Assembly: GCA_944322305.1 (NCBI GenBank)
Contig: CALUOP010000003.1
Location: 186,001 to 250,000 of the forward strand
Source: an uncultured Coriobacteriaceae bacterium
Lineage (GTDB): Bacteria > Actinomycetota > Coriobacteriia > Coriobacteriales > Coriobacteriaceae
Reading direction: 5' to 3'
DNA length: 64,000 bases
Made by a program: the position numbers and the translations under genes. Shown here one piece after another: positions 1-64,000 of this stretch; the first letter of the stretch is position 1; the number at the start of each line of letters is the position of its first letter. Under the pieces are notes generated by a model. That model searched no databases. It saw only the letters and a program-made list of their open reading frames with translations, and had not been told where the DNA came from.

Positions 1-551
1 TCGTCGCCGGGCCAGCCCGCCGCCAGGTCGATCACCGGGTAGCACAGGATCTGCGCCGAAACGGCGATCTGGTCTGGCGTGAACCCGAGCTTCTCGGCAA
101 ACCACGGCTGGCGAGAAAGCCCGCTGTAAAGCGCGCAAAGGTGCCCGCCGGCCGAGCAGCCGAGCAGCGTGATGCGCTCGGGGTCAACGTGCCAGGCCTC
201 GGCGTTTGCGCGCACATGCACCACGGCGCGGGCAAGGTCGTAGGCCGGATACGGCAGAAGGCATGCGGCCTCCTCCGGGTCGTACACCGTGTAGTCAACG
301 ATAAACGCCTGGTAACCCCACTCAAGGAAGGCCAGCGCCACCGGCTCGGCCTCGCGCCACGAGGTCATGTGGTAGCCGCCGCCCGGGCAGATAACCACCG
401 CGGGGCGCACGCGCACGCCCTCCGGCGCGTCGGCGCTGTCCTGGCAGTACGCGCGCATAAACGGCGCGCCGCTGTAGGGCGCGTCGTCCGAACCTGAGCA
501 GGCACCGCGCCCGTACCCGGGATGTGGCAGCTCGATCTTCTCAAACAGCAT
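1..551 (-). CDS. alpha/beta hydrolase (acetyl-esterase type), C-terminus outside window
   Basis: The minus-strand frame opens at the ATG at 551 behind an AAAGGAGAG ribosome site and runs off the left edge, so only about 183 N-terminal residues are visible. The segment VVICPGGGYHMTSW is the HGG-like oxyanion strand of the BD-FAE / Aes hydrolase group. LLGCSAGGHLCALYSGL contains the nucleophile elbow G-x-S-x-G (GCSAG). The catalytic Asp and His would lie beyond the edge. Enzymes of this group cleave short-chain esters, often acetyl groups on carbohydrates, in the cytoplasm. The family call is firm; the substrate cannot be read from this sequence. Confidence 0.85.
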   Translation of the reverse strand, partial: MLFEKIELPHPGYGRGACSGSDDAPYSGAPFMRAYCQDSADAPEGVRVRPAVVICPGGGYHMTSWREAEPVALAFLEWGYQAFIVDYTVYDPEEAACLLPYPAYDLARAVVHVRANAEAWHVDPERITLLGCSAGGHLCALYSGLSRQPWFAEKLGFTPDQIAVSAQILCYPVIDLAAGWPGD

Positions 552-767
552 GGCAGCTCTCCTTTGCTTGGGGGTATCCGCTTGCCTATGCCATTATCCT
601 ACGCGCTTAGAGCGCCCCGCCGCATGCCGATCTTGCTTGTCTCGCCCTCGCCGCGCGGCCGGGCGCGCCGGCGCTGCGCCTGCGACGAGCAAGCCCGCTC
701 AACCAGCAGCCCCGCTCCCCTGCCGCGCAAACGACAGGGCCGGGCGCCCTCCGCCACCCCCGCAACA

Positions 768-810
768 CAAAAGGGCCCGGATCCCCGTGGGAGGGATCCG
801 GGCCCCGAAG
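768..810 (-). terminator. Rho-independent terminator of nifJ
   Basis: A 13-bp perfect stem (773-785 with 793-805, loop 786-792) is followed on the minus strand by TTTTG. It lies about 45 bp beyond the nifJ stop codon. Confidence 0.85.
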
Positions 811-850
811 CTCAACGCTTAGGCAAGCGCGGGCACGTTAGCGCACAGGC

Positions 851-3800
851 TTACACCTCGGCGTAAACGTCCTTGAGCTTGAGCAGGTGCTGGTAGCGCG
901 CCATAGCAGCGGCCTCGTTGGCCTGGAACAGCGCGTCGACCTGCTCCTGCGGCAGCACGCGGGACAGCGAAGCGTAACGGGCCTCGTTCATCAGGAACTC
1001 CTGATAACCGCCCTTCGGCTCCTTGGAGTCGAGCGTGAACTTCTTGCCGACCTCGGCAGCCGGGTTGAAGCGGAAGAGGTTCCAGTAACCGCAGTCCACG
1101 GCCTTCTTCATCTCGGCCTGGCAGTTCTGCATGCCGCCCTTCTTGATGGAGTGCATCTCGCAGGGAGCGTAGCCGATGATGATGGACGGGCCGTCGTAAG
1201 CCTCGGCCTCCTGGATGGCCTTGAGGGTCTGAGCCGGGTTAGCGCCCATGGCGACCTGCGCCACGTACACGTAGCCGTAGCTCATAGCGATCTCGGCGAG
1301 GGACTTCTTCTTGGTGTCCTTGCCAGCAGCGGCGAACTGGGCCACCTGGCCGAGGTTCGAGGCCTTGGAGGCCTGGCCGCCGGTGTTGGAGTACACCTCG
1401 GTGTCGAAGACGAAGACGTTGACGTCGTGGTTGGAAGCCAGGACGTGGTCCAGGCCGCCGAAGCCGATGTCGTACGCCCAGCCGTCGCCGCCGAAGATCC
1501 AGAAGGACTTCTTGGTGAGGAAGGCCTTGTCGGCCAGGATGGCCTTGGCGGCGTCGCAGCCGCAGGCCTCGAGGGCCTCGACGTAGGCGGCAGCGGCGGT
1601 CTTGGAGGCCTCGGCGTCCTTGCGGGCGTCGAGCCAAGCCTGGCCAGCGGTCTTCACGGCCTCGGAGGTGTCGTCAGCGGCGATGAGCGCCTCGGTCTCG
1701 GCAACCAGCTTGTTCTGGACGGCCTCGTAACCGAGGGCCATGCCCAGACCGTGCTCGGCGTTGTCCTCGAAGAGGCTGTTGTTCCACGCCGGGCCGTGAC
1801 CCTCGGCGTTGACCGTGTAGGGCGAACGGGCGGCCGGGTTGCCCCAGATGGAGGAGCAGCCGGTGGCGTTGGAGATGAACATGCGGTCGCCGCAGACCTG
1901 CGTCACGAGACGCGCGTAAGCGGTCTCGGCGCAGCCGGCGCAGGAGCCGGAGAACTCAAGCAGCGGCTTCTTGAACTGGCTGCCCTTGACGTTGTTGGTC
2001 TCGAGGACCGGCTTCTCGGAGATGTTGGCAACGGCCCAGTCGAAGACCTCCTGCTCGGCGAGCTCCTGCTCCTGCGGCACCATGGTGAGGGCGCCCTTGG
2101 GGCAGACCTTGGCGCAGTTGGTGCAGCCCATGCAGTCGAGCGGGGAGATGGCCATGGTGAACTTCAGGCCGGTGTCCTTCGGGATCTTGATGTCGAGCGT
2201 GCGCATACCCTCGGGCGCCTTGGCGAGCTCCTCCTCGGAGACGCCGAACGGGCGGATGGTGGCGTGCGGGCAGACATAGGAGCACTGGTTGCACTGGATG
2301 CACTTGGTCTCGTCCCAGTGCGGCACCATGACGGCGACGCCGCGCTTCTCGTACTGGGAAGCGCCCTGCTCGAACTGACCGTCCTCGTGACCGGCGAAAG
2401 CGGAGACCGGCAGGGAGTCGCCCTCCATGCGGTTGATGGGCTCCATGATGTCGATGACCTGCTTGACCAGCTCCGGACGGCCCTCGAGCTTGCGCTCAGC
2501 GGCGTCATCGGCAACGTCGGCCCAGGAAGCGGGAACCTCGTGCTTCTCGAAGGCGGTGGCGCCGGCGTCGATGGCCTTCCAGTTGGCCTCGACGACGTCC
2601 TGGCCCTTCTTGGCGTAGGACTTCTCAGCGGCGTCCTTCATGTACTTGATGGCATCCTCCTGCGGCAGCACGCCGGCCAGCGTGAAGAACGCGGACTGGA
2701 GGATGGTGTTGGTGCGCTTGCCCATGCCCACCTGAACGGCCAGGTCGATGGCGTTGATGGTGTAGAGCTGGATGTTGTTCTTGGCGATGTAGCGCTTCTC
2801 AGCCGCGGAGAGGTGCTGCTCGAGCTCGGCGAAGTCCCACTGGCAGTTGATCATCAGCGTACCGCCGGGCTTGACGCCCTGGGCGATCTTGAAGTGCTTG
2901 GTGATGTAGCTGGGGTTGTGGCACGCCACGAAGTCGGCCTTGGTGATGTAGTACGGGCTCTTGATCGGGCTGTCGCCGAAGCGCAGGTGGCTGATGGTGA
3001 CGCCGCCGGTCTTCTTGGAGTCGTACTGGAAGTAGGCCTGGACGTACTTGTCGGTGTGGTCGCCGATGATCTTGATGGAGTTCTTGTTGGCGCCCACGGT
3101 GCCGTCGCCGCCGAGACCCCAGAACTTGCACTCGATGGTGCCCTCGGCAGCGGTGTTGGGGGCGTCCTCGTCCATCGGAAGCGAGAGGTTGGTGACGTCG
3201 TCCACGATGCCGATGGTGAACTCGCGCTTGGGCTCGTCCTTCTTGAGCTCATCATACACGGAGAACGCAGCCGCCGGCGGCTCGTCCTTGGAGCCGAGGC
3301 CGTAACGGCCGCCGACCACGGTGATGCCGGTCTTGCCAGCCTCGAACAGGGCGGACACGACGTCTTCGTACAGAGGCTCGCCGATGGAGCCGGGCTCCTT
3401 GGTGCGGTCGAGAACAGCGATCTTCTTCACGGTCTCGGGCAGCGCCGCGATGAAGTGCTCGACGGACCACGGACGGTACAGACGGACCTTGACCAGGCCG
3501 ACCTTCTCGCCCTTGGCGGTGAGGTAGTCGATGACCTCCTCGAGGGTGTCGCAGAAGGAGCCCATGCAGACCACGATGTTCTCGGCATCCGGAGCGCCGT
3601 AGTAGTCGAACAGGTGGTAGTTGGTGCCGAGCTTCTCGTTGACCTGGTTCATGTAGTCCTCAACGACCGCCGGCAGGTTGTTGTAAGCGGTGTTGCAGGC
3701 CTCGCGGTGCTGGAAGAAGACGTCGCCGTCCTCGTGGGTACCGCGGTTGTTGGGATGCTCGGGGTTGAGAGCGTGATCGCGGAACGCCTGGACGGCGTCC

Positions 3801-4390
3801 ATGTCGCACATCTCGGCGAGGTCGTCGTAATCCCAGCAGGCGACCTTCTGGATCTCGTGGGAGGTGCGGAAGCCGTCGAAGAAGTTCAGGAACGGCACGC
3901 GACCCCTGATGGCGGCCAGGTGAGCCACCGCGGAGAGATCCATGACCTCCTGCACGTTGGTCTCGGCGAGCATGGCGAAGCCGGTCTGGCGGCACGCCAT
4001 GACGTCGGAGTGATCACCGAAGATGTTGAGGGCGTGGGTGGCAACCGTACGCGCGGAGACGTGGAACACGCCCGGCAGGTGCTCGCCAGCGATCTTGTAC
4101 ATGTTCGGGATCATGAGCAGCAGGCCCTGGGAGGCCGTGTAGGTGGTGGTCAGCGCGCCCGCGCACAGCGAGCCGTGGACGGTGCCCGCGGCGCCAGCCT
4201 CGGACTCCATCTCGATGACCTTCACCGGGGTGCCGAAGATGTTCTTCTTCCCCTGAGCTGCCCACTGGTCGACATGGTCGGCCATCGGGCTGGACGGCGT
4301 GATGGGGTAAATACCCGCAACCTCGGTGAACGCATACGATACGTATGCGGCTGCCTCGTTGCCGTCCATGGACTTGAACTTGCGTGCCAT
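851..4390 (-). CDS. nifJ: pyruvate:ferredoxin (flavodoxin) oxidoreductase
   Basis: This 1179-aa homodimeric PFOR oxidatively decarboxylates pyruvate to acetyl-CoA and CO2 and reduces ferredoxin or flavodoxin, the central energy step of an anaerobe. All domains are present in one chain: the N-terminal pyrimidine-binding domain (AYVSYAFTEVAGIYPITPSSPM near the start), the gamma-type domain, two 4Fe-4S motifs (CIQCNQCSYVCP near residue 697 and CMGCTNCAKVCP near residue 750), the proximal-cluster CAGCAET segment, and the TPP-binding GDGWAYDIGFGG near residue 965 followed by NTGGQASK. Length matches the family (about 1170-1200). A GAGGAGAG ribosome site precedes the ATG. It is monocistronic, with its own terminator downstream. 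Confidence 0.97.
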   Translation of the reverse strand: MARKFKSMDGNEAAAYVSYAFTEVAGIYPITPSSPMADHVDQWAAQGKKNIFGTPVKVIEMESEAGAAGTVHGSLCAGALTTTYTASQGLLLMIPNMYKIAGEHLPGVFHVSARTVATHALNIFGDHSDVMACRQTGFAMLAETNVQEVMDLSAVAHLAAIRGRVPFLNFFDGFRTSHEIQKVACWDYDDLAEMCDMDAVQAFRDHALNPEHPNNRGTHEDGDVFFQHREACNTAYNNLPAVVEDYMNQVNEKLGTNYHLFDYYGAPDAENIVVCMGSFCDTLEEVIDYLTAKGEKVGLVKVRLYRPWSVEHFIAALPETVKKIAVLDRTKEPGSIGEPLYEDVVSALFEAGKTGITVVGGRYGLGSKDEPPAAAFSVYDELKKDEPKREFTIGIVDDVTNLSLPMDEDAPNTAAEGTIECKFWGLGGDGTVGANKNSIKIIGDHTDKYVQAYFQYDSKKTGGVTISHLRFGDSPIKSPYYITKADFVACHNPSYITKHFKIAQGVKPGGTLMINCQWDFAELEQHLSAAEKRYIAKNNIQLYTINAIDLAVQVGMGKRTNTILQSAFFTLAGVLPQEDAIKYMKDAAEKSYAKKGQDVVEANWKAIDAGATAFEKHEVPASWADVADDAAERKLEGRPELVKQVIDIMEPINRMEGDSLPVSAFAGHEDGQFEQGASQYEKRGVAVMVPHWDETKCIQCNQCSYVCPHATIRPFGVSEEELAKAPEGMRTLDIKIPKDTGLKFTMAISPLDCMGCTNCAKVCPKGALTMVPQEQELAEQEVFDWAVANISEKPVLETNNVKGSQFKKPLLEFSGSCAGCAETAYARLVTQVCGDRMFISNATGCSSIWGNPAARSPYTVNAEGHGPAWNNSLFEDNAEHGLGMALGYEAVQNKLVAETEALIAADDTSEAVKTAGQAWLDARKDAEASKTAAAAYVEALEACGCDAAKAILADKAFLTKKSFWIFGGDGWAYDIGFGGLDHVLASNHDVNVFVFDTEVYSNTGGQASKASNLGQVAQFAAAGKDTKKKSLAEIAMSYGYVYVAQVAMGANPAQTLKAIQEAEAYDGPSIIIGYAPCEMHSIKKGGMQNCQAEMKKAVDCGYWNLFRFNPAAEVGKKFTLDSKEPKGGYQEFLMNEARYASLSRVLPQEQVDALFQANEAAAMARYQHLLKLKDVYAEV

Positions 4391-4861
4391 ATCTCTCCTC
4401 TCTTAGGAGTACGAACGCCGGGTGGCGATCCCCCGGCATCGACCTACCGATATACGGCCCGTCCGCATGCGGGACACGGTATGCAATCGGCACACGCGGA
4501 CACCCGTAATTGTACGCCGCGCGGGGCGCAACGTCGGTGAAAAATGTTGCGAATCAGCGTCGTGGGTAACGTTTTTTGGTAGCGCTGTGCGCGGGACGGT
4601 TTACGGGCGAAAAGAACCGCTGGTATGGGGCTTGCGGCGCAGACTGATGCCGGGGCGGGGCGGCAAATTATTCGGCGAACGGTTGGTGGGGCGGCAGGGG
4701 CAGCGGCGGGGCGACACGCGAGTGACGGCGACGGGCGCAGGGGCGGGGCGATGGGCGAGTGACGGCGGGCGCGATTGCGCGCGGGGGCTTGCGGGCACGA
4801 CCTTGGCGGGCGCGATTGCGCGCGGGCGTCTGCGGGCGGCACCCTCGCGACGGCTTTGGCG
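4391..4861. other. intergenic region between nifJ and recR, with a 22-bp direct repeat
   Basis: No coding sequence is supported here. The part next to nifJ presumably holds its promoter, but no box is convincing. The distal half is extremely G-rich. It carries a 22-bp direct repeat, perfect as read, at 4764-4785 and 4805-4826, inside a longer run of GGGCGA/GGGCGC words. Confidence 0.6.
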
Positions 4862-5458
4862 CTACAGCGCGCGGCGGGCCTCGATGGCGCGGCCCAAGGT
4901 GAGCTCGTCGGCGTACTCGAGGTCGCCGCCCACGGGCAGGCCGCTTGCCAGGCGCGTTACCGTGACGCCGAGCGGCTTGATGGTGCGGGCCAGGTAGCTT
5001 GCGGTTGTCTCGCCCTCGATGTTGGGGTTGGTGGCGATGATGACCTCGCGGATGGGCTCGGTGCCCAGGCGGGCCAAAAGCTCGCGGATGTGCAGCTGGT
5101 CGGGACCGATTTTGTCCATGGGGCTGATGACGCCGCCGAGAACGTGGTAGAGGCCGTTGTAGCTGCCGGTGCGCTCGATGGCCGAGACGTCGCGGGGCTC
5201 GGAGACCACGCACACGGTTTCTTGGTCGCGCGTGCCGTCGGAGCAGATGGAGCACTCGTCAGCGGTGGCGTAGTTGAAGCAGCGGCTGCAGAAGTGCACC
5301 TGCGCCTTCATGTCGAGGATGGCCTCGGCGAGGCGGCGCGACTCCTCGGCGTCGGCTTCGAGCAGGTAGTAGGCGATGCGCTGGGCAGACTTCGGGCCGA
5401 TGCCGGGCAGGCGGCCCAGCTCGTCGAGGAGACGCTGCATGCTTCTGTCGGTGCTCAC
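4862..5458 (-). CDS. recR: recombination mediator protein RecR
   Basis: RecR (198 aa) acts with RecO (and RecF) in the cytoplasm to load RecA at gaps in single-stranded DNA. The order is canonical: an N-terminal helix-hairpin-helix ([20 protein letters not shown]), a four-cysteine zinc finger ([16 protein letters not shown]), then a Toprim domain with [12 protein letters not shown] and [19 protein letters not shown], and the C-terminal [20 protein letters not shown]. The start is a GTG at 5458 behind AAAGAGG; an ATG six codons later is the alternative. It follows ybaB after 288 bp, the usual ybaB-recR order. Confidence 0.97.
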
Positions 5459-5746
5459 GGATCGCCTCTTTCAGGGCTGCGGGATGCGGGCGGCGCAAAA
5501 CGGTCGGGGTCGGCGGGCGCGCCTCCCGGGACGGTGTTCCCGGATGGAATGAAGCCAGTTGAGCTGGGTTGGCGCGGGGTTCAAACCGCTGCGCAGGGCG
5601 CAACGGCACGGCTGGGCGCCGGCCGCCGCGCCGGGCCGGCGAGTCGGCGAGCCGGAGCGACGCGCCAACCTGCACGCATCGAACGACCGCGCGCCAAAGC
5701 ACGCGCGTTGTGCCGGGCGCGCGGCGCGATCGGGCGTGCGTAGCCG

Positions 5747-6070
5747 TTAGAACAGGCCGGGCATCCCGGGGATGTTCATGCCAGCGGTGACGGAGTTCAT
5801 CTGCTGGGCGCTCTTCTCGGCAATGCCGCGCAGGGCCTCGTTCACAGCCGCGGTGATCATGTCCTGCAGCATCTCCACGTCCTCGGGATCAAGGGCCTCG
5901 GGATCGATGGTGAGCTTGGCGATCTGCATGTCGCCGTTGACGGTAACCTTGACGGTGCCGCCGCCGGCCGAGGCGCTGGACTCCACGAACTTGAGCTGCT
6001 CCTGCGCCTGGGCGAGCTGCTCCTGCATCTTGCGGGCCTGCTTCATCATCTGCGCCATGTTCATGCCCAT
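5747..6070 (-). CDS. ybaB: YbaB/EbfC family nucleoid-associated protein
   Basis: A 107-aa DNA-binding protein of the YbaB/EbfC family, which forms dimeric tweezer-like folds, binds DNA and is usually encoded between dnaX and recR. The Met-rich start MGMNMAQMMKQARKMQ, the amphipathic helix, GTVKVTVNGDMQI and the C-terminal helices are all typical. The ATG at 6070 is chosen because GAAAGG lies 9 nt upstream. The frame stays open further upstream, but that stretch (to 6325) runs into a MITE-like repeat and does not resemble the family. dnaX is not directly upstream: about 2 kb of inserted material separates them. Confidence 0.95.
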   Translation of the reverse strand: MGMNMAQMMKQARKMQEQLAQAQEQLKFVESSASAGGGTVKVTVNGDMQIAKLTIDPEALDPEDVEMLQDMITAAVNEALRGIAEKSAQQMNSVTAGMNIPGMPGLF

Positions 6071-6224
6071 GAGCGATACCTTTCTCGGGAAGGGGCGCGC
6101 CGCCGCAGAGCGGCAAACGCTCGTAACACGTGTGAAAACGCTCCTCATGATACCCGAAGTGCCTAACACAGCGCCCGGCAGCCGCACGTTGCACGCGGTT
6201 TGCGCATCGTTGCGAGGGAACAAC

Positions 6225-6351
6225 AAAAATGGATGTGGTTTCAGAGGGAACGCCGAAGTATGTACGGGAATCTCCGATGCAAAAGTCCAGGTAGAAGCGG
6301 TGCGGAAAATCTGTCTACTTTGCAAGGCGGCTCAAAACAACATCCATTTTT
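6225..6351. repeat. MITE-like element, copy 1 (left flank of insert)
   Basis: About 127 bp with inverted ends: 6225-6241 reads AAAAATGGATGTGGTTT and 6334-6351 is its complement with one mismatch. The interior near the right end (CTACTTTGCAAGG.GGCTC) is shared with the second copy at 7762-7886, while the centre has diverged. No transposase is inside, so a transposase encoded elsewhere in the genome would be needed. Confidence 0.75.
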
Positions 6352-6489
6352 GACTGAGGTGTATTTGGCACGACGAATACGGCGCGTAAACGTGAAATTA
6401 TACGCCTGTTTTGCAGCAACGAACCGCGCTTGGACAAACGGATGCGCACCTATCCTCGCAGTAGCAGCAAAAAAGGCGAGGAGGGCACC

Positions 6490-7665
6490 GTGGTAATCAT
6501 CAGTGGCACATCAGCTTGGGAATACTACCGAACACCGCCAGTCGTACGCGACGCGGCTATACCCAAAGACGCCGTGCTCCCCACCGACTCGCCGAAAGCA
6601 ATCCGCTCGATGTGCAAACACGTGCGGGCAAACGCCTCCGAAGCAACGCGGCGCATTCTCCCCCGCCTCTGCACCGATCTCAAGGGCCTCAGGCTTCCCG
6701 TGCATGTCATAGCCAGCGATAGCAACGCGTACCATCACACGCGCTACGTTGCCTACCATCATGCGCGGCGCCCTTTTGCGAAGGAAGACCTCGTGCCCCT
6801 TGGGGCCGGCGTTTTCGTCACCTCTCCGGAGCTCACGCTCGCACAACTCGCAAGCCGGTGCTCACACACATCGCTGCTGCTTAAGATGTACGAAGCATGC
6901 GGCACGTACGCCACCTTTGCTCCGACGCCGCAGGCATCCTTTGTGCTTACCCAGCTGGTTGAAAACGGCTTCCTCAAAGCCGCTCAAGCGGCGCCGGGCG
7001 TCGGCGCGTTTTACGATGCGCGGGAAAAGCGCGCGCCGGCGCTCGCACCCAGCGGAGAACCGTTTGCCTGGAAACCCTGCGTCGACCGATTCGGAGCCCT
7101 TACCGACCTATGGAGGCGTCCTCCGTTAACCAACTCCGAAAAGCTGCGGGCCTTTATGAGCGCAACACGCTACCTGCATGGAATCGCCCAGGCGCACAGG
7201 GCGGCCAACGAGGTCCACGACGGCTCTGCCTCGCCGCTCGAAACGCGCTTTGCCCTGATGGCGTGCCTGAACGCGCGCAACGGTGGCGAAGGCTGGCCGG
7301 CGCCGACGTTCAACCAGCGCATAGATTTAAACGTGTCGGCCCGGCGGTTGGCCGGAACGGACTACTGCGTTGCCGACCTGTTGTGGCCGGCCGAACGGGT
7401 GGATGTCGAACTGAACGGCAAGGCCTTTCACGCCGACCGGCTTGGGTTTTCTCGAAGCAGCGGGCGGCGGGCAGCCCTTGAAAGCATGGGCTACACCGTT
7501 ATCGAAATAACCTATGAGCAAATGGCAAAGCCGGACATGCTCGAACCGATGCTGGAGCTGTGTGCCGGCAAGATCGGCCAGCCGCTCCAGGCGCGGACAA
7601 GGGATTTCCTACGGGCGCGCGAGCAGCTGCATGCCGAGCTGTTTGTAAACAGAGGCGGAAAGTGA
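6490..7665 (+). CDS. AbiEi-like / DUF559-type protein with PD-(D/E)XK-like C-terminus
   Basis: About 391 aa from a GTG at 6490, chosen because GAGGAGGG lies immediately upstream; an in-frame ATG at 6430 is the alternative. The N-terminal half (IISGTSAWEYYRTPP) has the look of the actinobacterial AbiEi-antitoxin-like proteins. The C-terminal part (ADLLWPAERVDVELNGKAFH, then GYTVIEITYEQM) resembles the DUF559/Vsr-like nuclease fold, with D...E-x-N-G-K candidate active-site residues. Function is unproven. It is the only plus-strand gene in the recR-dnaX block and sits exactly between two MITE-like copies, so it was probably acquired. No partner toxin is adjacent. Confidence 0.7.
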   Translation: MVIISGTSAWEYYRTPPVVRDAAIPKDAVLPTDSPKAIRSMCKHVRANASEATRRILPRLCTDLKGLRLPVHVIASDSNAYHHTRYVAYHHARRPFAKEDLVPLGAGVFVTSPELTLAQLASRCSHTSLLLKMYEACGTYATFAPTPQASFVLTQLVENGFLKAAQAAPGVGAFYDAREKRAPALAPSGEPFAWKPCVDRFGALTDLWRRPPLTNSEKLRAFMSATRYLHGIAQAHRAANEVHDGSASPLETRFALMACLNARNGGEGWPAPTFNQRIDLNVSARRLAGTDYCVADLLWPAERVDVELNGKAFHADRLGFSRSSGRRAALESMGYTVIEITYEQMAKPDMLEPMLELCAGKIGQPLQARTRDFLRAREQLHAELFVNRGGK

Positions 7666-7761
7666 GATGCCAAACGTCTGGGACCAGGGCACCTTGAGGC
7701 GTGCACCTGCCTCAAAAGCTCAAAACGACAGCTGATCATGCAGGGATTTACCCGTCTGAGC

Positions 7762-7886
7762 AAAATGGATGTTGTTTAGCGGGGGCGCGCCGAGTACGCC
7801 GGACATTGACACGCGTTCTACCAGCGGTTTTTCTGAGCGCAACGGCTTGTCTACTTTGCAGGACGGCTCAAAACAACATCCATTTT
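7762..7886. repeat. MITE-like element, copy 2 (right flank of insert)
   Basis: About 125 bp with perfect 16-bp inverted ends: 7762-7777 AAAATGGATGTTGTTT and its complement at 7871-7886. It matches copy 1 at both ends and in the box CTACTTTGCAGGACGGCTC near the right end. Together the copies bracket the DUF559-type gene. Confidence 0.75.
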
Positions 7887-7980
7887 CATTATCCGCGCAG
7901 GCGCGGCGTTGGTGTGGAGCGATTTTCGAGCCCATTGCTTGCAAAACGCCAGCTCCCGCCCGCGTGCCGGCGCTCCACCA

Positions 7981-8025
7981 CAAACTGGACGGCGCGCCTC
8001 GGGCTTGCCGGGGCGCGCCGTCCAG
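7981..8025 (-). terminator. terminator after dnaX
   Basis: A 14-bp perfect stem (7985-7998 with 8012-8025) lies about 20 bp beyond the dnaX stop. Only TTTG follows on the minus strand, so the U-tract is weak. If active, it uncouples dnaX from ybaB-recR. Confidence 0.65.
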
Positions 8026-8046
8026 GCACTTCAAGCTTTTTGCCGC

Positions 8047-11000
8047 TTAATAACCAGATGTCGGCGGCTGCTCGTTCTCATGCAGAACCACAGCCGCGCC
8101 CCACACGCTGTCGAGCACGGCGGCGACGTTGCCGGCGTCCACGGTTTCCTGGGCAGAGGCCGGGGCACCCCAGGGAGTGACGGCCGGCGCAGGCGCCTGG
8201 GGTTCTGGCGCAGGCGCCTGGGCGGTCGGCGACGCAGAAGCCGGGGCCGGGGCCGCTGCGCCAGCAGCGTTGCCAGCCGTAGGAACATGAGCCGGCGCGA
8301 CGGCGTGAGAAGACGGCCTGTTCCACGGGGCGACGTGCGCCGCTGCGGACGCTGCCTGAGAACGGGCGGGCTGAGGCGCAACGGCCGGGCCGCGCTCCCC
8401 CGCAAGCGGCTCGGCAGATACCAAGCTCTCGTCAGCTGCGGCGATCTCGGCGATCATCGCATCGTCGTAGGGAACCAGATCGTCTTCCCATGCGCGGCGG
8501 TCGGCGTCGATGTCGCGCCCGTCTGGCAGGATGGTGGGCGACGACACGTGGTCGGCCGCGGCATCGACCGGAACAGGTGGCTGCGGCGCAGCCGATCCCT
8601 GCGCACCGGGCACGGTGGGCGCAGCGGAAGCAGGTGCCGCGCCGGCCGACCCAACGCCCAGGCCGGCGCCAACTGCGCTCGTCTGGGAGGAATCCCCCTT
8701 TACCAGCGGCGCAGAGCCAATCGCCGGTGCGGAAGCTGGCGCGGCATCGGGGGTCTTGGGTTCAGGTGCTTGCGCGGAAGCCTGCCTGGCCTCGGGAGCC
8801 TTGGGGTCAGATGCTTGCGTGGAAGCCGGCGCGCTCTCGGGCGCCTTGGGCTCGGATGTCGGTGCGAAGACAGGCCTGGCCTCGGGTGCCTTGATCTCAG
8901 GCGTCGTCGCGAAGGCCGGCGCGGCATCGGGCGCCTTGGGTTCAGGTGCTTGCGCGGAAGCCTGCGCGCTCTCGGGCGCCTTGGGCTCGGATGCCGTCGC
9001 GGCCGCTGGCGACCCAGGCGCGGACATGCCAACAGGATCGGACGCAGCGAGCTCAACCTTGGCTGTGGTTGCGGCTACGGCCTCGATCTCCACCGCATCA
9101 ACCGGCTCCGCGGTGGGCGCCGCAGCCGCTTTGGCCGCAAGCTGGCTCGCGCCTGGCGCCTCACCCGCTAGGCCCGAAGGCACATCGGCGTCCTTCTCGG
9201 CCGCGTCCTTCGACGCAGCCTTCTTCTTGCCGCCCTTGGGACCGGCGGGCTTGCCGCCCATGGTGTAGGCAATCGTACGCGGGCCGAACACCTGCGACAC
9301 GAGAGGCGGGATGATCTGCTGGGAATCCTCGCGCATGAGCATCTTGAGCGCAAAGCTCGATCCCGCGGGGAAGTTCACCGTGAGCACGTCGCCGTCGTCC
9401 TCCGTGGCGCGCGCGCTCTGCAGCAGCGCGCCGCGCGAAGGCTGCGACTGCACCACCAGTTTCACGGCCTGCTTCCACCTGCGCTGCAGCTCGCTTTTGT
9501 CGGTCACGGCACCGCCCGCCGGCGTTTGCGGCTGGGACGCGGGGCTCGCGGACGCGGCGGCAGCTTGCTGCGGAGGCTCCGCGGGTGCAGGCGCGGCTGC
9601 CGGGCGCGAAGATCCCGGGCGAGCTCCGGCGCCGGCGTTGGCCGCAGCAGGAGCCGCGACGGCTTGGGCAGCCGGCGACACCTGCGGGGCGGCAGAGGCG
9701 ACGGGGGCGACGGCCGGCGCCGCCTGAGATACCGCGTCGGACGAAACAGGTTGAGAGGGGAAGCTTGAGCCCGAGGCAACCTGCGCTCCGGCGACGGGGT
9801 CGGAGGCGCCACCTTGCGCCTGGGCGGCAACGGCAGCGGCAGCGCCGGAAGCGTTGGCCGTTCCCGGAGCGGTCGAGGCGCTCGCGGCACTGCCCGCGGA
9901 TGCCGCGCCCGGGGCGCCGGACGTGCCGGACGAGAAGCCCGGCTGCTGCGAGGCGGGCGCCTGGGCCGCATGGAGCGCCTGGACCGTCTGGGCTGTCCGG
10001 GGCGCCTGAGCTGCTTGGGCCGCCTGAGCCGTCGGAGCGGCAACGGGCTGGCCAGGCACGTTCCACGGCAGGTCTACCGGGACGGACGGCTGGGGCTGAG
10101 CCGCGGCGCCGGCCCCCTGTGCAGGCGCAAAGCCCGCGTTGTTGTTGGCGCCGCCAGCGGGCGCCGTGCCCACGGCGGCACCTGGCTGCCCGGGCATCGG
10201 GGCCGCCGTCTGCGGCGCAACGCCCCCGGTATGGGCATGCTGCTCCCACGGGTTGCGCGCATGCGGGGCCGCGCCGTGCGTCCTCTGCTCCCACGGGTTC
10301 GCCGCGCGAGAAGCACCTGCGCCGCCAGCGGAGGCGCCGTGGTTCCACGGGCTACCGCCGCGAGCCGTCGCAGGCTGGGCCTGAGCCGGAGCGGGAGCGG
10401 CTGCGCCTGCGGCTGGACCGCCGCCTGCCTGGCCAGCCGCGCCGCCCGCACCAGGCACCTCGCCCGGCACCCCAGCGGCTCCGCCGGCTGGACGGCCAGC
10501 GCCCGCACGCCCCTGCGGTGCGGCGGCGTTCCAGGGGCTGCCGCCCTGCGGCACGTGAGAGGCGCCGGAGGATGCTTGGGATACGGCGGGCTGCGCGGCG
10601 CCGGGGACGGGAGCCGCCTGCTGCCTTGCGCCCGCAGCGGAGGCCGGCCCGGCCGCGGGCGGGTAGGCAGCGCTCTTATTATCCTGAGCTCCTAACGCAG
10701 CAGGGGGCTGCTGAGCAGCGGAAACGCCTCCAGCCTGGCCCTGGCCCCGCGCGGCATCCCGCGCGTCCGCAGCCGCAGCCGCGCTCGACGGCGCAACAAC
10801 CCCGCCGGCCAACATCTTCTCCAGCCGCGCGATGCGCTCGGCCAGCGCCTCCAGCGTGAGATCGCCCTCCGGGCGCGCCAGGCGCGTGCAGGCAACCTCG
10901 AGCACCAGGCGCGTGTCGGGCGCGGTGCGCATCTCGATGGCCGCCTCGTCCAGCACGGTGAGCACGCGGCTCAGCCGCTCGGCGCTCTCGAACAGCGCGG

Positions 11001-11952
11001 CCTCCTCGGCAAGCGCGGCCAGCCCCTCGGCGTCCGTCTCGAACAGCGACGGGTCGGGCCCGGCCACGCGCACCATGTACACGTCGCGCGCGTGGCCCAC
11101 CAGGTCGCGCGTGAACTCCATGAGGTCGTTGCCCTGCTCAACCTGCGCGCTTATCTGGCGGAACAGCGCCACCACGTCGCGCGCGGCGATGGCGCGCGCA
11201 AAGTCGGCCAAGACCGAGCCGGCCACCTCGCCCAAGAGCGCGCGGGCATCGGCCAGGCGCACGGAGCCCGCGCCGAACGTGCTCAGCTGCTCCAGCGTGG
11301 AGAGCGCGTCGCGCATGCCGCCGCGGGCGTGGCGCGCCACCAGGGCCAGCGCCTCGGGCTCGGTCTCGAAGCCCTCGCGCTCGCACACGTACGCCAGGCG
11401 GCGCTCGATGTCCTCCATGCCGATGCGGTGGAAGTCGAACCGCTGGCAGCGGCTGAGGATGGTCTCGGGCACCTTTTGCGGGTCGGTGGTGGCCAGCACG
11501 AAAACCACGTGCTCCGGCGGCTCCTCGAGCGTCTTGAGCAGGGCGTTGAACGCCTGCGTGGTCAGCATGTGGACCTCGTCGATGATGTATATCTTGTGGC
11601 TGCCGCGCACCGGCGCGAAGCTCACCGAGTTGATGATCTCCTCGCGCACGTTGTCCACGCCGGTGCGGCTGGCCGCGTCGAGCTCGTACACGTCGGGGTG
11701 CGTGCCGGCCGCGATGGCCTGGCACTCTTCGCACGTGCCGCAGGGCAGGTGGTCGTGCGGGTGGGCGCACAGCAGGCTTTTGGCCAGGATGCGCGCCAGG
11801 GTGGTTTTGCCCGTGCCGCGCGGGCCGCAGAACAGGTACGCGTGGGAAAGGCGCCCCTCGGCCACCGCGTGCTCCAGCGTGGACACAATGTGCTGCTGCC
11901 CCACCACGTCGGCAAACGTTTGGGGGCGGTACTTGCGGTACAGCGACTCCAT
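8047..11952 (-). CDS. dnaX: DNA polymerase III subunit gamma/tau, greatly extended
   Basis: The clamp-loader ATPase and replisome organiser. From the ATG at 11952 (AAGGAGAGG upstream, start MESLYRKYRP) it is 1301 aa, about twice the usual 550-650. Residues 1-370 are the normal AAA+ core: Walker A GPRGTGKT (43-50), zinc cysteines C62/C71/C74/C77, Walker B IIDEVH (123-128) and the LATTDPQKVPETILSRCQRF sensor segment. Residues about 375-815 form an Ala/Pro/Gly-rich linker with scattered PWN/PWE motifs. A conserved block (ELQRRWKQAVKLV to AYTMGGKP, about 817-897) resembles the tau C-terminal domain. A further ~400-residue Ala/Pro tail holds about six 15-residue repeats beginning KAP[ED]. No A-AAA-AAG-type slippery site is visible, so a separate gamma form is unsupported. 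Confidence 0.95.
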   Translation of the reverse strand: MESLYRKYRPQTFADVVGQQHIVSTLEHAVAEGRLSHAYLFCGPRGTGKTTLARILAKSLLCAHPHDHLPCGTCEECQAIAAGTHPDVYELDAASRTGVDNVREEIINSVSFAPVRGSHKIYIIDEVHMLTTQAFNALLKTLEEPPEHVVFVLATTDPQKVPETILSRCQRFDFHRIGMEDIERRLAYVCEREGFETEPEALALVARHARGGMRDALSTLEQLSTFGAGSVRLADARALLGEVAGSVLADFARAIAARDVVALFRQISAQVEQGNDLMEFTRDLVGHARDVYMVRVAGPDPSLFETDAEGLAALAEEAALFESAERLSRVLTVLDEAAIEMRTAPDTRLVLEVACTRLARPEGDLTLEALAERIARLEKMLAGGVVAPSSAAAAADARDAARGQGQAGGVSAAQQPPAALGAQDNKSAAYPPAAGPASAAGARQQAAPVPGAAQPAVSQASSGASHVPQGGSPWNAAAPQGRAGAGRPAGGAAGVPGEVPGAGGAAGQAGGGPAAGAAAPAPAQAQPATARGGSPWNHGASAGGAGASRAANPWEQRTHGAAPHARNPWEQHAHTGGVAPQTAAPMPGQPGAAVGTAPAGGANNNAGFAPAQGAGAAAQPQPSVPVDLPWNVPGQPVAAPTAQAAQAAQAPRTAQTVQALHAAQAPASQQPGFSSGTSGAPGAASAGSAASASTAPGTANASGAAAAVAAQAQGGASDPVAGAQVASGSSFPSQPVSSDAVSQAAPAVAPVASAAPQVSPAAQAVAAPAAANAGAGARPGSSRPAAAPAPAEPPQQAAAASASPASQPQTPAGGAVTDKSELQRRWKQAVKLVVQSQPSRGALLQSARATEDDGDVLTVNFPAGSSFALKMLMREDSQQIIPPLVSQVFGPRTIAYTMGGKPAGPKGGKKKAASKDAAEKDADVPSGLAGEAPGASQLAAKAAAAPTAEPVDAVEIEAVAATTAKVELAASDPVGMSAPGSPAAATASEPKAPESAQASAQAPEPKAPDAAPAFATTPEIKAPEARPVFAPTSEPKAPESAPASTQASDPKAPEARQASAQAPEPKTPDAAPASAPAIGSAPLVKGDSSQTSAVGAGLGVGSAGAAPASAAPTVPGAQGSAAPQPPVPVDAAADHVSSPTILPDGRDIDADRRAWEDDLVPYDDAMIAEIAAADESLVSAEPLAGERGPAVAPQPARSQAASAAAHVAPWNRPSSHAVAPAHVPTAGNAAGAAAPAPASASPTAQAPAPEPQAPAPAVTPWGAPASAQETVDAGNVAAVLDSVWGAAVVLHENEQPPTSGY

Positions 11953-12040
11953 CGGCCTCTCCTTATCTCGACTTACCCGCAAGCGGGTAAGAAGAACCTC
12001 TGCTACGGCGCCCGCACGGGCATTCGGTCCCCCGCCGCTT

Positions 12041-12150
12041 CCGGCACTCCGGGCGGCGCGCGGTGCGGCGGGCGGCCTCTAACGGCCCCGGCACTCCGGG
12101 CGGCGGGCGGCGCGCGGTGCGGCGGGCGGCCTCTAACGGCCCCGGCACTG
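12041..12150. repeat. GC-rich tandem repeat upstream of dnaX
   Basis: Two and a bit copies of a 47-54-bp unit (12041-12087, then 12088-12141 with an extra CGGGCGG, then a fragment). It lies in the 243-bp gap between dnaX and the small upstream gene. Confidence 0.7.
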
Positions 12151-12195
12151 GCCACGACCGTGCGCGGCGGGCGGCGTCTGAGCACCCGCATGCGC

Positions 12196-12399
12196 CTACA
12201 GCCCGCGCTCCTCCAGACGGCCCACGATCTCCTTCAGGGTTATGCGCAGGGCAAACAGCTGCCGGTACGTGGCCGTTTTTACCTTCCCGGCGGCGCGCAG
12301 CTCCTCAAGGCGCTGCTGCACCTGGGCGTTTTCCTCGCGCACGCTGTCGGCAAAGGCGTCGTACGCCGCAAGCCGCTCGGCATCTGGTAGCATTCCCAC
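12196..12399 (-). CDS. small coiled-coil protein of unknown function
   Basis: A 67-aa protein that is almost entirely charged helix (SVREENAQVQQRLEELRAAGK, then ITLKEIVGRLEERGL), suggesting a short coiled coil. A GGGAGGG ribosome site serves the GTG at 12399; an ATG two codons later is equally possible. There is no signal peptide or membrane segment and I do not recognise a family. It lies between the restriction enzyme gene and dnaX in the same orientation and may be co-transcribed with dnaX. Confidence 0.6.
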   Translation of the reverse strand: MGMLPDAERLAAYDAFADSVREENAQVQQRLEELRAAGKVKTATYRQLFALRITLKEIVGRLEERGL

Positions 12400-12460
12400 G
12401 CGTCCCTCCCGTCTGTCGCACCGACCGCATAGCCCGTCAGAGCCGCCCTCTTGCCTGCTT

Positions 12461-13318
12461 CTAGTTCTCCTCGTCCGTTATGAGCTCGGGATTTGCCGCG
12501 GCGACCTTGTCGATATAGGCAAGGTAGTCTGCCTCACACATAAGGTCGTCGGGAACCGTGCCCCGCGTTGCGCCGGAACGCACCATTTTTACGAGGTTCT
12601 CCCAATACGTCTCCACCACACCGTGACGTCGCTCGGCGCGCATGCGATACCACATCGGCGCCCCGCGATCCTCCCTGAAGCCCTTGCCCGAACTGTTCTC
12701 TGTGTTCGACTTGTTCTTAACCTGAAACAGGGCGGTGCACGACTCGTTGCAGAAGTCTATTGCCGTAAGGATCTTCCCGCGACACCAAATCCATCCGAAG
12801 GGAGCGATTTTTGCCGCAATATACTCCTCGAGCAGGTTCCCTCCCACGTTTTCAGCCGACATGAACAGGCTGTGATGCGCGGCCCACGCGTAGGCAGTCC
12901 GTACGCTTCCGGCAAACGCCGGTGCGGCAACCATATGTATAAGCGCTTCATCGGTCACCGTGTTCTTAGGTTTGGCCACGCGGCTTGAAGGCAGGCTATG
13001 CCACTCAACGGCGAACTTTCTCACCCATTTGGAAAACCACAGCCTCAAAAAAGCTTCGTCAGACAGACCCAGATCCTCTTCACGCAGGGGAATAGAGGGA
13101 ATGAACGACGCTGTTTCCCGCATCAACAAAACAGGAAAGAGAGCTTTCATCTCTGCCGCGCGCGTTTGCGGGTCTATCACTTGGCCGTCTGCAGTCAGCA
13201 CCGCGTCGACCACGTCTTCGAACAGCGGCTGAACAGGCGTATGGTGAGAGTTGCAGTATCCCATTGCGTCGGCAAGGCGCTGCCTGACGTTGTCTTTCGA
13301 TGCCGATCTGCGAGGCAT
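12461..13318 (-). CDS. type II restriction endonuclease, SinI family
   Basis: A 285-aa protein whose central block (ENVGGNLLEEYIAAKI, then WCRGKILTAIDFCN and LFQVKNKSNTENSSG) matches what I know of the SinI-type restriction enzymes. D of AIDFCN and the Q-V-K of FQVKNKSN fit a PD-(D/E)XK-like catalytic centre. SinI cuts GGWCC, so this enzyme may recognise GGWCC or a relative; that is inference. The gene is divergent from a C5 cytosine methyltransferase across a 126-bp gap, the expected layout of a restriction-modification pair. The frame appears intact. Confidence 0.8.
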   Translation of the reverse strand: MPRRSASKDNVRQRLADAMGYCNSHHTPVQPLFEDVVDAVLTADGQVIDPQTRAAEMKALFPVLLMRETASFIPSIPLREEDLGLSDEAFLRLWFSKWVRKFAVEWHSLPSSRVAKPKNTVTDEALIHMVAAPAFAGSVRTAYAWAAHHSLFMSAENVGGNLLEEYIAAKIAPFGWIWCRGKILTAIDFCNESCTALFQVKNKSNTENSSGKGFREDRGAPMWYRMRAERRHGVVETYWENLVKMVRSGATRGTVPDDLMCEADYLAYIDKVAAANPELITDEEN

Positions 13319-13444
13319 AGCGCTCCTTCCGTACCGCCTGTTTTGTGGTTCTCATTGTACCCGCCGGTGCGGATACTCTCAGTAACGATATATGGTATGC
13401 TGGACTAAATTATTTTCGTTTTTGAACTTACAGGAGTCCACATT
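13319..13444. promoter_or_regulatory. divergent promoter region of the R-M system
   Basis: This 126-bp gap holds both promoters. A TATGCT hexamer at 13396-13401 is a possible -10 for the methyltransferase, and AGGAG at 13432-13436 is its ribosome site. No clear -35 is visible. The methyltransferase carries its own HTH domain, so it may bind here and set the nuclease/methylase balance. Confidence 0.4.
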
Positions 13445-14812
13445 ATGTCGCTACAAGAGGCCGAGCTTCTCTCTTCTTCCGAAGTTGCCCAGGCGCTCGG
13501 CGTCACCCCGCAAACGATAACGCGGCTTGCCCGCAGCGGGGAGCTCAACTGTACCATGGTGGGAAGCCGCCGCGTGTTCACGCGCGCGTCTTTGGAAACG
13601 TACCTCGCCGAGCACAACCTATGCCGTGCGCCTGCAGACCATCCGCGCGCCACGGGCAACCTCCCCAACGTTGTTGCGGTCTCGTTTTTCTCGGGGGCCC
13701 TCGGACTCGACATCGGCATGGAGCAAGCCGGCATCCACCCACTTCTGTACTGCGAAAACGACGCGAAATGCCGTATGACCATCGCAAGCAACCGCCCCGA
13801 CGCCGCGCTTGTGGGAGACATCAATCGCGTTTCCGCAGAAGAGGTGCGCTCTCTTGCCCGCATCCCCGAAGGACGCAGCGTTGACGTGATGTTTGGCGGG
13901 CCGCCCTGCCAGGCATTTTCAACGGCTGGCGCGCGCCGCGCGTTTGACGACAGCCGCGGCAATGTGTTTCTCAAATACCTGGATCTTGCTGAGCAACTAC
14001 AGCCAACCTACCTTGTTATAGAAAACGTGCGCGGGCTTTTGTCCACCGCCTACCCGCTCCGCCCCAACGAGGCACCGGTTCGCGGCGGCGCCATGCGGCT
14101 GGTGCTCAACCGTCTGAAGCGCATGGGCTACGGCGTGAGCTTCAACCTGTACAACGCGGCAAACTTCGGAGCGCCGCAGATTCGTGAACGCGTGGTTATT
14201 ATCGCTAAGAAAACGGGCGAGACGGTGCCGTGGCTTGTCCCGACGCACACCAGCGAAGCCGCATGGGATCTGCCCGCCTGGCGCACGCTGGGCGATGCGC
14301 TTGCCACCATAGACGGCCCGCAGCACTACGTGCAGTTCCCCGAGAAGCGCCTGCGCTATTTCAAGATGCTGAGCGCGGGACAATACTGGAAAGACCTGCC
14401 CGCCAACCTGCAAGAGCAGGCCATGGGCAAGGCGTATCGACTTTCCGGCGGTAAAACGGGCTTTTATCGGCGGTTGCGCTTTGATCGGCCCTGTGCAACG
14501 CTAGTTACGAGCCCCACTATGCCGGCAACGGATTTGTGCCATCCAACGGAAGATCGACCGCTTTCGGTTGAGGAGTACCAGGCCATTCAAGAGTTTCCCC
14601 ACTCGTGGGTGTTCAGAGGGTCGATACAAGATCGCTACCGCCAGATTGGCAACGCCGTGCCGATAGCGCTGGGCACCGCTATCGGCCGCACAATCTTGTC
14701 CGACATCCACGACAGCGAGTCAGCACGGGCGCAAGCCGACCGGTTCTTGGAATTTCCATATTCCCGCTATAAGAACTCAAACCAGCTAACATGGAATCTT
14801 GCCCAAGGATAA
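13445..14812 (+). CDS. DNA (cytosine-5-)-methyltransferase with N-terminal HTH domain
   Basis: A 455-aa enzyme that protects the cognate site of the neighbouring nuclease by C5 methylation. Residues ~8-55 (LLSSSEVAQALGVTPQTITR ... GSRRVFTRASLETYL) are an excisionase/MerR-like helix-turn-helix. The methylase follows: motif I VSFFSGALGLDIGMEQAG, motif IV GGPPCQAFSTAG with nucleophile C155, motif VI ENVRGLL near residue 193, motif VIII REREVV-like segment (RERVVIIA), a target-recognition region, then IX/X ending YRQIGNAVPIALG. C5 methylases fused to an HTH (M.EcoRII, M.SsoII type) repress their own promoter, so autoregulation is a reasonable inference here. Confidence 0.93.
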   Translation: MSLQEAELLSSSEVAQALGVTPQTITRLARSGELNCTMVGSRRVFTRASLETYLAEHNLCRAPADHPRATGNLPNVVAVSFFSGALGLDIGMEQAGIHPLLYCENDAKCRMTIASNRPDAALVGDINRVSAEEVRSLARIPEGRSVDVMFGGPPCQAFSTAGARRAFDDSRGNVFLKYLDLAEQLQPTYLVIENVRGLLSTAYPLRPNEAPVRGGAMRLVLNRLKRMGYGVSFNLYNAANFGAPQIRERVVIIAKKTGETVPWLVPTHTSEAAWDLPAWRTLGDALATIDGPQHYVQFPEKRLRYFKMLSAGQYWKDLPANLQEQAMGKAYRLSGGKTGFYRRLRFDRPCATLVTSPTMPATDLCHPTEDRPLSVEEYQAIQEFPHSWVFRGSIQDRYRQIGNAVPIALGTAIGRTILSDIHDSESARAQADRFLEFPYSRYKNSNQLTWNLAQG

Positions 14813-14870
14813 ACCCCACACCGGAGTCGCGTCGGCAAATCCCGTGACGCGGACAAACAAGGGAGAGCGC

Positions 14871-15602
14871 ATGGGCGCCAACGCAAACAGTACGCGCAAA
14901 CATACAGCAGCAATCACGCGGGATGAAGCGCCGGCGAACGGCGAGCATGCGCATGCGCGTGGCCGCAGCAGCACGACAGGCAGTTCCCACGTGTTCAACA
15001 CAAGGAACGAAACCCCAGGCATCCACAAGCCCGCCCGCGAGATTCCGGCGGACGGCGGCCGCATACCTGCCGACGACACCAAGCAGCTCGCCGACGACAT
15101 CCTCTTCCTCAACGAATATGAGTACGAAAACGACCTGCTCACCGAGTTCGCGCGGCTGCAGGTGACCGACGGCGTGCGCTGCGGGCTGCTTGTCGGCGGC
15201 GTGGCGCTGGCGGCTGCGGGCGCGGCGTGGCTGTTCTCGCCCAACGCCTTTGGCTGGATCGGCATCTTCTTGGTGCTGATCGGCGTGTTTTTGGTGTGGT
15301 ACCGCACGCAGATGTTCCACGTGCTGGCAAAACGCTACATCGACGCCATGGAATCCGGCGAGGGATCGCTTTCCGGCCGGTGGCGGCGGGTGGCGGCCAA
15401 CAACGACGGCCTCATGGTCTTTGCGGCCGACGGGCGGTCGCACTACTTCCCGTTCAGCAACCTCAAGCGCTTCCGCGTGAGCGACCTGCTGATCGTCGCG
15501 GAGTTTGGCGACGAGGGCGTGGCCGTGCCGGCGCAGACTTTCATCCGCGGCAACGCCGAGGACTTCGCTCAGTTTTTATACGAGAAGCGCTACGGGCGAT
15601 AA
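14871..15602 (+). CDS. two-TM membrane protein with YcxB-like C-terminal domain
   Basis: 243 aa from the ATG at 14871 behind GGGAGAG. An in-frame ATG at 14799 lies within the methyltransferase end and lacks a ribosome site. A ~95-residue polar N-terminus is followed by two adjacent hydrophobic helices (GLLVGGVALAAAGAAWLF and WIGIFLVLIGVFLVWY). The C-terminal domain (DGLMVFAADGRSHYFPFSNL ... VAVPAQTFIRGNAEDFAQFL) looks like YcxB. Such proteins are small membrane proteins of unknown role. It follows the methyltransferase by 58 bp, but nothing ties it to restriction. Confidence 0.75.
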   Translation: MGANANSTRKHTAAITRDEAPANGEHAHARGRSSTTGSSHVFNTRNETPGIHKPAREIPADGGRIPADDTKQLADDILFLNEYEYENDLLTEFARLQVTDGVRCGLLVGGVALAAAGAAWLFSPNAFGWIGIFLVLIGVFLVWYRTQMFHVLAKRYIDAMESGEGSLSGRWRRVAANNDGLMVFAADGRSHYFPFSNLKRFRVSDLLIVAEFGDEGVAVPAQTFIRGNAEDFAQFLYEKRYGR

Positions 15603-15679
15603 GAGCCGGGCAGGCGGCGCGCGGGGACGGGCGGGCGAACGAAGCCGGGTGGCATCAGCCAGACGCAGCCGTCAGGCGG

Positions 15680-16700
15680 TTGACGCCATTGGCTAGTGCG
15701 GGCCTGTTAGCCGCGGTTTCGACATTTTACTGGGCGTTTGATCGCCGCGGCAGCATATAAGAACCCAGGCGGACGCCTTGGCAGCGCGCGACAGTCCGTT
15801 TGGTCGCGCTAACGACATACAGGGGCCCGATCAGACGCCCAGACAGCGCGCAGGAATCTCGCTTGGTCGCGCTTGAGACATGCAAGGGCCTGAGCGAGTG
15901 TTCCAGCCGTGCGCGACAGCCCAGTTGGACGCCCTGACGACATATAAGAATTCACTTAGCCGCTCTGCCGACATGCAAGCTTCCGGTTGGTCGCTGTTTC
16001 GACATCGCCTGAGCGGTTAGGAGCTTCGACTGCATCTAATTCCCAATTTTCCGGGAGATAGATGCGCTTTGCGCGACCAACCGGTTCTTAGATGTCGGAC
16101 CCGCGTCCAACCGAGGCCTTGGACGACGGAGCGGCGGTCAGAAAACGCCCAGCGGTCGTTTACGCGACCAAGCGAGAAGCGCCCGCCGGCTTTGCGCGAC
16201 ACATCCGCGGGCAACGTGATCCCCCGATGGCAAAACTGCGATCGGGAGGCGCTTGGCGGCCGTTTCCGCGACCAACCGAGAAGGCCGCTATGACCTCGCG
16301 GGCAGCATCCACGGCCGGCAGAAACCCTGCCGGCCGAAATTGCGAGCGGAAATCGCTTAGACGTTGTTCTCGCGACCAACTGCATGCGCGGCCGGTCGCC
16401 CTCTCTCCGCAGCCGGCGGGTTGGTCGCTCCGGCGCCATGCAAGGCTGCGGTTGATCGCTGTTTCGACATCGTGCGAGCGGTTAGGAGCTTCAACGAAAT
16501 CTAATTCCCGATATTCCGGGAGATAGATGCGGTTTGAGCGGTTAAGCGATTCTTGGATGTCAAACCAGCGTTCAACCGGAGCCTTGGATGACGGAACCGT
16601 GACCGGAAAACGCCTCGCGGTCTTTTCCGCGGGCAACTAGAACAACGCGGTGAGCGTCAACCGAGACCGTGAACGCGGTTGGTCGCAGCCGTGCCGCATA
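15680..16700. repeat. mosaic repeat array I with two hairpin cores
   Basis: No coding sequence is supported across this kilobase. It is built from degenerate ~28-36-bp units of the form TTGGTCGC-N4-6-CGACAT-NNAAG, for example at 15799, 15863, 15987 and 16421. After each core they turn over to GCGACCAA orientation (16074, 16165, 16277, 16371). Two hairpin cores sit inside: 16031-16066 (GCATCTA ... TAGATGC around TCCC ... GGGA) and 16499-16530. The same cores and boxes recur at 30.4-30.9, 41.2-41.8 and 47.5-48.2 kb. Confidence 0.75.
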
Positions 16701-16874
16701 GGGCTTCACCTGCAACAACCCGCGCATTTCTCGTTGCCTTCCAGTTGCCTCTTAGTTGTCTTCGCGGGGTTCGCGCACGTTCAATGAGGCAATGCGGGGT
16801 GCGGCATAGGCCGTGTCACTCGCCGCATGGGCCCGCATCCTACGCACACAAAAACGCCTCGGAGCGGCGCTCGA
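16701..16874. other. intergenic sequence with no recognised feature
   Basis: Between the mosaic array and the SRP RNA nothing coding or structured stands out. Confidence 0.4.
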
Positions 16875-16875
16875 A

Positions 16876-16960
16876 GGATCCGGGTGCCCGGCAGAGGCCC
16901 CTTATGGCTGCTTCCTCCCGGACCTGACCAGATTCGGGACATATCGTCACCCGAACCCCT
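16876..16960 (-). ncRNA. ffs: signal recognition particle RNA, small bacterial type (4.5S)
   Basis: On the minus strand the invariant SRP helix-8 sequence AGGTCCGGGAGGAAGCAG is present. The ends (GGGTTCGGGTG and CACCCGGATCC) pair to close an ~85-nt hairpin. The RNA binds Ffh and targets nascent membrane proteins to FtsY. TACTAT at 16988-16993 (minus) is a possible -10. Confidence 0.92.
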
Positions 16961-17135
16961 CAAACGCGCTTCAAGGCGCAGCAGATATAGTACCGTTTTT
17001 CTCCCTCGCCGTCGAGAGGGCAAGGAAAGCTCGGCATGTCTGAGAGGCTTAACGCGCCTTGTAGCGCTCCGGCGCCCCTGCTCCGGCAGGGGCGCCGGAG
17101 CAAGCAAACGGAGTGAATGGTGCGCAGAGCTTCTG

Positions 17136-17193
17136 AGCAAAAATCTTCGAATATTATTGCTATAGATAGCAATAATATTCGAAGATTTTTGCT
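17136..17193. repeat. AT-rich perfect hairpin with 27-bp stem
   Basis: 17136-17162 and 17167-17193 are exact complements with a 4-nt TAGA loop. The sequence is strikingly AT-rich against the surrounding GC. The tail (TTTTTGGCGA.T..TTTTTG, to about 17225) recurs beside the palindrome at 20667-20692, so the two belong to one repeat family. Confidence 0.8.
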
Positions 17194-17396
17194 ATTTATT
17201 GCAATTTTTGGCGATTGTTTTTGTTTCTGAGGGGGAAACGCAACACAAGTACCCCTGCAATCGTCAGCAAACGGATTAACACAGACCGTGGAACCAGCTT
17301 TCTTGCTGCAACGTTTCCGCAGGTAAACACTAAATAGCAGAAATAGCAACTATAGCAAGAATAGCGGAGGGAGGTTCGAAGCTACGCGCTCCCAAC
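17194..17396. other. intergenic sequence before the PTS gene terminator
   Basis: An AT-rich remainder with several A/T runs. No gene, RNA or promoter is supported. Confidence 0.35.
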
Positions 17397-17446
17397 GTGA
17401 AAAGCGCACGAGGCGGCCTGGGATGGAAAGCCGCCTCGTGCGCTGA
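17397..17446 (-). terminator. terminator of the PTS gene, also a repeated hairpin
   Basis: A 15-bp perfect stem (17403-17417 with 17430-17444) is followed on the minus strand by TTTTC, about 25 bp after the PTS stop. The hairpin and ~20 bp of its flank recur at 20946-21005 downstream of fucO. Confidence 0.85.
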
Positions 17447-17468
17447 GCCGTTGCTCTTATTGCCTGCC

Positions 17469-18962
17469 TTACGCTGCTTGCTTTGCCTTCTTGGCAGCAG
17501 CTTTTTCCTCCCACTTCTTCTCGTCCCAGAAGAACCAGGTCAATACAAAGGCTATCACCATGGCAATGATGCAGCCCGTTGCCCACTGGATCACCTGGCT
17601 GTAGCCCGCAGCGCCGGAGGGATCAAGGTATTGCGTGAAGCCCATGAAGCCCGAGTACGCCTGTTGGAAGGCGCGCGTGCGCGTAACGCCCAGATATGCG
17701 CCCGCCACGCCAGAGGCAATGCAGCCCAACACAAACGGCTTCATGCGCGGAAGGGTTACGCCGTAAATTGCCGGCTCGCTTGTGCCAAAAAGTGAGGTCA
17801 CAAACGCGGGCAAGGCAATGTCGCGCGTGCGCTTGTCGCGCGACTTGAGGTAAATGGCAAGCACGACCATACCCTGCGCGAAGACACCGGTAACGCCGGG
17901 CACCAACACGTTGTCGTAGCCGAGCGTACCCAGGTTGGCCAAGCGGATGGGCATGAGCGCCCAGTGCAGGCCAAAGATCACCAGCACCTGATAGGTTGCA
18001 CCCAAAACGGCGCCGGCAACCAGGCCACCAACCGTAGGCAGCGCGTAGAGCGCGGTGAAGAGCATGAGCACCAGGCTGGTGAGCAGGCTGGCAACCGGGC
18101 CAATGACCAGGTAGGTCAGCGAAACGCCCACGGCAAGCGTCAGCAGCGGCGTAACGAAGAACTCAACTGCGGCGGGCACGTGGTTCTTGAGGAACTTCTC
18201 AAGATGTGCCACCACGAACATGGAGAGGATCACCGGCACAATGGTGGAAGTGTAGCCCGAAGGCGGCATGATAACGGGGATGCCCAGGAAGGTGAGGTAG
18301 TAGTTCATCTCGAACGGGGTGCCACCGAAAACCGTTCCCAGAACCTCGTTGCTCGTGATGTTCACCATGTCCGGGTACACCAGCGCCATGCCAACAGCAA
18401 GGCCAATGAACTCGTTGCAGCCGAACTTCTTGGCCGACGTGTAGCCCAGCGTGATGGGCAGGAAGTAGAAGAATCCGTTGCCCACCGCGTGCAGCACCTG
18501 GTACACGCCGTCCTCGGCGGTGATCCACCCGGCGAACTGCGCAAGGGCAAGCAGGCCGTTAACCATGCCCGCAGCCGCCAGCACGCCCAGGCAAGGGGCG
18601 ATGATGCCGGAAATGAGGTCCATGGCAACGGTTAGCGCGCCAGGCTTATCGCCCGTAGAACCGTCGCCGTCCAGGGGTTCGCCATCCTCGGACACCGCGC
18701 CGCCGCCGGTAAGATGCCCAACGGAAAGCACAGCATCGTACACGTTGTGGACCGACGGGCCGATAACCACCTGGTACTGACCGCCGGCGCGCACCACGCT
18801 CACCACGCCGTCGGTTTGCTCAAGAACATCGGTGTTGGCCTTGTCCTCGTCGTGCAGCTGAAAACGCAGGCGCGTAACGCAGTGCGTCACGCTTTTGATG
18901 TTGGCCTTGCCGCCAACGTTTTGGATGATGATCCGCGCAAGGCCGTCGTACTTGCTTGCCAC
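17469..18962 (-). CDS. PTS transporter subunit EIIBC, glucose/beta-glucoside superfamily
   Basis: A membrane permease that imports and phosphorylates a sugar. It has an N-terminal EIIB domain with the phospho-accepting cysteine in VTHCVTRLRF (C28), a ~30-residue acidic linker, then an EIIC domain of about ten hydrophobic helices including the family motif GTSEPAIYGV. There is no EIIA domain, so a partner EIIA must be encoded elsewhere. The GTG at 18962 (start MASKYDGLARII, 497 aa) is preferred because GGAGG lies 4 nt upstream and the N-terminus matches homologues; an ATG five codons earlier is possible. It is divergent from a NagB-like gene, which hints at an amino-sugar substrate but does not prove it. 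Confidence 0.9.
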   Translation of the reverse strand: MASKYDGLARIIIQNVGGKANIKSVTHCVTRLRFQLHDEDKANTDVLEQTDGVVSVVRAGGQYQVVIGPSVHNVYDAVLSVGHLTGGGAVSEDGEPLDGDGSTGDKPGALTVAMDLISGIIAPCLGVLAAAGMVNGLLALAQFAGWITAEDGVYQVLHAVGNGFFYFLPITLGYTSAKKFGCNEFIGLAVGMALVYPDMVNITSNEVLGTVFGGTPFEMNYYLTFLGIPVIMPPSGYTSTIVPVILSMFVVAHLEKFLKNHVPAAVEFFVTPLLTLAVGVSLTYLVIGPVASLLTSLVLMLFTALYALPTVGGLVAGAVLGATYQVLVIFGLHWALMPIRLANLGTLGYDNVLVPGVTGVFAQGMVVLAIYLKSRDKRTRDIALPAFVTSLFGTSEPAIYGVTLPRMKPFVLGCIASGVAGAYLGVTRTRAFQQAYSGFMGFTQYLDPSGAAGYSQVIQWATGCIIAMVIAFVLTWFFWDEKKWEEKAAAKKAKQAA

Positions 18963-19161
18963 GGCGCCTCCAATCATTTAGGCATCAAATGATGCAGCCC
19001 AACGAATACCGGTACTGTTTTAATCTTCTTTACTACATAAAACAAGCACTTTCTGTCATTTTTAACTTATCACAGCGAAGCGCGTGGAGTAGGATGCTGC
19101 AGTGAAGCAGATGCGCCGACATTGCGCATCATCAGGAGCAACGAAGCAAAGGAGATTCCCC
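18963..19161. promoter_or_regulatory. divergent promoter region between PTS and NagB-like genes
   Basis: An AT-rich 199-bp gap with a short inverted repeat GCATCA-AA-TGATGC at 18983-18996 next to the PTS start, a candidate operator. No clean -35/-10 pair was identified on either strand. Confidence 0.4.
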
Positions 19162-19890
19162 ATGAAACTCATTGTTGAGGAGAATGAGCGCGCTATGAGC
19201 GAAAGCGCCCTGCATATTCTGCTGGGCGCGATGATGCAGGACAAGCGCGTGAACATCTCGCTGACCTCGGGCGAGAGCCCTAAAACGCTGTACCAGATGA
19301 TGGCGCCGCTGGTGAAGGACAAGCCGCAGTTTGCCAACGTGCAGTACTACTTGTTTGACGAGGCTCCCTATCAGGACGGCCGTCCGTACGGCCCCAACTG
19401 GGAGCAGATGCAGGACCTGTTCTTCCGCGCGGCAAACATCCCGGAGGAGCGCATCCACGACACAATGACCGACAACTGGGAAACCTACGACTGGGAGATC
19501 CGCGAGGCCGGCGGCATCGACGTTATGGTTATCGGCCTGGGCTGGGACGGACATTTCTGCAGCAATTGCCCGCGCTGCACCCCCATGGACAGCTACACCT
19601 ACGAGATGGATCGCGCCACCAAGAACGCCGCCAACCCCACGTATCCGGCACGCGCTGAGCTTCCCGTCACGTATTCCATGGGCCCGCACAGCCTGATGCG
19701 CGTAAAGCACCTGGTGATGATCGTAAACGGCAAGCACAAGGCGGAGATCCTGAAGAAGGTGCTGGATTCCCCCATTACCGACGAGCTGCCCGCCACCGTG
19801 CTGAAGCTGCACCCCAACTTCACGGTGATTTGCGATAAGGACGCCGCATCGCTGCTGAACATGGAGGACTATCCGGAGCACCGGATCTAG
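19162..19890 (+). CDS. glucosamine-6-phosphate deaminase / 6-phosphogluconolactonase family protein
   Basis: 242 aa from the ATG at 19162 behind AAAGGAG. NagB-type isomerases convert glucosamine-6-P to fructose-6-P and ammonia. The family pattern is visible: LTSGESPKTLYQMM, then YYLFDEAPY in place of the canonical MDEY, and MVIGLGWDGHFCSNCPR in place of GIGxDGHIAFNEP. The changed active-site loop makes true GlcN6P deaminase activity uncertain; the protein resembles the AgaI/YieK-type divergent members. It is divergent from the PTS gene, consistent with a shared catabolic pathway for an imported phosphosugar. Confidence 0.82.
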   Translation: MKLIVEENERAMSESALHILLGAMMQDKRVNISLTSGESPKTLYQMMAPLVKDKPQFANVQYYLFDEAPYQDGRPYGPNWEQMQDLFFRAANIPEERIHDTMTDNWETYDWEIREAGGIDVMVIGLGWDGHFCSNCPRCTPMDSYTYEMDRATKNAANPTYPARAELPVTYSMGPHSLMRVKHLVMIVNGKHKAEILKKVLDSPITDELPATVLKLHPNFTVICDKDAASLLNMEDYPEHRI

Positions 19891-19944
19891 CAGCTGGCTA
19901 CTGACTTGGTGCTGCTATTGCACGACGAATATACTTGAAACAAT

Positions 19945-19986
19945 GAGGCGGTGGCCCGAAAGCACATTTCCCGGGCCATCGCCACC
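19945..19986 (+). terminator. possible terminator hairpin after the NagB-like gene
   Basis: GGCGGTGGCCCG (19947-19958) pairs with CGGGCCATCGCC (19972-19983) with one mismatch, about 55 bp after the stop. There is no T-run, so the role is uncertain. Confidence 0.4.
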
Positions 19987-20024
19987 TGTTCCTGCAACGC
20001 ATGCAAGCCCCATAAAGCAAGCGG

Positions 20025-20633
20025 CTACAAGCAGAACGCCGCGTATAGGGGGACGCCTCTGAGCACGCAAGACGACCCTTCAACTGGGGTGACCGAGAAC
20101 TGTTGCTCGGACAGGCGGATGGCATAGGGGCTCCCAGCCTCACCGATAAAGCGCTTGAGGCTTTTGGCGGCTATGTTTCTTCCCGACTTCACCTCAATAG
20201 GAACGACCTCAGCGCGCTCCGTCTGCACCACGAAATCGATCTCTCCGCGCGAGGCGTTCGTCTCGGGCATCCAGTAGAACATGCGCCGCTCATTTGCGGT
20301 CAGCGCCTGCATCACGTAATTCTCCGCCAGCGCGCCGCGAAAATCTGACGAGAGCAGGGATCGCGTGGACTCCTCAAGGTACGTTGCTGCGCTCAGCCCG
20401 AATTTGCTGAACATAATGCCCGTGTCGGCAAGGTACAGCTTGAAGAACGTGCCGTCCTCGTCGCCGTAGGGCGTGAGCGGGGCGCGCATGTCGCGCGTGA
20501 GGTCGTTCTTCACCACTACGCCAGCGGCCTTGAGCCATTCCAAAGGCTCAAGGAGCTTTTCCCGCCTGCCGCCGCGCTCCACCTCGCTGTAGCGAAACTT
20601 TTTTGTTGATGAGCGGAGCAGCTGGTTGGTAAT
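20025..20633 (-). pseudogene. 5'-truncated ATP-binding protein, DUF4143 family
   Basis: About 200 codons of a P-loop ATPase/DUF4143 protein are left. The frame resumes in TNQLLRSSTKKFRYSEVERG, the segment that normally follows the AAA domain, and continues through LYLADTGIM, RGALAENYVMQAL, GEIDFVVQTE and VPIEVKSGRN to the usual end. The Walker A/B half (about 200 residues) is missing. Upstream there is an in-frame stop at 20634-20636 and then an AT-rich palindromic repeat. No start with a ribosome site is visible; a GTG at 20582 is the first candidate. It is best read as a remnant. Confidence 0.8.
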
Positions 20634-20636
20634 TTA

Positions 20637-20730
20637 CAAAAATACTCGAAGATTATTGTTGATAGTAGCAAAAATATTCGAATATTTTTGCTGTCTATTA
20701 CATTTTTTGGCGAGTATTTTTGCTTGAGGA
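20637..20730. repeat. AT-rich palindromic repeat at the broken end of the DUF4143 gene
   Basis: 20667-20692 is a perfect 26-bp palindrome (AGCAAAAATATTC and its complement). The tail to about 20730 (ATTTTTTGGCGAGTATTTTTG) matches the tail of the hairpin at 17136-17193. Confidence 0.7.
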
Positions 20731-20945
20731 AAGGTGCGGTGGTCTAGGAGCCTTACCGGAAATCTTGGCGTAGGTTTAAGTAAACGCTCTTTATTGTGGT
20801 GGGGCATTTTTTTGCCACAGGAGACAGCGCAGCACGGCGCAGGCTGGCGCGGCGGGCAACGCGGCACCGACCCCCAGCGCAAGGCCATTCAGTGCCGCAG
20901 CGCCAGTCCCTAGCGCAACGCCATACATGGTTGCCGTGCAACGCA

Positions 20946-20988
20946 AGAGCGCACGAGGCGGGCTGGGATAGATAGCCGCCTCGTGCGC
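20946..20988 (-). terminator. repeated hairpin, probable fucO terminator
   Basis: GAGCGCACGAGGCGG pairs with CCGCCTCGTGCGC across a 12-14-nt loop. Apart from a few bases it is the same sequence as the PTS terminator at 17397-17446. On the minus strand it lies about 195 bp after the fucO stop; the following U-tract is poor. Confidence 0.5.
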
Positions 20989-21004
20989 CGTAGCTGTTGT
21001 TCTT

Positions 21005-21182
21005 ATTGCCCGCAAATGGTGCCCGGGCCGCAGGGAAGGCCCGGCAAGGGCGGGCGCCGACGAGCGGGCCCGCCCCACAAGTGCCGCCCTGCGGACACTG
21101 CCCTACAAGCGCAGCTCTGCGGGCGCCGCCCGGCGCGGGCACGCTCTACAGGTGCCTCCCTACGGGCGCCGTTTTACGTACC
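21005..21182. repeat. degenerate ~30-bp GC-rich repeats after fucO
   Basis: Three to four loose copies of CTACAAGTGCCGCCCTGCGG-like units occupy the gap. No gene is supported. Confidence 0.4.
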
Positions 21183-22343
21183 TTACGCCATGATCTTGCG
21201 GAAGAGCTCCACCACCGTGTCGCGGTCAGCCTCGCGCGGGTTGCCCGGGTAGCAGGCGTCGGCCAGCGCGTCGTCGGCGATCTGGTCGAGCTCGTCGGCC
21301 TTGATGGCCTCGCACACCTTGGGGATGTTCACGTCCTCGGAAAGCTGGCGCACCGCGGCGATAGCGGCGTCGGCGGCCTCGTCAACGCTCATGCCGGTGG
21401 TGTCAACGCCCATGGCGCGCGCCACGTCGGCCAGGCGCTCGGCCACGACCGGCTTGTTGAACTCCATGGCGATGGGCAGGAGCATGGCGCAGGCCACGCC
21501 GTGCGGGGTGTCGTAGTGCGCGGAGAGGGTGTGCGCCATGGCGTGGTCGATGCCCAGGCCAACGTTGGAGAAGCCCATGCCGGCGATGTACTGCGCCAGC
21601 GCCATGCCCTCGCGGCCGCTTCCGGGCTGGCCGCTCTTGGCCTCGGCCACGGCGTCGCGCAGGTTCTTGGAGATGAGCTCGATGGCCTTGAGGTGGAACA
21701 TGTCCGTGAGCTCCCACGCGGCCTTGGTGGTGTAGCCCTCGATGGCGTGGGTGAGCGCGTCCATGCCGGTGGCGGCGGTGAGGCTGACGGGCATGGTGGC
21801 CATCATGTCGGGATCGACCACGGCGACCTCGGGCGCGTCGTTGGTGTCGACGCACACGAACTTGCGGACCTTCTCCACGTCGGTGATGACGTAGTTGATG
21901 GTGACCTCGGCCGCAGTGCCGGCGGTGGTGGGCACGGCGATGGTGAACACGGCGTGGTTCTTGGTGGGCGCCACGCCCTCAAGGCTGCGCACGTCGGCGA
22001 ACTCGGGGTTGTTGATGATGATGCCGATGGCCTTGGCGGTGTCCATAGCCGAGCCGCCGCCCACGGTCACGATGCAGTCGGCGCCGGACCCCTTGTACGC
22101 GGCCACGCCGTCCTGCACGTTCTGGATGGTGGGGTTGGGCTTGATGCCGTCAAAGAGGCTCCACACGATGCCGGCGGCGTCGAGCTTGTCGGTCACCTTG
22201 GCGGTGACGCCGAACTTGACCAGGTCGGGGTCAGAGCACACGAACGCCTTCTGGTACCCGCGGCGCTGGATCTCGCCCGGGATCTCGTCGATAGCGCCTT
22301 TGCCGTGGTACGATATGGTGTTCAGAACAATGCGATCTGCCAT
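21183..22343 (-). CDS. fucO: iron-containing alcohol dehydrogenase, lactaldehyde reductase (1,2-propanediol oxidoreductase)
   Basis: 386 aa from the ATG at 22343, with GGAGG 6 nt upstream. It reduces lactaldehyde from fucose or rhamnose breakdown to 1,2-propanediol using NADH. Similarity to FucO is strong throughout: GRGAVG-like start region, NNPEFADVRSLEG, PTTAGTAAEVTINYVITD, RKFVCVD, ATGMDALTHAIEGY, AGMGFSNVGLGIDHAMAH and the C-terminal GNPREA. The metal ligands (D and H in MDALTHAIEG, H in DHAMAHTLSA, H in DTPHGVA) are present. No other fucose genes are adjacent. Confidence 0.9.
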   Translation of the reverse strand: MADRIVLNTISYHGKGAIDEIPGEIQRRGYQKAFVCSDPDLVKFGVTAKVTDKLDAAGIVWSLFDGIKPNPTIQNVQDGVAAYKGSGADCIVTVGGGSAMDTAKAIGIIINNPEFADVRSLEGVAPTKNHAVFTIAVPTTAGTAAEVTINYVITDVEKVRKFVCVDTNDAPEVAVVDPDMMATMPVSLTAATGMDALTHAIEGYTTKAAWELTDMFHLKAIELISKNLRDAVAEAKSGQPGSGREGMALAQYIAGMGFSNVGLGIDHAMAHTLSAHYDTPHGVACAMLLPIAMEFNKPVVAERLADVARAMGVDTTGMSVDEAADAAIAAVRQLSEDVNIPKVCEAIKADELDQIADDALADACYPGNPREADRDTVVELFRKIMA

Positions 22344-22522
22344 AACTGCCTCCAATATACCGATGTAACGGGGCACCTTCTGCGATGCCGTCGGCCTATC
22401 TACCCACCGCGGGGCGGATTGTTTCATTACGAGAAGAGCCGACGGCGGGAACGGCGCGTTGCGTCGGTTGGCGGAGGCAGGGGCGCAAACGGGCCCCGCT
22501 GCCGGGACCCGCGCTCGTTCGC

Positions 22523-22612
22523 TGGCGGAGAGAGAGGGATTCGAACCCTCGGGACGCTTGCGCGCCCAACGGTTTTCAAGACCGCCGCATTCAACCGCTC
22601 TGCCATCTCTCC
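22523..22612 (-). tRNA. tRNA-Ser(TGA)
   Basis: On the minus strand GGAGAGA opens an acceptor stem that pairs with TCTCTCC, followed by discriminator G and an encoded CCA (22523-22525). The anticodon arm reads CGGTCTTGAAAACCG, giving anticodon TGA. A long class II variable arm and a GGTTCGAATCC T-arm are present. Confidence 0.96.
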
Positions 22613-22678
22613 GTAGCGCATAATGATACCGTATCGCACGGCAAAACGTTGCGCCCTTCGCAAAAGGAACGGGAGCCC

Positions 22679-23257
22679 ATGACCATCCAGCACCAGCCAG
22701 ACGACGAGCCTCAAGCTGCTATACCCCAGGAAACCGTTGGTGCCTCCGCGCCCGGGGCGGCGGAGGCCACCCAGCCAGACGACGAGCGCTTTATGCGCCT
22801 GGCCCTGCAAGAAGCCGCTGCCGCCGCCGAGCTGGGAGAAGTCCCCATCGGCGCGGTTGTGGTGCACAACGGCGAGGTTGTGGCGCAGGCGCACAACCTG
22901 CGCGAGACCGACGCCGACCCTTCGGCGCACGCCGAGTTCTCCGCGCTGGTTGCCGCGTCACGCGCGCTCGGGCGCTGGCGCCTCACCGGCTGCACCGTGT
23001 ACGTAACGCTGGAGCCGTGCCTCATGTGCGCCGGTCTCATGGTCAACGCGCGCATCGACCGCTGCGTCTTCGGCGCGTACGACCCCAAGGGCGGCGCGCT
23101 CGGCACGCTGTACAACGTGAGCCACGACCCCCGGCTCAACCATGAGTTCGAGGTCACCGGCGGTGTGCTGGAAGACGAGTGCGCCGCACAGCTGAAAGCT
23201 TTTTTCGCCCAGCTGCGCGAGAAGCGCCGCGCCGCTAAGAAGGCGCGCCGCGAGTAA
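22679..23257 (+). CDS. tadA: tRNA-specific adenosine deaminase
   Basis: TadA converts adenosine-34 of the tRNA-Arg(ACG) anticodon to inosine. 192 aa from the ATG at 22679 behind AAAGGAACGGGAG. After a ~35-residue polar N-terminal extension the deaminase core begins (FMRLALQEAAAAAELGEVPI). Zinc ligands and the catalytic Glu are in HAEF (H85, E87) and PCLMCAG (C113, C116 approximately). ARIDRCVFGAYDPKGGALG and the C-terminal Lys/Arg helix are typical. It is divergent from tRNA-Ser. Confidence 0.93.
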   Translation: MTIQHQPDDEPQAAIPQETVGASAPGAAEATQPDDERFMRLALQEAAAAAELGEVPIGAVVVHNGEVVAQAHNLRETDADPSAHAEFSALVAASRALGRWRLTGCTVYVTLEPCLMCAGLMVNARIDRCVFGAYDPKGGALGTLYNVSHDPRLNHEFEVTGGVLEDECAAQLKAFFAQLREKRRAAKKARRE

Positions 23258-23262
23258 AACCT

Positions 23263-23368
23263 GCCATTGGGGACGGGTACCGATGGCAGGCAACGCGGCA
23301 CGCGCCAGCCATCGGTACCCGTCCCCAATGGCATAAAACACCCGCCATCGGTACCCGTCCCCAATGGC
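23263..23368. repeat. REP-like 25-bp repeat, three copies
   Basis: A 25-bp unit (begins GCCATTGGGGACGGG, ends TACCGATGGC) occurs once in one orientation at 23263-23287 and twice inverted at 23308-23332 and 23344-23368; all read as exact. The first two form a stem of 25 bp with a 20-nt loop after tadA. TGGGGACGGGTACC-type repeats are associated in other genomes with RAYT (Y1) transposases; none is in this window. Confidence 0.85.
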
Positions 23369-23472
23369 GCAATGGCATACCCATTGCAGGCTTCGCGCTT
23401 CCGTCACAACAACAGCCCGCCTGCGAACGCGCGCAGACTGGCTGTTCTCGCATGCAAGCTGACGGATTCCCG

Positions 23473-24165
23473 TTATTTCTTAAAATGTGCCCCGCGCTCG
23501 GGCTCGCCGGCGCCCCCCTCGGTACCCTCGCTGTCCACACCCTCGCCGCGCAGGTTGGGGATGATGCGCTTCACGATCCAGAAGATCGCCACCACAACCA
23601 CCAGCGCGATGATCACGTACTTCACGATGTCCGAAACCCACTCGGCCTGCTCGGACACCGTTTGCCAAGCGCTGCCGGCGGCGGCACCCAGCGTGCACAG
23701 CACCGTGTTCCACACCGCCGAGCCCAGCAGCGTGAACAGCGTGAACTTGGCTACGTTCATGCGCGACACGCCCGCCGGGATGGAAATGAGGCTGCGCACC
23801 ACCGGCACGCAGCGGCAGATGAGCACCGACGCCTGGCCCTTGCGGTCGAACCAGTCGATGGCGCTGGCGATGTCGGTGCCCTTGAAGCCCAGAAGACGCA
23901 TGGGCTTGGTGTTGAAGAAGCGCATGAGGCGCTCGCGGTTCAGCACGTAGCCGATGCCGTAGAGGATAAACGCACCGGTAACCGAGCCGATGGTGGCCGC
24001 AATCACCACGAGCGGCAGCACCATGTCGGTCGTGGTGGTGAAAAAGCCCGAAAGCGGCAGGATAACCTCGCTGGGGATGGGCGGGAACACGTTCTCGATA
24101 AAGATCAGCGCGCCAACGGCAAAGTAGCCGAACTGGCTGATGAAGTCGTAAAAGGCAGCTTCCAT
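23473..24165 (-). CDS. DedA family membrane protein
   Basis: 230 aa from the ATG at 24165, with AGGAGAGG 6 nt upstream. DedA/VTT proteins are integral membrane proteins, some of which act as lipid-carrier flippases. Family marks are FIENVFPPIPSEVILPLSG near the N-terminus and CRCVPVVRSLISIPAGVSRM in the middle, plus three or four further hydrophobic helices (VLPLVVIAATIGSVTGAFIL; FTLFTLLGSAVWNTVLCTLG; YVIIALVVVVAIFWIV). A charged C-terminal tail ends in HFKK. Substrate unknown. Confidence 0.9.
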   Translation of the reverse strand: MEAAFYDFISQFGYFAVGALIFIENVFPPIPSEVILPLSGFFTTTTDMVLPLVVIAATIGSVTGAFILYGIGYVLNRERLMRFFNTKPMRLLGFKGTDIASAIDWFDRKGQASVLICRCVPVVRSLISIPAGVSRMNVAKFTLFTLLGSAVWNTVLCTLGAAAGSAWQTVSEQAEWVSDIVKYVIIALVVVVAIFWIVKRIIPNLRGEGVDSEGTEGGAGEPERGAHFKK

Positions 24166-24463
24166 TGCGATCCTCTCCTGGTGGCCGTGGCCGGCGGGTC
24201 GGGGTTCGACGACGTTGTATGCCATGCGCCCGCACCGCGCCGCGGGGCTGCTCGCCCAAACGCCGCGCATGCAAGGCCGCGCCCAGCTCAGGGGCGCAAG
24301 GAGTAAGTATAGTGGCCGGCGCCGAGCCCTCCGCGCGCGGCGAGGGGCTTAGGTAAACCTTCACGCGTTATGCGCACGGACGCCACAAATTCCCCGCAGG
24401 GTATAAGAGCCCCGAACCTGCTGCGGGCTCCGCGCCCGCACGCCCCTGCGAGAAAGGACCGCC
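24166..24463. other. divergent promoter region, DedA and nitroreductase
   Basis: About 300 bp without a gene. A TATAAG at 24402-24407 is a possible -10 for the nitroreductase; nothing else is clear. Confidence 0.35.
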
Positions 24464-24994
24464 ATGACGTTTTCCGAGCTTATCAGCCAGCGCTTCTCCG
24501 AGCGCCACTTTGCCCCCGACCCCCTTGAGCCCGAGAAGCTCGCCGCCATCATGGAGGCCGGCCGCTTGGCGCCCACCGCGCGCAACATCCAGCCGCAGCG
24601 CATCCTGGTGGTGCAGAGTCCCGAGGGCCTGGAGAAGATCGACCGCGCAACCGCGTGCCGCTTCGGCGCGCCGTGCGTGTTCGTGCTGGCCTACGACATG
24701 AACGAGGCCTCGCACAACCCCGACGTGGTTGACTTTGGCATCCTGGACACCTCGATCGTGGCCACGCACATGATGCTGCAGGCCCAGGAGCTGGGCGTTC
24801 ACAGCTGCTGGGTGGGGCTGATCGACCCCTCTGAGCTGCGCCGCCAGTTTGCCATCCCGCGCAACCTCCGCATCATCTCCGTCATGCCCATGGGCTACCC
24901 CGGCCCCGACAGCCATCCCGCCCACCTGCACGAGGAGAGCAAGCCCACCGACGAGCTGTTCTTTATGGAGCATTACCCGAGCGCGACGGAGTAG
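24464..24994 (+). CDS. nitroreductase family protein
   Basis: A 176-aa FMN-dependent oxidoreductase of the short nitroreductase type, with AGAAAGGA upstream of the ATG. Visible marks are the N-terminal SQRFSERHFAPDPLEPE (usually RRS-R-F), AGRLAPTARNIQPQRILVV for FMN and substrate contact, DTSIVATHMMLQAQELGVHSCWVG and the late MPMGYPG. Such enzymes use NAD(P)H to reduce nitroaromatics, quinones or flavins. The physiological substrate cannot be inferred. Confidence 0.88.
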   Translation: MTFSELISQRFSERHFAPDPLEPEKLAAIMEAGRLAPTARNIQPQRILVVQSPEGLEKIDRATACRFGAPCVFVLAYDMNEASHNPDVVDFGILDTSIVATHMMLQAQELGVHSCWVGLIDPSELRRQFAIPRNLRIISVMPMGYPGPDSHPAHLHEESKPTDELFFMEHYPSATE

Positions 24995-25019
24995 GCGTTG
25001 CGCTTGAAGCTCCGTTGCG

Positions 25020-25215
25020 CCCGCAGCCCCCGGTTGCGCTAGTACTTCTTGGTTCCGCTAGTTGTTTGTACCTATAAAAACGCTCCGCTTGCAAAACTTT
25101 CCTCCTAGAGTCCCTTTTCGGCCTCCAGGGCGTATAAGAATGCAAACAGAGCGTTTGTACGTGCAACAAATACAAGCGGAACGTGTTTATATGCGATAAA
25201 CACAAGCGGAACGGC
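25020..25215. repeat. short intergenic repeats with hairpins
   Basis: Repeated words GTTCCGC/GCGGAAC and TTTGTA: ACAAGCGGAACG occurs at 25171-25182 and 25202-25213, and CGCTCCGCTTG near 25080 is its inverted form. 25183-25190 pairs perfectly with 25196-25203 (GTGTTTAT/ATAAACAC). No gene is supported. Confidence 0.5.
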
Positions 25216-25246
25216 CTGGCCGATAGGCGCAGCGCCCGCCCCGCAG

Positions 25247-25274
25247 CAAAAAGCCGCCCTGGGACAGAGCGGCC
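25247..25274 (-). terminator. probable carAB terminator
   Basis: On the minus strand GCCGC and GCGGC pair across an 11-nt loop and are followed by TTTTT. It comes after the structured element that follows carB. Confidence 0.6.
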
Positions 25275-25283
25275 AGTCAGCGA

Positions 25284-25383
25284 GCGGGGCCCTGGGCACC
25301 GAAATTGCGGTGAAAGCCGACACGCATGCACCTGATAGTGATGCGTGAGGCTTGATCCGTAAGGTCGGTGCCCAGGGCCCCGC
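25284..25383 (-). ncRNA. 100-nt elongated hairpin RNA directly after carB (unclassified)
   Basis: Arms 25284-25302 and 25365-25383 are exact 19-bp complements. Inside them TTGCGG/CCGTAA (25305-25310/25357-25362), AGCC/GGCT (25315-25318/25349-25352) and CACGCAT/ATGCGTG (25321-25327/25341-25347) continue the stem to a 13-nt loop. It begins 12 bp after the carB stop. Strand is assumed from carB; the fold is nearly symmetrical and could act from either. I know no matching RNA family. Confidence 0.5.
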
Positions 25384-25395
25384 GCAGCGTCGATC

Positions 25396-28672
<3,277 letters not shown>

Positions 28673-28680
<8 letters not shown>

Positions 28681-30070
28681 GCTGAACCTCCTCAGAACTG
28701 AAGTGCCAGCCGGCGAGGCGATCCTTCGAGATGTCGATGTTCAGGTAGTCGGGGTCGCCGTCCATCAGACGCGTGAACGCCGTGAACAGGTAGTGCGCGT
28801 CGGTGGGGCCGGGCGAGGCCTCGGGGTGGTATTGCACGCAGAAGCAGGGCTGGTCGAGCAGCTGGATGCCCTCGCAGGTGCCGTCGTTGAGGTTCACGTG
28901 CGTGAGGCGGATGCGGCCGAAAGCCTCGTTGTGCACCACGGGGGCCACGTGCTTCTCGACCCAGAAACGCAGGTCGCCGTCGGCGGGGTGCTCGGCAACG
29001 CCGCCCGAGAGCTCGGGGACAAGCGCGCCCAAGCTGGGGAAGATGAGGCCGAAGCCGTGGTTCTGCGCGGTGATCTCCACGCGGTGGGTGAGCAGGTTCA
29101 TGACCGGCTGGTTGCCGCCGCGGTGACCGAACTTGAGCTTCTCCATCTGGCCGCCGCACGCCAGGCTCACCATTTGGTGGCCCAGGCAGATGCCAAACAC
29201 CGGCACCTTGCCGATAAGCTGCTTAACCTGGGCGTACGTCTCTTCCACGGCGTCCGGGTCACCAGGGCCGTTGGAGAGGAACACGCCGTCGGGGTTCATG
29301 GCCAGCACGTCTGTGGCCGGGGTGTTCCAAGGCACCACCGTGAGCTCGCAGCCCGCGCGGACAAGGCCCTGCAGGATGGAGAGCTTCACGCCGCAGTCGT
29401 ACGCCACGACCTTGTAGCGGGGCTCGGCGGGAGCGGCCACGGCGAAGGCCTGGCTGGCCGGGAGCTCGTTGCGGCCGAAGGGGTGCAGCTCGGAGCAGCT
29501 CACCGTGCGGGCCAGGTTGATGCCCACGATGGAGGGCGCAGCCTGCACCTTGGCGTAGAGCGAGGCGGGGTCGAGGTCCTCGGTGGAAATGATGGCCTGC
29601 TGGGCGCCGAAGTCGCGGATGTGGCGCGTGAGGGCGCGGGTGTCGACGCCTTCGATGGCCACGACGCCGTGCTGCTCGAGGAAGTCCGGCACGCTCATGG
29701 CCGAGCGCCAGTTGCTGGGGGTGCGGCACATGTCGTGCACCACCATGCCGCGCAGGGCTGGCTTGGCCGACTGCACGTCCTCGGGGTTGACGCCGTAGTT
29801 GCCGATCTGCGGGTAGGTCATCGTGATGATCTGGCCAGCGTAGCTGGGGTCGGTCAGAACCTCGAGATAACCCTCGAGCGAGGTGTTGAAGCAGATCTCA
29901 CCCACGGCCTCACCTTGCGCTCCGCACGCGCGACCGTAAAAAACGGCCCCGTCTGCTAAAACAAGCATACAGGGTCGCGGGGTTCCTTTAGTTGTTTGGG
30001 AAAGAATGCGCTCGGCCAAGGGCTGCTCGGCCGCTGCGGGTTTGGCGGTGACGCCAGCAGGGTTCTGCAT
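28673..30070 (-). CDS. carA: carbamoyl-phosphate synthase small subunit (glutaminase)
   Basis: 465 aa; homologues have about 360-390, and the excess includes a ~32-residue N-terminal extension before [18 protein letters not shown]. CarA hydrolyses glutamine and channels ammonia to CarB. The class I amidotransferase triad is present: nucleophile Cys in [10 protein letters not shown], then His and Glu in [18 protein letters not shown]. The N-terminal domain shows [32 protein letters not shown] precedes the ATG. It is first gene of carAB. Confidence 0.97.
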
Positions 30071-30124
30071 CTCTCACGCTCCTTCTCGGTCTCTCGGTAC
30101 CGGCTTAAAGGTAAAACTGCATAG

Positions 30125-30130
30125 ATTATA
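30125..30130 (-). promoter_or_regulatory. -10 box of carAB
   Basis: TATAAT on the minus strand, about 55 bp before the carA start. No good -35 is seen. The short leader leaves no room for a PyrR-type attenuator. Confidence 0.55.
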
Positions 30131-30174
30131 GCGTTACCGAAGGGGTCCGCGCGCGGTGGTGCTAAATCAACAGG

Positions 30175-30375
30175 GGTCATGCGCGGGGCGCGGGCGGGGC
30201 GCGAGCGGGCGGTTGTCGGCCTGGCGGCTTTGCGGGGGCGAGCGGCTGAGCGGGGGCGGAGCGGGACGTGCGGGGCGGGCGGCTTGCGGGGGCGGCTGGG
30301 CGGGAGCTGGCGGCTTGCGGGGGCGGCTGGGCGGGAGCTGGCGGCTTGACGGGACGGGCGCTGGCGGCTTGGCGA
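30175..30375. repeat. G-rich tandem repeats upstream of carAB
   Basis: A 31-bp unit is repeated exactly at 30278-30308 and 30309-30339, with a third partial copy to 30348, inside a longer run of GGCGGCTTG words. Non-coding. Confidence 0.75.
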
Positions 30376-30379
30376 CGGT

Positions 30380-30950
30380 TGCTCGCGGTTCCGACCGCCA
30401 AGGTTCCGGTTGCCCGCGGATGTGTCGCGCAAGGCTGGCGGGCGCTTCTCGCTTGCCCGCGAGAACGACATCTAAGCGATTTCTGTCCGCCACTCCGTCA
30501 TCTAAGGCTTCGGTTGAACGCTGATCCGACGTCTAAGAAACGGTTGGTCGCACAAAGCGCACGCAACTCCCGGAATATCGGGAATTAGATGCCGCCGCAG
30601 CTCCTAACTGCTCGGCCGATGTCGAAACGGCGACCAACTGGAAGCTTGCGTGTCGTTGGGGCGGGCAACTGATCCTCCTTGCAGAGACCAGGCGCTCGGA
30701 TGAATGCTTGCACATCGTCGGAGCGGTTAGCTGGAACGCCTCACGTAGTCGGGGCGACCAACCGCATCCTTACATGTCAGCAACGCGACCAACCGCGCGC
30801 GGGCGAGGCTGCTTGGTTGCACCCACGATCCGCTCCCCGTTGCCCTTCTCGCCCGCAACGCCTTTCTCGTCCACGCCGCTCCTCTCGCAACCAACCGTCC
30901 CACGCCGCCCTTCTCGCCCACGCCGCCCCTCCGACGCGCCTCTCGTCTAG
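30380..30950. repeat. mosaic repeat array II with one hairpin core (reverse orientation)
   Basis: The core at 30564-30592 (ACTCCCGGAATATCGGGAATTAGATGC) is the reverse complement form of the cores at 16 kb. GGTTGGTCGC lies before it (30542) and GCGACCAACT/ACC after it (30632, 30757, 30785). TTAGATG-type and CCTAAC words are placed as in array I. From 30838 TTCTCGCCC-type words dominate. No gene is supported. Confidence 0.75.
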
Positions 30951-30964
30951 AAGCGTAGCAACAG

Positions 30965-31006
30965 AAAAAGCCGGCTGCGCAGTTCATTCTTGCGCGGCCG
31001 GCTTTT
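30965..31006 (-). terminator. terminator of the NlpC/P60 gene
   Basis: AAAAGCCGGCTGCGCA and TGCGCGGCCGGCTTTT form a ~15-bp stem around a 10-nt loop. TTTTTCTG follows on the minus strand, about 85 bp after the stop. It is nearly symmetric and could work in both directions. Confidence 0.8.
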
Positions 31007-31088
31007 CTCGCCTACCTATATATAAGAGATGTAAGAGCGCGGTCGCACGCCGGGGCAAACCCACGCCCGCCGGCGACACACCCGGACG

Positions 31089-32387
31089 TTACGGACGGCG
31101 GACGAAGATCATGCCGCTCTGCACCGGACCGATGATAACGCCAACGCCGGGACGCGAGGCGTGGATCATCTGGCCGTTGCCGATGTAGATGCCGGTGTGG
31201 CTGGAACGCACGCACACGTCGCCAGGCTGGGGATTGGAAACCTGCGGCCAGTTCATGAACGTGTAGGTGGTTCCCAAGCGCGTGTAGCTGCCGGTGAGGC
31301 AGTAGCTCACGAAGCCGGAGCAGTCGAAGGCGTTGGGGCTGCAAGCGCCGTACACGTACGCAGTACCCAGCTTGGAATACGCGCGATCAACGACGGCGTT
31401 GCCCGTGGAGGGGTTGTAGCTGGGGGTGCTGGAGCCCGAGCTGCTGGAACCAGAGCTGCTCGAACCGCTGTTAGAGCTGTTGGACGACTGCGAGCCGCTA
31501 GACGAGTTCGACCCGGAGTTGCTGTTGTTCGATCCGGAGTTACCGCTGTTGGACGACTGCGAACCGGAACCGGAGTTACCGGAGTTGCTCGTGCTGTTGG
31601 AGCTGGACGAACCGCCCGCGTTGCCGGAATTGGAGGAAGAGCCGCTGTTGGACGAGCTCGACGTATCCTGATCGGGCACCTGCTGGGCCTGGCTGGCCTC
31701 AACGGCGGCCTGCAGCGCAGCGTTGCGTGCGGCCTCCTCGGCGAGTTCCTGCTGCAGCTGCGCGTCGAGCGAGTTCACCAGCTCGGACGCGGCCGCCTGC
31801 TGGTTGTTGAGCTCCTCGACCGACGACTGGAGGTTCTCCACGTTTTGAGACTGCTCCTCGCGCGTGGTCTCCAGCGAAGCCTGCTGGGTCTCGAGCTCGC
31901 TCTTGAGCTGGGCAACCTCGTCGATTGCCTCGGCGTCGGCGGTGGCAACCTTGTTCACGTAGAACAGGCGAGAAACGATCTCGTCAAACGAGCTGGCGCC
32001 GAACAGCACCTGCAGCAAGCCCGAGCCGCCCGTCTTGTAGTCGGAGGAGAGACGGCCGGAAAGGTTCTCCTGGGCCTCGTCGAGCTCGGTCTGCTTCTGG
32101 GCGACCTCGGCCTCGATCTCGGAGATCTTGTAGTCGGTCTCGTTCAGGGTATCGGTGGCGCTTGCGAGCTCGGAGTTGAGCTCGTTCACGCGAGAACCGA
32201 TCTCCTCGAGCTTGGCGCGCGCGGCGGCCAAGTCGGTCTCGGTGTCGGCGTACGCAAAGGCGGTGGGAACCGTCAGAACAGACGTGGTGGCAAGCACCGC
32301 GCTCAGCGCGAACACCACGCCGCGGCGGGTGCGAAAACCGCGGGCGGGGCGGGCGCCGGTGTTATGGGAATTCCAGCTTGCGTGCAT
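31089..32387 (-). CDS. secreted NlpC/P60 peptidoglycan hydrolase with coiled-coil N-terminus
   Basis: 432 aa, CTGGAGG before the ATG. A signal peptide (RRGVVFALSAVLATTSVLTV ... AFAYA) precedes a coiled-coil region (about 50-245) like that of Csd/PcsB and RipA-type hydrolases. A Ser/Asn/Gly-rich linker (about 245-325) is followed by the NlpC/P60 domain. Its catalytic Cys is in NAFDCSGFVSYCL (near 355) and its His in SSHTGIYIG (near 395), with the third polar residue in MIHASRP. It probably cleaves the gamma-D-Glu-meso-DAP or equivalent stem bond during cell separation. The coiled coil may serve activation by FtsX-type partners, which is inference. Confidence 0.92.
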   Translation of the reverse strand: MHASWNSHNTGARPARGFRTRRGVVFALSAVLATTSVLTVPTAFAYADTETDLAAARAKLEEIGSRVNELNSELASATDTLNETDYKISEIEAEVAQKQTELDEAQENLSGRLSSDYKTGGSGLLQVLFGASSFDEIVSRLFYVNKVATADAEAIDEVAQLKSELETQQASLETTREEQSQNVENLQSSVEELNNQQAAASELVNSLDAQLQQELAEEAARNAALQAAVEASQAQQVPDQDTSSSSNSGSSSNSGNAGGSSSSNSTSNSGNSGSGSQSSNSGNSGSNNSNSGSNSSSGSQSSNSSNSGSSSSGSSSSGSSTPSYNPSTGNAVVDRAYSKLGTAYVYGACSPNAFDCSGFVSYCLTGSYTRLGTTYTFMNWPQVSNPQPGDVCVRSSHTGIYIGNGQMIHASRPGVGVIIGPVQSGMIFVRRP

Positions 32388-32481
32388 GTAAACCTCCAGC
32401 TGGTTTAGGCTGTCAGATCCTCAGAGGCAGCCGGCCTGGCGCATGGTGGCCGGACTCCCCCACGACCCTAGTCAGGGCACT

Positions 32482-32487
32482 ATTATA
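32482..32487 (-). promoter_or_regulatory. -10 box of the NlpC/P60 gene
   Basis: TATAAT on the minus strand, 95 bp before the start. A TTGCAT 20 nt upstream is a possible -35 with long spacing. Confidence 0.45.
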
Positions 32488-32674
32488 GAAGGCTGCCGGC
32501 GAGCCCCATGCAATGCACATCGAAAAAGCGCGTACATAAAACTGCCTGAACAAATCGTTCAGACACGGCGAAACCTGCTGCAAGGCAGCGGACGGCGTGC
32601 CGGCTTTTTGCATAAAAGCCGATGTCGAATGCATCAGATGGAGAGCCCACCCGTATTGTTTTGGAAATTCCACG

Positions 32675-32857
32675 CCACTTTGTGCCGCCAAATCGTGCTT
32701 TTGCACGGTTGCAGCAAAGAGAATATTCCGCCACTGGGATAGATATACGAATAGTACGTATATCTATCAGAAAATATGCATTTAAACGAATAAGATGCTA
32801 TGCACACACATGGGATCCTTCCGTCAACCACGCAAAAGTGCGATTTGGCGGCAGTGG
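32675..32857. mobile_element. MITE-like element with nested palindromes
   Basis: Terminal inverted repeats 32683-32711 and 32825-32853 match at 25 of 29 positions (TGCCGCCAAATCG ... CTTTTGC ... GGTTG). In the middle lies a perfect 12-bp hairpin (32738-32749 with 32757-32768). The interior is AT-rich, non-coding and unlike its surroundings. No transposase is present. Confidence 0.6.
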
Positions 32858-32956
32858 AGCCCCTGCGCAGCACAAAGCCGCTGCTGCCGTATGCGACAAC
32901 AGCGGCCTTTCATGCAAACTCAGTTACGCAAGCGCGCGTCCCAACGGCTGCAAACG

Positions 32957-35900
32957 CTAGCGAACGCTGCGGCGCTTCCGCTCGCTCAGGAACACGCCTG
33001 CTGCCACAAGCGTCACGCCGCCGATCACGAACGTCTCGCCCAGCAGCGCGGAGCCGTCGCCCGTCTCGGGCAGCGCGCCGTTCGTAGTTGCAAATTTGCC
33101 CGTTGTGGTGCGGAAATGCAGTCCCGCGGTCTGCAGCGCCCCTTCTTCCTCGTCGGGGAGCAGCGCCTCGTATGCGGCCTTCTTCTCCGCCAGGCTGGCA
33201 GCTGCCTTGGCAAACGCCGCCTTCGCCTCGTCGTAAGTCGCGTGCTTCTGGGCGTAGGCCTCCTGCGCCTCGGCCAGCGCTTGGGCGAGAACCGCCGCAA
33301 CCTCCTGCGAGGTGTGATACTTCTGGATCAGCGCGTTGAGCTCGGCAAGCTCCGGATCGGCGATACCCTCCTCGAGCGCGGTCTGCGGGTCGATTGCCTG
33401 GACCTTCTGGAGATACGCCTGGGCCGCGTCGAGTGCCGCGGCGGCATCCGCGGCCGCCTGGGTCTTCGCTACCACGTCGGCCTCCGCTTGCTTGAGCGCG
33501 TCGGCTGCAGCCTGCTGGTTCTGCTTGGCCTGCACCAGCGCGTTCTGCGCGGCGGCGGCAGCGTCGAGCAGGTCGCCCATGGGCTTGTACGCAGCCTGCG
33601 CAGCCTCGAGCGCTTCCTGCTTCTGCGCCAGCGTAGCGGCAGCGTCGGCCGCAGCCTGCTTGAGCGCCGGCAAGGCATCCTGCGCGGAGGCCAGCGCCGC
33701 GTCAGTGTCGGCAGCGGTAGCCTGAGCATCCGCCAGCGCCTTCTGCGCCGCAGCCTGAGCGTCCTGCGCCTCAGCCAGATCCTCCTCGGCAGCCTTGAGC
33801 CTGGCGGCCGCAGCCTTCAGAGCCTCATCGCTTTGCAGCTCGGCAAGCTCGTCCTCGGCGGTGTCGACGGCAGCCTGCTTGTTGACAACGTTCTTGGACG
33901 CGGCGGCCTCTTTCTGCTCCGCCTGGGCGAGAACATCCTGAGCAGCAGAAACATCCGCCGCACCGGCGTCCTTGGACGCTTGCGCCTCGGCGGCCTCCGC
34001 CTTGCGGGCTTCAAGCGCTGTCTTGGCGTTGGCCACGGCCTGCTTAGCATCGGCAACCACCTGCTCTTGCTGGGCAACCTTGGCGGCAGCAACGTTCAGC
34101 GCCTGCTCCTTGTTGGCTCGGTCGGCCTCGGCCGTCTTCGCCTCGGCCGCAGCCTTCTCCTGCGCGGCCTGAGCGGTGGCAAGCGCCTTCTCGGCTGCGG
34201 CGAGTTGCTTCTTGGCTGCTTCGAGGTCCGCCTTGGCCTGTGCGAGCTTCTTCTGCGTGCCTTCAGGGCTCACGGAGTTGTAATACTCCATGAAGCGCTT
34301 CTCATATGCATCGACGTCCATTCCCGCCTTGCCGCCAAAAACCTGTGCATATGTACGCCATCCATACTTGGTGCCACGTGTTGTTATAGCAAAGCCCGTC
34401 GACACCCAAGGAGTCTTGCCCTGATTATCAATGATGTTAAGGTAGTGGCCGGCCTCGCCAACATTTCCGTTCTCATACTCGATCTTCTCTTCGTCATACC
34501 ATTGGATAAACGGGTCCGTTCCGTAGTTCCACGCAACGTTCTCGCCAAACATTCCGCCCGTAAATGCATCTTGGCCACCAAATTGCTTCGCATGATCAAT
34601 AACCGTATCTGAGTAATTTGCATCGGCTTGGGCAGCAGCCATAAGTCCATCGGTTACGGTTAGAGCAGGCAATCCGTGCTGTGCCCTCAACTCGTTGCAA
34701 CGACGAATCCACTGTATAGTCGCAAGCATGTTATAGAGTGAGGTCGCATCATCCGAATCGCCCTTTTTCGTATAGTCAGCATACTTGGAGTTGTTCAGAA
34801 TAGCCAGCGCGTCATCCGCGCCAACGCTCTCAAAGAACCCGAAGCTGCCTTCGTTGAACTTTTTCTTCGCATCCTTGACCGCTTGCTCCGCATCCTTCAC
34901 GGCTTGCTCGGCGGCCGCCACCTTGTCCTGCGCAGCCTGCAGGTCCTCCTTGGCCTCTTGGACGGTCTTACCGGCCTCACCCCATGCGTCTGAAGCATTC
35001 TGCGCCGCGGTCTCAGCCTTGGTGTAATCCCGATACGCCTGCTCCTGCGCGTCCTTGGCCGCGTCAAGCTCGCCCTCGGCCGCATCGAGCTTGCTCTGCG
35101 CATCGGTCACGCCATCCTGCGCGCCGTCGACCGCCTTGTTGGCGTCCGCAAGCTTTGCCTCCAGCTCGTCAAGCTTCTGCTGAACCTGATCAAGCGCGCC
35201 CTTGGCCTGGGAAACCTCGCCCGCCGCAGCCTTCTGAGCCTCCTGCGCCGCGGCCAGCTCCTGCTGCGCCGCCTGCACCTTGGCCTGCGCCTGGGCGATA
35301 AGCTCCTTCTTCTCGCTGTCGTTGAGCAGCGCATCGTAGGTTTGCTTGGCCGCGTCGTAGGCAGCCTGCGCGTCGGTCACGTTCTTATCGGCAGCGTCCT
35401 TGGCAGCTTGCGCGTCGGTAACGGCCTGCTGAGCCTCAGCCTGCTGTTTCTGCAGGTCAGCCACCGTTTGCTCGCCAGCATCCAACGCGCCGTCGGCCTT
35501 GTCCTTTGCGTCGGACGCCGCGTCGTGCTCGCCCTGAGCCTTGTCCACAGCCTCCTGCGCCGAGGCCAGCTCGTCCGGGTCGATCGCGTCAGCCGCCTGC
35601 TGGGCCTTGTCGGCCTCGCCCTGCGCCTGGTCGGTTGCCGCCTCGGCGTCCTTGAGCCCCTGCTCCTTGTTGGCCTGGTTCTGCTCGGCCGCCGCCTGAT
35701 CCTTCTGGGCATTCTCCAAATCGGCCTGCGCCTGGTCTGCGTTGGCCTCCGCCTGCTGTTTCTCCTGGTCTATGGCATCGGCAGCCGCGTTCTTATCGTC
35801 CTCAACCTGCTGCTGAGCCTGGTCGTACGCGTCCTGAGCGGCCTGCTGCTGGTCAGCCGCTTCCTGCTCGGCGTCGGAGGCCTGCTGCATATTCTGTTGC

Positions 35901-36304
35901 GCGTCGTTGTAGGCTTGCTGAGCGTCCTCGAACTCCTGCTTGGACTGCTCCAGCGTTTTCTGCTGAGATTGCGCGGGCGCCGGTGCAGCTGTCTGCTCGA
36001 CTGCCTGCGTCTGAGTTTGAGCCGGGGTCTGGACCTGCGTCTGCGCCACCGGGGCCTGCGCAGCAGCCGATTGACCCGCCGGCGTAGGCGCGGGCTGTGC
36101 CGCATCCTCAGGCGCTGCTGCCTGCTCCTGTGGGGCCGGCTCTTCCGCAGCTCCTTCGGGTGTAGCCGCGTAAGCCATCTGGCCGCCCAGCGGGCACGCC
36201 ACCAGCCCGGCGATAAACGCCGCGGCCGTCAGCCTCTTAACGGTGACAACCCCCCTCCGATTGGTTTTCTGCTCGCTGACCAGATGCTTCGGCTGATACA
36301 TCAT
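32957..36304 (-). CDS. sortase-anchored coiled-coil surface protein with internal CAP/SCP domain
   Basis: 1115 aa. A signal peptide (RLTAAAFIAGLVACPLGGQMAYA) is followed by a Pro/Gln/Ala linker. A long Ala/Gln/Asp heptad coiled coil (about 115-490) leads into a CAP (cysteine-rich secretory/SCP-like) domain at about 491-678, with NELRAQHGLPALTVTDGLM, FGENVAWNYG and VGEAGHYLNIID. A second coiled coil (about 680-1060) leads to LPETGD, a hydrophobic helix and the tail SERKRRSVR. It is therefore a wall-linked fibrous protein that holds a CAP domain mid-shaft. The role may be adhesion or lipid/sterol or matrix binding as in other CAP proteins. Tandem ATGs at 36304 and 36301 have a weak ribosome site. 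Confidence 0.88.
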   Translation of the reverse strand: MMYQPKHLVSEQKTNRRGVVTVKRLTAAAFIAGLVACPLGGQMAYAATPEGAAEEPAPQEQAAAPEDAAQPAPTPAGQSAAAQAPVAQTQVQTPAQTQTQAVEQTAAPAPAQSQQKTLEQSKQEFEDAQQAYNDAQQNMQQASDAEQEAADQQQAAQDAYDQAQQQVEDDKNAAADAIDQEKQQAEANADQAQADLENAQKDQAAAEQNQANKEQGLKDAEAATDQAQGEADKAQQAADAIDPDELASAQEAVDKAQGEHDAASDAKDKADGALDAGEQTVADLQKQQAEAQQAVTDAQAAKDAADKNVTDAQAAYDAAKQTYDALLNDSEKKELIAQAQAKVQAAQQELAAAQEAQKAAAGEVSQAKGALDQVQQKLDELEAKLADANKAVDGAQDGVTDAQSKLDAAEGELDAAKDAQEQAYRDYTKAETAAQNASDAWGEAGKTVQEAKEDLQAAQDKVAAAEQAVKDAEQAVKDAKKKFNEGSFGFFESVGADDALAILNNSKYADYTKKGDSDDATSLYNMLATIQWIRRCNELRAQHGLPALTVTDGLMAAAQADANYSDTVIDHAKQFGGQDAFTGGMFGENVAWNYGTDPFIQWYDEEKIEYENGNVGEAGHYLNIIDNQGKTPWVSTGFAITTRGTKYGWRTYAQVFGGKAGMDVDAYEKRFMEYYNSVSPEGTQKKLAQAKADLEAAKKQLAAAEKALATAQAAQEKAAAEAKTAEADRANKEQALNVAAAKVAQQEQVVADAKQAVANAKTALEARKAEAAEAQASKDAGAADVSAAQDVLAQAEQKEAAASKNVVNKQAAVDTAEDELAELQSDEALKAAAARLKAAEEDLAEAQDAQAAAQKALADAQATAADTDAALASAQDALPALKQAAADAAATLAQKQEALEAAQAAYKPMGDLLDAAAAAQNALVQAKQNQQAAADALKQAEADVVAKTQAAADAAAALDAAQAYLQKVQAIDPQTALEEGIADPELAELNALIQKYHTSQEVAAVLAQALAEAQEAYAQKHATYDEAKAAFAKAAASLAEKKAAYEALLPDEEEGALQTAGLHFRTTTGKFATTNGALPETGDGSALLGETFVIGGVTLVAAGVFLSERKRRSVR

Positions 36305-36396
36305 GACTCACGCATCCTTTTCTTCCGACCCGATAGGCTGCGTTGCCGCGAGAACCGCACAGCGCCGTCCTCTTCAGCAATGTGCAGATATAGTGA

Positions 36397-36422
36397 AGTA
36401 TAGTCCCTGCGAGACCCGTCAA
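36397..36422 (-). promoter_or_regulatory. candidate promoter of the CAP/LPETG gene
   Basis: TTGACG (36417-36422) and TATACT (36397-36402) on the minus strand, but with a 14-nt spacer, shorter than the optimum. Confidence 0.3.
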
Positions 36423-36579
36423 AGCGCACGTCATCAAGCGTTTACACGGGCGGGCGAGAAGATCGGCGAAGAGCGCAGGGAGCGGTTTCCTGGAGCGGGC
36501 GAACGCGAGCAAGCCGTACGCGCCCGCGGTAAAACCCGCAAGCACCGCCGGCCCGGACCCCGCGCTTTTCGCCCACCGC

Positions 36580-36742
36580 TCCTGCGCGGGCGCCTCTCGC
36601 CGGCGCGCCTCTCGCCGGCGCGCTTCTCGTCCGCGACACGCACGCGAGCACTCCCGCCGCCCCGCGCTTCTCGCCCGCTGGCACCTCACGCGCGCACCCC
36701 CGCCGCCCCGCGCTTCTCGCCCGCTGGCACCTCACGCGCGCA
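36580..36742. repeat. tandem repeats upstream of the pyridoxamine kinase gene
   Basis: A 44-bp unit is repeated exactly at 36653-36696 and 36699-36742. Just before it are three copies of a ~15-bp GGCGCGCCTCTCGCC word (about 36590-36632). Non-coding. Confidence 0.75.
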
Positions 36743-36862
36743 AACTATCACGCTCCTGTGTACATTCGTTTTCCGCGAAAATTCACGCTGCAGGGCGGCG
36801 GCGCAAGAACTATGGTGGTTGCTGTTCGTTGGTCCATAAGTCCGCGACAAAGGAGATTCACC

Positions 36863-37759
36863 ATGACTACCAACGCCACAACTCCCAATCAACCGCTGTA
36901 CCAGCGCAAAGGCGCCTACATTCCGCGCGTGGCCGCCGTGCACGACCTGTGCGGATACGGCAAGTGCTCCCTGGGCGTTGCCATTCCTGTTTTGTCCGCC
37001 GCCGGCTGCGACGTTTGCCCCGTGCCAACCGGCCTGTTCAGCAGCCACACCGCCTTCCCCGGCTGGTACATGCACGACACCACCGACATCCTGCCGGATT
37101 ACCTCAACGCATGGAAGGGCATCGGCGTTGAGATCGACGCGGTGTACTCCGGCTTTCTGGGCGCGCCTGAGCAGGTTGACCGCATCCGCGACATCTACGC
37201 CACCTACCCCGAGGCCCTGCGCGTGGTAGACCCCGTTATGGCCGACCACGGCAAGGTGTACCCCACCTACACCTCCGAGCTCTGCCAGGCCATGGCCGAG
37301 CTGGCCCAAGGCGCCGACATTCTCACGCCCAACCTCACCGAGGCGGCCATCATCCTGGGCGAGCCTATCGGCGATGCTTGGGCGGGCGAGAACATCACCG
37401 ACGACGAGGCGCACCGCCTGGTAGACGGCCTACTCGCCAAGGGCACCAAGACCGTGGTGCTCAAGGGCATCCAGCGCGGCGACGGCGTGATCCGCAATTT
37501 CGTAGGCTCGCAGGGCGGCGCGTTCTTCGAGGTGAGCAACGAGCTGCTGCCGTACATGCTGCACGGCACCGGCGACCTGTACTGCTCGTGTCTGCTGGCC
37601 GCCGTGATGGCCGGCCGCACCGTTGAGGAATCCGTACGCTTTGCCGGCGACTTTGTGCACGACGCGATGATCGTCAGCTCCAAGCAGCCCGAGTTCCAGG
37701 CGCGCGGCGTAAGCTTCGAGCCGCTGCTGGGCCGCGTGGCCGCGCTGCTGCAGAAGTAG
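36863..37759 (+). CDS. pyridoxamine kinase (PdxY/PdxK-like)
   Basis: 298 aa from the ATG at 36863, with AAAGGAG 8 nt upstream. A ribokinase-family enzyme that phosphorylates pyridoxal, pyridoxamine or pyridoxine in B6 salvage. Family marks are VAAVHDLCGYGKCSLGVAIP near the N-terminus, the TGLFSSHTAFPGWYMHDTT substrate loop, VDPVMADHGKVY, ILTPNLTEAAIILG and the anion-hole/catalytic-base motif GTGD at about 235-238 (HGTGDLYCSCLLAA). Its terminator follows immediately. Confidence 0.93.
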   Translation: MTTNATTPNQPLYQRKGAYIPRVAAVHDLCGYGKCSLGVAIPVLSAAGCDVCPVPTGLFSSHTAFPGWYMHDTTDILPDYLNAWKGIGVEIDAVYSGFLGAPEQVDRIRDIYATYPEALRVVDPVMADHGKVYPTYTSELCQAMAELAQGADILTPNLTEAAIILGEPIGDAWAGENITDDEAHRLVDGLLAKGTKTVVLKGIQRGDGVIRNFVGSQGGAFFEVSNELLPYMLHGTGDLYCSCLLAAVMAGRTVEESVRFAGDFVHDAMIVSSKQPEFQARGVSFEPLLGRVAALLQK

Positions 37760-37804
37760 CGCAAGAAGCGCGGGCGGACGGCGCGAGCCACCGGCTGGCA
37801 AAGG

Positions 37805-37840
37805 CCGCCGGGCGAGAAGCACCTCGCCTGGCGGTTTTTT
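37805..37840 (+). terminator. Rho-independent terminator of the pyridoxamine kinase gene
   Basis: CCGCCGGGCGAG (37805-37816) pairs with CTCGCCTGGCGG (37823-37834) and is followed by TTTTTT. Confidence 0.9.
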
Positions 37841-37988
37841 CATGGGATGAGAACGGGGTGGTAGGGGCCGGCGGCAGGACCCGCGACATCATCGCGTCAC
37901 GCATGTCGCAGATGTGTCGCAGATGACGGCTGGCGAAACCTGGGCAAGCGCGCTTACGCATCCACGCCGGGCACCACCCGCACGCGTC

Positions 37989-38879
37989 TTACGCCTCCGC
38001 GGACGTTGCCTCGCTGCCATTCTCCGCCGGCTCGGCGTTCTCGGTGCCCTCTTCCGCCTCGGCGGCCTTTGCGTCCTCCTCGGACGCCGCGTCCTCGTCG
38101 CCGGCGAGCACCGAGCTCAGCGACAGCGAGTTGATCTGGTTCTGGATCCGCTCGGCGATCTCCTTGTCCACACCGGTGATACGGCACTCCCAGTCGATGC
38201 CGTTGGCGCCCTTAGACTGGTGCTTGGTCCACGTGAACGTCAGCGCCGACTTGATCCGCCCCTGCGGCTGGATGAACCCGAAAAACGAGCTGGTCTGGAA
38301 CACGCCCTTGTCGTCCACCACCACGGAAACGTTGTACACCACGCGGTTGATCTTCTCGTTTAGAAACGCGTTGGTGGCCAGCGCCGTGGCCTGGATCTGC
38401 GAGGTCGAAAGCAGCTCGAGCTCGTTTTTGGCGGTGGTGTCGGTCACCGTGACCTCGATCACACCCATATTCTCGTCGGCCGTGTCGATGGTGTAGCTGG
38501 TGGGAAACTGCGTGTAGCCGGTCCCCCACTCCACGCCGCCCTGCAGCGCGCGGTCCACGGTTTCGTAGTTGACCTCGTCGGAAAGCTTGTTGGTGTTCAC
38601 ACGGCGAGAAAAACCGTAGCCCACCTGCAGCCCCACCACGATCACCAGCACCACAGCCAGAAAAATGCCCGCAGCCAGCTTGATGGTGCGATCGGCCACG
38701 GCAACCGAGCCGGACGGATCCTCACCCGAAAGCGGGTCGACCACGCGGGCGTGGGTGCGCTCGCGCTTGCGGAGCGCTCGCTCGCGGCCGGCGGGGGTCA
38801 GCGCCAAGACGCCGGATTCATCAAGCTCCGAGAACAGCTCCTGCACTTCCTCGGGCGTTGGCTGCGGTTTCTGTGACAT
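37989..38879 (-). CDS. single-TM membrane protein of unknown function
   Basis: 296 aa. A ~65-residue charged cytoplasmic N-terminus (MSQKPQPTPEEVQELFSELD) is followed by one transmembrane helix (LAAGIFLAVVLVIVVGLQVG). A ~180-residue extracellular domain (NTNKLSDEVNYETVDRAL ... GIDWECRITGVDKEIAERIQ) precedes a disordered acidic Glu/Ala tail. AAAGG precedes the ATG. I do not recognise the outer domain. Its neighbours are unrelated and it appears monocistronic. Confidence 0.75.
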   Translation of the reverse strand: MSQKPQPTPEEVQELFSELDESGVLALTPAGRERALRKRERTHARVVDPLSGEDPSGSVAVADRTIKLAAGIFLAVVLVIVVGLQVGYGFSRRVNTNKLSDEVNYETVDRALQGGVEWGTGYTQFPTSYTIDTADENMGVIEVTVTDTTAKNELELLSTSQIQATALATNAFLNEKINRVVYNVSVVVDDKGVFQTSSFFGFIQPQGRIKSALTFTWTKHQSKGANGIDWECRITGVDKEIAERIQNQINSLSLSSVLAGDEDAASEEDAKAAEAEEGTENAEPAENGSEATSAEA

Positions 38880-39338
38880 GCAAGGCCTTTGCTAGGGTCG
38901 GTACGGGCGGTTGGAAATAGTGCCAACAGCCCGTCATTATACGAGTGCCGTATGCAGAAAGCGTAGCGGTCAGCAAAAAGCTTGCTTAAGATGTGCCCGC
39001 GGGGCGGGCGGGGTGGCAGAGCGAGCGAGACGGACAGGGCACCGGAGTGGGCGTAGCAAGCGGGGTGAAACGACGGTTACGCATCTCTCTGCCGTGTCGG
39101 CGAGGCAATGTTCCGGTTACGCATCTCTTCTCGCCCACGATTTGCATAACAGTCTGTATTTGCAATCCGTCTACCTGCGCAAACGGAAAATGTTTCGGTT
39201 ATGCCGCATAAACTTGCGAGAAAAGCTATGCATAACCGAAACATTCCCCAAGCCGCCAGGGTTCGCCGCGCGCTGGCGCCCCCCCCGCCGCCAGCAGCGC
39301 CGCCGCCCGCCGCACCGGGCGCGCGCTCTTCTCGACAG
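38880..39338. other. intergenic region with a 16-bp inverted repeat
   Basis: About 460 bp without a gene. 39189-39204 and 39230-39245 are perfect 16-bp complements (AATGTTTCGGTTATGC) around a 25-nt loop, without a T-run. GGTTACGCATCTC occurs twice (about 39074 and 39116), and related GCGTAACCGTC words occur at 41.68 and 41.78 kb. Close to the ABC gene the sequence is CCGCCGC-rich. Confidence 0.6.
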
Positions 39339-41180
39339 CTACACCTCGTGCGCCCGCTTGCCCTCGAACTGCATGCGGTAATAGCGCGCGTAGGTGCCAC
39401 CGCGGGCGAGAAGCTCCTCGTGTGTGCCGCGCTCGACCACGCGCCCGGCTTCCATCGTCACAATCTCGTCGGCGTTCTTGATGGTGGAAAGGCGGTGCGC
39501 GATGATCAGCGTGGTGCGGTCGCGCGCCAGCTCCTCCAGGCTTTCCTGCACGGCCTCCTCGCTCTCGTTGTCGAGCGCGCTGGTGGCCTCGTCCAAAATC
39601 AGAATCGCGGGGTTCTTCAGAAACACGCGGGCAATCGCCACGCGCTGCTTCTGCCCGCCCGAAAGGCGGCTGCCGCGCTCGCCCACCACGGTGTCGTACC
39701 CCTCCGGCAGGCTGGCGATAAACTCGTGGATGTTGGCGCGGCGGGCAGCCTGCTCGATCTCGGCTTGGCTGGCACCCGGGCGGCCGTAGGCGATGTTCTC
39801 GCCGATGGTGCCGTCAAACAGGTACACGTCCTGCTGCACCAGGCCAATAGCCTCGCGCAGGGAGCGTTGCGTCACGTTGCGCACGTCCTGGCCGTCGATG
39901 GTGATGGAGCCTGAAAGCACGTCGTAGAAGCGCGGCAACAGCGAGCACGTGGTGGTTTTGCCACCGCCCGACGGCCCTACCAGCGCGATCGTCTCACCCG
40001 GTTTGATCGCAAGGGAGAGATGGTCGATCACCGGGCGGTCGGCGCCGGCCGCGGTGCCACCGTCGGAGGCGGCAGCCGTGCCCGCCGGGGTCTCGCGCAG
40101 CTCGGCGTTCTCGTAGCTGAAGCACACGTCGCGGTACTCAACGGCGCCGTCGGTCACCACGAGGTCGGGCGCGCCGGGCTTGTCCTCGATGTCGGGCATG
40201 GTGTTCAGCACCTCGTCCATGCGCCTGAAGCCTGCGATGGCCTTCTGGATGTTCTCGGTCGAGTTCACTAACGTCTCAACCGGCGTGGTGAACAGGCTGA
40301 TGTACAGCGCAAACGTGGCCATGTCCACCGGGCTCATCTGCCCTTGCGCCACCAGGTAGCCGCCCAGCACCACAATGGTGGTGAACAACGCGCCGGTCAT
40401 GAGCGCGCTGGTGGCCTGATAGGTGCCCATCACGCGGTACATGGCCTCTTTGGAGCTCAGGTAGCGGTCGTTGGAGCGGCGGAACTTGGAGCGCTCGGCC
40501 TCCTCGTTGGCGAAGCTCTTCACCACGCGCATGCCCGACAGGCTGTCCTGCAGCTGCGCGTTCACGCCGGAGATCTTCACGCGGTTGTCGGAGTACACGG
40601 CGCGCATGCGGAAGTTCTGGCGCACCATCACCACAACGAAGATCGCGGTGATGACGGCCATCACGCCCGCCAGCACCGGCGAGATGGTGAACAGGATCAC
40701 GAACGCGCCGACAATCTCGATGCCGCAGGTGATGATCCACTCCGGCACATGGTGGGCGGCCTCGCAGATGTCGAACAGGTCGTTCACCACGCGGCTCATC
40801 ATGTCGCCCGAGCTGTGCGCGTCAAAATACGCAAACGAGAAGCGCTCGTACTGGTCGAACAGGTCCTCGCGCATGCGCGACTCCATACGCGCACCCATGA
40901 TATGTCCCTGTGCGGACACAAAGTAGCGGCACGCGCAGCGGACGAGGTACATCACCACGAGGCCGAGCGCGATCATGCCGAGCGCACCCATGATGGCCTG
41001 GCTGCCCTCGGTGAACAGCCCGCCGGTGAGCGAGCGCAAGATGCTGGGGAAGGCAAGGTCGATGCCGGCGATGACCAGCGCGCACACCGTATCGGCTATG
41101 AACAGGTGCTTCTCGGGTCCGTAATATGCCAAAAAGCGACGGAACATGCTGGGATGACGAACGTCTGCTGATTTGCTCAC
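39339..41180 (-). CDS. ABC transporter, fused permease and ATPase
   Basis: A 613-aa half-transporter of the ABCB/MsbA exporter type, presumably a homodimer in the membrane. The N-terminal exporter domain has about six helices (FIADTVCALVIAGIDLAF ... TISPVLAGVMAVITAIFVVV and others). The ATPase has Walker A GPSGGGKTTTCSLL near 400, Q-loop VQQDVYLFDGTIGENIAYG, signature LSGGQKQRVAIARV, Walker B AILILDEATSALD and H-loop IIAHRLSTI. A ~20-residue Ala/Gly/Thr insertion sits just before the ATPase core. The start is GTG at 41180 behind GAGGT. The substrate is not deducible; no partner gene is adjacent. Confidence 0.93.
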   Translation of the reverse strand: MSKSADVRHPSMFRRFLAYYGPEKHLFIADTVCALVIAGIDLAFPSILRSLTGGLFTEGSQAIMGALGMIALGLVVMYLVRCACRYFVSAQGHIMGARMESRMREDLFDQYERFSFAYFDAHSSGDMMSRVVNDLFDICEAAHHVPEWIITCGIEIVGAFVILFTISPVLAGVMAVITAIFVVVMVRQNFRMRAVYSDNRVKISGVNAQLQDSLSGMRVVKSFANEEAERSKFRRSNDRYLSSKEAMYRVMGTYQATSALMTGALFTTIVVLGGYLVAQGQMSPVDMATFALYISLFTTPVETLVNSTENIQKAIAGFRRMDEVLNTMPDIEDKPGAPDLVVTDGAVEYRDVCFSYENAELRETPAGTAAASDGGTAAGADRPVIDHLSLAIKPGETIALVGPSGGGKTTTCSLLPRFYDVLSGSITIDGQDVRNVTQRSLREAIGLVQQDVYLFDGTIGENIAYGRPGASQAEIEQAARRANIHEFIASLPEGYDTVVGERGSRLSGGQKQRVAIARVFLKNPAILILDEATSALDNESEEAVQESLEELARDRTTLIIAHRLSTIKNADEIVTMEAGRVVERGTHEELLARGGTYARYYRMQFEGKRAHEV

Positions 41181-41239
41181 AGTGATCTACCTCGGATGTT
41201 GGTGGCTGATAACCAGCAGGTAAGCATAGCACGTATGAC

Positions 41240-41800
41240 GCGGCGGTTGGCGCGCGGGTGCGGATGGGGGCGGCGCGGCGGGCGGGCAGCGGAGCGTTTG
41301 GTCGCCGCCGTGTCGTATAAGCGTCGAGAAGCGCAGAGCAGCAGCTCGCTTGCCCGCGGTTCCGTCGTGCAATCAGCGGGAGCGGGGCAGACGGACGCGC
41401 GAGAAGCTCGGTTGCCCGCTTTTCCGACATGCAGGCGAGCAGCGCGGGGCAACGCGCCGCCGGATGCCCGCCTTCCCGACATGCAAGTGAGTGCGGGCGG
41501 CCGGTTGATCGCTTTTTCGACATCGCGGATACGGTTAGGAGCTGAAGCGACATCTAATTCCCGGATTTCCGGGAGTTGGATGCGGCCTGGGCGACCAAAC
41601 GCTCGTTAGATGTCGTAAGAGCGATCAGCCGAGGGCCTACGTGACGCTTCCGCGGGCAACGGCGCGGGAAGCTATGCGTAACCGTCACTTCCTCGGAGCC
41701 GCAGGAACCAGACGCGACAGTTGCCCGCGATCTTGTCGCACAAGTGCGGGCGCATAAGCTTGTGGGGAACGACAAGGCATGCGCAACCGTCGCTTCTCCA
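41240..41800. repeat. mosaic repeat array III with one hairpin core
   Basis: Core at 41551-41583 (CATCTAATTCCCGG ... CCGGGAGTTGGATG). Before it are units such as GGTTGCCCGCTTTTCCGACATGCAGG (two near-copies about 41420-41490) and GGTTGATCGCTTTTTCGACATCG. After it comes the inverted set GCGACCAAACG and TTAGATGTCG. No gene is supported. Confidence 0.75.
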
Positions 41801-41844
41801 CCAGAGCGGGAGACAAACCCCGGCGAGTAACGGCAAGGCGCCCG

Positions 41845-41875
41845 TCTACTTGAGCCGGGCGCCCTGTTTACCGCT
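41845..41875 (-). terminator. possible terminator of the Ig-like repeat protein gene
   Basis: GGCGCCCG and CGGGCGCC pair across a 10-nt loop about 45 bp after the stop. No T-run follows, so strength is doubtful. Confidence 0.45.
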
Positions 41876-41915
41876 TATGTGCGCACGTCGCGTGCGTCAA
41901 ACCCGCAGGTTCGCA

Positions 41916-44900
41916 CTACTCCCGACGAGAACGACGACGAGAGACCCACGCGCCGAGCAGCGCCATGATGCCCGCGCCGCCGGTTGCCGCTGTAGCGATC
42001 ATGCCAGCGTCGGCAGTGGTGGGCAGCCCGCCGTTCTCAGAGTCGCCACCGCCAGCCGCGCTGCTGCCCGAATCATTGTCGGAACCAGCGCTGTTATCGA
42101 CCGAACCGCCGTTGTCGGAACCGCCATTGCCGCCTGCGTTGTTATCGCCATTGCCGGAACCGCCATTGCCGCCTGCGTTGTTATCGCCATTGCCGGAACC
42201 GGGCGTCTGCCCCTGGCCATCCTGCCCCTGGCCCTGGCCACCGCCCTGCGAAGGATCGGTCACCACAATGGTCACCGTGGCCGTAACGGCCGAGTCACTC
42301 GCCAGCGTAACCGTAACAGTCTTTTCGCCCGCTGTAGCCATGTTCGGAGCAATCACCTGGTACGCGCTAGGCTCGAGCCTCTCAACCGAACCGTCGTCGT
42401 ACACCAGCTCAACGCTCAGCGACGTCGGGTCAAACGAATCGCCCAGCATGTAGTCCGTCTTGGCCGCCGTAACGTTCAGCTTCTCGGCCGAACGCGGAAC
42501 GGTAACGGTCACCTGGGCAGACACGCCCTCGCCGTTGGTCGCGGTGATGACCGCCGTGCCGCCGCGCAGCGCCGTAACCACGCCGTCCTCGCTCACCGTG
42601 GCAACCGCCGGATCGGACGAAGCCCACGTCACGTCCTGGTAATAGGCGTCCGCCGGGGTAACGGAAGCGCTCAGGCTCAGCTTGGACCCGCGGGAAAGCT
42701 CGACCGCGCCGTTCTCAACACCCTCGCCGGTGATGGTTACCGCCTCGGCGTGCACCAGATCCTTCACGTTCACGGTCAGCGTTACCGTGAAGCCGCCCTC
42801 GGCCGTAACGCCCTTCACCGTGAAGCTCGTGCCACCCTTGCCGTCGGCCCAGGCGTTGGGCGAAAGCTCGCCCCACACCACGCCGACCTTCTTGGTGCTG
42901 CCGTCGCTCATGACAAGCTCAACGCTCTCGGGCAGCTTGGGCGCAACGGTCTCGTACGTCTCCACCGGAGCAAGGTCCTTCACGCCCGTGGCGTACACCT
43001 CGTCGCCGCCCTCGGCCACCAGCTGGATCGTAGCCTTGGCAGCAAGGTCGGTGCCCGCAACCGTACCGGTAATGGCAATCTTGCCCGGCTTGGAAAGCGC
43101 GTCGGCGGTCAGGTCCTCAAGGTTCCAGCTCACGTTGAGCAGGCCCCGCGTGCCGTCGGAGTACGTCACCGCAACCTGACCAGGCAGCCCCAGCGCAATC
43201 TCGTCGCGGCTGGCCGAACCGCCGTCGGGGATCACCGCGGTGTAGGTGAAGGAACCAACCGACTGCACCGTGCGCTCGGACTTGGTCACCGTTACGTACG
43301 CCACAGCCGGAGCGTCCACGCCGTCAACCGTGCCGTGCATCACGTACGTGCCGGGCGTGTCAAAGTCAACGTCGTCGAAGTTCCAGGTAACGTCGGCCAC
43401 CATTACGTCACCATTGGAGTAGTACACCGCTGTCGAGGCGTACGAGCTGTTGTAATCGTCCGTCATGCTGGTCGTGCCGCCCTGGCCAACGAACGCGTAC
43501 TGCGGCATCACGCAGCTCACCACGGGCTCGTCAGACTCCTCCACCACGTCGATCGTGGCCGTTACCCGGCCACCCGTAGCAGCGAGCGCACGCGCAACCG
43601 CCGCCGGCGCCGAAGCCAGGTCGTCAACCGTGCCGTTAACGGTTAGGGTGCCGGTCTGCGCAATCTGGCTGTAGGTAATGTCGTCCCACGTGACGTCAAG
43701 CGGAACCACCGCGCCGTCGCTCAGCTCAACGGGCAGCGTGCCGGGCAGCATGGGCATATGGCCAACCTCGGTGGTGAGGTTGAGCAGGCCGTTCAGGTCC
43801 TTCTCGTCAACAACGCCCGTTGCCTCAACCACCTTGACGGGGATCATCACGGACATCTCTTGGCCGCCGACATACAGCGTGCCCTCAACGCTAAAGGTGG
43901 CACCGGCCTCCTGATACGCGCTGCCGGGAATCTCATCCAACCCGCCCAAGTAGACCTCCTGCTTGGAGCCCGTGCTAGTGGTGACGGAAACGCACGCAGG
44001 AATCTGGGGGGCTACGCCCGGGGCGGTCGTGATCTCGGGAATATGCACGCTGGCAATGGACGCTACCTCAACCGTGGCTGTTACCTTGGCCTTGGACGTG
44101 CCCACCGTACCTTCAACGGTGAACGTGGTGCCGTCCTTGTCCGCCGCGTACTGCGCCGGGTCGATCTTGTCCCAGGTGACCGTGGAATACATAGTGGTGT
44201 CGGTGCTCTTCTGGCCAGTAAGGGACGAGAAGAACGAGACGATAGCCGCAAGCGGGTTGGCGTTGCCGAGGGTGACCTCGACGGTGCCGGGAAGCACGGG
44301 GGCGTTACCCGGCGTGGTCCACACGTTCACTTCCTCTTGGTCAACAACCGAGGAGTACACCTCGAAGGTGACCTCGGCCTTGCCGGCAACCGTCACTCTC
44401 CCGTTGTTGATCCACCCATCGACCGTAACCGTATGGGTGCCGGCCGTAGCGAACGTATCCTTAGAGACATTCGCGGGATCGGCGCTGAAGTTCATCTCCT
44501 TGGTGGTGGCGCCGGAACCGTCATCAACCTCCACGGTGCAGGGCCCGTAGATCGAGCTGGGCACGTCACCCTGCAGCACCGCTATCGGCTCCGTTGCCTT
44601 GGCCGTTGAAACAAGCTTGTACGAGTGAACGGTAACCTGCTGGGTCTTGCCGGCCGCCGTAGCGGTAAACGTGTAGGTGCCGGGCGTGGTGAGGAACGCC
44701 TCGTCAACGTTCTCCCAGGTAACCGGCACGACAACATTCGAGCCATCCTCAAGGTACGCGCCTGTTTGCTGCGGCAACACATAACTGACGTCGGTCGTGT
44801 CATTCGTGTTGATGAGGTACTCGATCGAGTCGTCGATCCCGAGAAGCGAGGCCACCGCACCCACCTTGACGTGGGTCACCAGCTTGGTAGACGTACCCAC

Positions 44901-47381
44901 GATGGAACCCGCAACGTCAAACGTGCCGGGCTGCGCGTAGGCGCTCGGGTCAACCGCGTCCCACAGCACGCGGTTGTTGAGGCTGATCGTATCGCCGTTC
45001 TCAAGCGTAACGTTCAGGTAGCTCGTCGAAAGCTGCGGCGCAACGCCCACGGCCGTGGATACCGAGTACTCCAGGCCCTCAACGGCGTTGTACACCGAAA
45101 CCTTGGCCACCACCGGATACTCGGAACCAGTGATGTAGCCGTTGACCTCGAACGTGTTGCCCGCCTTGGCATACTGCGCAGGATCGGGCGTCTCCCACTG
45201 CACGTTGATGTAGCGCTCGGTGCCGTCGGACATGGTCATTGAAACGCTGCTGGGCAGCTGAGGCGCCACGCCGGCGAGCGTGCTCACCGGGATGGCGTCG
45301 CGCGCGGGCTGCGTCCACAGCACGTCGATCTGCTGTTCAACGGCCTTGGCGCCGCCGTACACCGTGGTGCCGTGCACCGTGATGGGCGAATCGTCCGCAA
45401 CGATCTTGTCGGGCGAGACATACTCCCAGTCAACCCGCTCAGAGCCGGTGGTGCCGTCGGTGTACGTAACGCTCACGCTGTAGGGCAGCGAGGGCATAAC
45501 GCCCTCGTTAGTGGTCAGCGGGGCGGGGTTGGAAACGCTTGCGATCCCCACAACCGTCACGTGCACCGTCACCGGCAGGTCGGTTCCGTCGATGGTGCCC
45601 TGCACGTCAAACGTGCCCACACGGTTAAAGAGGTCGGTGCTGGGCCAATCCCACGTTACGCTGAGGGAACGAGAAACACCCTCAGAGTCCACAACCTGGA
45701 TATTTCCAGGCAGGCTGTTCTCGCCCTGCGTTACCTTGTAATCCATCTCCTGGTCGTAGCTCGTTGCGTCAACCACGATAACGTGGCAGATCGCGCGCTC
45801 GTCGGTACCCGGCAGCGTGCCTTCGATGTCAAAGGTGCCCGCCTGGCTCAAGCGCGGATCATCCTCCGCGGGGTATTCCCAGTCAGGATCCACGAAATCG
45901 TAGCCGAGCTCGTACTCAATGTTGACGCCACCGATGTAGCCAACGGTGTCACCTGCAGCGATAACCACCGAGGTGTCGGAGATCGACACGATGTCGGACA
46001 CGCGCACCTCGGCGCGGGCACGAATGCTCGAGCCGGCAACCGTGCCCATAACCTCGAAGTAGCCGCTCTCGGCATAGTCTGCCGGGTCAATCTCATCCCA
46101 CGTGACGCTCACCGAGCGCTGCTCGCCCGTAGACAGCTCGATGGATACCGAGCTGGGCATCTCGGGCGCGTAACCCGGCGTGGTGTAAACCTGCACCGGA
46201 TACACCTCGCGGATCTCCAGCACGTGCACCGTGGAGGAAACCTCAACGTTGCTGCCGGACAACGTGCCGGTAACCGTGTAGTCGCCGGCCGTAGCAAGAC
46301 CCGCCTGGGCCGCAGCCTTTTCATCCTCATTCCAGTTGATCTGGGAACTCCAGACGCTGCCGTCGTCCATCGTGACGTTGGCGTAGTACGGGAGGTTCAG
46401 ATACGTCATGCCAGTGTATGCAACCACCGAGAGGTCATTGATGCTGGCAACTTCGCGAACGGTAACCGTAGCATGGAAGGTTACCGACCCAAACGTCGTG
46501 CCGGGCGCCCCCTGCTGCGTGAGGTCGTACGTGCCTGCCTGAGTTGCATAGCCGTTTTCGTCCATCGGCATGTCGCCAACCCACGAGCCGTAAAGGTAGA
46601 CCGTGTCCGTCTCGCCCGTTTCCGCACACGTAAGGTCAATCGACTGGTTAACCAAAACACTGTCGGGGTCAAAGCCAACGGGAACCGATACGGACGGTGC
46701 GGTGTACGTCCAGGTCTTGCCGTCCAGCTCGACTGACTGCGTGCCGTTTGCATTGGACTCAGCCGTTGCGGGCTCCGCGGCCTGCGGGGCAGGCGTTGCG
46801 GCGTTGGCGGCCTCGGGAGCTTCGGCGTCGGCTGGCGCTTCGGCCGCGTCAGTGTTGTCCTGATCGGCGGCAACAACCGTCAGCTTAAGCGTTGCCGGCT
46901 GCTCGGAACCCTCAACAGCACCCACCAGCGTGTACGTGCCCGCCGGCAAGTCGGCCGGATCCGCGCTGTTCTCGCCGTCAACCGACCACGTAACCGCGCG
47001 CTGCTCCGTAGAGCCGTCGCTCATCTCGACCGAAACCTGCTGCGGCAAAGACACCGAGCCCTCGGCCACCGCCTGGGCATCGGGATTCACCACGCGCTCA
47101 ACCGTGGGCTCCGCCTGCTCTTCGGTGGCGTCGGAGTCAGATGCGGCAGGGGTGGCCGCCGCAGCCGGCGCGTCTTCCGCCGTGGCAGAGGCTTCAGCCG
47201 GAGCCGCTGCGGCAGGAGCAGCGTCCGTTGCCGCCGCCTCGGACGCTTGCGCCCGCGCGGCGCCCTGCTCTGCCTGCGCAGCGGGCTCCGCCGGTTGCGC
47301 GATGACGGGCAGCGGCGTGGAGCCAACGGTCAGCGCAGTTACCAGCCCCGCCGTCACCGCCAAATTGGTTCTTCTTCTCAT
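41916..47381 (-). CDS. giant cell-surface protein of repeated bacterial Ig-like domains
   Basis: 1821 aa from the ATG at 47381 (TTTTGGAGG upstream); the earlier in-frame start lacks a signal context. The signal peptide (RRRTNLAVTAGLVTALTVGS) is followed by an Ala/Glu/Pro linker. Roughly 18 tandem ~75-85-residue Ig-like domains of the Big_4 type then share the pattern TxxGxAPxLPxSVxVxxSDG ... VxW ... GTFxVxGTxxG. A Big_2-like domain (KLSLSASVTPADAYYQDVTW) and one more Ig-like unit follow, then a Gly/Asn linker with a 39-bp tandem duplication at 42121-42198. The end is LPTTADAG, a hydrophobic helix and SRRRSRRE, a variant sortase signal. Probably a long adhesive or spacer fibre. Confidence 0.88.
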   Translation of the reverse strand: MRRRTNLAVTAGLVTALTVGSTPLPVIAQPAEPAAQAEQGAARAQASEAAATDAAPAAAAPAEASATAEDAPAAAATPAASDSDATEEQAEPTVERVVNPDAQAVAEGSVSLPQQVSVEMSDGSTEQRAVTWSVDGENSADPADLPAGTYTLVGAVEGSEQPATLKLTVVAADQDNTDAAEAPADAEAPEAANAATPAPQAAEPATAESNANGTQSVELDGKTWTYTAPSVSVPVGFDPDSVLVNQSIDLTCAETGETDTVYLYGSWVGDMPMDENGYATQAGTYDLTQQGAPGTTFGSVTFHATVTVREVASINDLSVVAYTGMTYLNLPYYANVTMDDGSVWSSQINWNEDEKAAAQAGLATAGDYTVTGTLSGSNVEVSSTVHVLEIREVYPVQVYTTPGYAPEMPSSVSIELSTGEQRSVSVTWDEIDPADYAESGYFEVMGTVAGSSIRARAEVRVSDIVSISDTSVVIAAGDTVGYIGGVNIEYELGYDFVDPDWEYPAEDDPRLSQAGTFDIEGTLPGTDERAICHVIVVDATSYDQEMDYKVTQGENSLPGNIQVVDSEGVSRSLSVTWDWPSTDLFNRVGTFDVQGTIDGTDLPVTVHVTVVGIASVSNPAPLTTNEGVMPSLPYSVSVTYTDGTTGSERVDWEYVSPDKIVADDSPITVHGTTVYGGAKAVEQQIDVLWTQPARDAIPVSTLAGVAPQLPSSVSMTMSDGTERYINVQWETPDPAQYAKAGNTFEVNGYITGSEYPVVAKVSVYNAVEGLEYSVSTAVGVAPQLSTSYLNVTLENGDTISLNNRVLWDAVDPSAYAQPGTFDVAGSIVGTSTKLVTHVKVGAVASLLGIDDSIEYLINTNDTTDVSYVLPQQTGAYLEDGSNVVVPVTWENVDEAFLTTPGTYTFTATAAGKTQQVTVHSYKLVSTAKATEPIAVLQGDVPSSIYGPCTVEVDDGSGATTKEMNFSADPANVSKDTFATAGTHTVTVDGWINNGRVTVAGKAEVTFEVYSSVVDQEEVNVWTTPGNAPVLPGTVEVTLGNANPLAAIVSFFSSLTGQKSTDTTMYSTVTWDKIDPAQYAADKDGTTFTVEGTVGTSKAKVTATVEVASIASVHIPEITTAPGVAPQIPACVSVTTSTGSKQEVYLGGLDEIPGSAYQEAGATFSVEGTLYVGGQEMSVMIPVKVVEATGVVDEKDLNGLLNLTTEVGHMPMLPGTLPVELSDGAVVPLDVTWDDITYSQIAQTGTLTVNGTVDDLASAPAAVARALAATGGRVTATIDVVEESDEPVVSCVMPQYAFVGQGGTTSMTDDYNSSYASTAVYYSNGDVMVADVTWNFDDVDFDTPGTYVMHGTVDGVDAPAVAYVTVTKSERTVQSVGSFTYTAVIPDGGSASRDEIALGLPGQVAVTYSDGTRGLLNVSWNLEDLTADALSKPGKIAITGTVAGTDLAAKATIQLVAEGGDEVYATGVKDLAPVETYETVAPKLPESVELVMSDGSTKKVGVVWGELSPNAWADGKGGTSFTVKGVTAEGGFTVTLTVNVKDLVHAEAVTITGEGVENGAVELSRGSKLSLSASVTPADAYYQDVTWASSDPAVATVSEDGVVTALRGGTAVITATNGEGVSAQVTVTVPRSAEKLNVTAAKTDYMLGDSFDPTSLSVELVYDDGSVERLEPSAYQVIAPNMATAGEKTVTVTLASDSAVTATVTIVVTDPSQGGGQGQGQDGQGQTPGSGNGDNNAGGNGGSGNGDNNAGGNGGSDNGGSVDNSAGSDNDSGSSAAGGGDSENGGLPTTADAGMIATAATGGAGIMALLGAWVSRRRSRRE

Positions 47382-47483
47382 GCGAGCACTACCTCCAAAA
47401 AGATCGACCCTGTAGCGCGGTGGACGATCTCGACCGTATCGCCACACTCATGTGCTCAACTTTAAATCTCTTTGAAAGGCAGC

Positions 47484-47515
47484 GCATTAGCATATGCTAA
47501 TGCGGAAGAAGCATA
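47484..47515 (-). promoter_or_regulatory. promoter and 20-bp palindromic operator of the Ig-like protein gene
   Basis: 47484-47503 is a perfect 20-bp palindrome (GCATTAGCATATGCTAATGC). TATGCT at 47510-47515 on the minus strand is a plausible -10, which puts the palindrome over the start site. A dimeric repressor binding here would block transcription. Confidence 0.55.
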
Positions 47516-47534
47516 GCTCATTCTGTAAGGGACG

Positions 47535-48231
47535 CTGTAGGCGCGGGGCGGGTTGCCCCGGTTGCGCGCCCTCTTGTCCGATAAGCGCCAGGCACCACAA
47601 GCCGGCGGTGCAGTTGCCCGCGGTTCTGCTCGATAAGCACCGGGCAGCGTGACGGGTGGAAGCGGTTGCCCGCAGACTCGTCGCGCAAGCGGCTGGAGGG
47701 ACCCGGTTGCCCGCGACAATGACGTGCAGGCCCCCGGTTGGCCGCGTCGGCGGCAGCCAAGCCTCCGGTTGACCGCTGTCATCGCAGGTAACTTCCATTT
47801 GGTCGTTCGAATCGCAGCTAAATCCCGGATTTCCGGGATTTAGCTAACGTCGGAGCGACCAAACGCTTCGACGGCGACAGAAGCGCGGGCAACCGAGCCC
47901 TTGCGCGACGCGCCGGCGACCAGCCGCACATCCCGCAGCCCAGTTGCCCGCCCTTCTGTCCGCTAAGCGCCAAGCGGTGCGGAGCGGCGGCGCAATTGCC
48001 CGTCAGTTCGTCCGGTAAGGATCGGGCGAAGCCCGCGGCAAGACCAGCTGCCCGCGATTCTGTCCGATAAGGGCTGGGCGAAATGTGCGGCAAGCCCGGT
48101 TGCCCGCAGATTCGTCGCGCAAGCAGCTAGAGGGGCCGCGGTTGCCCGCGACAATGACGCGCAGGCGGCCAACCGCATGCCCCGCAGCGCGGTTGCCCGC
48201 GGGCTCGTCGCGCAAGCGGCCGCTCCGCGGG
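47535..48231. repeat. mosaic repeat array IV with a near-perfect hairpin core
   Basis: Core 47818-47847 is a 14-bp perfect stem with a TT loop (AGCTAAATCCCGGA/TCCGGGATTTAGCT). Around it are at least nine units beginning GTTGCCCGC, several continuing TTCTGTCCGATAAG or TTCGTCGCGCAAG, spaced ~30-55 bp. Just right of the core the units are inverted (GCGACCAAACG, GCGGGCAACCG), then the original direction resumes. No gene is supported. Confidence 0.75.
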
Positions 48232-48999
48232 CTACAGCCGGTGAGCCATGGCGTCGCAGGCAAGCGCGCCCACCACGGTCTTGGCATCCTCTATCTTGCC
48301 GTCCAGCACCGCGTCGATCAGCTCGGTCACGTCCACCAAGTCAACGTTGATAAACTCGTCGTCGTCCGGGTCGGCACCCACAAACGAGAGCTGCGTGGCA
48401 AAATACAGCCGAATAATCTCGTCGGTATAGCCCGGCGACGGCGCGATGGAAGTCAGGTACGCGATGCGGCCGGCCTCAAAGCCGGTCTCCTCGCGCAGCT
48501 CGCGCTTGGCAGCCTCCAACGGATCCTCGCCGGGCTCGAGCTTGCCAGCCGGAATCTCCACCGTCACGCGGTCGAGCGCCGTGCGATACTGCCTCACCAG
48601 CGCAATCTTGCCCGAATCCGTCAGCGCCACAACCCCGACGCCACCAGGGTGGCGCACGATGTCGCGATGCGCCAGCGCGCCGCTGGGAAGCTCAACGCGC
48701 AGGTCTTCCACGCGGATCACGCGGCCCTGCCAAGCGGTCTCGCCGTCGATGATGCTCTCGTGCAGCGCGGGGTCACGTTCGTCGTCATCGCCCAAAACCA
48801 GCGTGGGGGTAAGCTCCTCCGCCGCTTCAGCGTCCGTATCGTCCGCAACTTCCGCCACCCGCGCCGCAGCGCCTTGATCCGCCGTACGCGCGGAGGCATC
48901 AGAACCCTGAGAAGACGCGGTATCAACGGACGCACCGTCAACAGGCTCCGCCTGCTCCGCATGTTGATCGTCAAGAATCCCGTTGCGCATGTTGTCCAT
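48232..48999 (-). CDS. Nudix hydrolase, ADP-ribose pyrophosphatase type
   Basis: 255 aa from the ATG at 48999, with GGAGGAAGC just upstream; a GTG at 49062 is in frame but poorly placed. A ~75-residue acidic low-complexity N-terminus precedes the NudF/ADPRase-like core: ESIIDGETAWQGRVIRVEDL, DIVRHPGGVGVVAL, QYRTALDRVTVEIPAGKLEPGE and the Nudix box GKLEPGEDPLEAAKRELREETGFEAG (all signature Glu present). YLTSIAPSPGYTDEIIRLYFA is the usual ADPRase follow-on. It hydrolyses ADP-ribose or similar diphosphates. The extended N-terminus is unusual. Confidence 0.9.
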   Translation of the reverse strand: MDNMRNGILDDQHAEQAEPVDGASVDTASSQGSDASARTADQGAAARVAEVADDTDAEAAEELTPTLVLGDDDERDPALHESIIDGETAWQGRVIRVEDLRVELPSGALAHRDIVRHPGGVGVVALTDSGKIALVRQYRTALDRVTVEIPAGKLEPGEDPLEAAKRELREETGFEAGRIAYLTSIAPSPGYTDEIIRLYFATQLSFVGADPDDDEFINVDLVDVTELIDAVLDGKIEDAKTVVGALACDAMAHRL

Positions 49000-49072
49000 A
49001 GCTTCCTCCGCCGACGCCGCGGGCGCCCAAGCAGCCGCTGCTGCCCCCACCCGCCGTTGCACATTCGTTTGT

Positions 49073-49078
49073 GCTTAT
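49073..49078 (-). promoter_or_regulatory. candidate -10 of the Nudix gene
   Basis: TATAAG on the minus strand (GTGGGTATAAGCAC), about 75 bp before the start. Confidence 0.35.
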
Positions 49079-49154
49079 ACCCACGCCGCCGGAGTGCGCG
49101 CATAACACTCGCTGCATATTGCGTTGCGTACGGAGAACGCGCGATGGCGCATAA

Positions 49155-49235
49155 AAACGATCGGCCAACCCTGAGGGTCGGAGCAGGGTTGGCCGATCAA
49201 AGTCTCCGGTATACCACCAGAGAGACTATATCATA
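49155..49235 (-). ncRNA. candidate small RNA or leader ending in a strong terminator
   Basis: On the minus strand TATGATATAG (about 49228-49240) resembles a -10. It is followed by a hairpin (GTCT ... CTGGT/ACCGG ... AGAC) and then a 14-bp perfect stem (49185-49198 with 49159-49172) and TTTTT. The unit is ~75 nt with no coding potential. It lies upstream of the Nudix gene and downstream of the VWA adhesin gene's own terminator, so it could be an independent sRNA or an attenuated leader. Confidence 0.4.
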
Positions 49236-49404
49236 CCCTTATTTTTGAGAGCCCCCCGCGGTTTTATGTAAATGCACATTTCAACCATTTTTACACGGTT
49301 ATCACAACGCACGACACCATGAAAATGAAGCGTGTGCGCAACCGTTTTGCACGCGCGCGGCTACGCAACGGGCGAGACGCCGCAAAGTCTGAGGGCGAAA
49401 CACA

Positions 49405-49444
49405 ACAAAGCCCGGGCCGAAGGGTCGGGTCCTCGGTCCGGGCT
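49405..49444 (-). terminator. terminator of the VWA pilin gene
   Basis: AGCCCGG (49409-49415) pairs with CCGGGCT (49438-49444), with further internal pairing, and TTTGTTGTGTTT follows on the minus strand. It is ~140 bp after the stop. The 130 bp between are also rich in stems. Confidence 0.65.
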
Positions 49445-49582
49445 CGGAGGGTAGACCTTGTCCGAGCGGTCGAGCGTTCGGGCAAGGTTAATCGGGATAC
49501 GCGTGGTAAAGCGTCTTGGCAATCCCCGTGGGCAGGTTACCGGCAAACCGCAACTTCAAACCCGCCCACCGGGACGTACTTG

Positions 49583-52500
49583 CTAGTGCTGCCGACGGCG
49601 GCGGATAACCACGCCACCGGCAACCAGCGCAATCGCCACAAGGGCAACGCCGCCGGCAACCATGGGCAGGTAGTCGCCCGTCACCGGGAGATTCTCGCCC
49701 GAGTCATCCGGCTCGCCAGGCGTTGCCGGCTCTTGGGGCTGGCTCGGCTCCGTGGGCTCAGCAGGCTCCTCCGGAGTTGTGGGCTCCTCGGGGGTCGTGG
49801 GCTCCTCAGGCTCAGCAGGCTCATCGGGCTCGGCGGTGTTCACAAACACCGGGCCCTCGTCACCATAGCTCACCGTGGCAACCAAGCTGCCCTGGCCGTT
49901 GTCGGTCACGCTCACGTGGATGGTACGCGTAGCGTCCGCATCGTAGGTAACGCCCTCCTGACCATCGTTGATCTCGGTAACGGTGTAGTCGTACTCGCCG
50001 GGTTCGGTGTACTCAACCTGCCCGAAGCTCACTGCGCCGTTGGCTGCGTTGGCAACCTTGGTCTGCTCGGGCATCGGAGCGCCCTCGGTTGCGGCCGCAA
50101 GCTCAAAGCTAAACTGACCGTCGGCAAGCTCAGCGTTCTCGAGCATCTTGGCAACGCCCAGCTGAGCGTATGCCGGCGCAGCCTCATAGGTGTTGGAGAA
50201 GGTCACGCCCTCAACATCCTTGCCGTTAAGCAGATAGGTCACCGTGGGCACCAGCGCGTGGGCGTCGGCATCCTCGGTCACCGTGACAACCACGGTGTAC
50301 AGCGCATCATCGTAGGTGACGCCGCCGAGCGTGCCGGCCGCCTCGCGCACCGCATATACATAGGTGCCTTCGGCATTAAAGGGCAGGTCCTTGCCAAAGG
50401 CAAAGCTGCCGTCGGCGTTGTTGGTAGCCTGGTCGATAACCTCGTTGCCCTGCAGGAGCTCAAAGGTGAACTCGCCCGCGTTGAGCGCGCGGCCCGCAAG
50501 CTCCTTGGTTCCGGTAATCTGCGCAGAGCCGTTGGGGCCAACCACACCGGGCGTGGGCTCGTAGCTGTTGGTGAACACGATCTGCTTGCCCGCGGTGTCA
50601 ACCGTGGCCTTAACGGCACCCTCACCTTCGGCAGCGTCGTCGGGGGCAACCGTTACCGTAACCGTGTAAACCTCGGTGCTGTAGGTAACGCCATTGGCCT
50701 TGCCGCCGGTACCCGGCCGGCCGTCGGCCCCAAGCTCCACCACCGTGTAGGTGTGGGTACCCAGGTCGTCAGCCGTGTAGGTGATCGGGTCAAAGGCAAA
50801 GCTCGCTGCGTTGCCGCTGGGGGTCCCGTTGGTGGTGCGGGCAACCTCCGTGCCGTTCTGGTCGAGCAGCACAAAGGTGTACGCGCCCTCGCTCAGCGAC
50901 GCACCCGCGAAGCCGTTGGTCTCCAGCACCTTGGTGCCGCCCAGGTTCACCGAAACCTGACCGTCGTTGTAGACGTTGGTAAAGTCCATGCCCGTGGCAG
51001 ACACCTGGCCGCTTGCGGCAGTCACGGTCTGATCGGTGATGACCAACTGACCGTCCTGGTCCTCAATCGTGAAGCTCAGGGTGTAGCGGGTGCCGTCGTA
51101 GGTGATGCCGGCCACGCTGCCCGCGTCCTCGGATACCGTGTAAACGTACTTGCCGGGTTCCGTAAAGGTGAGCTTGCCAAAGTTGAAGCTGCCGCTTGCG
51201 GCGTTCTTAACCGTGGAGCCGTTGCTGGGCGCCGGTGCCGTAACGCCGGCGGGCGTGACAACGTTGGCCATGGTAAAGCTGAACTGACCCTCTTGGAGCT
51301 GGAACTCACCGTGCTCGTTCTCCACCGTCTTGGTCCCCGAGAAGGGCGCCTTGACATCGGTAGTCACCGGCTTGGGCTGGTAGGTGTTGTTGAAGACAAT
51401 GCCCTCAACGGACTTGCCGTCAGCCGTGATAGCGCGCGTGACCTCAAGCGTGCCGTTGGTCTGATCGGTGTCGTCAACCGTAAACGTCACGGTGTAGACC
51501 GTGGGGTCATACGTGTAGCCAGTAGCGGTACCGGACACCTCGCTTACCGTATAGGTATAGGTGCCGGGGGCAGCGAAGCTGAACGTACCGAAGTTGACAG
51601 TGCCGTCCACGTCGTTGGACACCACGCCGTCCTGCGGGCCGGCGGGCATCGGGGCGCCGGCGGCGGGCTCGATCTTGAACTGGAACGCGCCTGCCTCAAT
51701 GCCCTTGCTCGCGCCGTTTACCGTCTTGGTGGCCGTGAGACCCGCAGTAGCAGCGGCGGGACTGTACGTGTTTTCAAAGACCAGCGTGGCAGGGCCGGAG
51801 ATCACGTCGATACCCTTGGTGTCAGTCACCACAACAGTAAACGTCTGCTCGGCGGCGTTCGTCACGCCCTGCGTGGAGGATGTCTCGCGCACCGTGAACT
51901 GGTAGATGCCTACCTTGGTGAAGGTGATGTCCCAGCTGAAGGGAACCTCGACACCCTCGGTATCCTCGGAACCCGCCGCGGCTACGGCGTCGGCCTTGGT
52001 CAGCGTAACCGGGTTGGCAGAGTCGATCGTAAAGCCGGATGCGTCGTTGGCGTCCGCACTCACGAGCTCGAACGTAAACGCATCGCTGTCGATCCAGTCA
52101 CGACCCGTCAAGACCTTGACGGCCGAAATGGTAGCGGTTTCAGACGTGGGAGCAGGATCGACCGGGTTGGTCACGGTGTTGGTGTCGACCGTGTACTTGT
52201 TATCTCCAATCGTCACCGTACCTTGGTTCTGAACCGTAGCACCCGAAGCAGACTTGAGCACCTCAACGTCAAAGGACGCCGTAAGCTCATCGCCCTGCCT
52301 TACATCGGTGAACGTCCAAGTAATCTCGCCATTCTCAATCACGTACTGGCCGCTTACGCTGTCATCAACAAGCTTGGTGTTCTCAGGTGCAGCATCTTTG
52401 ATGACCACCTTGCTGTAGTCGGCGTTTGCCTTCCAAGAAATTGTGTACGTGAGAATATCGCCCACCGACACGTTGTCCCCATCGGTTACAGCGTTCTCGC

Positions 52501-55500
52501 CGGAAACACTTTTCTCGGGAGCAGGCGGCTCTTCAATCGGGTTGCTTACCGGGTTGGTATCGACCTTAGGGTTGTTGCCCACCTGGACGGTTGCGGTGTT
52601 CGTAACCTCGTCACGCTGCAGGGCGTCCTCGGTCACGCGAACCGCGAAGGAGACCGAACCAGTCGCGCCCGCGGGCACGTTCTTGATCGTCCATGCGATG
52701 TCACCGGCCGCACCCTCATCCGGGACGGTCGTCGGGTCGTTCTCGGCGGAGACGAAGACGGTCCCTTCGGGCACGGTGTCGCGCACCGTGACCGTTGCCG
52801 GCTGGGTCTCGGTATTGCGGTAGCTAATGGTGTACGTCAGCTCGTCGCCGATCGAGATCTCGTTGCCATTGTCGCTTGTGCCGTCGGGCTCACCAACTTC
52901 GACGGTCTTCTCGGGAAGGTCACCCGGGTTATAGGTGTTGGTGAACGTCGAGCCGCCATCAGCGGTCGAAGCGTTTTCGACCTTTGCCTCTATCTTGCCG
53001 GCCTCGAGCTTCACCTCGATGTCGTAGGTGAAGGTATGGTCGTCGTAGTTGATGGTACCATCCGCCGCGTCACCCGTGGGCACGACCTCGCGCACGGCAA
53101 CCTGGAAGGTGCCTTCCTGCGTGAACGTGATCTGGCCGAACGTTACGGGAGCTGCGCCGTTCTCGCCCGCGGCACTGTTGGTTGCCGTCAGTCGATACCC
53201 GGTAACGGCATCACTTTCGTCGGTAATCGGCTCGGCACCGTCGGGCATGGTAACGCCGTCGAAGGTGGTTTCGCCGGTCGGCGTCACGACTGCCTCGAAG
53301 GTGAACTCACCCTCCTGGAGCCCCTGCTCGCGATCGCCCACGAGCACCTTGGTCACCTGGCCGGCAATGCTGCCGGGCTCGATGGTCTCATCGCCGGGGT
53401 CGAAGGTGTTGGTAAACGTTGCCGCGGCCGTCTGGTCTGCTTCGATGGTGCCCGTGTCACCGGCCTTCGTGGTGGTGTAGCCGTCGGCCGTGTAGTCCGC
53501 CTCAGTCACCGTGTATTCGGTCCCCTCGGGCAGACCCTCGATCGTCGCGGTTTCGCCGTCCTTGAGGTTGATGGTCGCGGAACCATTCTCGAAATCGAGT
53601 TTGACCACATCGTCGACGCCGGTCACCGTATAGGCACCCTCAAGCGGCTCGCCTGCAACGGAAGCCTCGACGGTAAAGGCGAAGTCCTTGGTCGTGTCGG
53701 CACCGGTGCCTGCCACCTTCTTGGTGATAGACAGGTTGCCCGTATGGACTGGATTCTCAACGGTGTTCGTGACATCCGGATCATGGTCGCCAATCTGGAT
53801 GCTCGCCGTGTTGTTGATGGCGTCCTCGGTCACGGCGTCCTCGGTCACGCGGACCTGGAACGAAACCGTACCCGCAACGCCAGCAGCTTGCTCGCCGAGG
53901 CTCCAGGTCACAACGCCCGTCTCCTCGTTGTAGACGCCGCCGCTTGAGGCGCTGCCATCCACATATGCCGTACCGGCGGGAATCTCATCGGTCACCGTCA
54001 CCGTGGCCTTCGCGGGCGACCCATTCGCATCGGTCACGTTGTTCACCCAGTTGATCGTGTAGGTGAGAACGTCGCCCACGGCAACCGGCTGGTCATCGAT
54101 GCTCTCGCCGGTCTTGTTGCCGTCTGCGTTCGTCGCGAAGACATCCTTGGCCTCCGACGGCGTGAAGACGTTCGTGAAAGTGGATTCGCCCTCGTCGATG
54201 GTGCCCAGGTCGACCTTGGCAACCAGGTTGCCGTTCTCGTCCGGCGCAACGGTCACGTCGTAGACGAGCTTATGGCCATCGTAGGTGATGTTCTCGTCTG
54301 CCGGCTCCGGCACAACCTCCGCGATGGTCACCCGGTAGGTGCCCGCCGCGTTAAACGTGATGTCGCCGAAGTTCACCTTACCGTTTGCGTCACTCGTGCC
54401 CGTCGCAGGGTCAGGCAGCTCGAAACCATCAGTCACCATGGCGCCAACGGTGATGTTCTCCACCCCGAGGCTAAACGTGTAGCCCGCGGGGCTGCGGTCC
54501 TCGTCGGAACCGCCGCCGAGCACCTGCTTCGTAATGCCCGGCGTGATGCTCGCCGGGTTGAACGTCTCCGGCACGAGGTTGTACGTGTTCGTGAACGTCA
54601 CCGATGCGGGAGCGTCTTCAGGCATCGTGCCCGCTGCCTTGGCGTTAGCGACGTCGTTGGTGTCGGCGCCCTTGATGGCCGTCAGCTTGTAGCCACTTGT
54701 GTTAGTAGCGTTCTGCTCAACGACGGTGTATGCAAGCCCCTCAACGTTCGGAATCGTGATCGACTCACCGCCGGCAAGCTTGAAGGCTGCTACGCCCTCG
54801 TTGTTGAACGCGAGCTCAACCTCCTTGCCCTCCGCATCCGTTGCCATCACTTTTTTGCCGGCAAGGTCCTTAATGGTCAGCTCGAAGTCGAACGTCACAC
54901 CCGTCGGCGCCTGCAGGCTCCCCGTCGCGGTCTCAACAACCTTTCGGATGGTGAGGCTCTGCGGGTGCTCGACCGGGTTTGTAACGGTGTTCGTGGTCAC
55001 CAACGGGTCGTTGTTCAGCTGAACCGTCGCGTTGTTCTCGACGGCGACGGTCTGCAGGGCCTCCTCGGTCACGCGAACCGCGAAGGAGACCGAACCAGTC
55101 GCGCCCGCGGGCACGTTCTTGATCGTCCATGCGATGTCACCGGCCGCACCCTCATCCGGGACGGTCGTCGGGTCGTTCTCGGCGGAGACGAAGACGGTCC
55201 CTTCGGGCACGGTGTCGCGCACCGTGACCGTTGCCGACTGGGTCTCGGTATTGCGGTAGCTGATGGTGTAGGTGAGCACGTCGCCCACCGAGACCTCATT
55301 GCCGTCGATGCTCACGCCCTTCGCGTCTCCCGTCTCGGCGTCGGTCGCAAAGACATCCTTCTCCGGCACGTAGTTCACGGTGGTGTTCGTATTGACGCCG
55401 TTCACCGTCGCGGTGTTTTCGAGCACGCCATCCACGCCCACGCCGGTCACCGTCACGTCGAACTCGACCGTGCCGTTCGCACCGGCGGGCTGATTCTCGA

Positions 55501-58399
55501 GCGTCCAGGTCAACGTATGCGCATCCGCATTGTAGGTCGGCCTCGGGTTCGCGGCAGCATCCTCTTGATACTCCACACCCGCGGGCAGCTTATCCACGAT
55601 CGTGACGGCGGCTTCCGCATTCCCGCTGTTCACCCAGTTGATCACATAGTGGAGCGTATTGCCCACGCTCACCAGGTTGCCATCGATGCTCAGACCTTTG
55701 TCATCCTGAACGTCCTTGCTGATGTAGGGCACGCTCAGCATGCCGTTGTTGCCCTGATAGATGCAGAAGATGCCGTTGCCCGCATAGGTCGGGAACCGCA
55801 CGGTCTGAGCCGTGTCAGTCGCGTTGCCGTTCTCGGCCTTGTCCTCAACGTAGTCCGCCAGGTAGCCCAAGCGCGGCGCGCCCTGTTTCAGGCAGAGCTG
55901 GCCACCGCTATTGTGAGTGGTGTATTCGGCGCTCTGAATCTCGGCACCGGTACGCTCAACCACGGCGGTCACCAAGTCATTCTCGTTGGTGGCGCCTTCA
56001 GGCAGGCTGGGGTTCTCGTTCACATCGTAGTACTGCGTCTTGAAGTAATAGGTGTCGTTCGAGCTGAACTCGGTCGCCGGCTCCGTGCAAGCCGCATCCA
56101 TATACAGCGGGATGTCTTCCTGCACATAGTAGAACGGGTTGTCGCTCGCCGGTGTGTACTCAACATAGGTGTCGCCCACCGACTCTTTGCCGTTGCCGTT
56201 GTCCTCGACCTGACCACTGAAGTAGTTCGTGAAGAACTCGACGGCACCGCCCTCGGTGTGCGCCTGGATGTAGTCATTGCTCACTACATCGGTGTTGAGC
56301 GTGCCGTCCGCGTTCACCACGTCGTCGTTCAGGTTCACGCTATAAACAAGACGCAGCGGGTAGGCGTCGACGGTACGCGTGTATGTCTGATCATCGCTTA
56401 CGCTACCGTCACTGTTGACGCCAACGTACTCAACGCGCAGCGGAATCGCCGTGGCGGGGATGCGCACCACGAGTACCGCACGCCCGTTGGTGTTGGTGTA
56501 GGCGAAGATGTCGATCTCGCTGGCATCGTGAGTGCCATAAACAGGGCTGATGATTTCACCCGAGAAGGTGTACTTGGTGATTTCCTTGTTGTCGTCGACA
56601 TTCGGCAGGAACGACGTGTCGCCGCTGTAAAGCTGCTTACCATCGTTCTTAAGTTCGAAGCTGTGTCCAGCCCAGATGAGCTTCTTTACCGAGCCAACCT
56701 CCATGTAGTCGCCCAAAGTGTCGACATACGTGATGTAGCCGCTTTCCGCAGGGTTACCACCCTCAATTTCGGTCGGGGCTTTGGCGCTCTCGGTGATGGC
56801 ATTCGTAATCTGCTGGAATGCGTCGTTAAGGTCGCTAGCATCCTCCGCAGGGAAGTACTCATCAACATAGGTCGGCGCGCCCGCCTGCAGATCCATATCG
56901 TCGAGCGGATGCGAAACCTGGAGCGTTGCCTTATTTCTATCGCTGTTGGTAACGTACGTGACGCTGGGCCGCTTGCCCTGCATGTATTCATTCCAAGCGT
57001 CAATGATTAGCCCGACCTGTTCGAAGCCCTCCTGATCGTAGCTGCTACTCGTTGACCCCCATGCTGGGTTGTTCACATTCAGCTTGCTTGCATCCCAATT
57101 ATCAGCCGGATTGAGCACCATATTCGCCAACGCAACCATGTTCTTGTTCTGCTGGTTGATGCCAAAACCTATGGTATACATGCTCGCCTGGGCTTGCCCG
57201 GCGTTTGCGAGTGGGTCAGATGCAGAAGCGTAGTGATCTGTGATGCGCTCTTTGTAGAGTTGGGCAGTCAGCATGGGCAGCAAGCCGTTTGCGCTCCACG
57301 CATGATTGTTGTCGCCCCAAAAATCGCTGCTCCTGAGGTTCTCGCTGTACCACGCACCGGTGGGCTCTGCCACCGTAGTGGGCGCGCCATCGGACATGAG
57401 CACGACGTTGGGGATGCGCGAGTACGTCTTGCCGTCCCCTTCGTAAGTGAAGGTCGTATCATTCGCGTCTGCGAGGATCCGCATGCCCGTATTCAGGCCG
57501 AGCTGGATGTTGGTAACAGACGCCGTGCTGGCCTCGTTATGATTAATGTTGCATTCCACGGTCGAGTCGGCGTCTCCCGTGGGCTTTCCCCCATCGTCGT
57601 ATTCCAACTTGTAGGTGCCAAGCGTTAGATAATCCCCTTCGCTCTCGGTAATCGAAGCGACCCGCGAATCATCAAGCCGCGTCAGAGGGAGCAATGTCGT
57701 GACATCGCGATTGAAGGTCACGATGGCAATTCGGTTTTCCGGATTATCGTTCGCCAGCGAACGGATCGCATCGTTCAGCGACTTAACCATCGCATAAATG
57801 CGCGAGCTCTCTTTGGAATCCGCCTCGGTGCTATCCGCTCTCCACGTCATGCTCGCGGAGAAATCGAGCACGAACACGACGTCAACCGGAACCTTGGGCA
57901 GGCTCGTGATCTCCTGCGTGGTGGCGAGCGCGGAGTAGGTCACGAGGAAGTCCTCGTCCGCGTCCTTCTTGACCGTTGTGCTGCCAGTGTTGCCGCTGCC
58001 GGTAAACACAACATCTTCCGTGCTCACCGACTTATCGGTCCAGATGCGACCGGCGTTGCGCGTGGAGCCGGTCTCGCCGAGCGCGATGTTGTAGGAGTAG
58101 CGCGTGTCACCATCGGCCGTGCGCTCAGCAGCATCGCTTGCGGCGCGCGTGTCACCATCCGCTTGGGTGCTTATTCCTAAGGCTTTTGCCACGTCTCCGA
58201 TTACCGGAATATCTGCAAGCTCAAAAGCGCTTGCTTGCGGCGCGGCAAATCCCAGCGCCAACGCAACGGCCGCTGCTGCGACCGCGCATGCGGCGAGCCT
58301 TTTGCCCGCCTTGCGAGGTTCCACTTTTCTGCGAGACCCCCCCCCCGACACGTTTTTTTGAGCGCTCGATATAGAGCGCCCCCGATGCAGGTGAAACAT
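49583..58399 (-). CDS. giant VWA-domain pilin/adhesin with sortase anchor
   Basis: About 2938 aa from the ATG at 58399 (GTGAAAGGGTTGGGG upstream); an ATG at 58456 is in frame without a clear ribosome site. A basic n-region contains a poly-G tract (58337-58346, coding SGGGS), then the signal core LAACAVAAAAVALALGFAAP. A von Willebrand A domain follows (DVVFVLDFSASMTW with MIDAS DFSAS near residue 176). About four DUF11-like repeats alternate with many Spy0128/FctA-type pilin isopeptide domains (EFTFELLQGNEV, GTYTYTVSEVSG, YDDALYTVVVTV patterns). A Pro/Glu/Thr stalk ends in LPVTGD, a hydrophobic helix and IRRRRQH. It looks like a tip adhesin of a sortase-assembled pilus. Two ~208-bp segments are nearly identical (see findings). 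Confidence 0.9.
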   Translation of the reverse strand: MFHLHRGRSISSAQKNVSGGGSRRKVEPRKAGKRLAACAVAAAAVALALGFAAPQASAFELADIPVIGDVAKALGISTQADGDTRAASDAAERTADGDTRYSYNIALGETGSTRNAGRIWTDKSVSTEDVVFTGSGNTGSTTVKKDADEDFLVTYSALATTQEITSLPKVPVDVVFVLDFSASMTWRADSTEADSKESSRIYAMVKSLNDAIRSLANDNPENRIAIVTFNRDVTTLLPLTRLDDSRVASITESEGDYLTLGTYKLEYDDGGKPTGDADSTVECNINHNEASTASVTNIQLGLNTGMRILADANDTTFTYEGDGKTYSRIPNVVLMSDGAPTTVAEPTGAWYSENLRSSDFWGDNNHAWSANGLLPMLTAQLYKERITDHYASASDPLANAGQAQASMYTIGFGINQQNKNMVALANMVLNPADNWDASKLNVNNPAWGSTSSSYDQEGFEQVGLIIDAWNEYMQGKRPSVTYVTNSDRNKATLQVSHPLDDMDLQAGAPTYVDEYFPAEDASDLNDAFQQITNAITESAKAPTEIEGGNPAESGYITYVDTLGDYMEVGSVKKLIWAGHSFELKNDGKQLYSGDTSFLPNVDDNKEITKYTFSGEIISPVYGTHDASEIDIFAYTNTNGRAVLVVRIPATAIPLRVEYVGVNSDGSVSDDQTYTRTVDAYPLRLVYSVNLNDDVVNADGTLNTDVVSNDYIQAHTEGGAVEFFTNYFSGQVEDNGNGKESVGDTYVEYTPASDNPFYYVQEDIPLYMDAACTEPATEFSSNDTYYFKTQYYDVNENPSLPEGATNENDLVTAVVERTGAEIQSAEYTTHNSGGQLCLKQGAPRLGYLADYVEDKAENGNATDTAQTVRFPTYAGNGIFCIYQGNNGMLSVPYISKDVQDDKGLSIDGNLVSVGNTLHYVINWVNSGNAEAAVTIVDKLPAGVEYQEDAAANPRPTYNADAHTLTWTLENQPAGANGTVEFDVTVTGVGVDGVLENTATVNGVNTNTTVNYVPEKDVFATDAETGDAKGVSIDGNEVSVGDVLTYTISYRNTETQSATVTVRDTVPEGTVFVSAENDPTTVPDEGAAGDIAWTIKNVPAGATGSVSFAVRVTEEALQTVAVENNATVQLNNDPLVTTNTVTNPVEHPQSLTIRKVVETATGSLQAPTGVTFDFELTIKDLAGKKVMATDAEGKEVELAFNNEGVAAFKLAGGESITIPNVEGLAYTVVEQNATNTSGYKLTAIKGADTNDVANAKAAGTMPEDAPASVTFTNTYNLVPETFNPASITPGITKQVLGGGSDEDRSPAGYTFSLGVENITVGAMVTDGFELPDPATGTSDANGKVNFGDITFNAAGTYRVTIAEVVPEPADENITYDGHKLVYDVTVAPDENGNLVAKVDLGTIDEGESTFTNVFTPSEAKDVFATNADGNKTGESIDDQPVAVGDVLTYTINWVNNVTDANGSPAKATVTVTDEIPAGTAYVDGSASSGGVYNEETGVVTWSLGEQAAGVAGTVSFQVRVTEDAVTEDAINNTASIQIGDHDPDVTNTVENPVHTGNLSITKKVAGTGADTTKDFAFTVEASVAGEPLEGAYTVTGVDDVVKLDFENGSATINLKDGETATIEGLPEGTEYTVTEADYTADGYTTTKAGDTGTIEADQTAAATFTNTFDPGDETIEPGSIAGQVTKVLVGDREQGLQEGEFTFEAVVTPTGETTFDGVTMPDGAEPITDESDAVTGYRLTATNSAAGENGAAPVTFGQITFTQEGTFQVAVREVVPTGDAADGTINYDDHTFTYDIEVKLEAGKIEAKVENASTADGGSTFTNTYNPGDLPEKTVEVGEPDGTSDNGNEISIGDELTYTISYRNTETQPATVTVRDTVPEGTVFVSAENDPTTVPDEGAAGDIAWTIKNVPAGATGSVSFAVRVTEDALQRDEVTNTATVQVGNNPKVDTNPVSNPIEEPPAPEKSVSGENAVTDGDNVSVGDILTYTISWKANADYSKVVIKDAAPENTKLVDDSVSGQYVIENGEITWTFTDVRQGDELTASFDVEVLKSASGATVQNQGTVTIGDNKYTVDTNTVTNPVDPAPTSETATISAVKVLTGRDWIDSDAFTFELVSADANDASGFTIDSANPVTLTKADAVAAAGSEDTEGVEVPFSWDITFTKVGIYQFTVRETSSTQGVTNAAEQTFTVVVTDTKGIDVISGPATLVFENTYSPAAATAGLTATKTVNGASKGIEAGAFQFKIEPAAGAPMPAGPQDGVVSNDVDGTVNFGTFSFAAPGTYTYTVSEVSGTATGYTYDPTVYTVTFTVDDTDQTNGTLEVTRAITADGKSVEGIVFNNTYQPKPVTTDVKAPFSGTKTVENEHGEFQLQEGQFSFTMANVVTPAGVTAPAPSNGSTVKNAASGSFNFGKLTFTEPGKYVYTVSEDAGSVAGITYDGTRYTLSFTIEDQDGQLVITDQTVTAASGQVSATGMDFTNVYNDGQVSVNLGGTKVLETNGFAGASLSEGAYTFVLLDQNGTEVARTTNGTPSGNAASFAFDPITYTADDLGTHTYTVVELGADGRPGTGGKANGVTYSTEVYTVTVTVAPDDAAEGEGAVKATVDTAGKQIVFTNSYEPTPGVVGPNGSAQITGTKELAGRALNAGEFTFELLQGNEVIDQATNNADGSFAFGKDLPFNAEGTYVYAVREAAGTLGGVTYDDALYTVVVTVTEDADAHALVPTVTYLLNGKDVEGVTFSNTYEAAPAYAQLGVAKMLENAELADGQFSFELAAATEGAPMPEQTKVANAANGAVSFGQVEYTEPGEYDYTVTEINDGQEGVTYDADATRTIHVSVTDNGQGSLVATVSYGDEGPVFVNTAEPDEPAEPEEPTTPEEPTTPEEPAEPTEPSQPQEPATPGEPDDSGENLPVTGDYLPMVAGGVALVAIALVAGGVVIRRRRQH
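58337..58346 (-). repeat. 10-nt poly-G tract in the VWA pilin gene
   Basis: Ten consecutive C on the plus strand (G in the mRNA) about 20 codons after the ATG and before the signal core. A one-base slip would frameshift the gene. Confidence 0.9.
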
Positions 58400-58877
58400 C
58401 CCCAACCCTTTCACGCGTTTCTGCCACGTTTTTTCTTGACCCGTGTGCGCAGTCATCGGCCCGACACCGACGTACCCAAGCGCAATTCCCCAACCGCGCC
58501 AAGGCAGACTCCGCCCCCAGGTTCAAGAGTTAGATCCATACTAATCCGATTTCCCGACGCAATCTAGCCGAAACCTTTCCAAAGGTGGCAACTGTTGCAG
58601 CCTTTAAGGATGCTGACGCACCGAGGGGCACGCATCCCGCGGCGGCGCCTATGGCGCTCTTTACGTGCGTCGTTGCGCAGTTTTATCCTTTGGCAAAGCA
58701 ACGGCGCTTCTTACGATCAGACCCTGCATAAGGATATATGTAATTTTTATGAATAAGAGTTCTTAAAAGCCGCTTTACGCATTCCTGAATGCTTCTCGGC
58801 TGGCGGCAGTAACCAAAGAGAGATGTCTGCAGAGGATGCCTTTTGCCAATGCCCTGCCCCATCCGCGGGCGACGCAT
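58400..58877. other. promoter/leader region of the VWA pilin gene
   Basis: About 480 bp with no supported gene. It carries the block GAAAGGGTTGGGGAT at the gene start that also precedes the next adhesin. AT-rich sequence around 58730-58760 (TATATGTAATTTTTATGAATAAGAG) is the likely promoter zone; no exact box is claimed. Confidence 0.4.
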
Positions 58878-58912
58878 AAAAAACCCGATCCGAAGTCGGG
58901 TTCCGGATCGGG
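58878..58912 (-). terminator. terminator after the fibro-slime-type adhesin gene
   Basis: CCCGATCCG (58884-58892) and CGGATCGGG (58904-58912) form a 9-bp stem and TTTTTT follows on the minus strand. Confidence 0.9.
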
Positions 58913-58917
58913 CAAAA

Positions 58918-59002
58918 CGTGGCAGCCGTGTAAGGGTCGGGAGCCTTCCACAGCCGCGCTATGTGACAGTCCGTTGGTCGGGTGGCCTGGTCACCAAGGG
59001 AA
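58918..59002 (-). ncRNA. conserved 3' element, copy 1 (unclassified)
   Basis: About 84 nt between the adhesin stop (59127) and its terminator. It matches 62888-62972 at most positions, including AAGGGTCGGG, GCGCTATGTGACA and GGCCTGGTCACCAAGGGAA (plus-strand reading), with differences clustered in short segments. CCTGG and CCAAGG flanking TCA can form a hairpin. No known riboswitch signature fits. Confidence 0.45.
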
Positions 59003-59126
59003 GAAGCGCGGAGCGGATGCGAACCGCGCCCCGCGCGGATTTTGGTTGGCGGCTATTCCTTAAGCAAGGTCGCGGTAGCTTCCTCGCCGTAAACAGCCGC
59101 CAACCAAGCGTGCTGCGCGTTGAACC

Positions 59127-62100
59127 TTACGCGTTAGGCTGCCCATTCTGCTTGCGACGACGAAGCACGACGCCGCCCGCTACCAGCGCTACCGCAACAA
59201 CCGCAAGGCCGCCAGCCACCATCGGAGCGTAATCACCCGTAACGGGAATGAGCTCATCCTCGGTGGTGTCACCGGGATTGGCCGGCTTCTCCGGGTTCTC
59301 CGGTTTGCCCGGTTCCTCAGGGTTCTCGGGCTCTTCAGGGTTCTCGGGCTCTTCAGGGTTCTCCGGTTCCTCCGGTTCCTCGGGGTTTTCCGGTTCCTCG
59401 GGGTTCTCGGGCTCGAAGGTGTTCTCGAAGGTGACCCCCGCGGCGGCGGAGCCGAGGTCCCAGGTGACGGCGCCCTCGGCCACCTTGGCCGTGATGGTGT
59501 AGGTGGCCTCGTCGTAGGTCACGCCGTCGTGCTGGACGCCCGGGGTGTCGGAATCGTCGTCGGCGGGCAAGACCTCGGAGACGGTGAACTCGTAGTCGCC
59601 GTCGGCGGCGAAGGTGAACCCGTCACCGCCGAAGGACACGCTGCCGTCGGCGGCGTTGGTGCCGGTGATGCTCTCCGGGCTCACCTTGTCCGCGTTGTCG
59701 CCCGTGGCCTCGATGGCGAACTGGAACTCGCCCGCGGCGAGCTCGCGGCCCTCGAGCCTCTTGTCTACGTCAATCTCCGGCTTGGAGGGCTCCTCGGGCT
59801 CGAAGGTGTTGGTAACCGTGGTTCCAGCTGTATCCTCGGCGTCAATCACACCAGATTGCGCGTCGTCGTAATCCGTTATAAATCCAACTTTGTCAGCTTC
59901 CTCAACCTGGTACTTCATGTCCGCCGGCACGTTGGTGAAGTGCGCGGTCTGCCCCGCCTTGAGCGTGAACGTCACCGCTCCGCTTTCATCGACGATCACG
60001 GCTTTGGCCTCGCCATCGCCAATCGCCAGCTGCATGCCGGCACGGTCGGCCTCGGCCTGCGTGAGCGGCTCGGCCTCGGTGCCCTCGGGAGCGCCTTCGG
60101 GCAGCGGGTGCGTGAACGTCGAGGTGAAGCTGAACTCCGCATCTGGATCGGCGTCACCACGTAGTCGAGCACCGCATCCGCCCCGCCCGAGTACGTGAGG
60201 TGCAGCGGATCTTCGCCTTGTATGTCATTCCAGCTCGCAGAGGTATTGTCACCGGGGGTTCCAGGGTCGCCCGTCTGCGGTGTCGCCATGATGTGGCGCA
60301 GCGTCGTGTCGATGTTGTCGTCCGTGGCGAACTGGATCATGGAGCGCACGATGCGCCCCACGCCGCGTGTGACCGTGAGGCCGTCGTCCGGCCTTGCCGG
60401 CGTTTGCGTACACGCCCGCGTCCGTCACGGTGACCTTCGAGGCCACGTTGTTCTTCACATAGCCCGCGCCTGCAGGAGCTTCCACTTCGGCGGCATAGTA
60501 GATACCGGGCTCCAAGTCGCTGAAGGCCACAGCACCCTCGAGGTCGATCAGGTCGCCCTCTTTCTTGGAAAGCGTCTCGGTCACACCCGTGCGGCCGGCG
60601 ATGGGCATCGCGTCCTCATTGAGCACGTAGGAACCATCGGCCAGCTTCGTGACCTGGCTCTCATCAAACAACCCCATCGTGGCGCCGTTCACCGGGTTGC
60701 CATTCTGGTCGACCTTCTGCACCAGCAGGCGGTTCACGATGTTGGACACGTAGAGACGTGCTGAGAACTGACGGCCGAACGCATCCGCGTTCTCGATCTT
60801 ATGCGTGTTCTCGGGTGTCGCCTGATCGAGCGATTTCGCGCTCGTGTAGTAGTACGATCCGCGCAGGCTCCCCAACTTGTTGAAGAACACGTAGTCTTGG
60901 ATGCGGCCGGGCAGCTCGTTGACCTCGGCCTGATAAGCTCCCGAGGTTCCGATGGTGAACACGGCGCCCGTCGCCTTGCCCGCATCGATGGCGGCCTGCT
61001 CGTCGTCATCCGGGCTCGTACCCGAAACCGTCCATCCTTTGAGCGCGTCGCCCGTCACGGGACACCATTCCCCGTCGATGTTCTTTTCGGTCACGATGAA
61101 CATCACGCTGTTGGTGAGATCCTTGGATCCCAGCTTCTCGCCGTTATCTAGCTCAATTGTATCTGCTGCCGTCACGAGTACCTTGGCCTGCGCATAGGCG
61201 CCCGTAGTCCAGGGATCCTCCGAGAGGAGCAGGTTCGTCTCCTCACCATTTGCCGTCTGCCCTGCCTCGTAATGCTCTATATAGAGCTCCACATCCTTCA
61301 TGCCACGGTAACCGGTGGGTGTCTTCGTCTCGCGCAAGATGACGTTGCGCACGCCCTCCGCGTGCAGCTTGTCCACGGTGACGGGGAAGCCCTCGCCATC
61401 CAGCAGCACGACGCTGCCGTCGGGCTCGGTCTCGGCGGTGCAGAGCACGTCGCCGTTCGTATCATGGCCATCGAAGTTATTGTTCTCGTTGCCATCCTTG
61501 TAGATGATGACGTCGCCCGTCGAGAAGTCGATGTCGACCGCCGCTTCATCGTGGATGCCACCGAGGTCTGCCACGAGCACACCGTCGATGAAGATCCACA
61601 CGTCGTCGTCACCCGCGAAGTTGTAGGTGACGGTCTGCCCGCTCTCCGTTGTGCCGCCATCCTGCTGCACGAAGCGCGTGGACATGCTCAGGCCGAAATA
61701 GTGGTTGTAGTAGCTGCTCTGCGTGCTGTGCTCTTTTTTCTGGACGAGCTTGCCATCCTGAACGTCAAAGACCTGCTCGCCGGTGTTGAACGGGAAGAAC
61801 TGGCCGTTGGGCGAGGTACCGCCCGGGTAGACGGCCCAGTCGTTGTACAAGGTGAAATTGTTGGTGCCCTCGTTGAACTGAGCGAAGTTCTGATGGCTGC
61901 TGTAATAGTAGTAGCCCTCGTCGTCTACCTGGAGCAGGCCGCCCACGTTGGTGAACGCCTCCTTGCCGTTGGACTCGACGGCGGGATTCAAAAGGTAGTC
62001 GAGCGATTCAGTCGACCCCGTGTGCTGTTGGTCGAGCACTGGGTAGCCGTCGGCACCGAGCTTATTCTGAACGATATTGGAGCGCGGGTGCCCTTTCGAT

Positions 62101-62651
62101 TCCTGCGCTTGCACGGGCTCACCATTATCACCGTAGGGATCGTACGTCGCGCTGCCCGTCCAATGGCTGACATTCCACGGCTCGGTTACGTTCCTGCTGT
62201 CGGTTCCTATGCTGTAGCCGAACTGCAGCTTATGGCCCTTGTTGATACCACAGTTGGCATCGTTGTAATCAGGATCCTTATATTGGTGGAAGTCGGGGTC
62301 ATCCCTGCCATGGAGCCAGTAGTCGAACAGGTTGATGGTGGTGCCGCGCGGCGTCACGACCTGCACGGTGTATTGGGAGAGGTCTCCACCGTTCTCCGCA
62401 CCGCCCTCAGCCAGCGACGTTATGGCGTTCCACGCGTCGCTCAGAGGATTTCCGTATGCGTTGGTCTGTGGGGCCGCACATACAAACGTGCCGGCCAACG
62501 TTGCCGCAGCAACCGCTGCAACTGCAAAACGCCTCTTGCCCTTACCGGGGGCTACTTTCTTAGAAAGCCCCCCCCCCCGCAATATTTTAAGCGGAGGCTG
62601 CAAGAGACAGAAGGATCCCTCTGCCCATGTATCCCCAACCCTTTCAAACAC
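59127..62651 (-). pseudogene. fibro-slime/PA14-like pilin adhesin gene with two compensating frameshifts
   Basis: The reading is one ~1170-codon sortase substrate interrupted twice. A signal core (RRFAVAAVAAATLAGTFVCAAP) leads to a large N-terminal domain with the fibro-slime signature (FAGDDDVWIFIDGVLVADLGGIHDEA), then pilin-type domains, a PENPEEP stalk (59286-59415), IPVTGD, a hydrophobic helix and RRRKQN. Near 60385 one extra G shifts the frame (KA-DDGLTVTRGVGR continues in the next frame). Near 60140 one missing base shifts it back (VVTP-DPDAEFSFTS). About 80 codons between are out of frame. An 11-nt poly-G tract (62568-62578) lies before the signal core. The upstream start is unclear: GTG at 62651 keeps the current frame, while a TTG at 62638 placed like the neighbour's start does not. 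Confidence 0.75.
62568..62578 (-). repeat. 11-nt poly-G tract in the fibro-slime-type adhesin gene
   Basis: Eleven consecutive C on the plus strand, in the coding leader before the signal core, at the same relative place as the tract in the VWA pilin gene. The 3' flank (GGGGGCTTTCT ... AGAAAG ... GCCCCC) can form a hairpin with the tract. Confidence 0.9.
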
Positions 62652-62841
62652 GCAATCCGACCAATCTCACGAGCGGCGCTTTTACCCGCTGGAAAACGGC
62701 TCCCCGAAAGCACGTCTCCAAAAAAGCAGCCGCCTCTAGAGATTTAGGATACAGCTTAGCGCTTTTTTCTCTGCTCTGCACGAAAAAACTGGCATCAACG
62801 TGAAGACAATAGCCCTCGCAGCGGGTCATCCCCCACAAAAT
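62652..62841. other. promoter/leader region of the fibro-slime-type adhesin gene
   Basis: About 190 bp without a gene. An AT-rich patch near 62740-62780 is the probable promoter zone; no box is claimed. Confidence 0.35.
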
Positions 62842-62883
62842 ACACAACAGGCCCGATCCGGGGTCGGGGATCCGGATCGGGCC
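62842..62883 (-). terminator. terminator after the third adhesin gene
   Basis: GGCCCGATCCGG (62850-62861) and CCGGATCGGGCC (62872-62883) form a 12-bp stem. The following minus-strand sequence TGTTGTGTATTTTG is moderately T-rich. Confidence 0.8.
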
Positions 62884-62887
62884 TTGT

Positions 62888-62972
62888 AGCGTGGCAGCCG
62901 TGAAAGGGTCGGGGGTCTCCCACAGCTGCGCTATGTGACAAGCCGTTAGCTAGGCGGCCTGGTCACCAAGGG
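62888..62972 (-). ncRNA. conserved 3' element, copy 2 (unclassified)
   Basis: Homologous to 58918-59002 and placed identically, between an adhesin stop and its terminator. The conserved blocks and the hairpin-forming end are the same. Confidence 0.45.
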
Positions 62973-63086
62973 AAACCTGCGCCTGGCAGTGCAGTGGGCA
63001 ATGCAGGTGCCTACCGCAGCCAAGCGTGCAACACGCGCAGCCGGCGCGGCCCGCTTGGGAACCGCGCCGCCGTACGCGCAGGAGCG

Positions 63087-64000
63087 TTACTCCTCGCCGT
63101 GGCGCTGACGCCTGCGGATCGCAACGCCGGTGCCCACCAGGGCAGCTGCCGCAACCGCTATGCCGCCGGCAACCATGGGCAGGTAGTCGCCCGTCACCGG
63201 GAGCTGCTCCTGCGGCGCAACCTCGGGCTCCTCGGGAGCCGGGGTTTCGGGCTCAGAAGGCGCCGCCGGTTCAGAGGGCACGCTCGGCTCGGGCTCGACA
63301 GGCTTCACGTACACGTTGGTGAAGCTCGGCAGCACGCCGTTCTCGTACGCAACGGAAGCGCTGGTAGAGCCGTCGCCGTTGTCGACCACGGTCACCACGG
63401 CCGTGAACACGGTGGCGTCGTAGGTAACGCCGTCGTCCTGCACGCCCTCGGTGTCGGGGTCGTCGTCGGTGGGCAGAACCTCGGAGATCGTGTAGGTGTA
63501 GGTGCCCGCCTCAGGGAAGCTCACCGGCTCAAACGCCACCGAGCCGTCCGCTGCGTTCTTGGCGGTCTGCACCACCTTGCCGTCAGCGTCCTTCAACTCG
63601 AAGGTGAACTCGCCCTCAGCCAGCTCGCGACCGTCCAGGATCTTGGCAGCGCCGAAGTCGACGGTGCCCGGACGCACGATATCGTAGCCGTTCTCAAACG
63701 TCACGCTCTCGACCGTCTTGCCAAAGGCGTCGGTAACCGCCCAGCTCACCGCAAGCGTGCCGTCGCCGTTGTCGGTCACCGTGGCAACCGCCACGTACGC
63801 CGTCTGGTCGTAGGTCACGCCGGAAGCCGTGCCAGCCACCTCGGCAATGGTGAACTCGTAGGTGCCGGGCGCGTTGAACACCACGCCCTCGCCCAAGGTC
63901 ACCGAGCCGTCGGCTGCGTTGGTGCCGGTGGTCGTCATGCCCTCGCTCGGCGTCCCGGCAATGCCGGTCAGCGCAAACTGGAACTCGCCCTCGGCCAGAT
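63087..64000 (-). CDS. sortase-anchored pilin/adhesin, N-terminus outside window
   Basis: The C-terminal ~304 residues of a third surface protein; the frame is open to the right edge. Two and a half Spy0128/FctA-like pilin domains are visible: EFQFALTGIAG, GTYEFTIAEVAGTASGVTYD, then KILDGRELAEGEFTFELKDA and GTYTYTISEVLPTDDDPDTE. A Pro/Glu/Ser stalk leads to LPVTGD, a hydrophobic helix and IRRRQRHGEE. About 40 bp around the LPVTGD codons match the VWA pilin gene exactly. Such domains usually carry Lys-Asn isopeptide bonds and the protein is anchored by sortase. Confidence 0.9.
   Translation of the reverse strand, partial: LAEGEFQFALTGIAGTPSEGMTTTGTNAADGSVTLGEGVVFNAPGTYEFTIAEVAGTASGVTYDQTAYVAVATVTDNGDGTLAVSWAVTDAFGKTVESVTFENGYDIVRPGTVDFGAAKILDGRELAEGEFTFELKDADGKVVQTAKNAADGSVAFEPVSFPEAGTYTYTISEVLPTDDDPDTEGVQDDGVTYDATVFTAVVTVVDNGDGSTSASVAYENGVLPSFTNVYVKPVEPEPSVPSEPAAPSEPETPAPEEPEVAPQEQLPVTGDYLPMVAGGIAVAAAALVGTGVAIRRRQRHGEE

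What the first reader, a model, noticed from the sequence alone, without database searches (positions are those of the whole stretch)
15680..16700. Mosaic intergenic repeat family with a hairpin core and oppositely oriented flanking boxes
Seen directly: five hairpin cores at four loci (16031-16066, 16499-16530, 30564-30592, 41551-41583, 47818-47847). Each is an interrupted palindrome with TCCC ... GGGA inside ATCTAA ... TAGAT-like arms. Left of a core, degenerate 28-36-bp units read GGTTGGTCGC-N-CGACAT; right of it they read in the complementary direction (TTAGATGTCG ... GCGACCAACC). I count at least 15 TTGGTCGC/GCGACCAA boxes, all non-coding. Each locus is thus a several-hundred-bp imperfect dyad. 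I know no described repeat class with this layout. Possible roles: a nucleoid or segregation protein array, a large structured RNA, or a selfish repeat.
Basis: partly seen in the sequence, partly recalled or inferred. Interest (0 to 1): 0.8.

Follow-up and report, generated by a model that had tools for sequence, protein, structure and literature searches.

The report
Convergent, helix-phased intergenic DNA box arrays
About 70 non-coding spots in one bacterial genome carry rows of short DNA words that point inward at a palindromic centre and sit whole helix turns apart, as docking sites for a protein would; two close relatives use unrelated words in much the same layout, so this looks like an undescribed system of protein-bound DNA landmarks.

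Summary
The five cores belong to a family of about 72 loci in this 2.35-Mb genome. 66 gap-free copies share a 124-bp dyad. Boxes (GTTGnnCGC / CGaCAtcTAA) are conserved while spacers are near random. Boxes left of the centre point right, those right of it point left, and spacings follow a 10.4-bp helical period (R=0.83, n=316). The two arms of a locus are no more complementary than arms swapped between loci (0.521 vs 0.520), whereas REP-like hairpins in a congener compensate perfectly (5/5). So the hairpin/structured-RNA reading fails; a phased double-stranded protein-binding array fits. The sequence family is confined to this species plus three loci in one congener, two of them in recently exchanged blocks. 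Congeners carry unrelated boxes in a similar layout: TTTGGTGTG runs ++|-- in all 20 two-strand clusters listed, with 21-bp period and central gap 59+21n. RAYT/REP membership was tested and not met. The binding protein and function are unknown; chromosome organisation or insulation is my inference.

The parts
15690..16695 (.). Array locus 1, two dyads in tandem (79% identical over 216 bp); boxes + + + then - on each side of the cores; fills most of the 1.27-kb region between a gene ending at 15602 and the SRP RNA at 16868
15987..16110 (+). 124-bp conserved dyad, core 1 (centre 16049)
16452..16575 (+). 124-bp conserved dyad, core 2 (centre 16514)
30377..30795 (-). Array locus 2; boxes ++++|----; spacings 31, 104, 30 | 31, 93, 31
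30514..30637 (-). 124-bp conserved dyad (centre 30576); 85% identical over 332 bp to a copy on another contig (L109)
41295..41720 (+). Array locus 3
41505..41628 (+). 124-bp conserved dyad (centre 41567)
47560..48210 (-). Array locus 4, mostly GGTTGCCCGC-type units
47769..47892 (-). 124-bp conserved dyad (centre 47831)
24997..25215 (.). Small array of a second, unrelated box (TTCCGCTTG) with a similar layout, +++|--, spacing 55, 30 | 30, central gap 90

Best explanation
Each locus is a double-stranded DNA platform for an unidentified, sequence-specific, oligomerising DNA-binding protein. Protomers read directional 30-bp units (GTTGnnCGC plus CGaCAtcTAA) placed at whole helical turns, so they line up on one face of the helix. 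The two oppositely oriented rows meet at a palindromic core (AAcTCCCGGA|TCCGGGAgTT), giving a symmetric complex of about 200-250 bp. Shown: layout, phasing, box-only conservation, lack of arm-to-arm compensation, dispersal to about 72 loci (65 of 66 examined copies intergenic), lineage restriction. Inferred: a protein binds there, it oligomerises, and resident copies are kept by selection. Most speculative (about 0.2): the complexes are chromosome-organising or insulating anchors, since no bias to promoters, gene orientation or regular spacing was seen.
For: 66 copies align over 124 bp without a gap, boxes near invariant and spacers near background. Box spacing has period 10.40 bp, R=0.83, n=316; R=0.73, n=107 after removing multiples of the 30/31 unit. 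Own arms are no more complementary than swapped arms (0.521 vs 0.520) and variable pairs show no compensation, with a positive control of 5/5 in REP-like palindromes of a congener. Boxes stay about 75% identical even between copies with spacer identity below 0.25. Unrelated boxes in congeners have a similar phased convergent layout with constant central gaps.
Against: No binding protein was found, and none was searched for genome-wide. Strict lineage restriction and several families per genus are unusual for a housekeeping site. Box and spacer columns were chosen by their conservation, so that contrast is partly built in. Copies are related, so nominal p-values overstate independence. The G002 arrays (spacing 32/60) are less cleanly phased.
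Confidence: 0.58

Rival explanations
1. Non-autonomous mobile element (MITE/foldback-like): the boxes are multiple transposase-binding sites of a short element whose two ends face each other, spread by a transposase now lost or not recognised.
For: Copies are dispersed, some recently (85% over 332 bp between contigs); orthologous regions in congeners are mostly shorter; families turn over between species. Multi-site, inward-facing transposase sites are known in Tn7- and Mu-type ends (own knowledge).
Against: Conservation is highest at the centre and fades outward, with no sharp shared ends and inconsistent similarity limits between copy pairs. Boxes remain conserved in copies with near-random spacers. 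No array half was seen flanking a transposase gene in the stretches read.
Confidence: 0.23
2. Old repeat family in neutral decay: a once-active repeat of any kind, with no present function, seen through survivorship of its most recognisable copies.
For: Scores grade continuously down to weak copies, and the search itself favours copies that kept the boxes and the spacing.
Against: Neutral decay should hit boxes and spacers alike and introduce indels; box identity is nearly independent of spacer identity (r=0.18) and nearly all loci found match full length without net indels.
Confidence: 0.09
3. REP/BIME/REPIN-type hairpin repeat moved by a RAYT transposase.
For: Intergenic, multicopy, species-specific, inverted units; one RAYT-like Y1_Tnp gene exists in this genome.
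Against: That gene is bordered by its own repeat, GGTTGGGGACGTG..CCATCTGACC, not by these boxes, and G001/G002 have no Y1_Tnp match although G002 has its own arrays. No compensatory changes, unlike REPs (PMC2817692).
Confidence: 0.05
4. Large structured RNA or single-strand DNA hairpin.
For: One copy folds better than shuffles (z -4.3 on +, -3.3 on -), as an imperfect palindrome would.
Against: No arm-to-arm covariation in 27 or 66 copies; 10.4-bp B-DNA phasing; no Rfam match; no consistent orientation to genes.
Confidence: 0.04

Closest known systems
REP / BIME / REPIN elements with RAYT transposases (PMC2817692, PMC8049555)
   Same: Short intergenic units, many copies, inverted arrangement, species-specific, persistent; BIMEs are bound by host proteins
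   Different: REPs are hairpins whose changes are compensated and whose RAYT gene they border; here there is no compensation, the RAYT gene has another repeat, and units run in one direction to a single centre instead of alternating
MITEs and imperfect-palindrome repeats such as ERIC/RU, RUP, BOX (PMC2759123, PMC3049150; otherwise own knowledge)
   Same: Small non-coding intergenic dispersed elements with dyad symmetry
   Different: Those have defined ends; here conservation is centred, ends are ragged and the inner structure is helix-phased box rows
Iteron and centromere-like arrays (plasmid parC, tubC, replication iterons; own knowledge)
   Same: Directional protein-binding boxes at helical spacing with variable spacers
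   Different: Those are one or few sites per replicon beside their protein gene; here about 72 chromosomal loci, inverted about a palindromic core, no known protein
Drosophila foldback (FB) elements (own knowledge)
   Same: Long inverted arms built of short tandem units
   Different: Eukaryotic transposons; no homology tested or implied

Membership tests
REP/BIME with RAYT | RAYT gene bordered by the same repeat | tested here: not met
   The single Y1_Tnp gene (L183) is bordered by a different repeat
REP/BIME with RAYT | Palindrome preserved by compensatory changes | tested here: not met
   Own vs swapped arms 0.521 vs 0.520; 5/5 in the REP-like control
REP/BIME with RAYT | Many intergenic copies, species-specific | tested here: met
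   About 72 loci, 65 of 66 examined copies intergenic, restricted to one species plus three loci
MITE | Defined terminal inverted repeats as the conserved ends | tested here: not met
   Information peaks at the centre and fades by about 125 bp; limits differ between copy pairs
MITE | Target-site duplication | tested here: inconclusive
   Regions compared with G003 align too poorly at the borders to define insertion ends
Structured RNA family (Rfam) | Match to a curated covariance model | tested here: not met
   Only a tRNA and the SRP RNA reach gathering score in the window
Iteron/centromere-like protein array | Directional boxes at helical spacing | tested here: met
   Period 10.40 bp, R=0.83
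Iteron/centromere-like protein array | Cognate binding protein (ParR, TubR, Rep type) | not tested
   No genome-wide search for these proteins was made; none was among the neighbouring genes scanned

The most novel reading that the evidence does not exclude
The genus carries a chromosome-wide network of directional nucleoprotein anchors. Rows of boxes converge on a dyad, a layout seen with several unrelated words across three species. A fast-evolving set of DNA-binding proteins, one code per species or family, would read them, giving a bacterial system of oriented, sequence-coded chromosome landmarks or loop anchors.
Probability: 0.17. Interest if true: 0.92.

Novelty: categorically new. Interest (0 to 1): 0.76.

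Why it matters
Known bacterial interspersed repeats are mostly explained as hairpins moved by RAYT transposases or as transposon remnants. Here a layout recurs while the sequence changes between congeners, the arms do not compensate, and spacing follows the B-DNA helix. If a protein reads these arrays, it would be an undescribed sequence-coded nucleoprotein system covering a whole chromosome (about one locus per 30 kb), and its change of code between close species could be studied directly. The statistics used (phasing, own versus swapped arms) also give a simple way to tell protein-site arrays from hairpin repeats in other genomes. 'Categorically new' is held with moderate confidence: only open-access papers could be searched, and under the broad label 'intergenic repeat' it would be a new variant.

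Tried and rejected
Structured RNA. RAYT/REP. Relatives elsewhere: blastn in 40 relatives finds none; profile search in 67 family and 400 class genomes finds only this species and congener G003; an exact core pattern in 84,980 species gives two chance hits, own record possibly withheld; nothing in viral contigs, phages or plasmids. CRISPR-like array growth was considered (conserved boxes, variable spacers) and dropped because recent copies share spacers and box variants are position-specific. Regular chromosomal spacing: gap CV 0.94, not more even than random. Promoter or terminator role: 38 tandem, 15 convergent, 12 divergent gene pairs. Arrays of different species at the same orthologous place: in the seven non-exchanged intergenic regions compared with G003 none of the G003 clusters I listed appears; this was a cross-reading of lists, not a formal test. 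A generic search for repeat arrays in other genera was confounded by coding repeats and gave no clear convergent array. The conserved 243-aa neighbour (14871-15602) has no Pfam or NCBIfam match.

Full report
What is there. The window holds five palindromic cores flanked by boxes that point toward the core from both sides, at 15690-16695 (two cores), 30377-30795, 41295-41720 and 47560-48210. TTGGTCGC occurs 18 times against 3.6 expected, and no shuffle of 100 reaches this. The window lies at C3:186001-250000 of a 2.35-Mb, 15-contig genome. A profile built from 27 copies finds about 72 loci genome-wide (the count was made by hand from the match list).

Anatomy. 66 copies line up over 124 bp without a gap. 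The scan was gap-free, so copies with indels are under-represented, but the profile search, which allows gaps, also matched nearly all loci at full length without net indels. Each 30-31-bp unit has two short boxes, GTTGnnCGC and CGaCAtcTAA; the core reads AAcTCCCGGA|TCCGGGAgTT. Box starts pile up at -94, -63 and -33, and mirrored ends at +33, +63, +94 and +124. Some positions prefer particular box variants, e.g. GTTGAACGC at R2 and GTTGCCCGC further out. Information fades beyond about -95 and +125. Low-information spacer columns have pairwise identity 0.303 (background 0.270), boxes 0.759, and box identity barely depends on spacer identity (r = 0.18). These column sets were picked by their conservation, so the contrast is partly built in; the near-invariant TT and CGC positions beside near-random letters are visible without that choice.

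Double-stranded, not folded. If the dyad worked as a hairpin, changes in one arm should be matched in the other. They are not: 69.2% of cells paired versus 70.5% in shuffles (27 copies), and own arms 0.521 versus swapped arms 0.520 complementarity (66 copies). As a positive control, five REP-like palindromes in congener G003 have fully complementary variable letters (5/5); the search pattern required the conserved flanks but not that match. Consecutive same-direction boxes are spaced near whole helical turns: 30/31, 41-43, 52, 61-63, 73, 83, 93, 104, 144, 218. The best period is 10.40 bp with R = 0.83 (n = 316); after removing multiples of the 30/31 unit R is still 0.73 (n = 107). Because copies are related, the nominal p-values overstate independence. 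Boxes facing one side of B-DNA are what a row of bound proteins needs.

Where and how many. 65 of 66 copies are intergenic, in regions of median 815 bp, between tandem (38), convergent (15) and divergent (12) genes. My gene calls come from a simple codon-score script. Loci are not more evenly spaced than random. Orthologous intergenic regions of congeners are mostly shorter: about 90 bp in G001 and G002 against 1271 bp at the SRP locus, and shorter at most other pairs with G002 and G003. The arrays were therefore gained here or lost there. At two G003 loci, kilobase blocks are almost identical to G000 (99.76% over 5.4 kb from the array edge onward at L129/L076, but 86.6-90% to the left of that edge; about 98.5% at L128/L123). 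These are recent exchanges, or contamination of a draft genome. The third G003 locus lies in DNA without a counterpart in G000.

Lineage restriction and a puzzle. Profile searches in 67 family genomes and 400 class genomes find the sequence only in this species and those three loci. Yet typical copy pairs have diverged further than fourfold sites between G000 and G003 (spacer identity 0.30 near its floor of 0.27; fourfold identity 0.64 with a floor of 0.43). Either the family predates the split and was lost in relatives, or these spacers evolve faster than fourfold sites. I cannot decide between them.

Similar layout, other words. Congener G003 has TTTGGTGTG arrays genome-wide (107 sites against 9 for the reversed control). 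I tabulated the clusters with exact boxes on both strands from the listed places (the list was cut; one cluster with boxes on one strand only was set aside). In all 20 (19 in G003, one in G000) boxes run + then -, same-strand spacings are near multiples of 21, and the central gap is 59 + 21n. G003 also has ATCGAGTTG arrays (spacing mostly 29-31 and 60-64, central gap 116 in two loci), and G002 has CGTCCCGGCTTGGGAG arrays (central gap 86-87, spacing 32/60, one locus with mixed orientations). G000 has a second, small family, TTCCGCTTG (window 24997-25215). So the layout recurs with unrelated sequences. Outside the genus my sampling was too small to judge.

What it is not. The only Y1_Tnp/RAYT gene is bordered by its own repeat and not by these boxes, so REP/BIME membership is tested and not met. 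No Rfam family matches. MITE membership fails on conserved ends and is inconclusive on target duplications. Searches of open-access literature found no matching class, which does not exclude one in subscription journals.

How it most likely works. I judge most likely (0.58) that an unidentified oligomerising DNA-binding protein occupies the phased boxes and assembles symmetrically on the core. Layout, phasing, box-only conservation and lack of compensation are shown; binding, oligomerisation and selection on resident copies are inferred. What the complex does is open. Because loci ignore promoters and gene orientation, an organising or insulating role is my first guess (about 0.2), and a mobile element with multi-site ends is the main rival (0.23).

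Noticed in passing
window 24997-25215: A second, unrelated box (TTCCGCTTG) in a similar convergent layout (+++|--); another cluster in L082 at 1543.
   Followed up: partly
window 12461-14812: SinI-type restriction endonuclease and C5 cytosine methylase with an HTH domain lie between two genes that are adjacent in congeners G001 and G002: an apparently inserted restriction-modification pair.
   Followed up: partly
L183 (G000 C4:265091-265420): Single RAYT-like Y1_Tnp gene bordered by its own REP, GGTTGGGGACGTG..CCATCTGACC.
   Followed up: yes
G000 C9:70329-70522: One array of the G003 word TTTGGTGTG in G000 with the G003 geometry (+++|----, gap 59); exchange in the other direction is possible.
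   Followed up: no
L129:8198 / L076:4738: Identity between G003 and G000 jumps from 86.6-90% to 99.76% at the outer edge of an array: a recombination or contamination breakpoint.
   Followed up: partly
L123:2196-2350 versus L128:8350: About 150 bp with a REP-like sequence (GGGACAGGGGACTTTG) present in G000 and absent in G003 beside an array, between TTGCAC direct repeats.
   Followed up: no
L192:7921-8779 and 14527-15067 (G063): Alternating inverted CTCGATCTGTAACA / TGTTACAGATCGAGA repeats in another genus, more REPIN-like than convergent arrays.
   Followed up: no
L116:1537-3295: Two dyads in tandem upstream of a gene for the MraZ family.
   Followed up: no
L166:10630-10840 (G003): Intergenic array of TGCATGCA-containing units arranged about a centre, a further possible family.
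   Followed up: no
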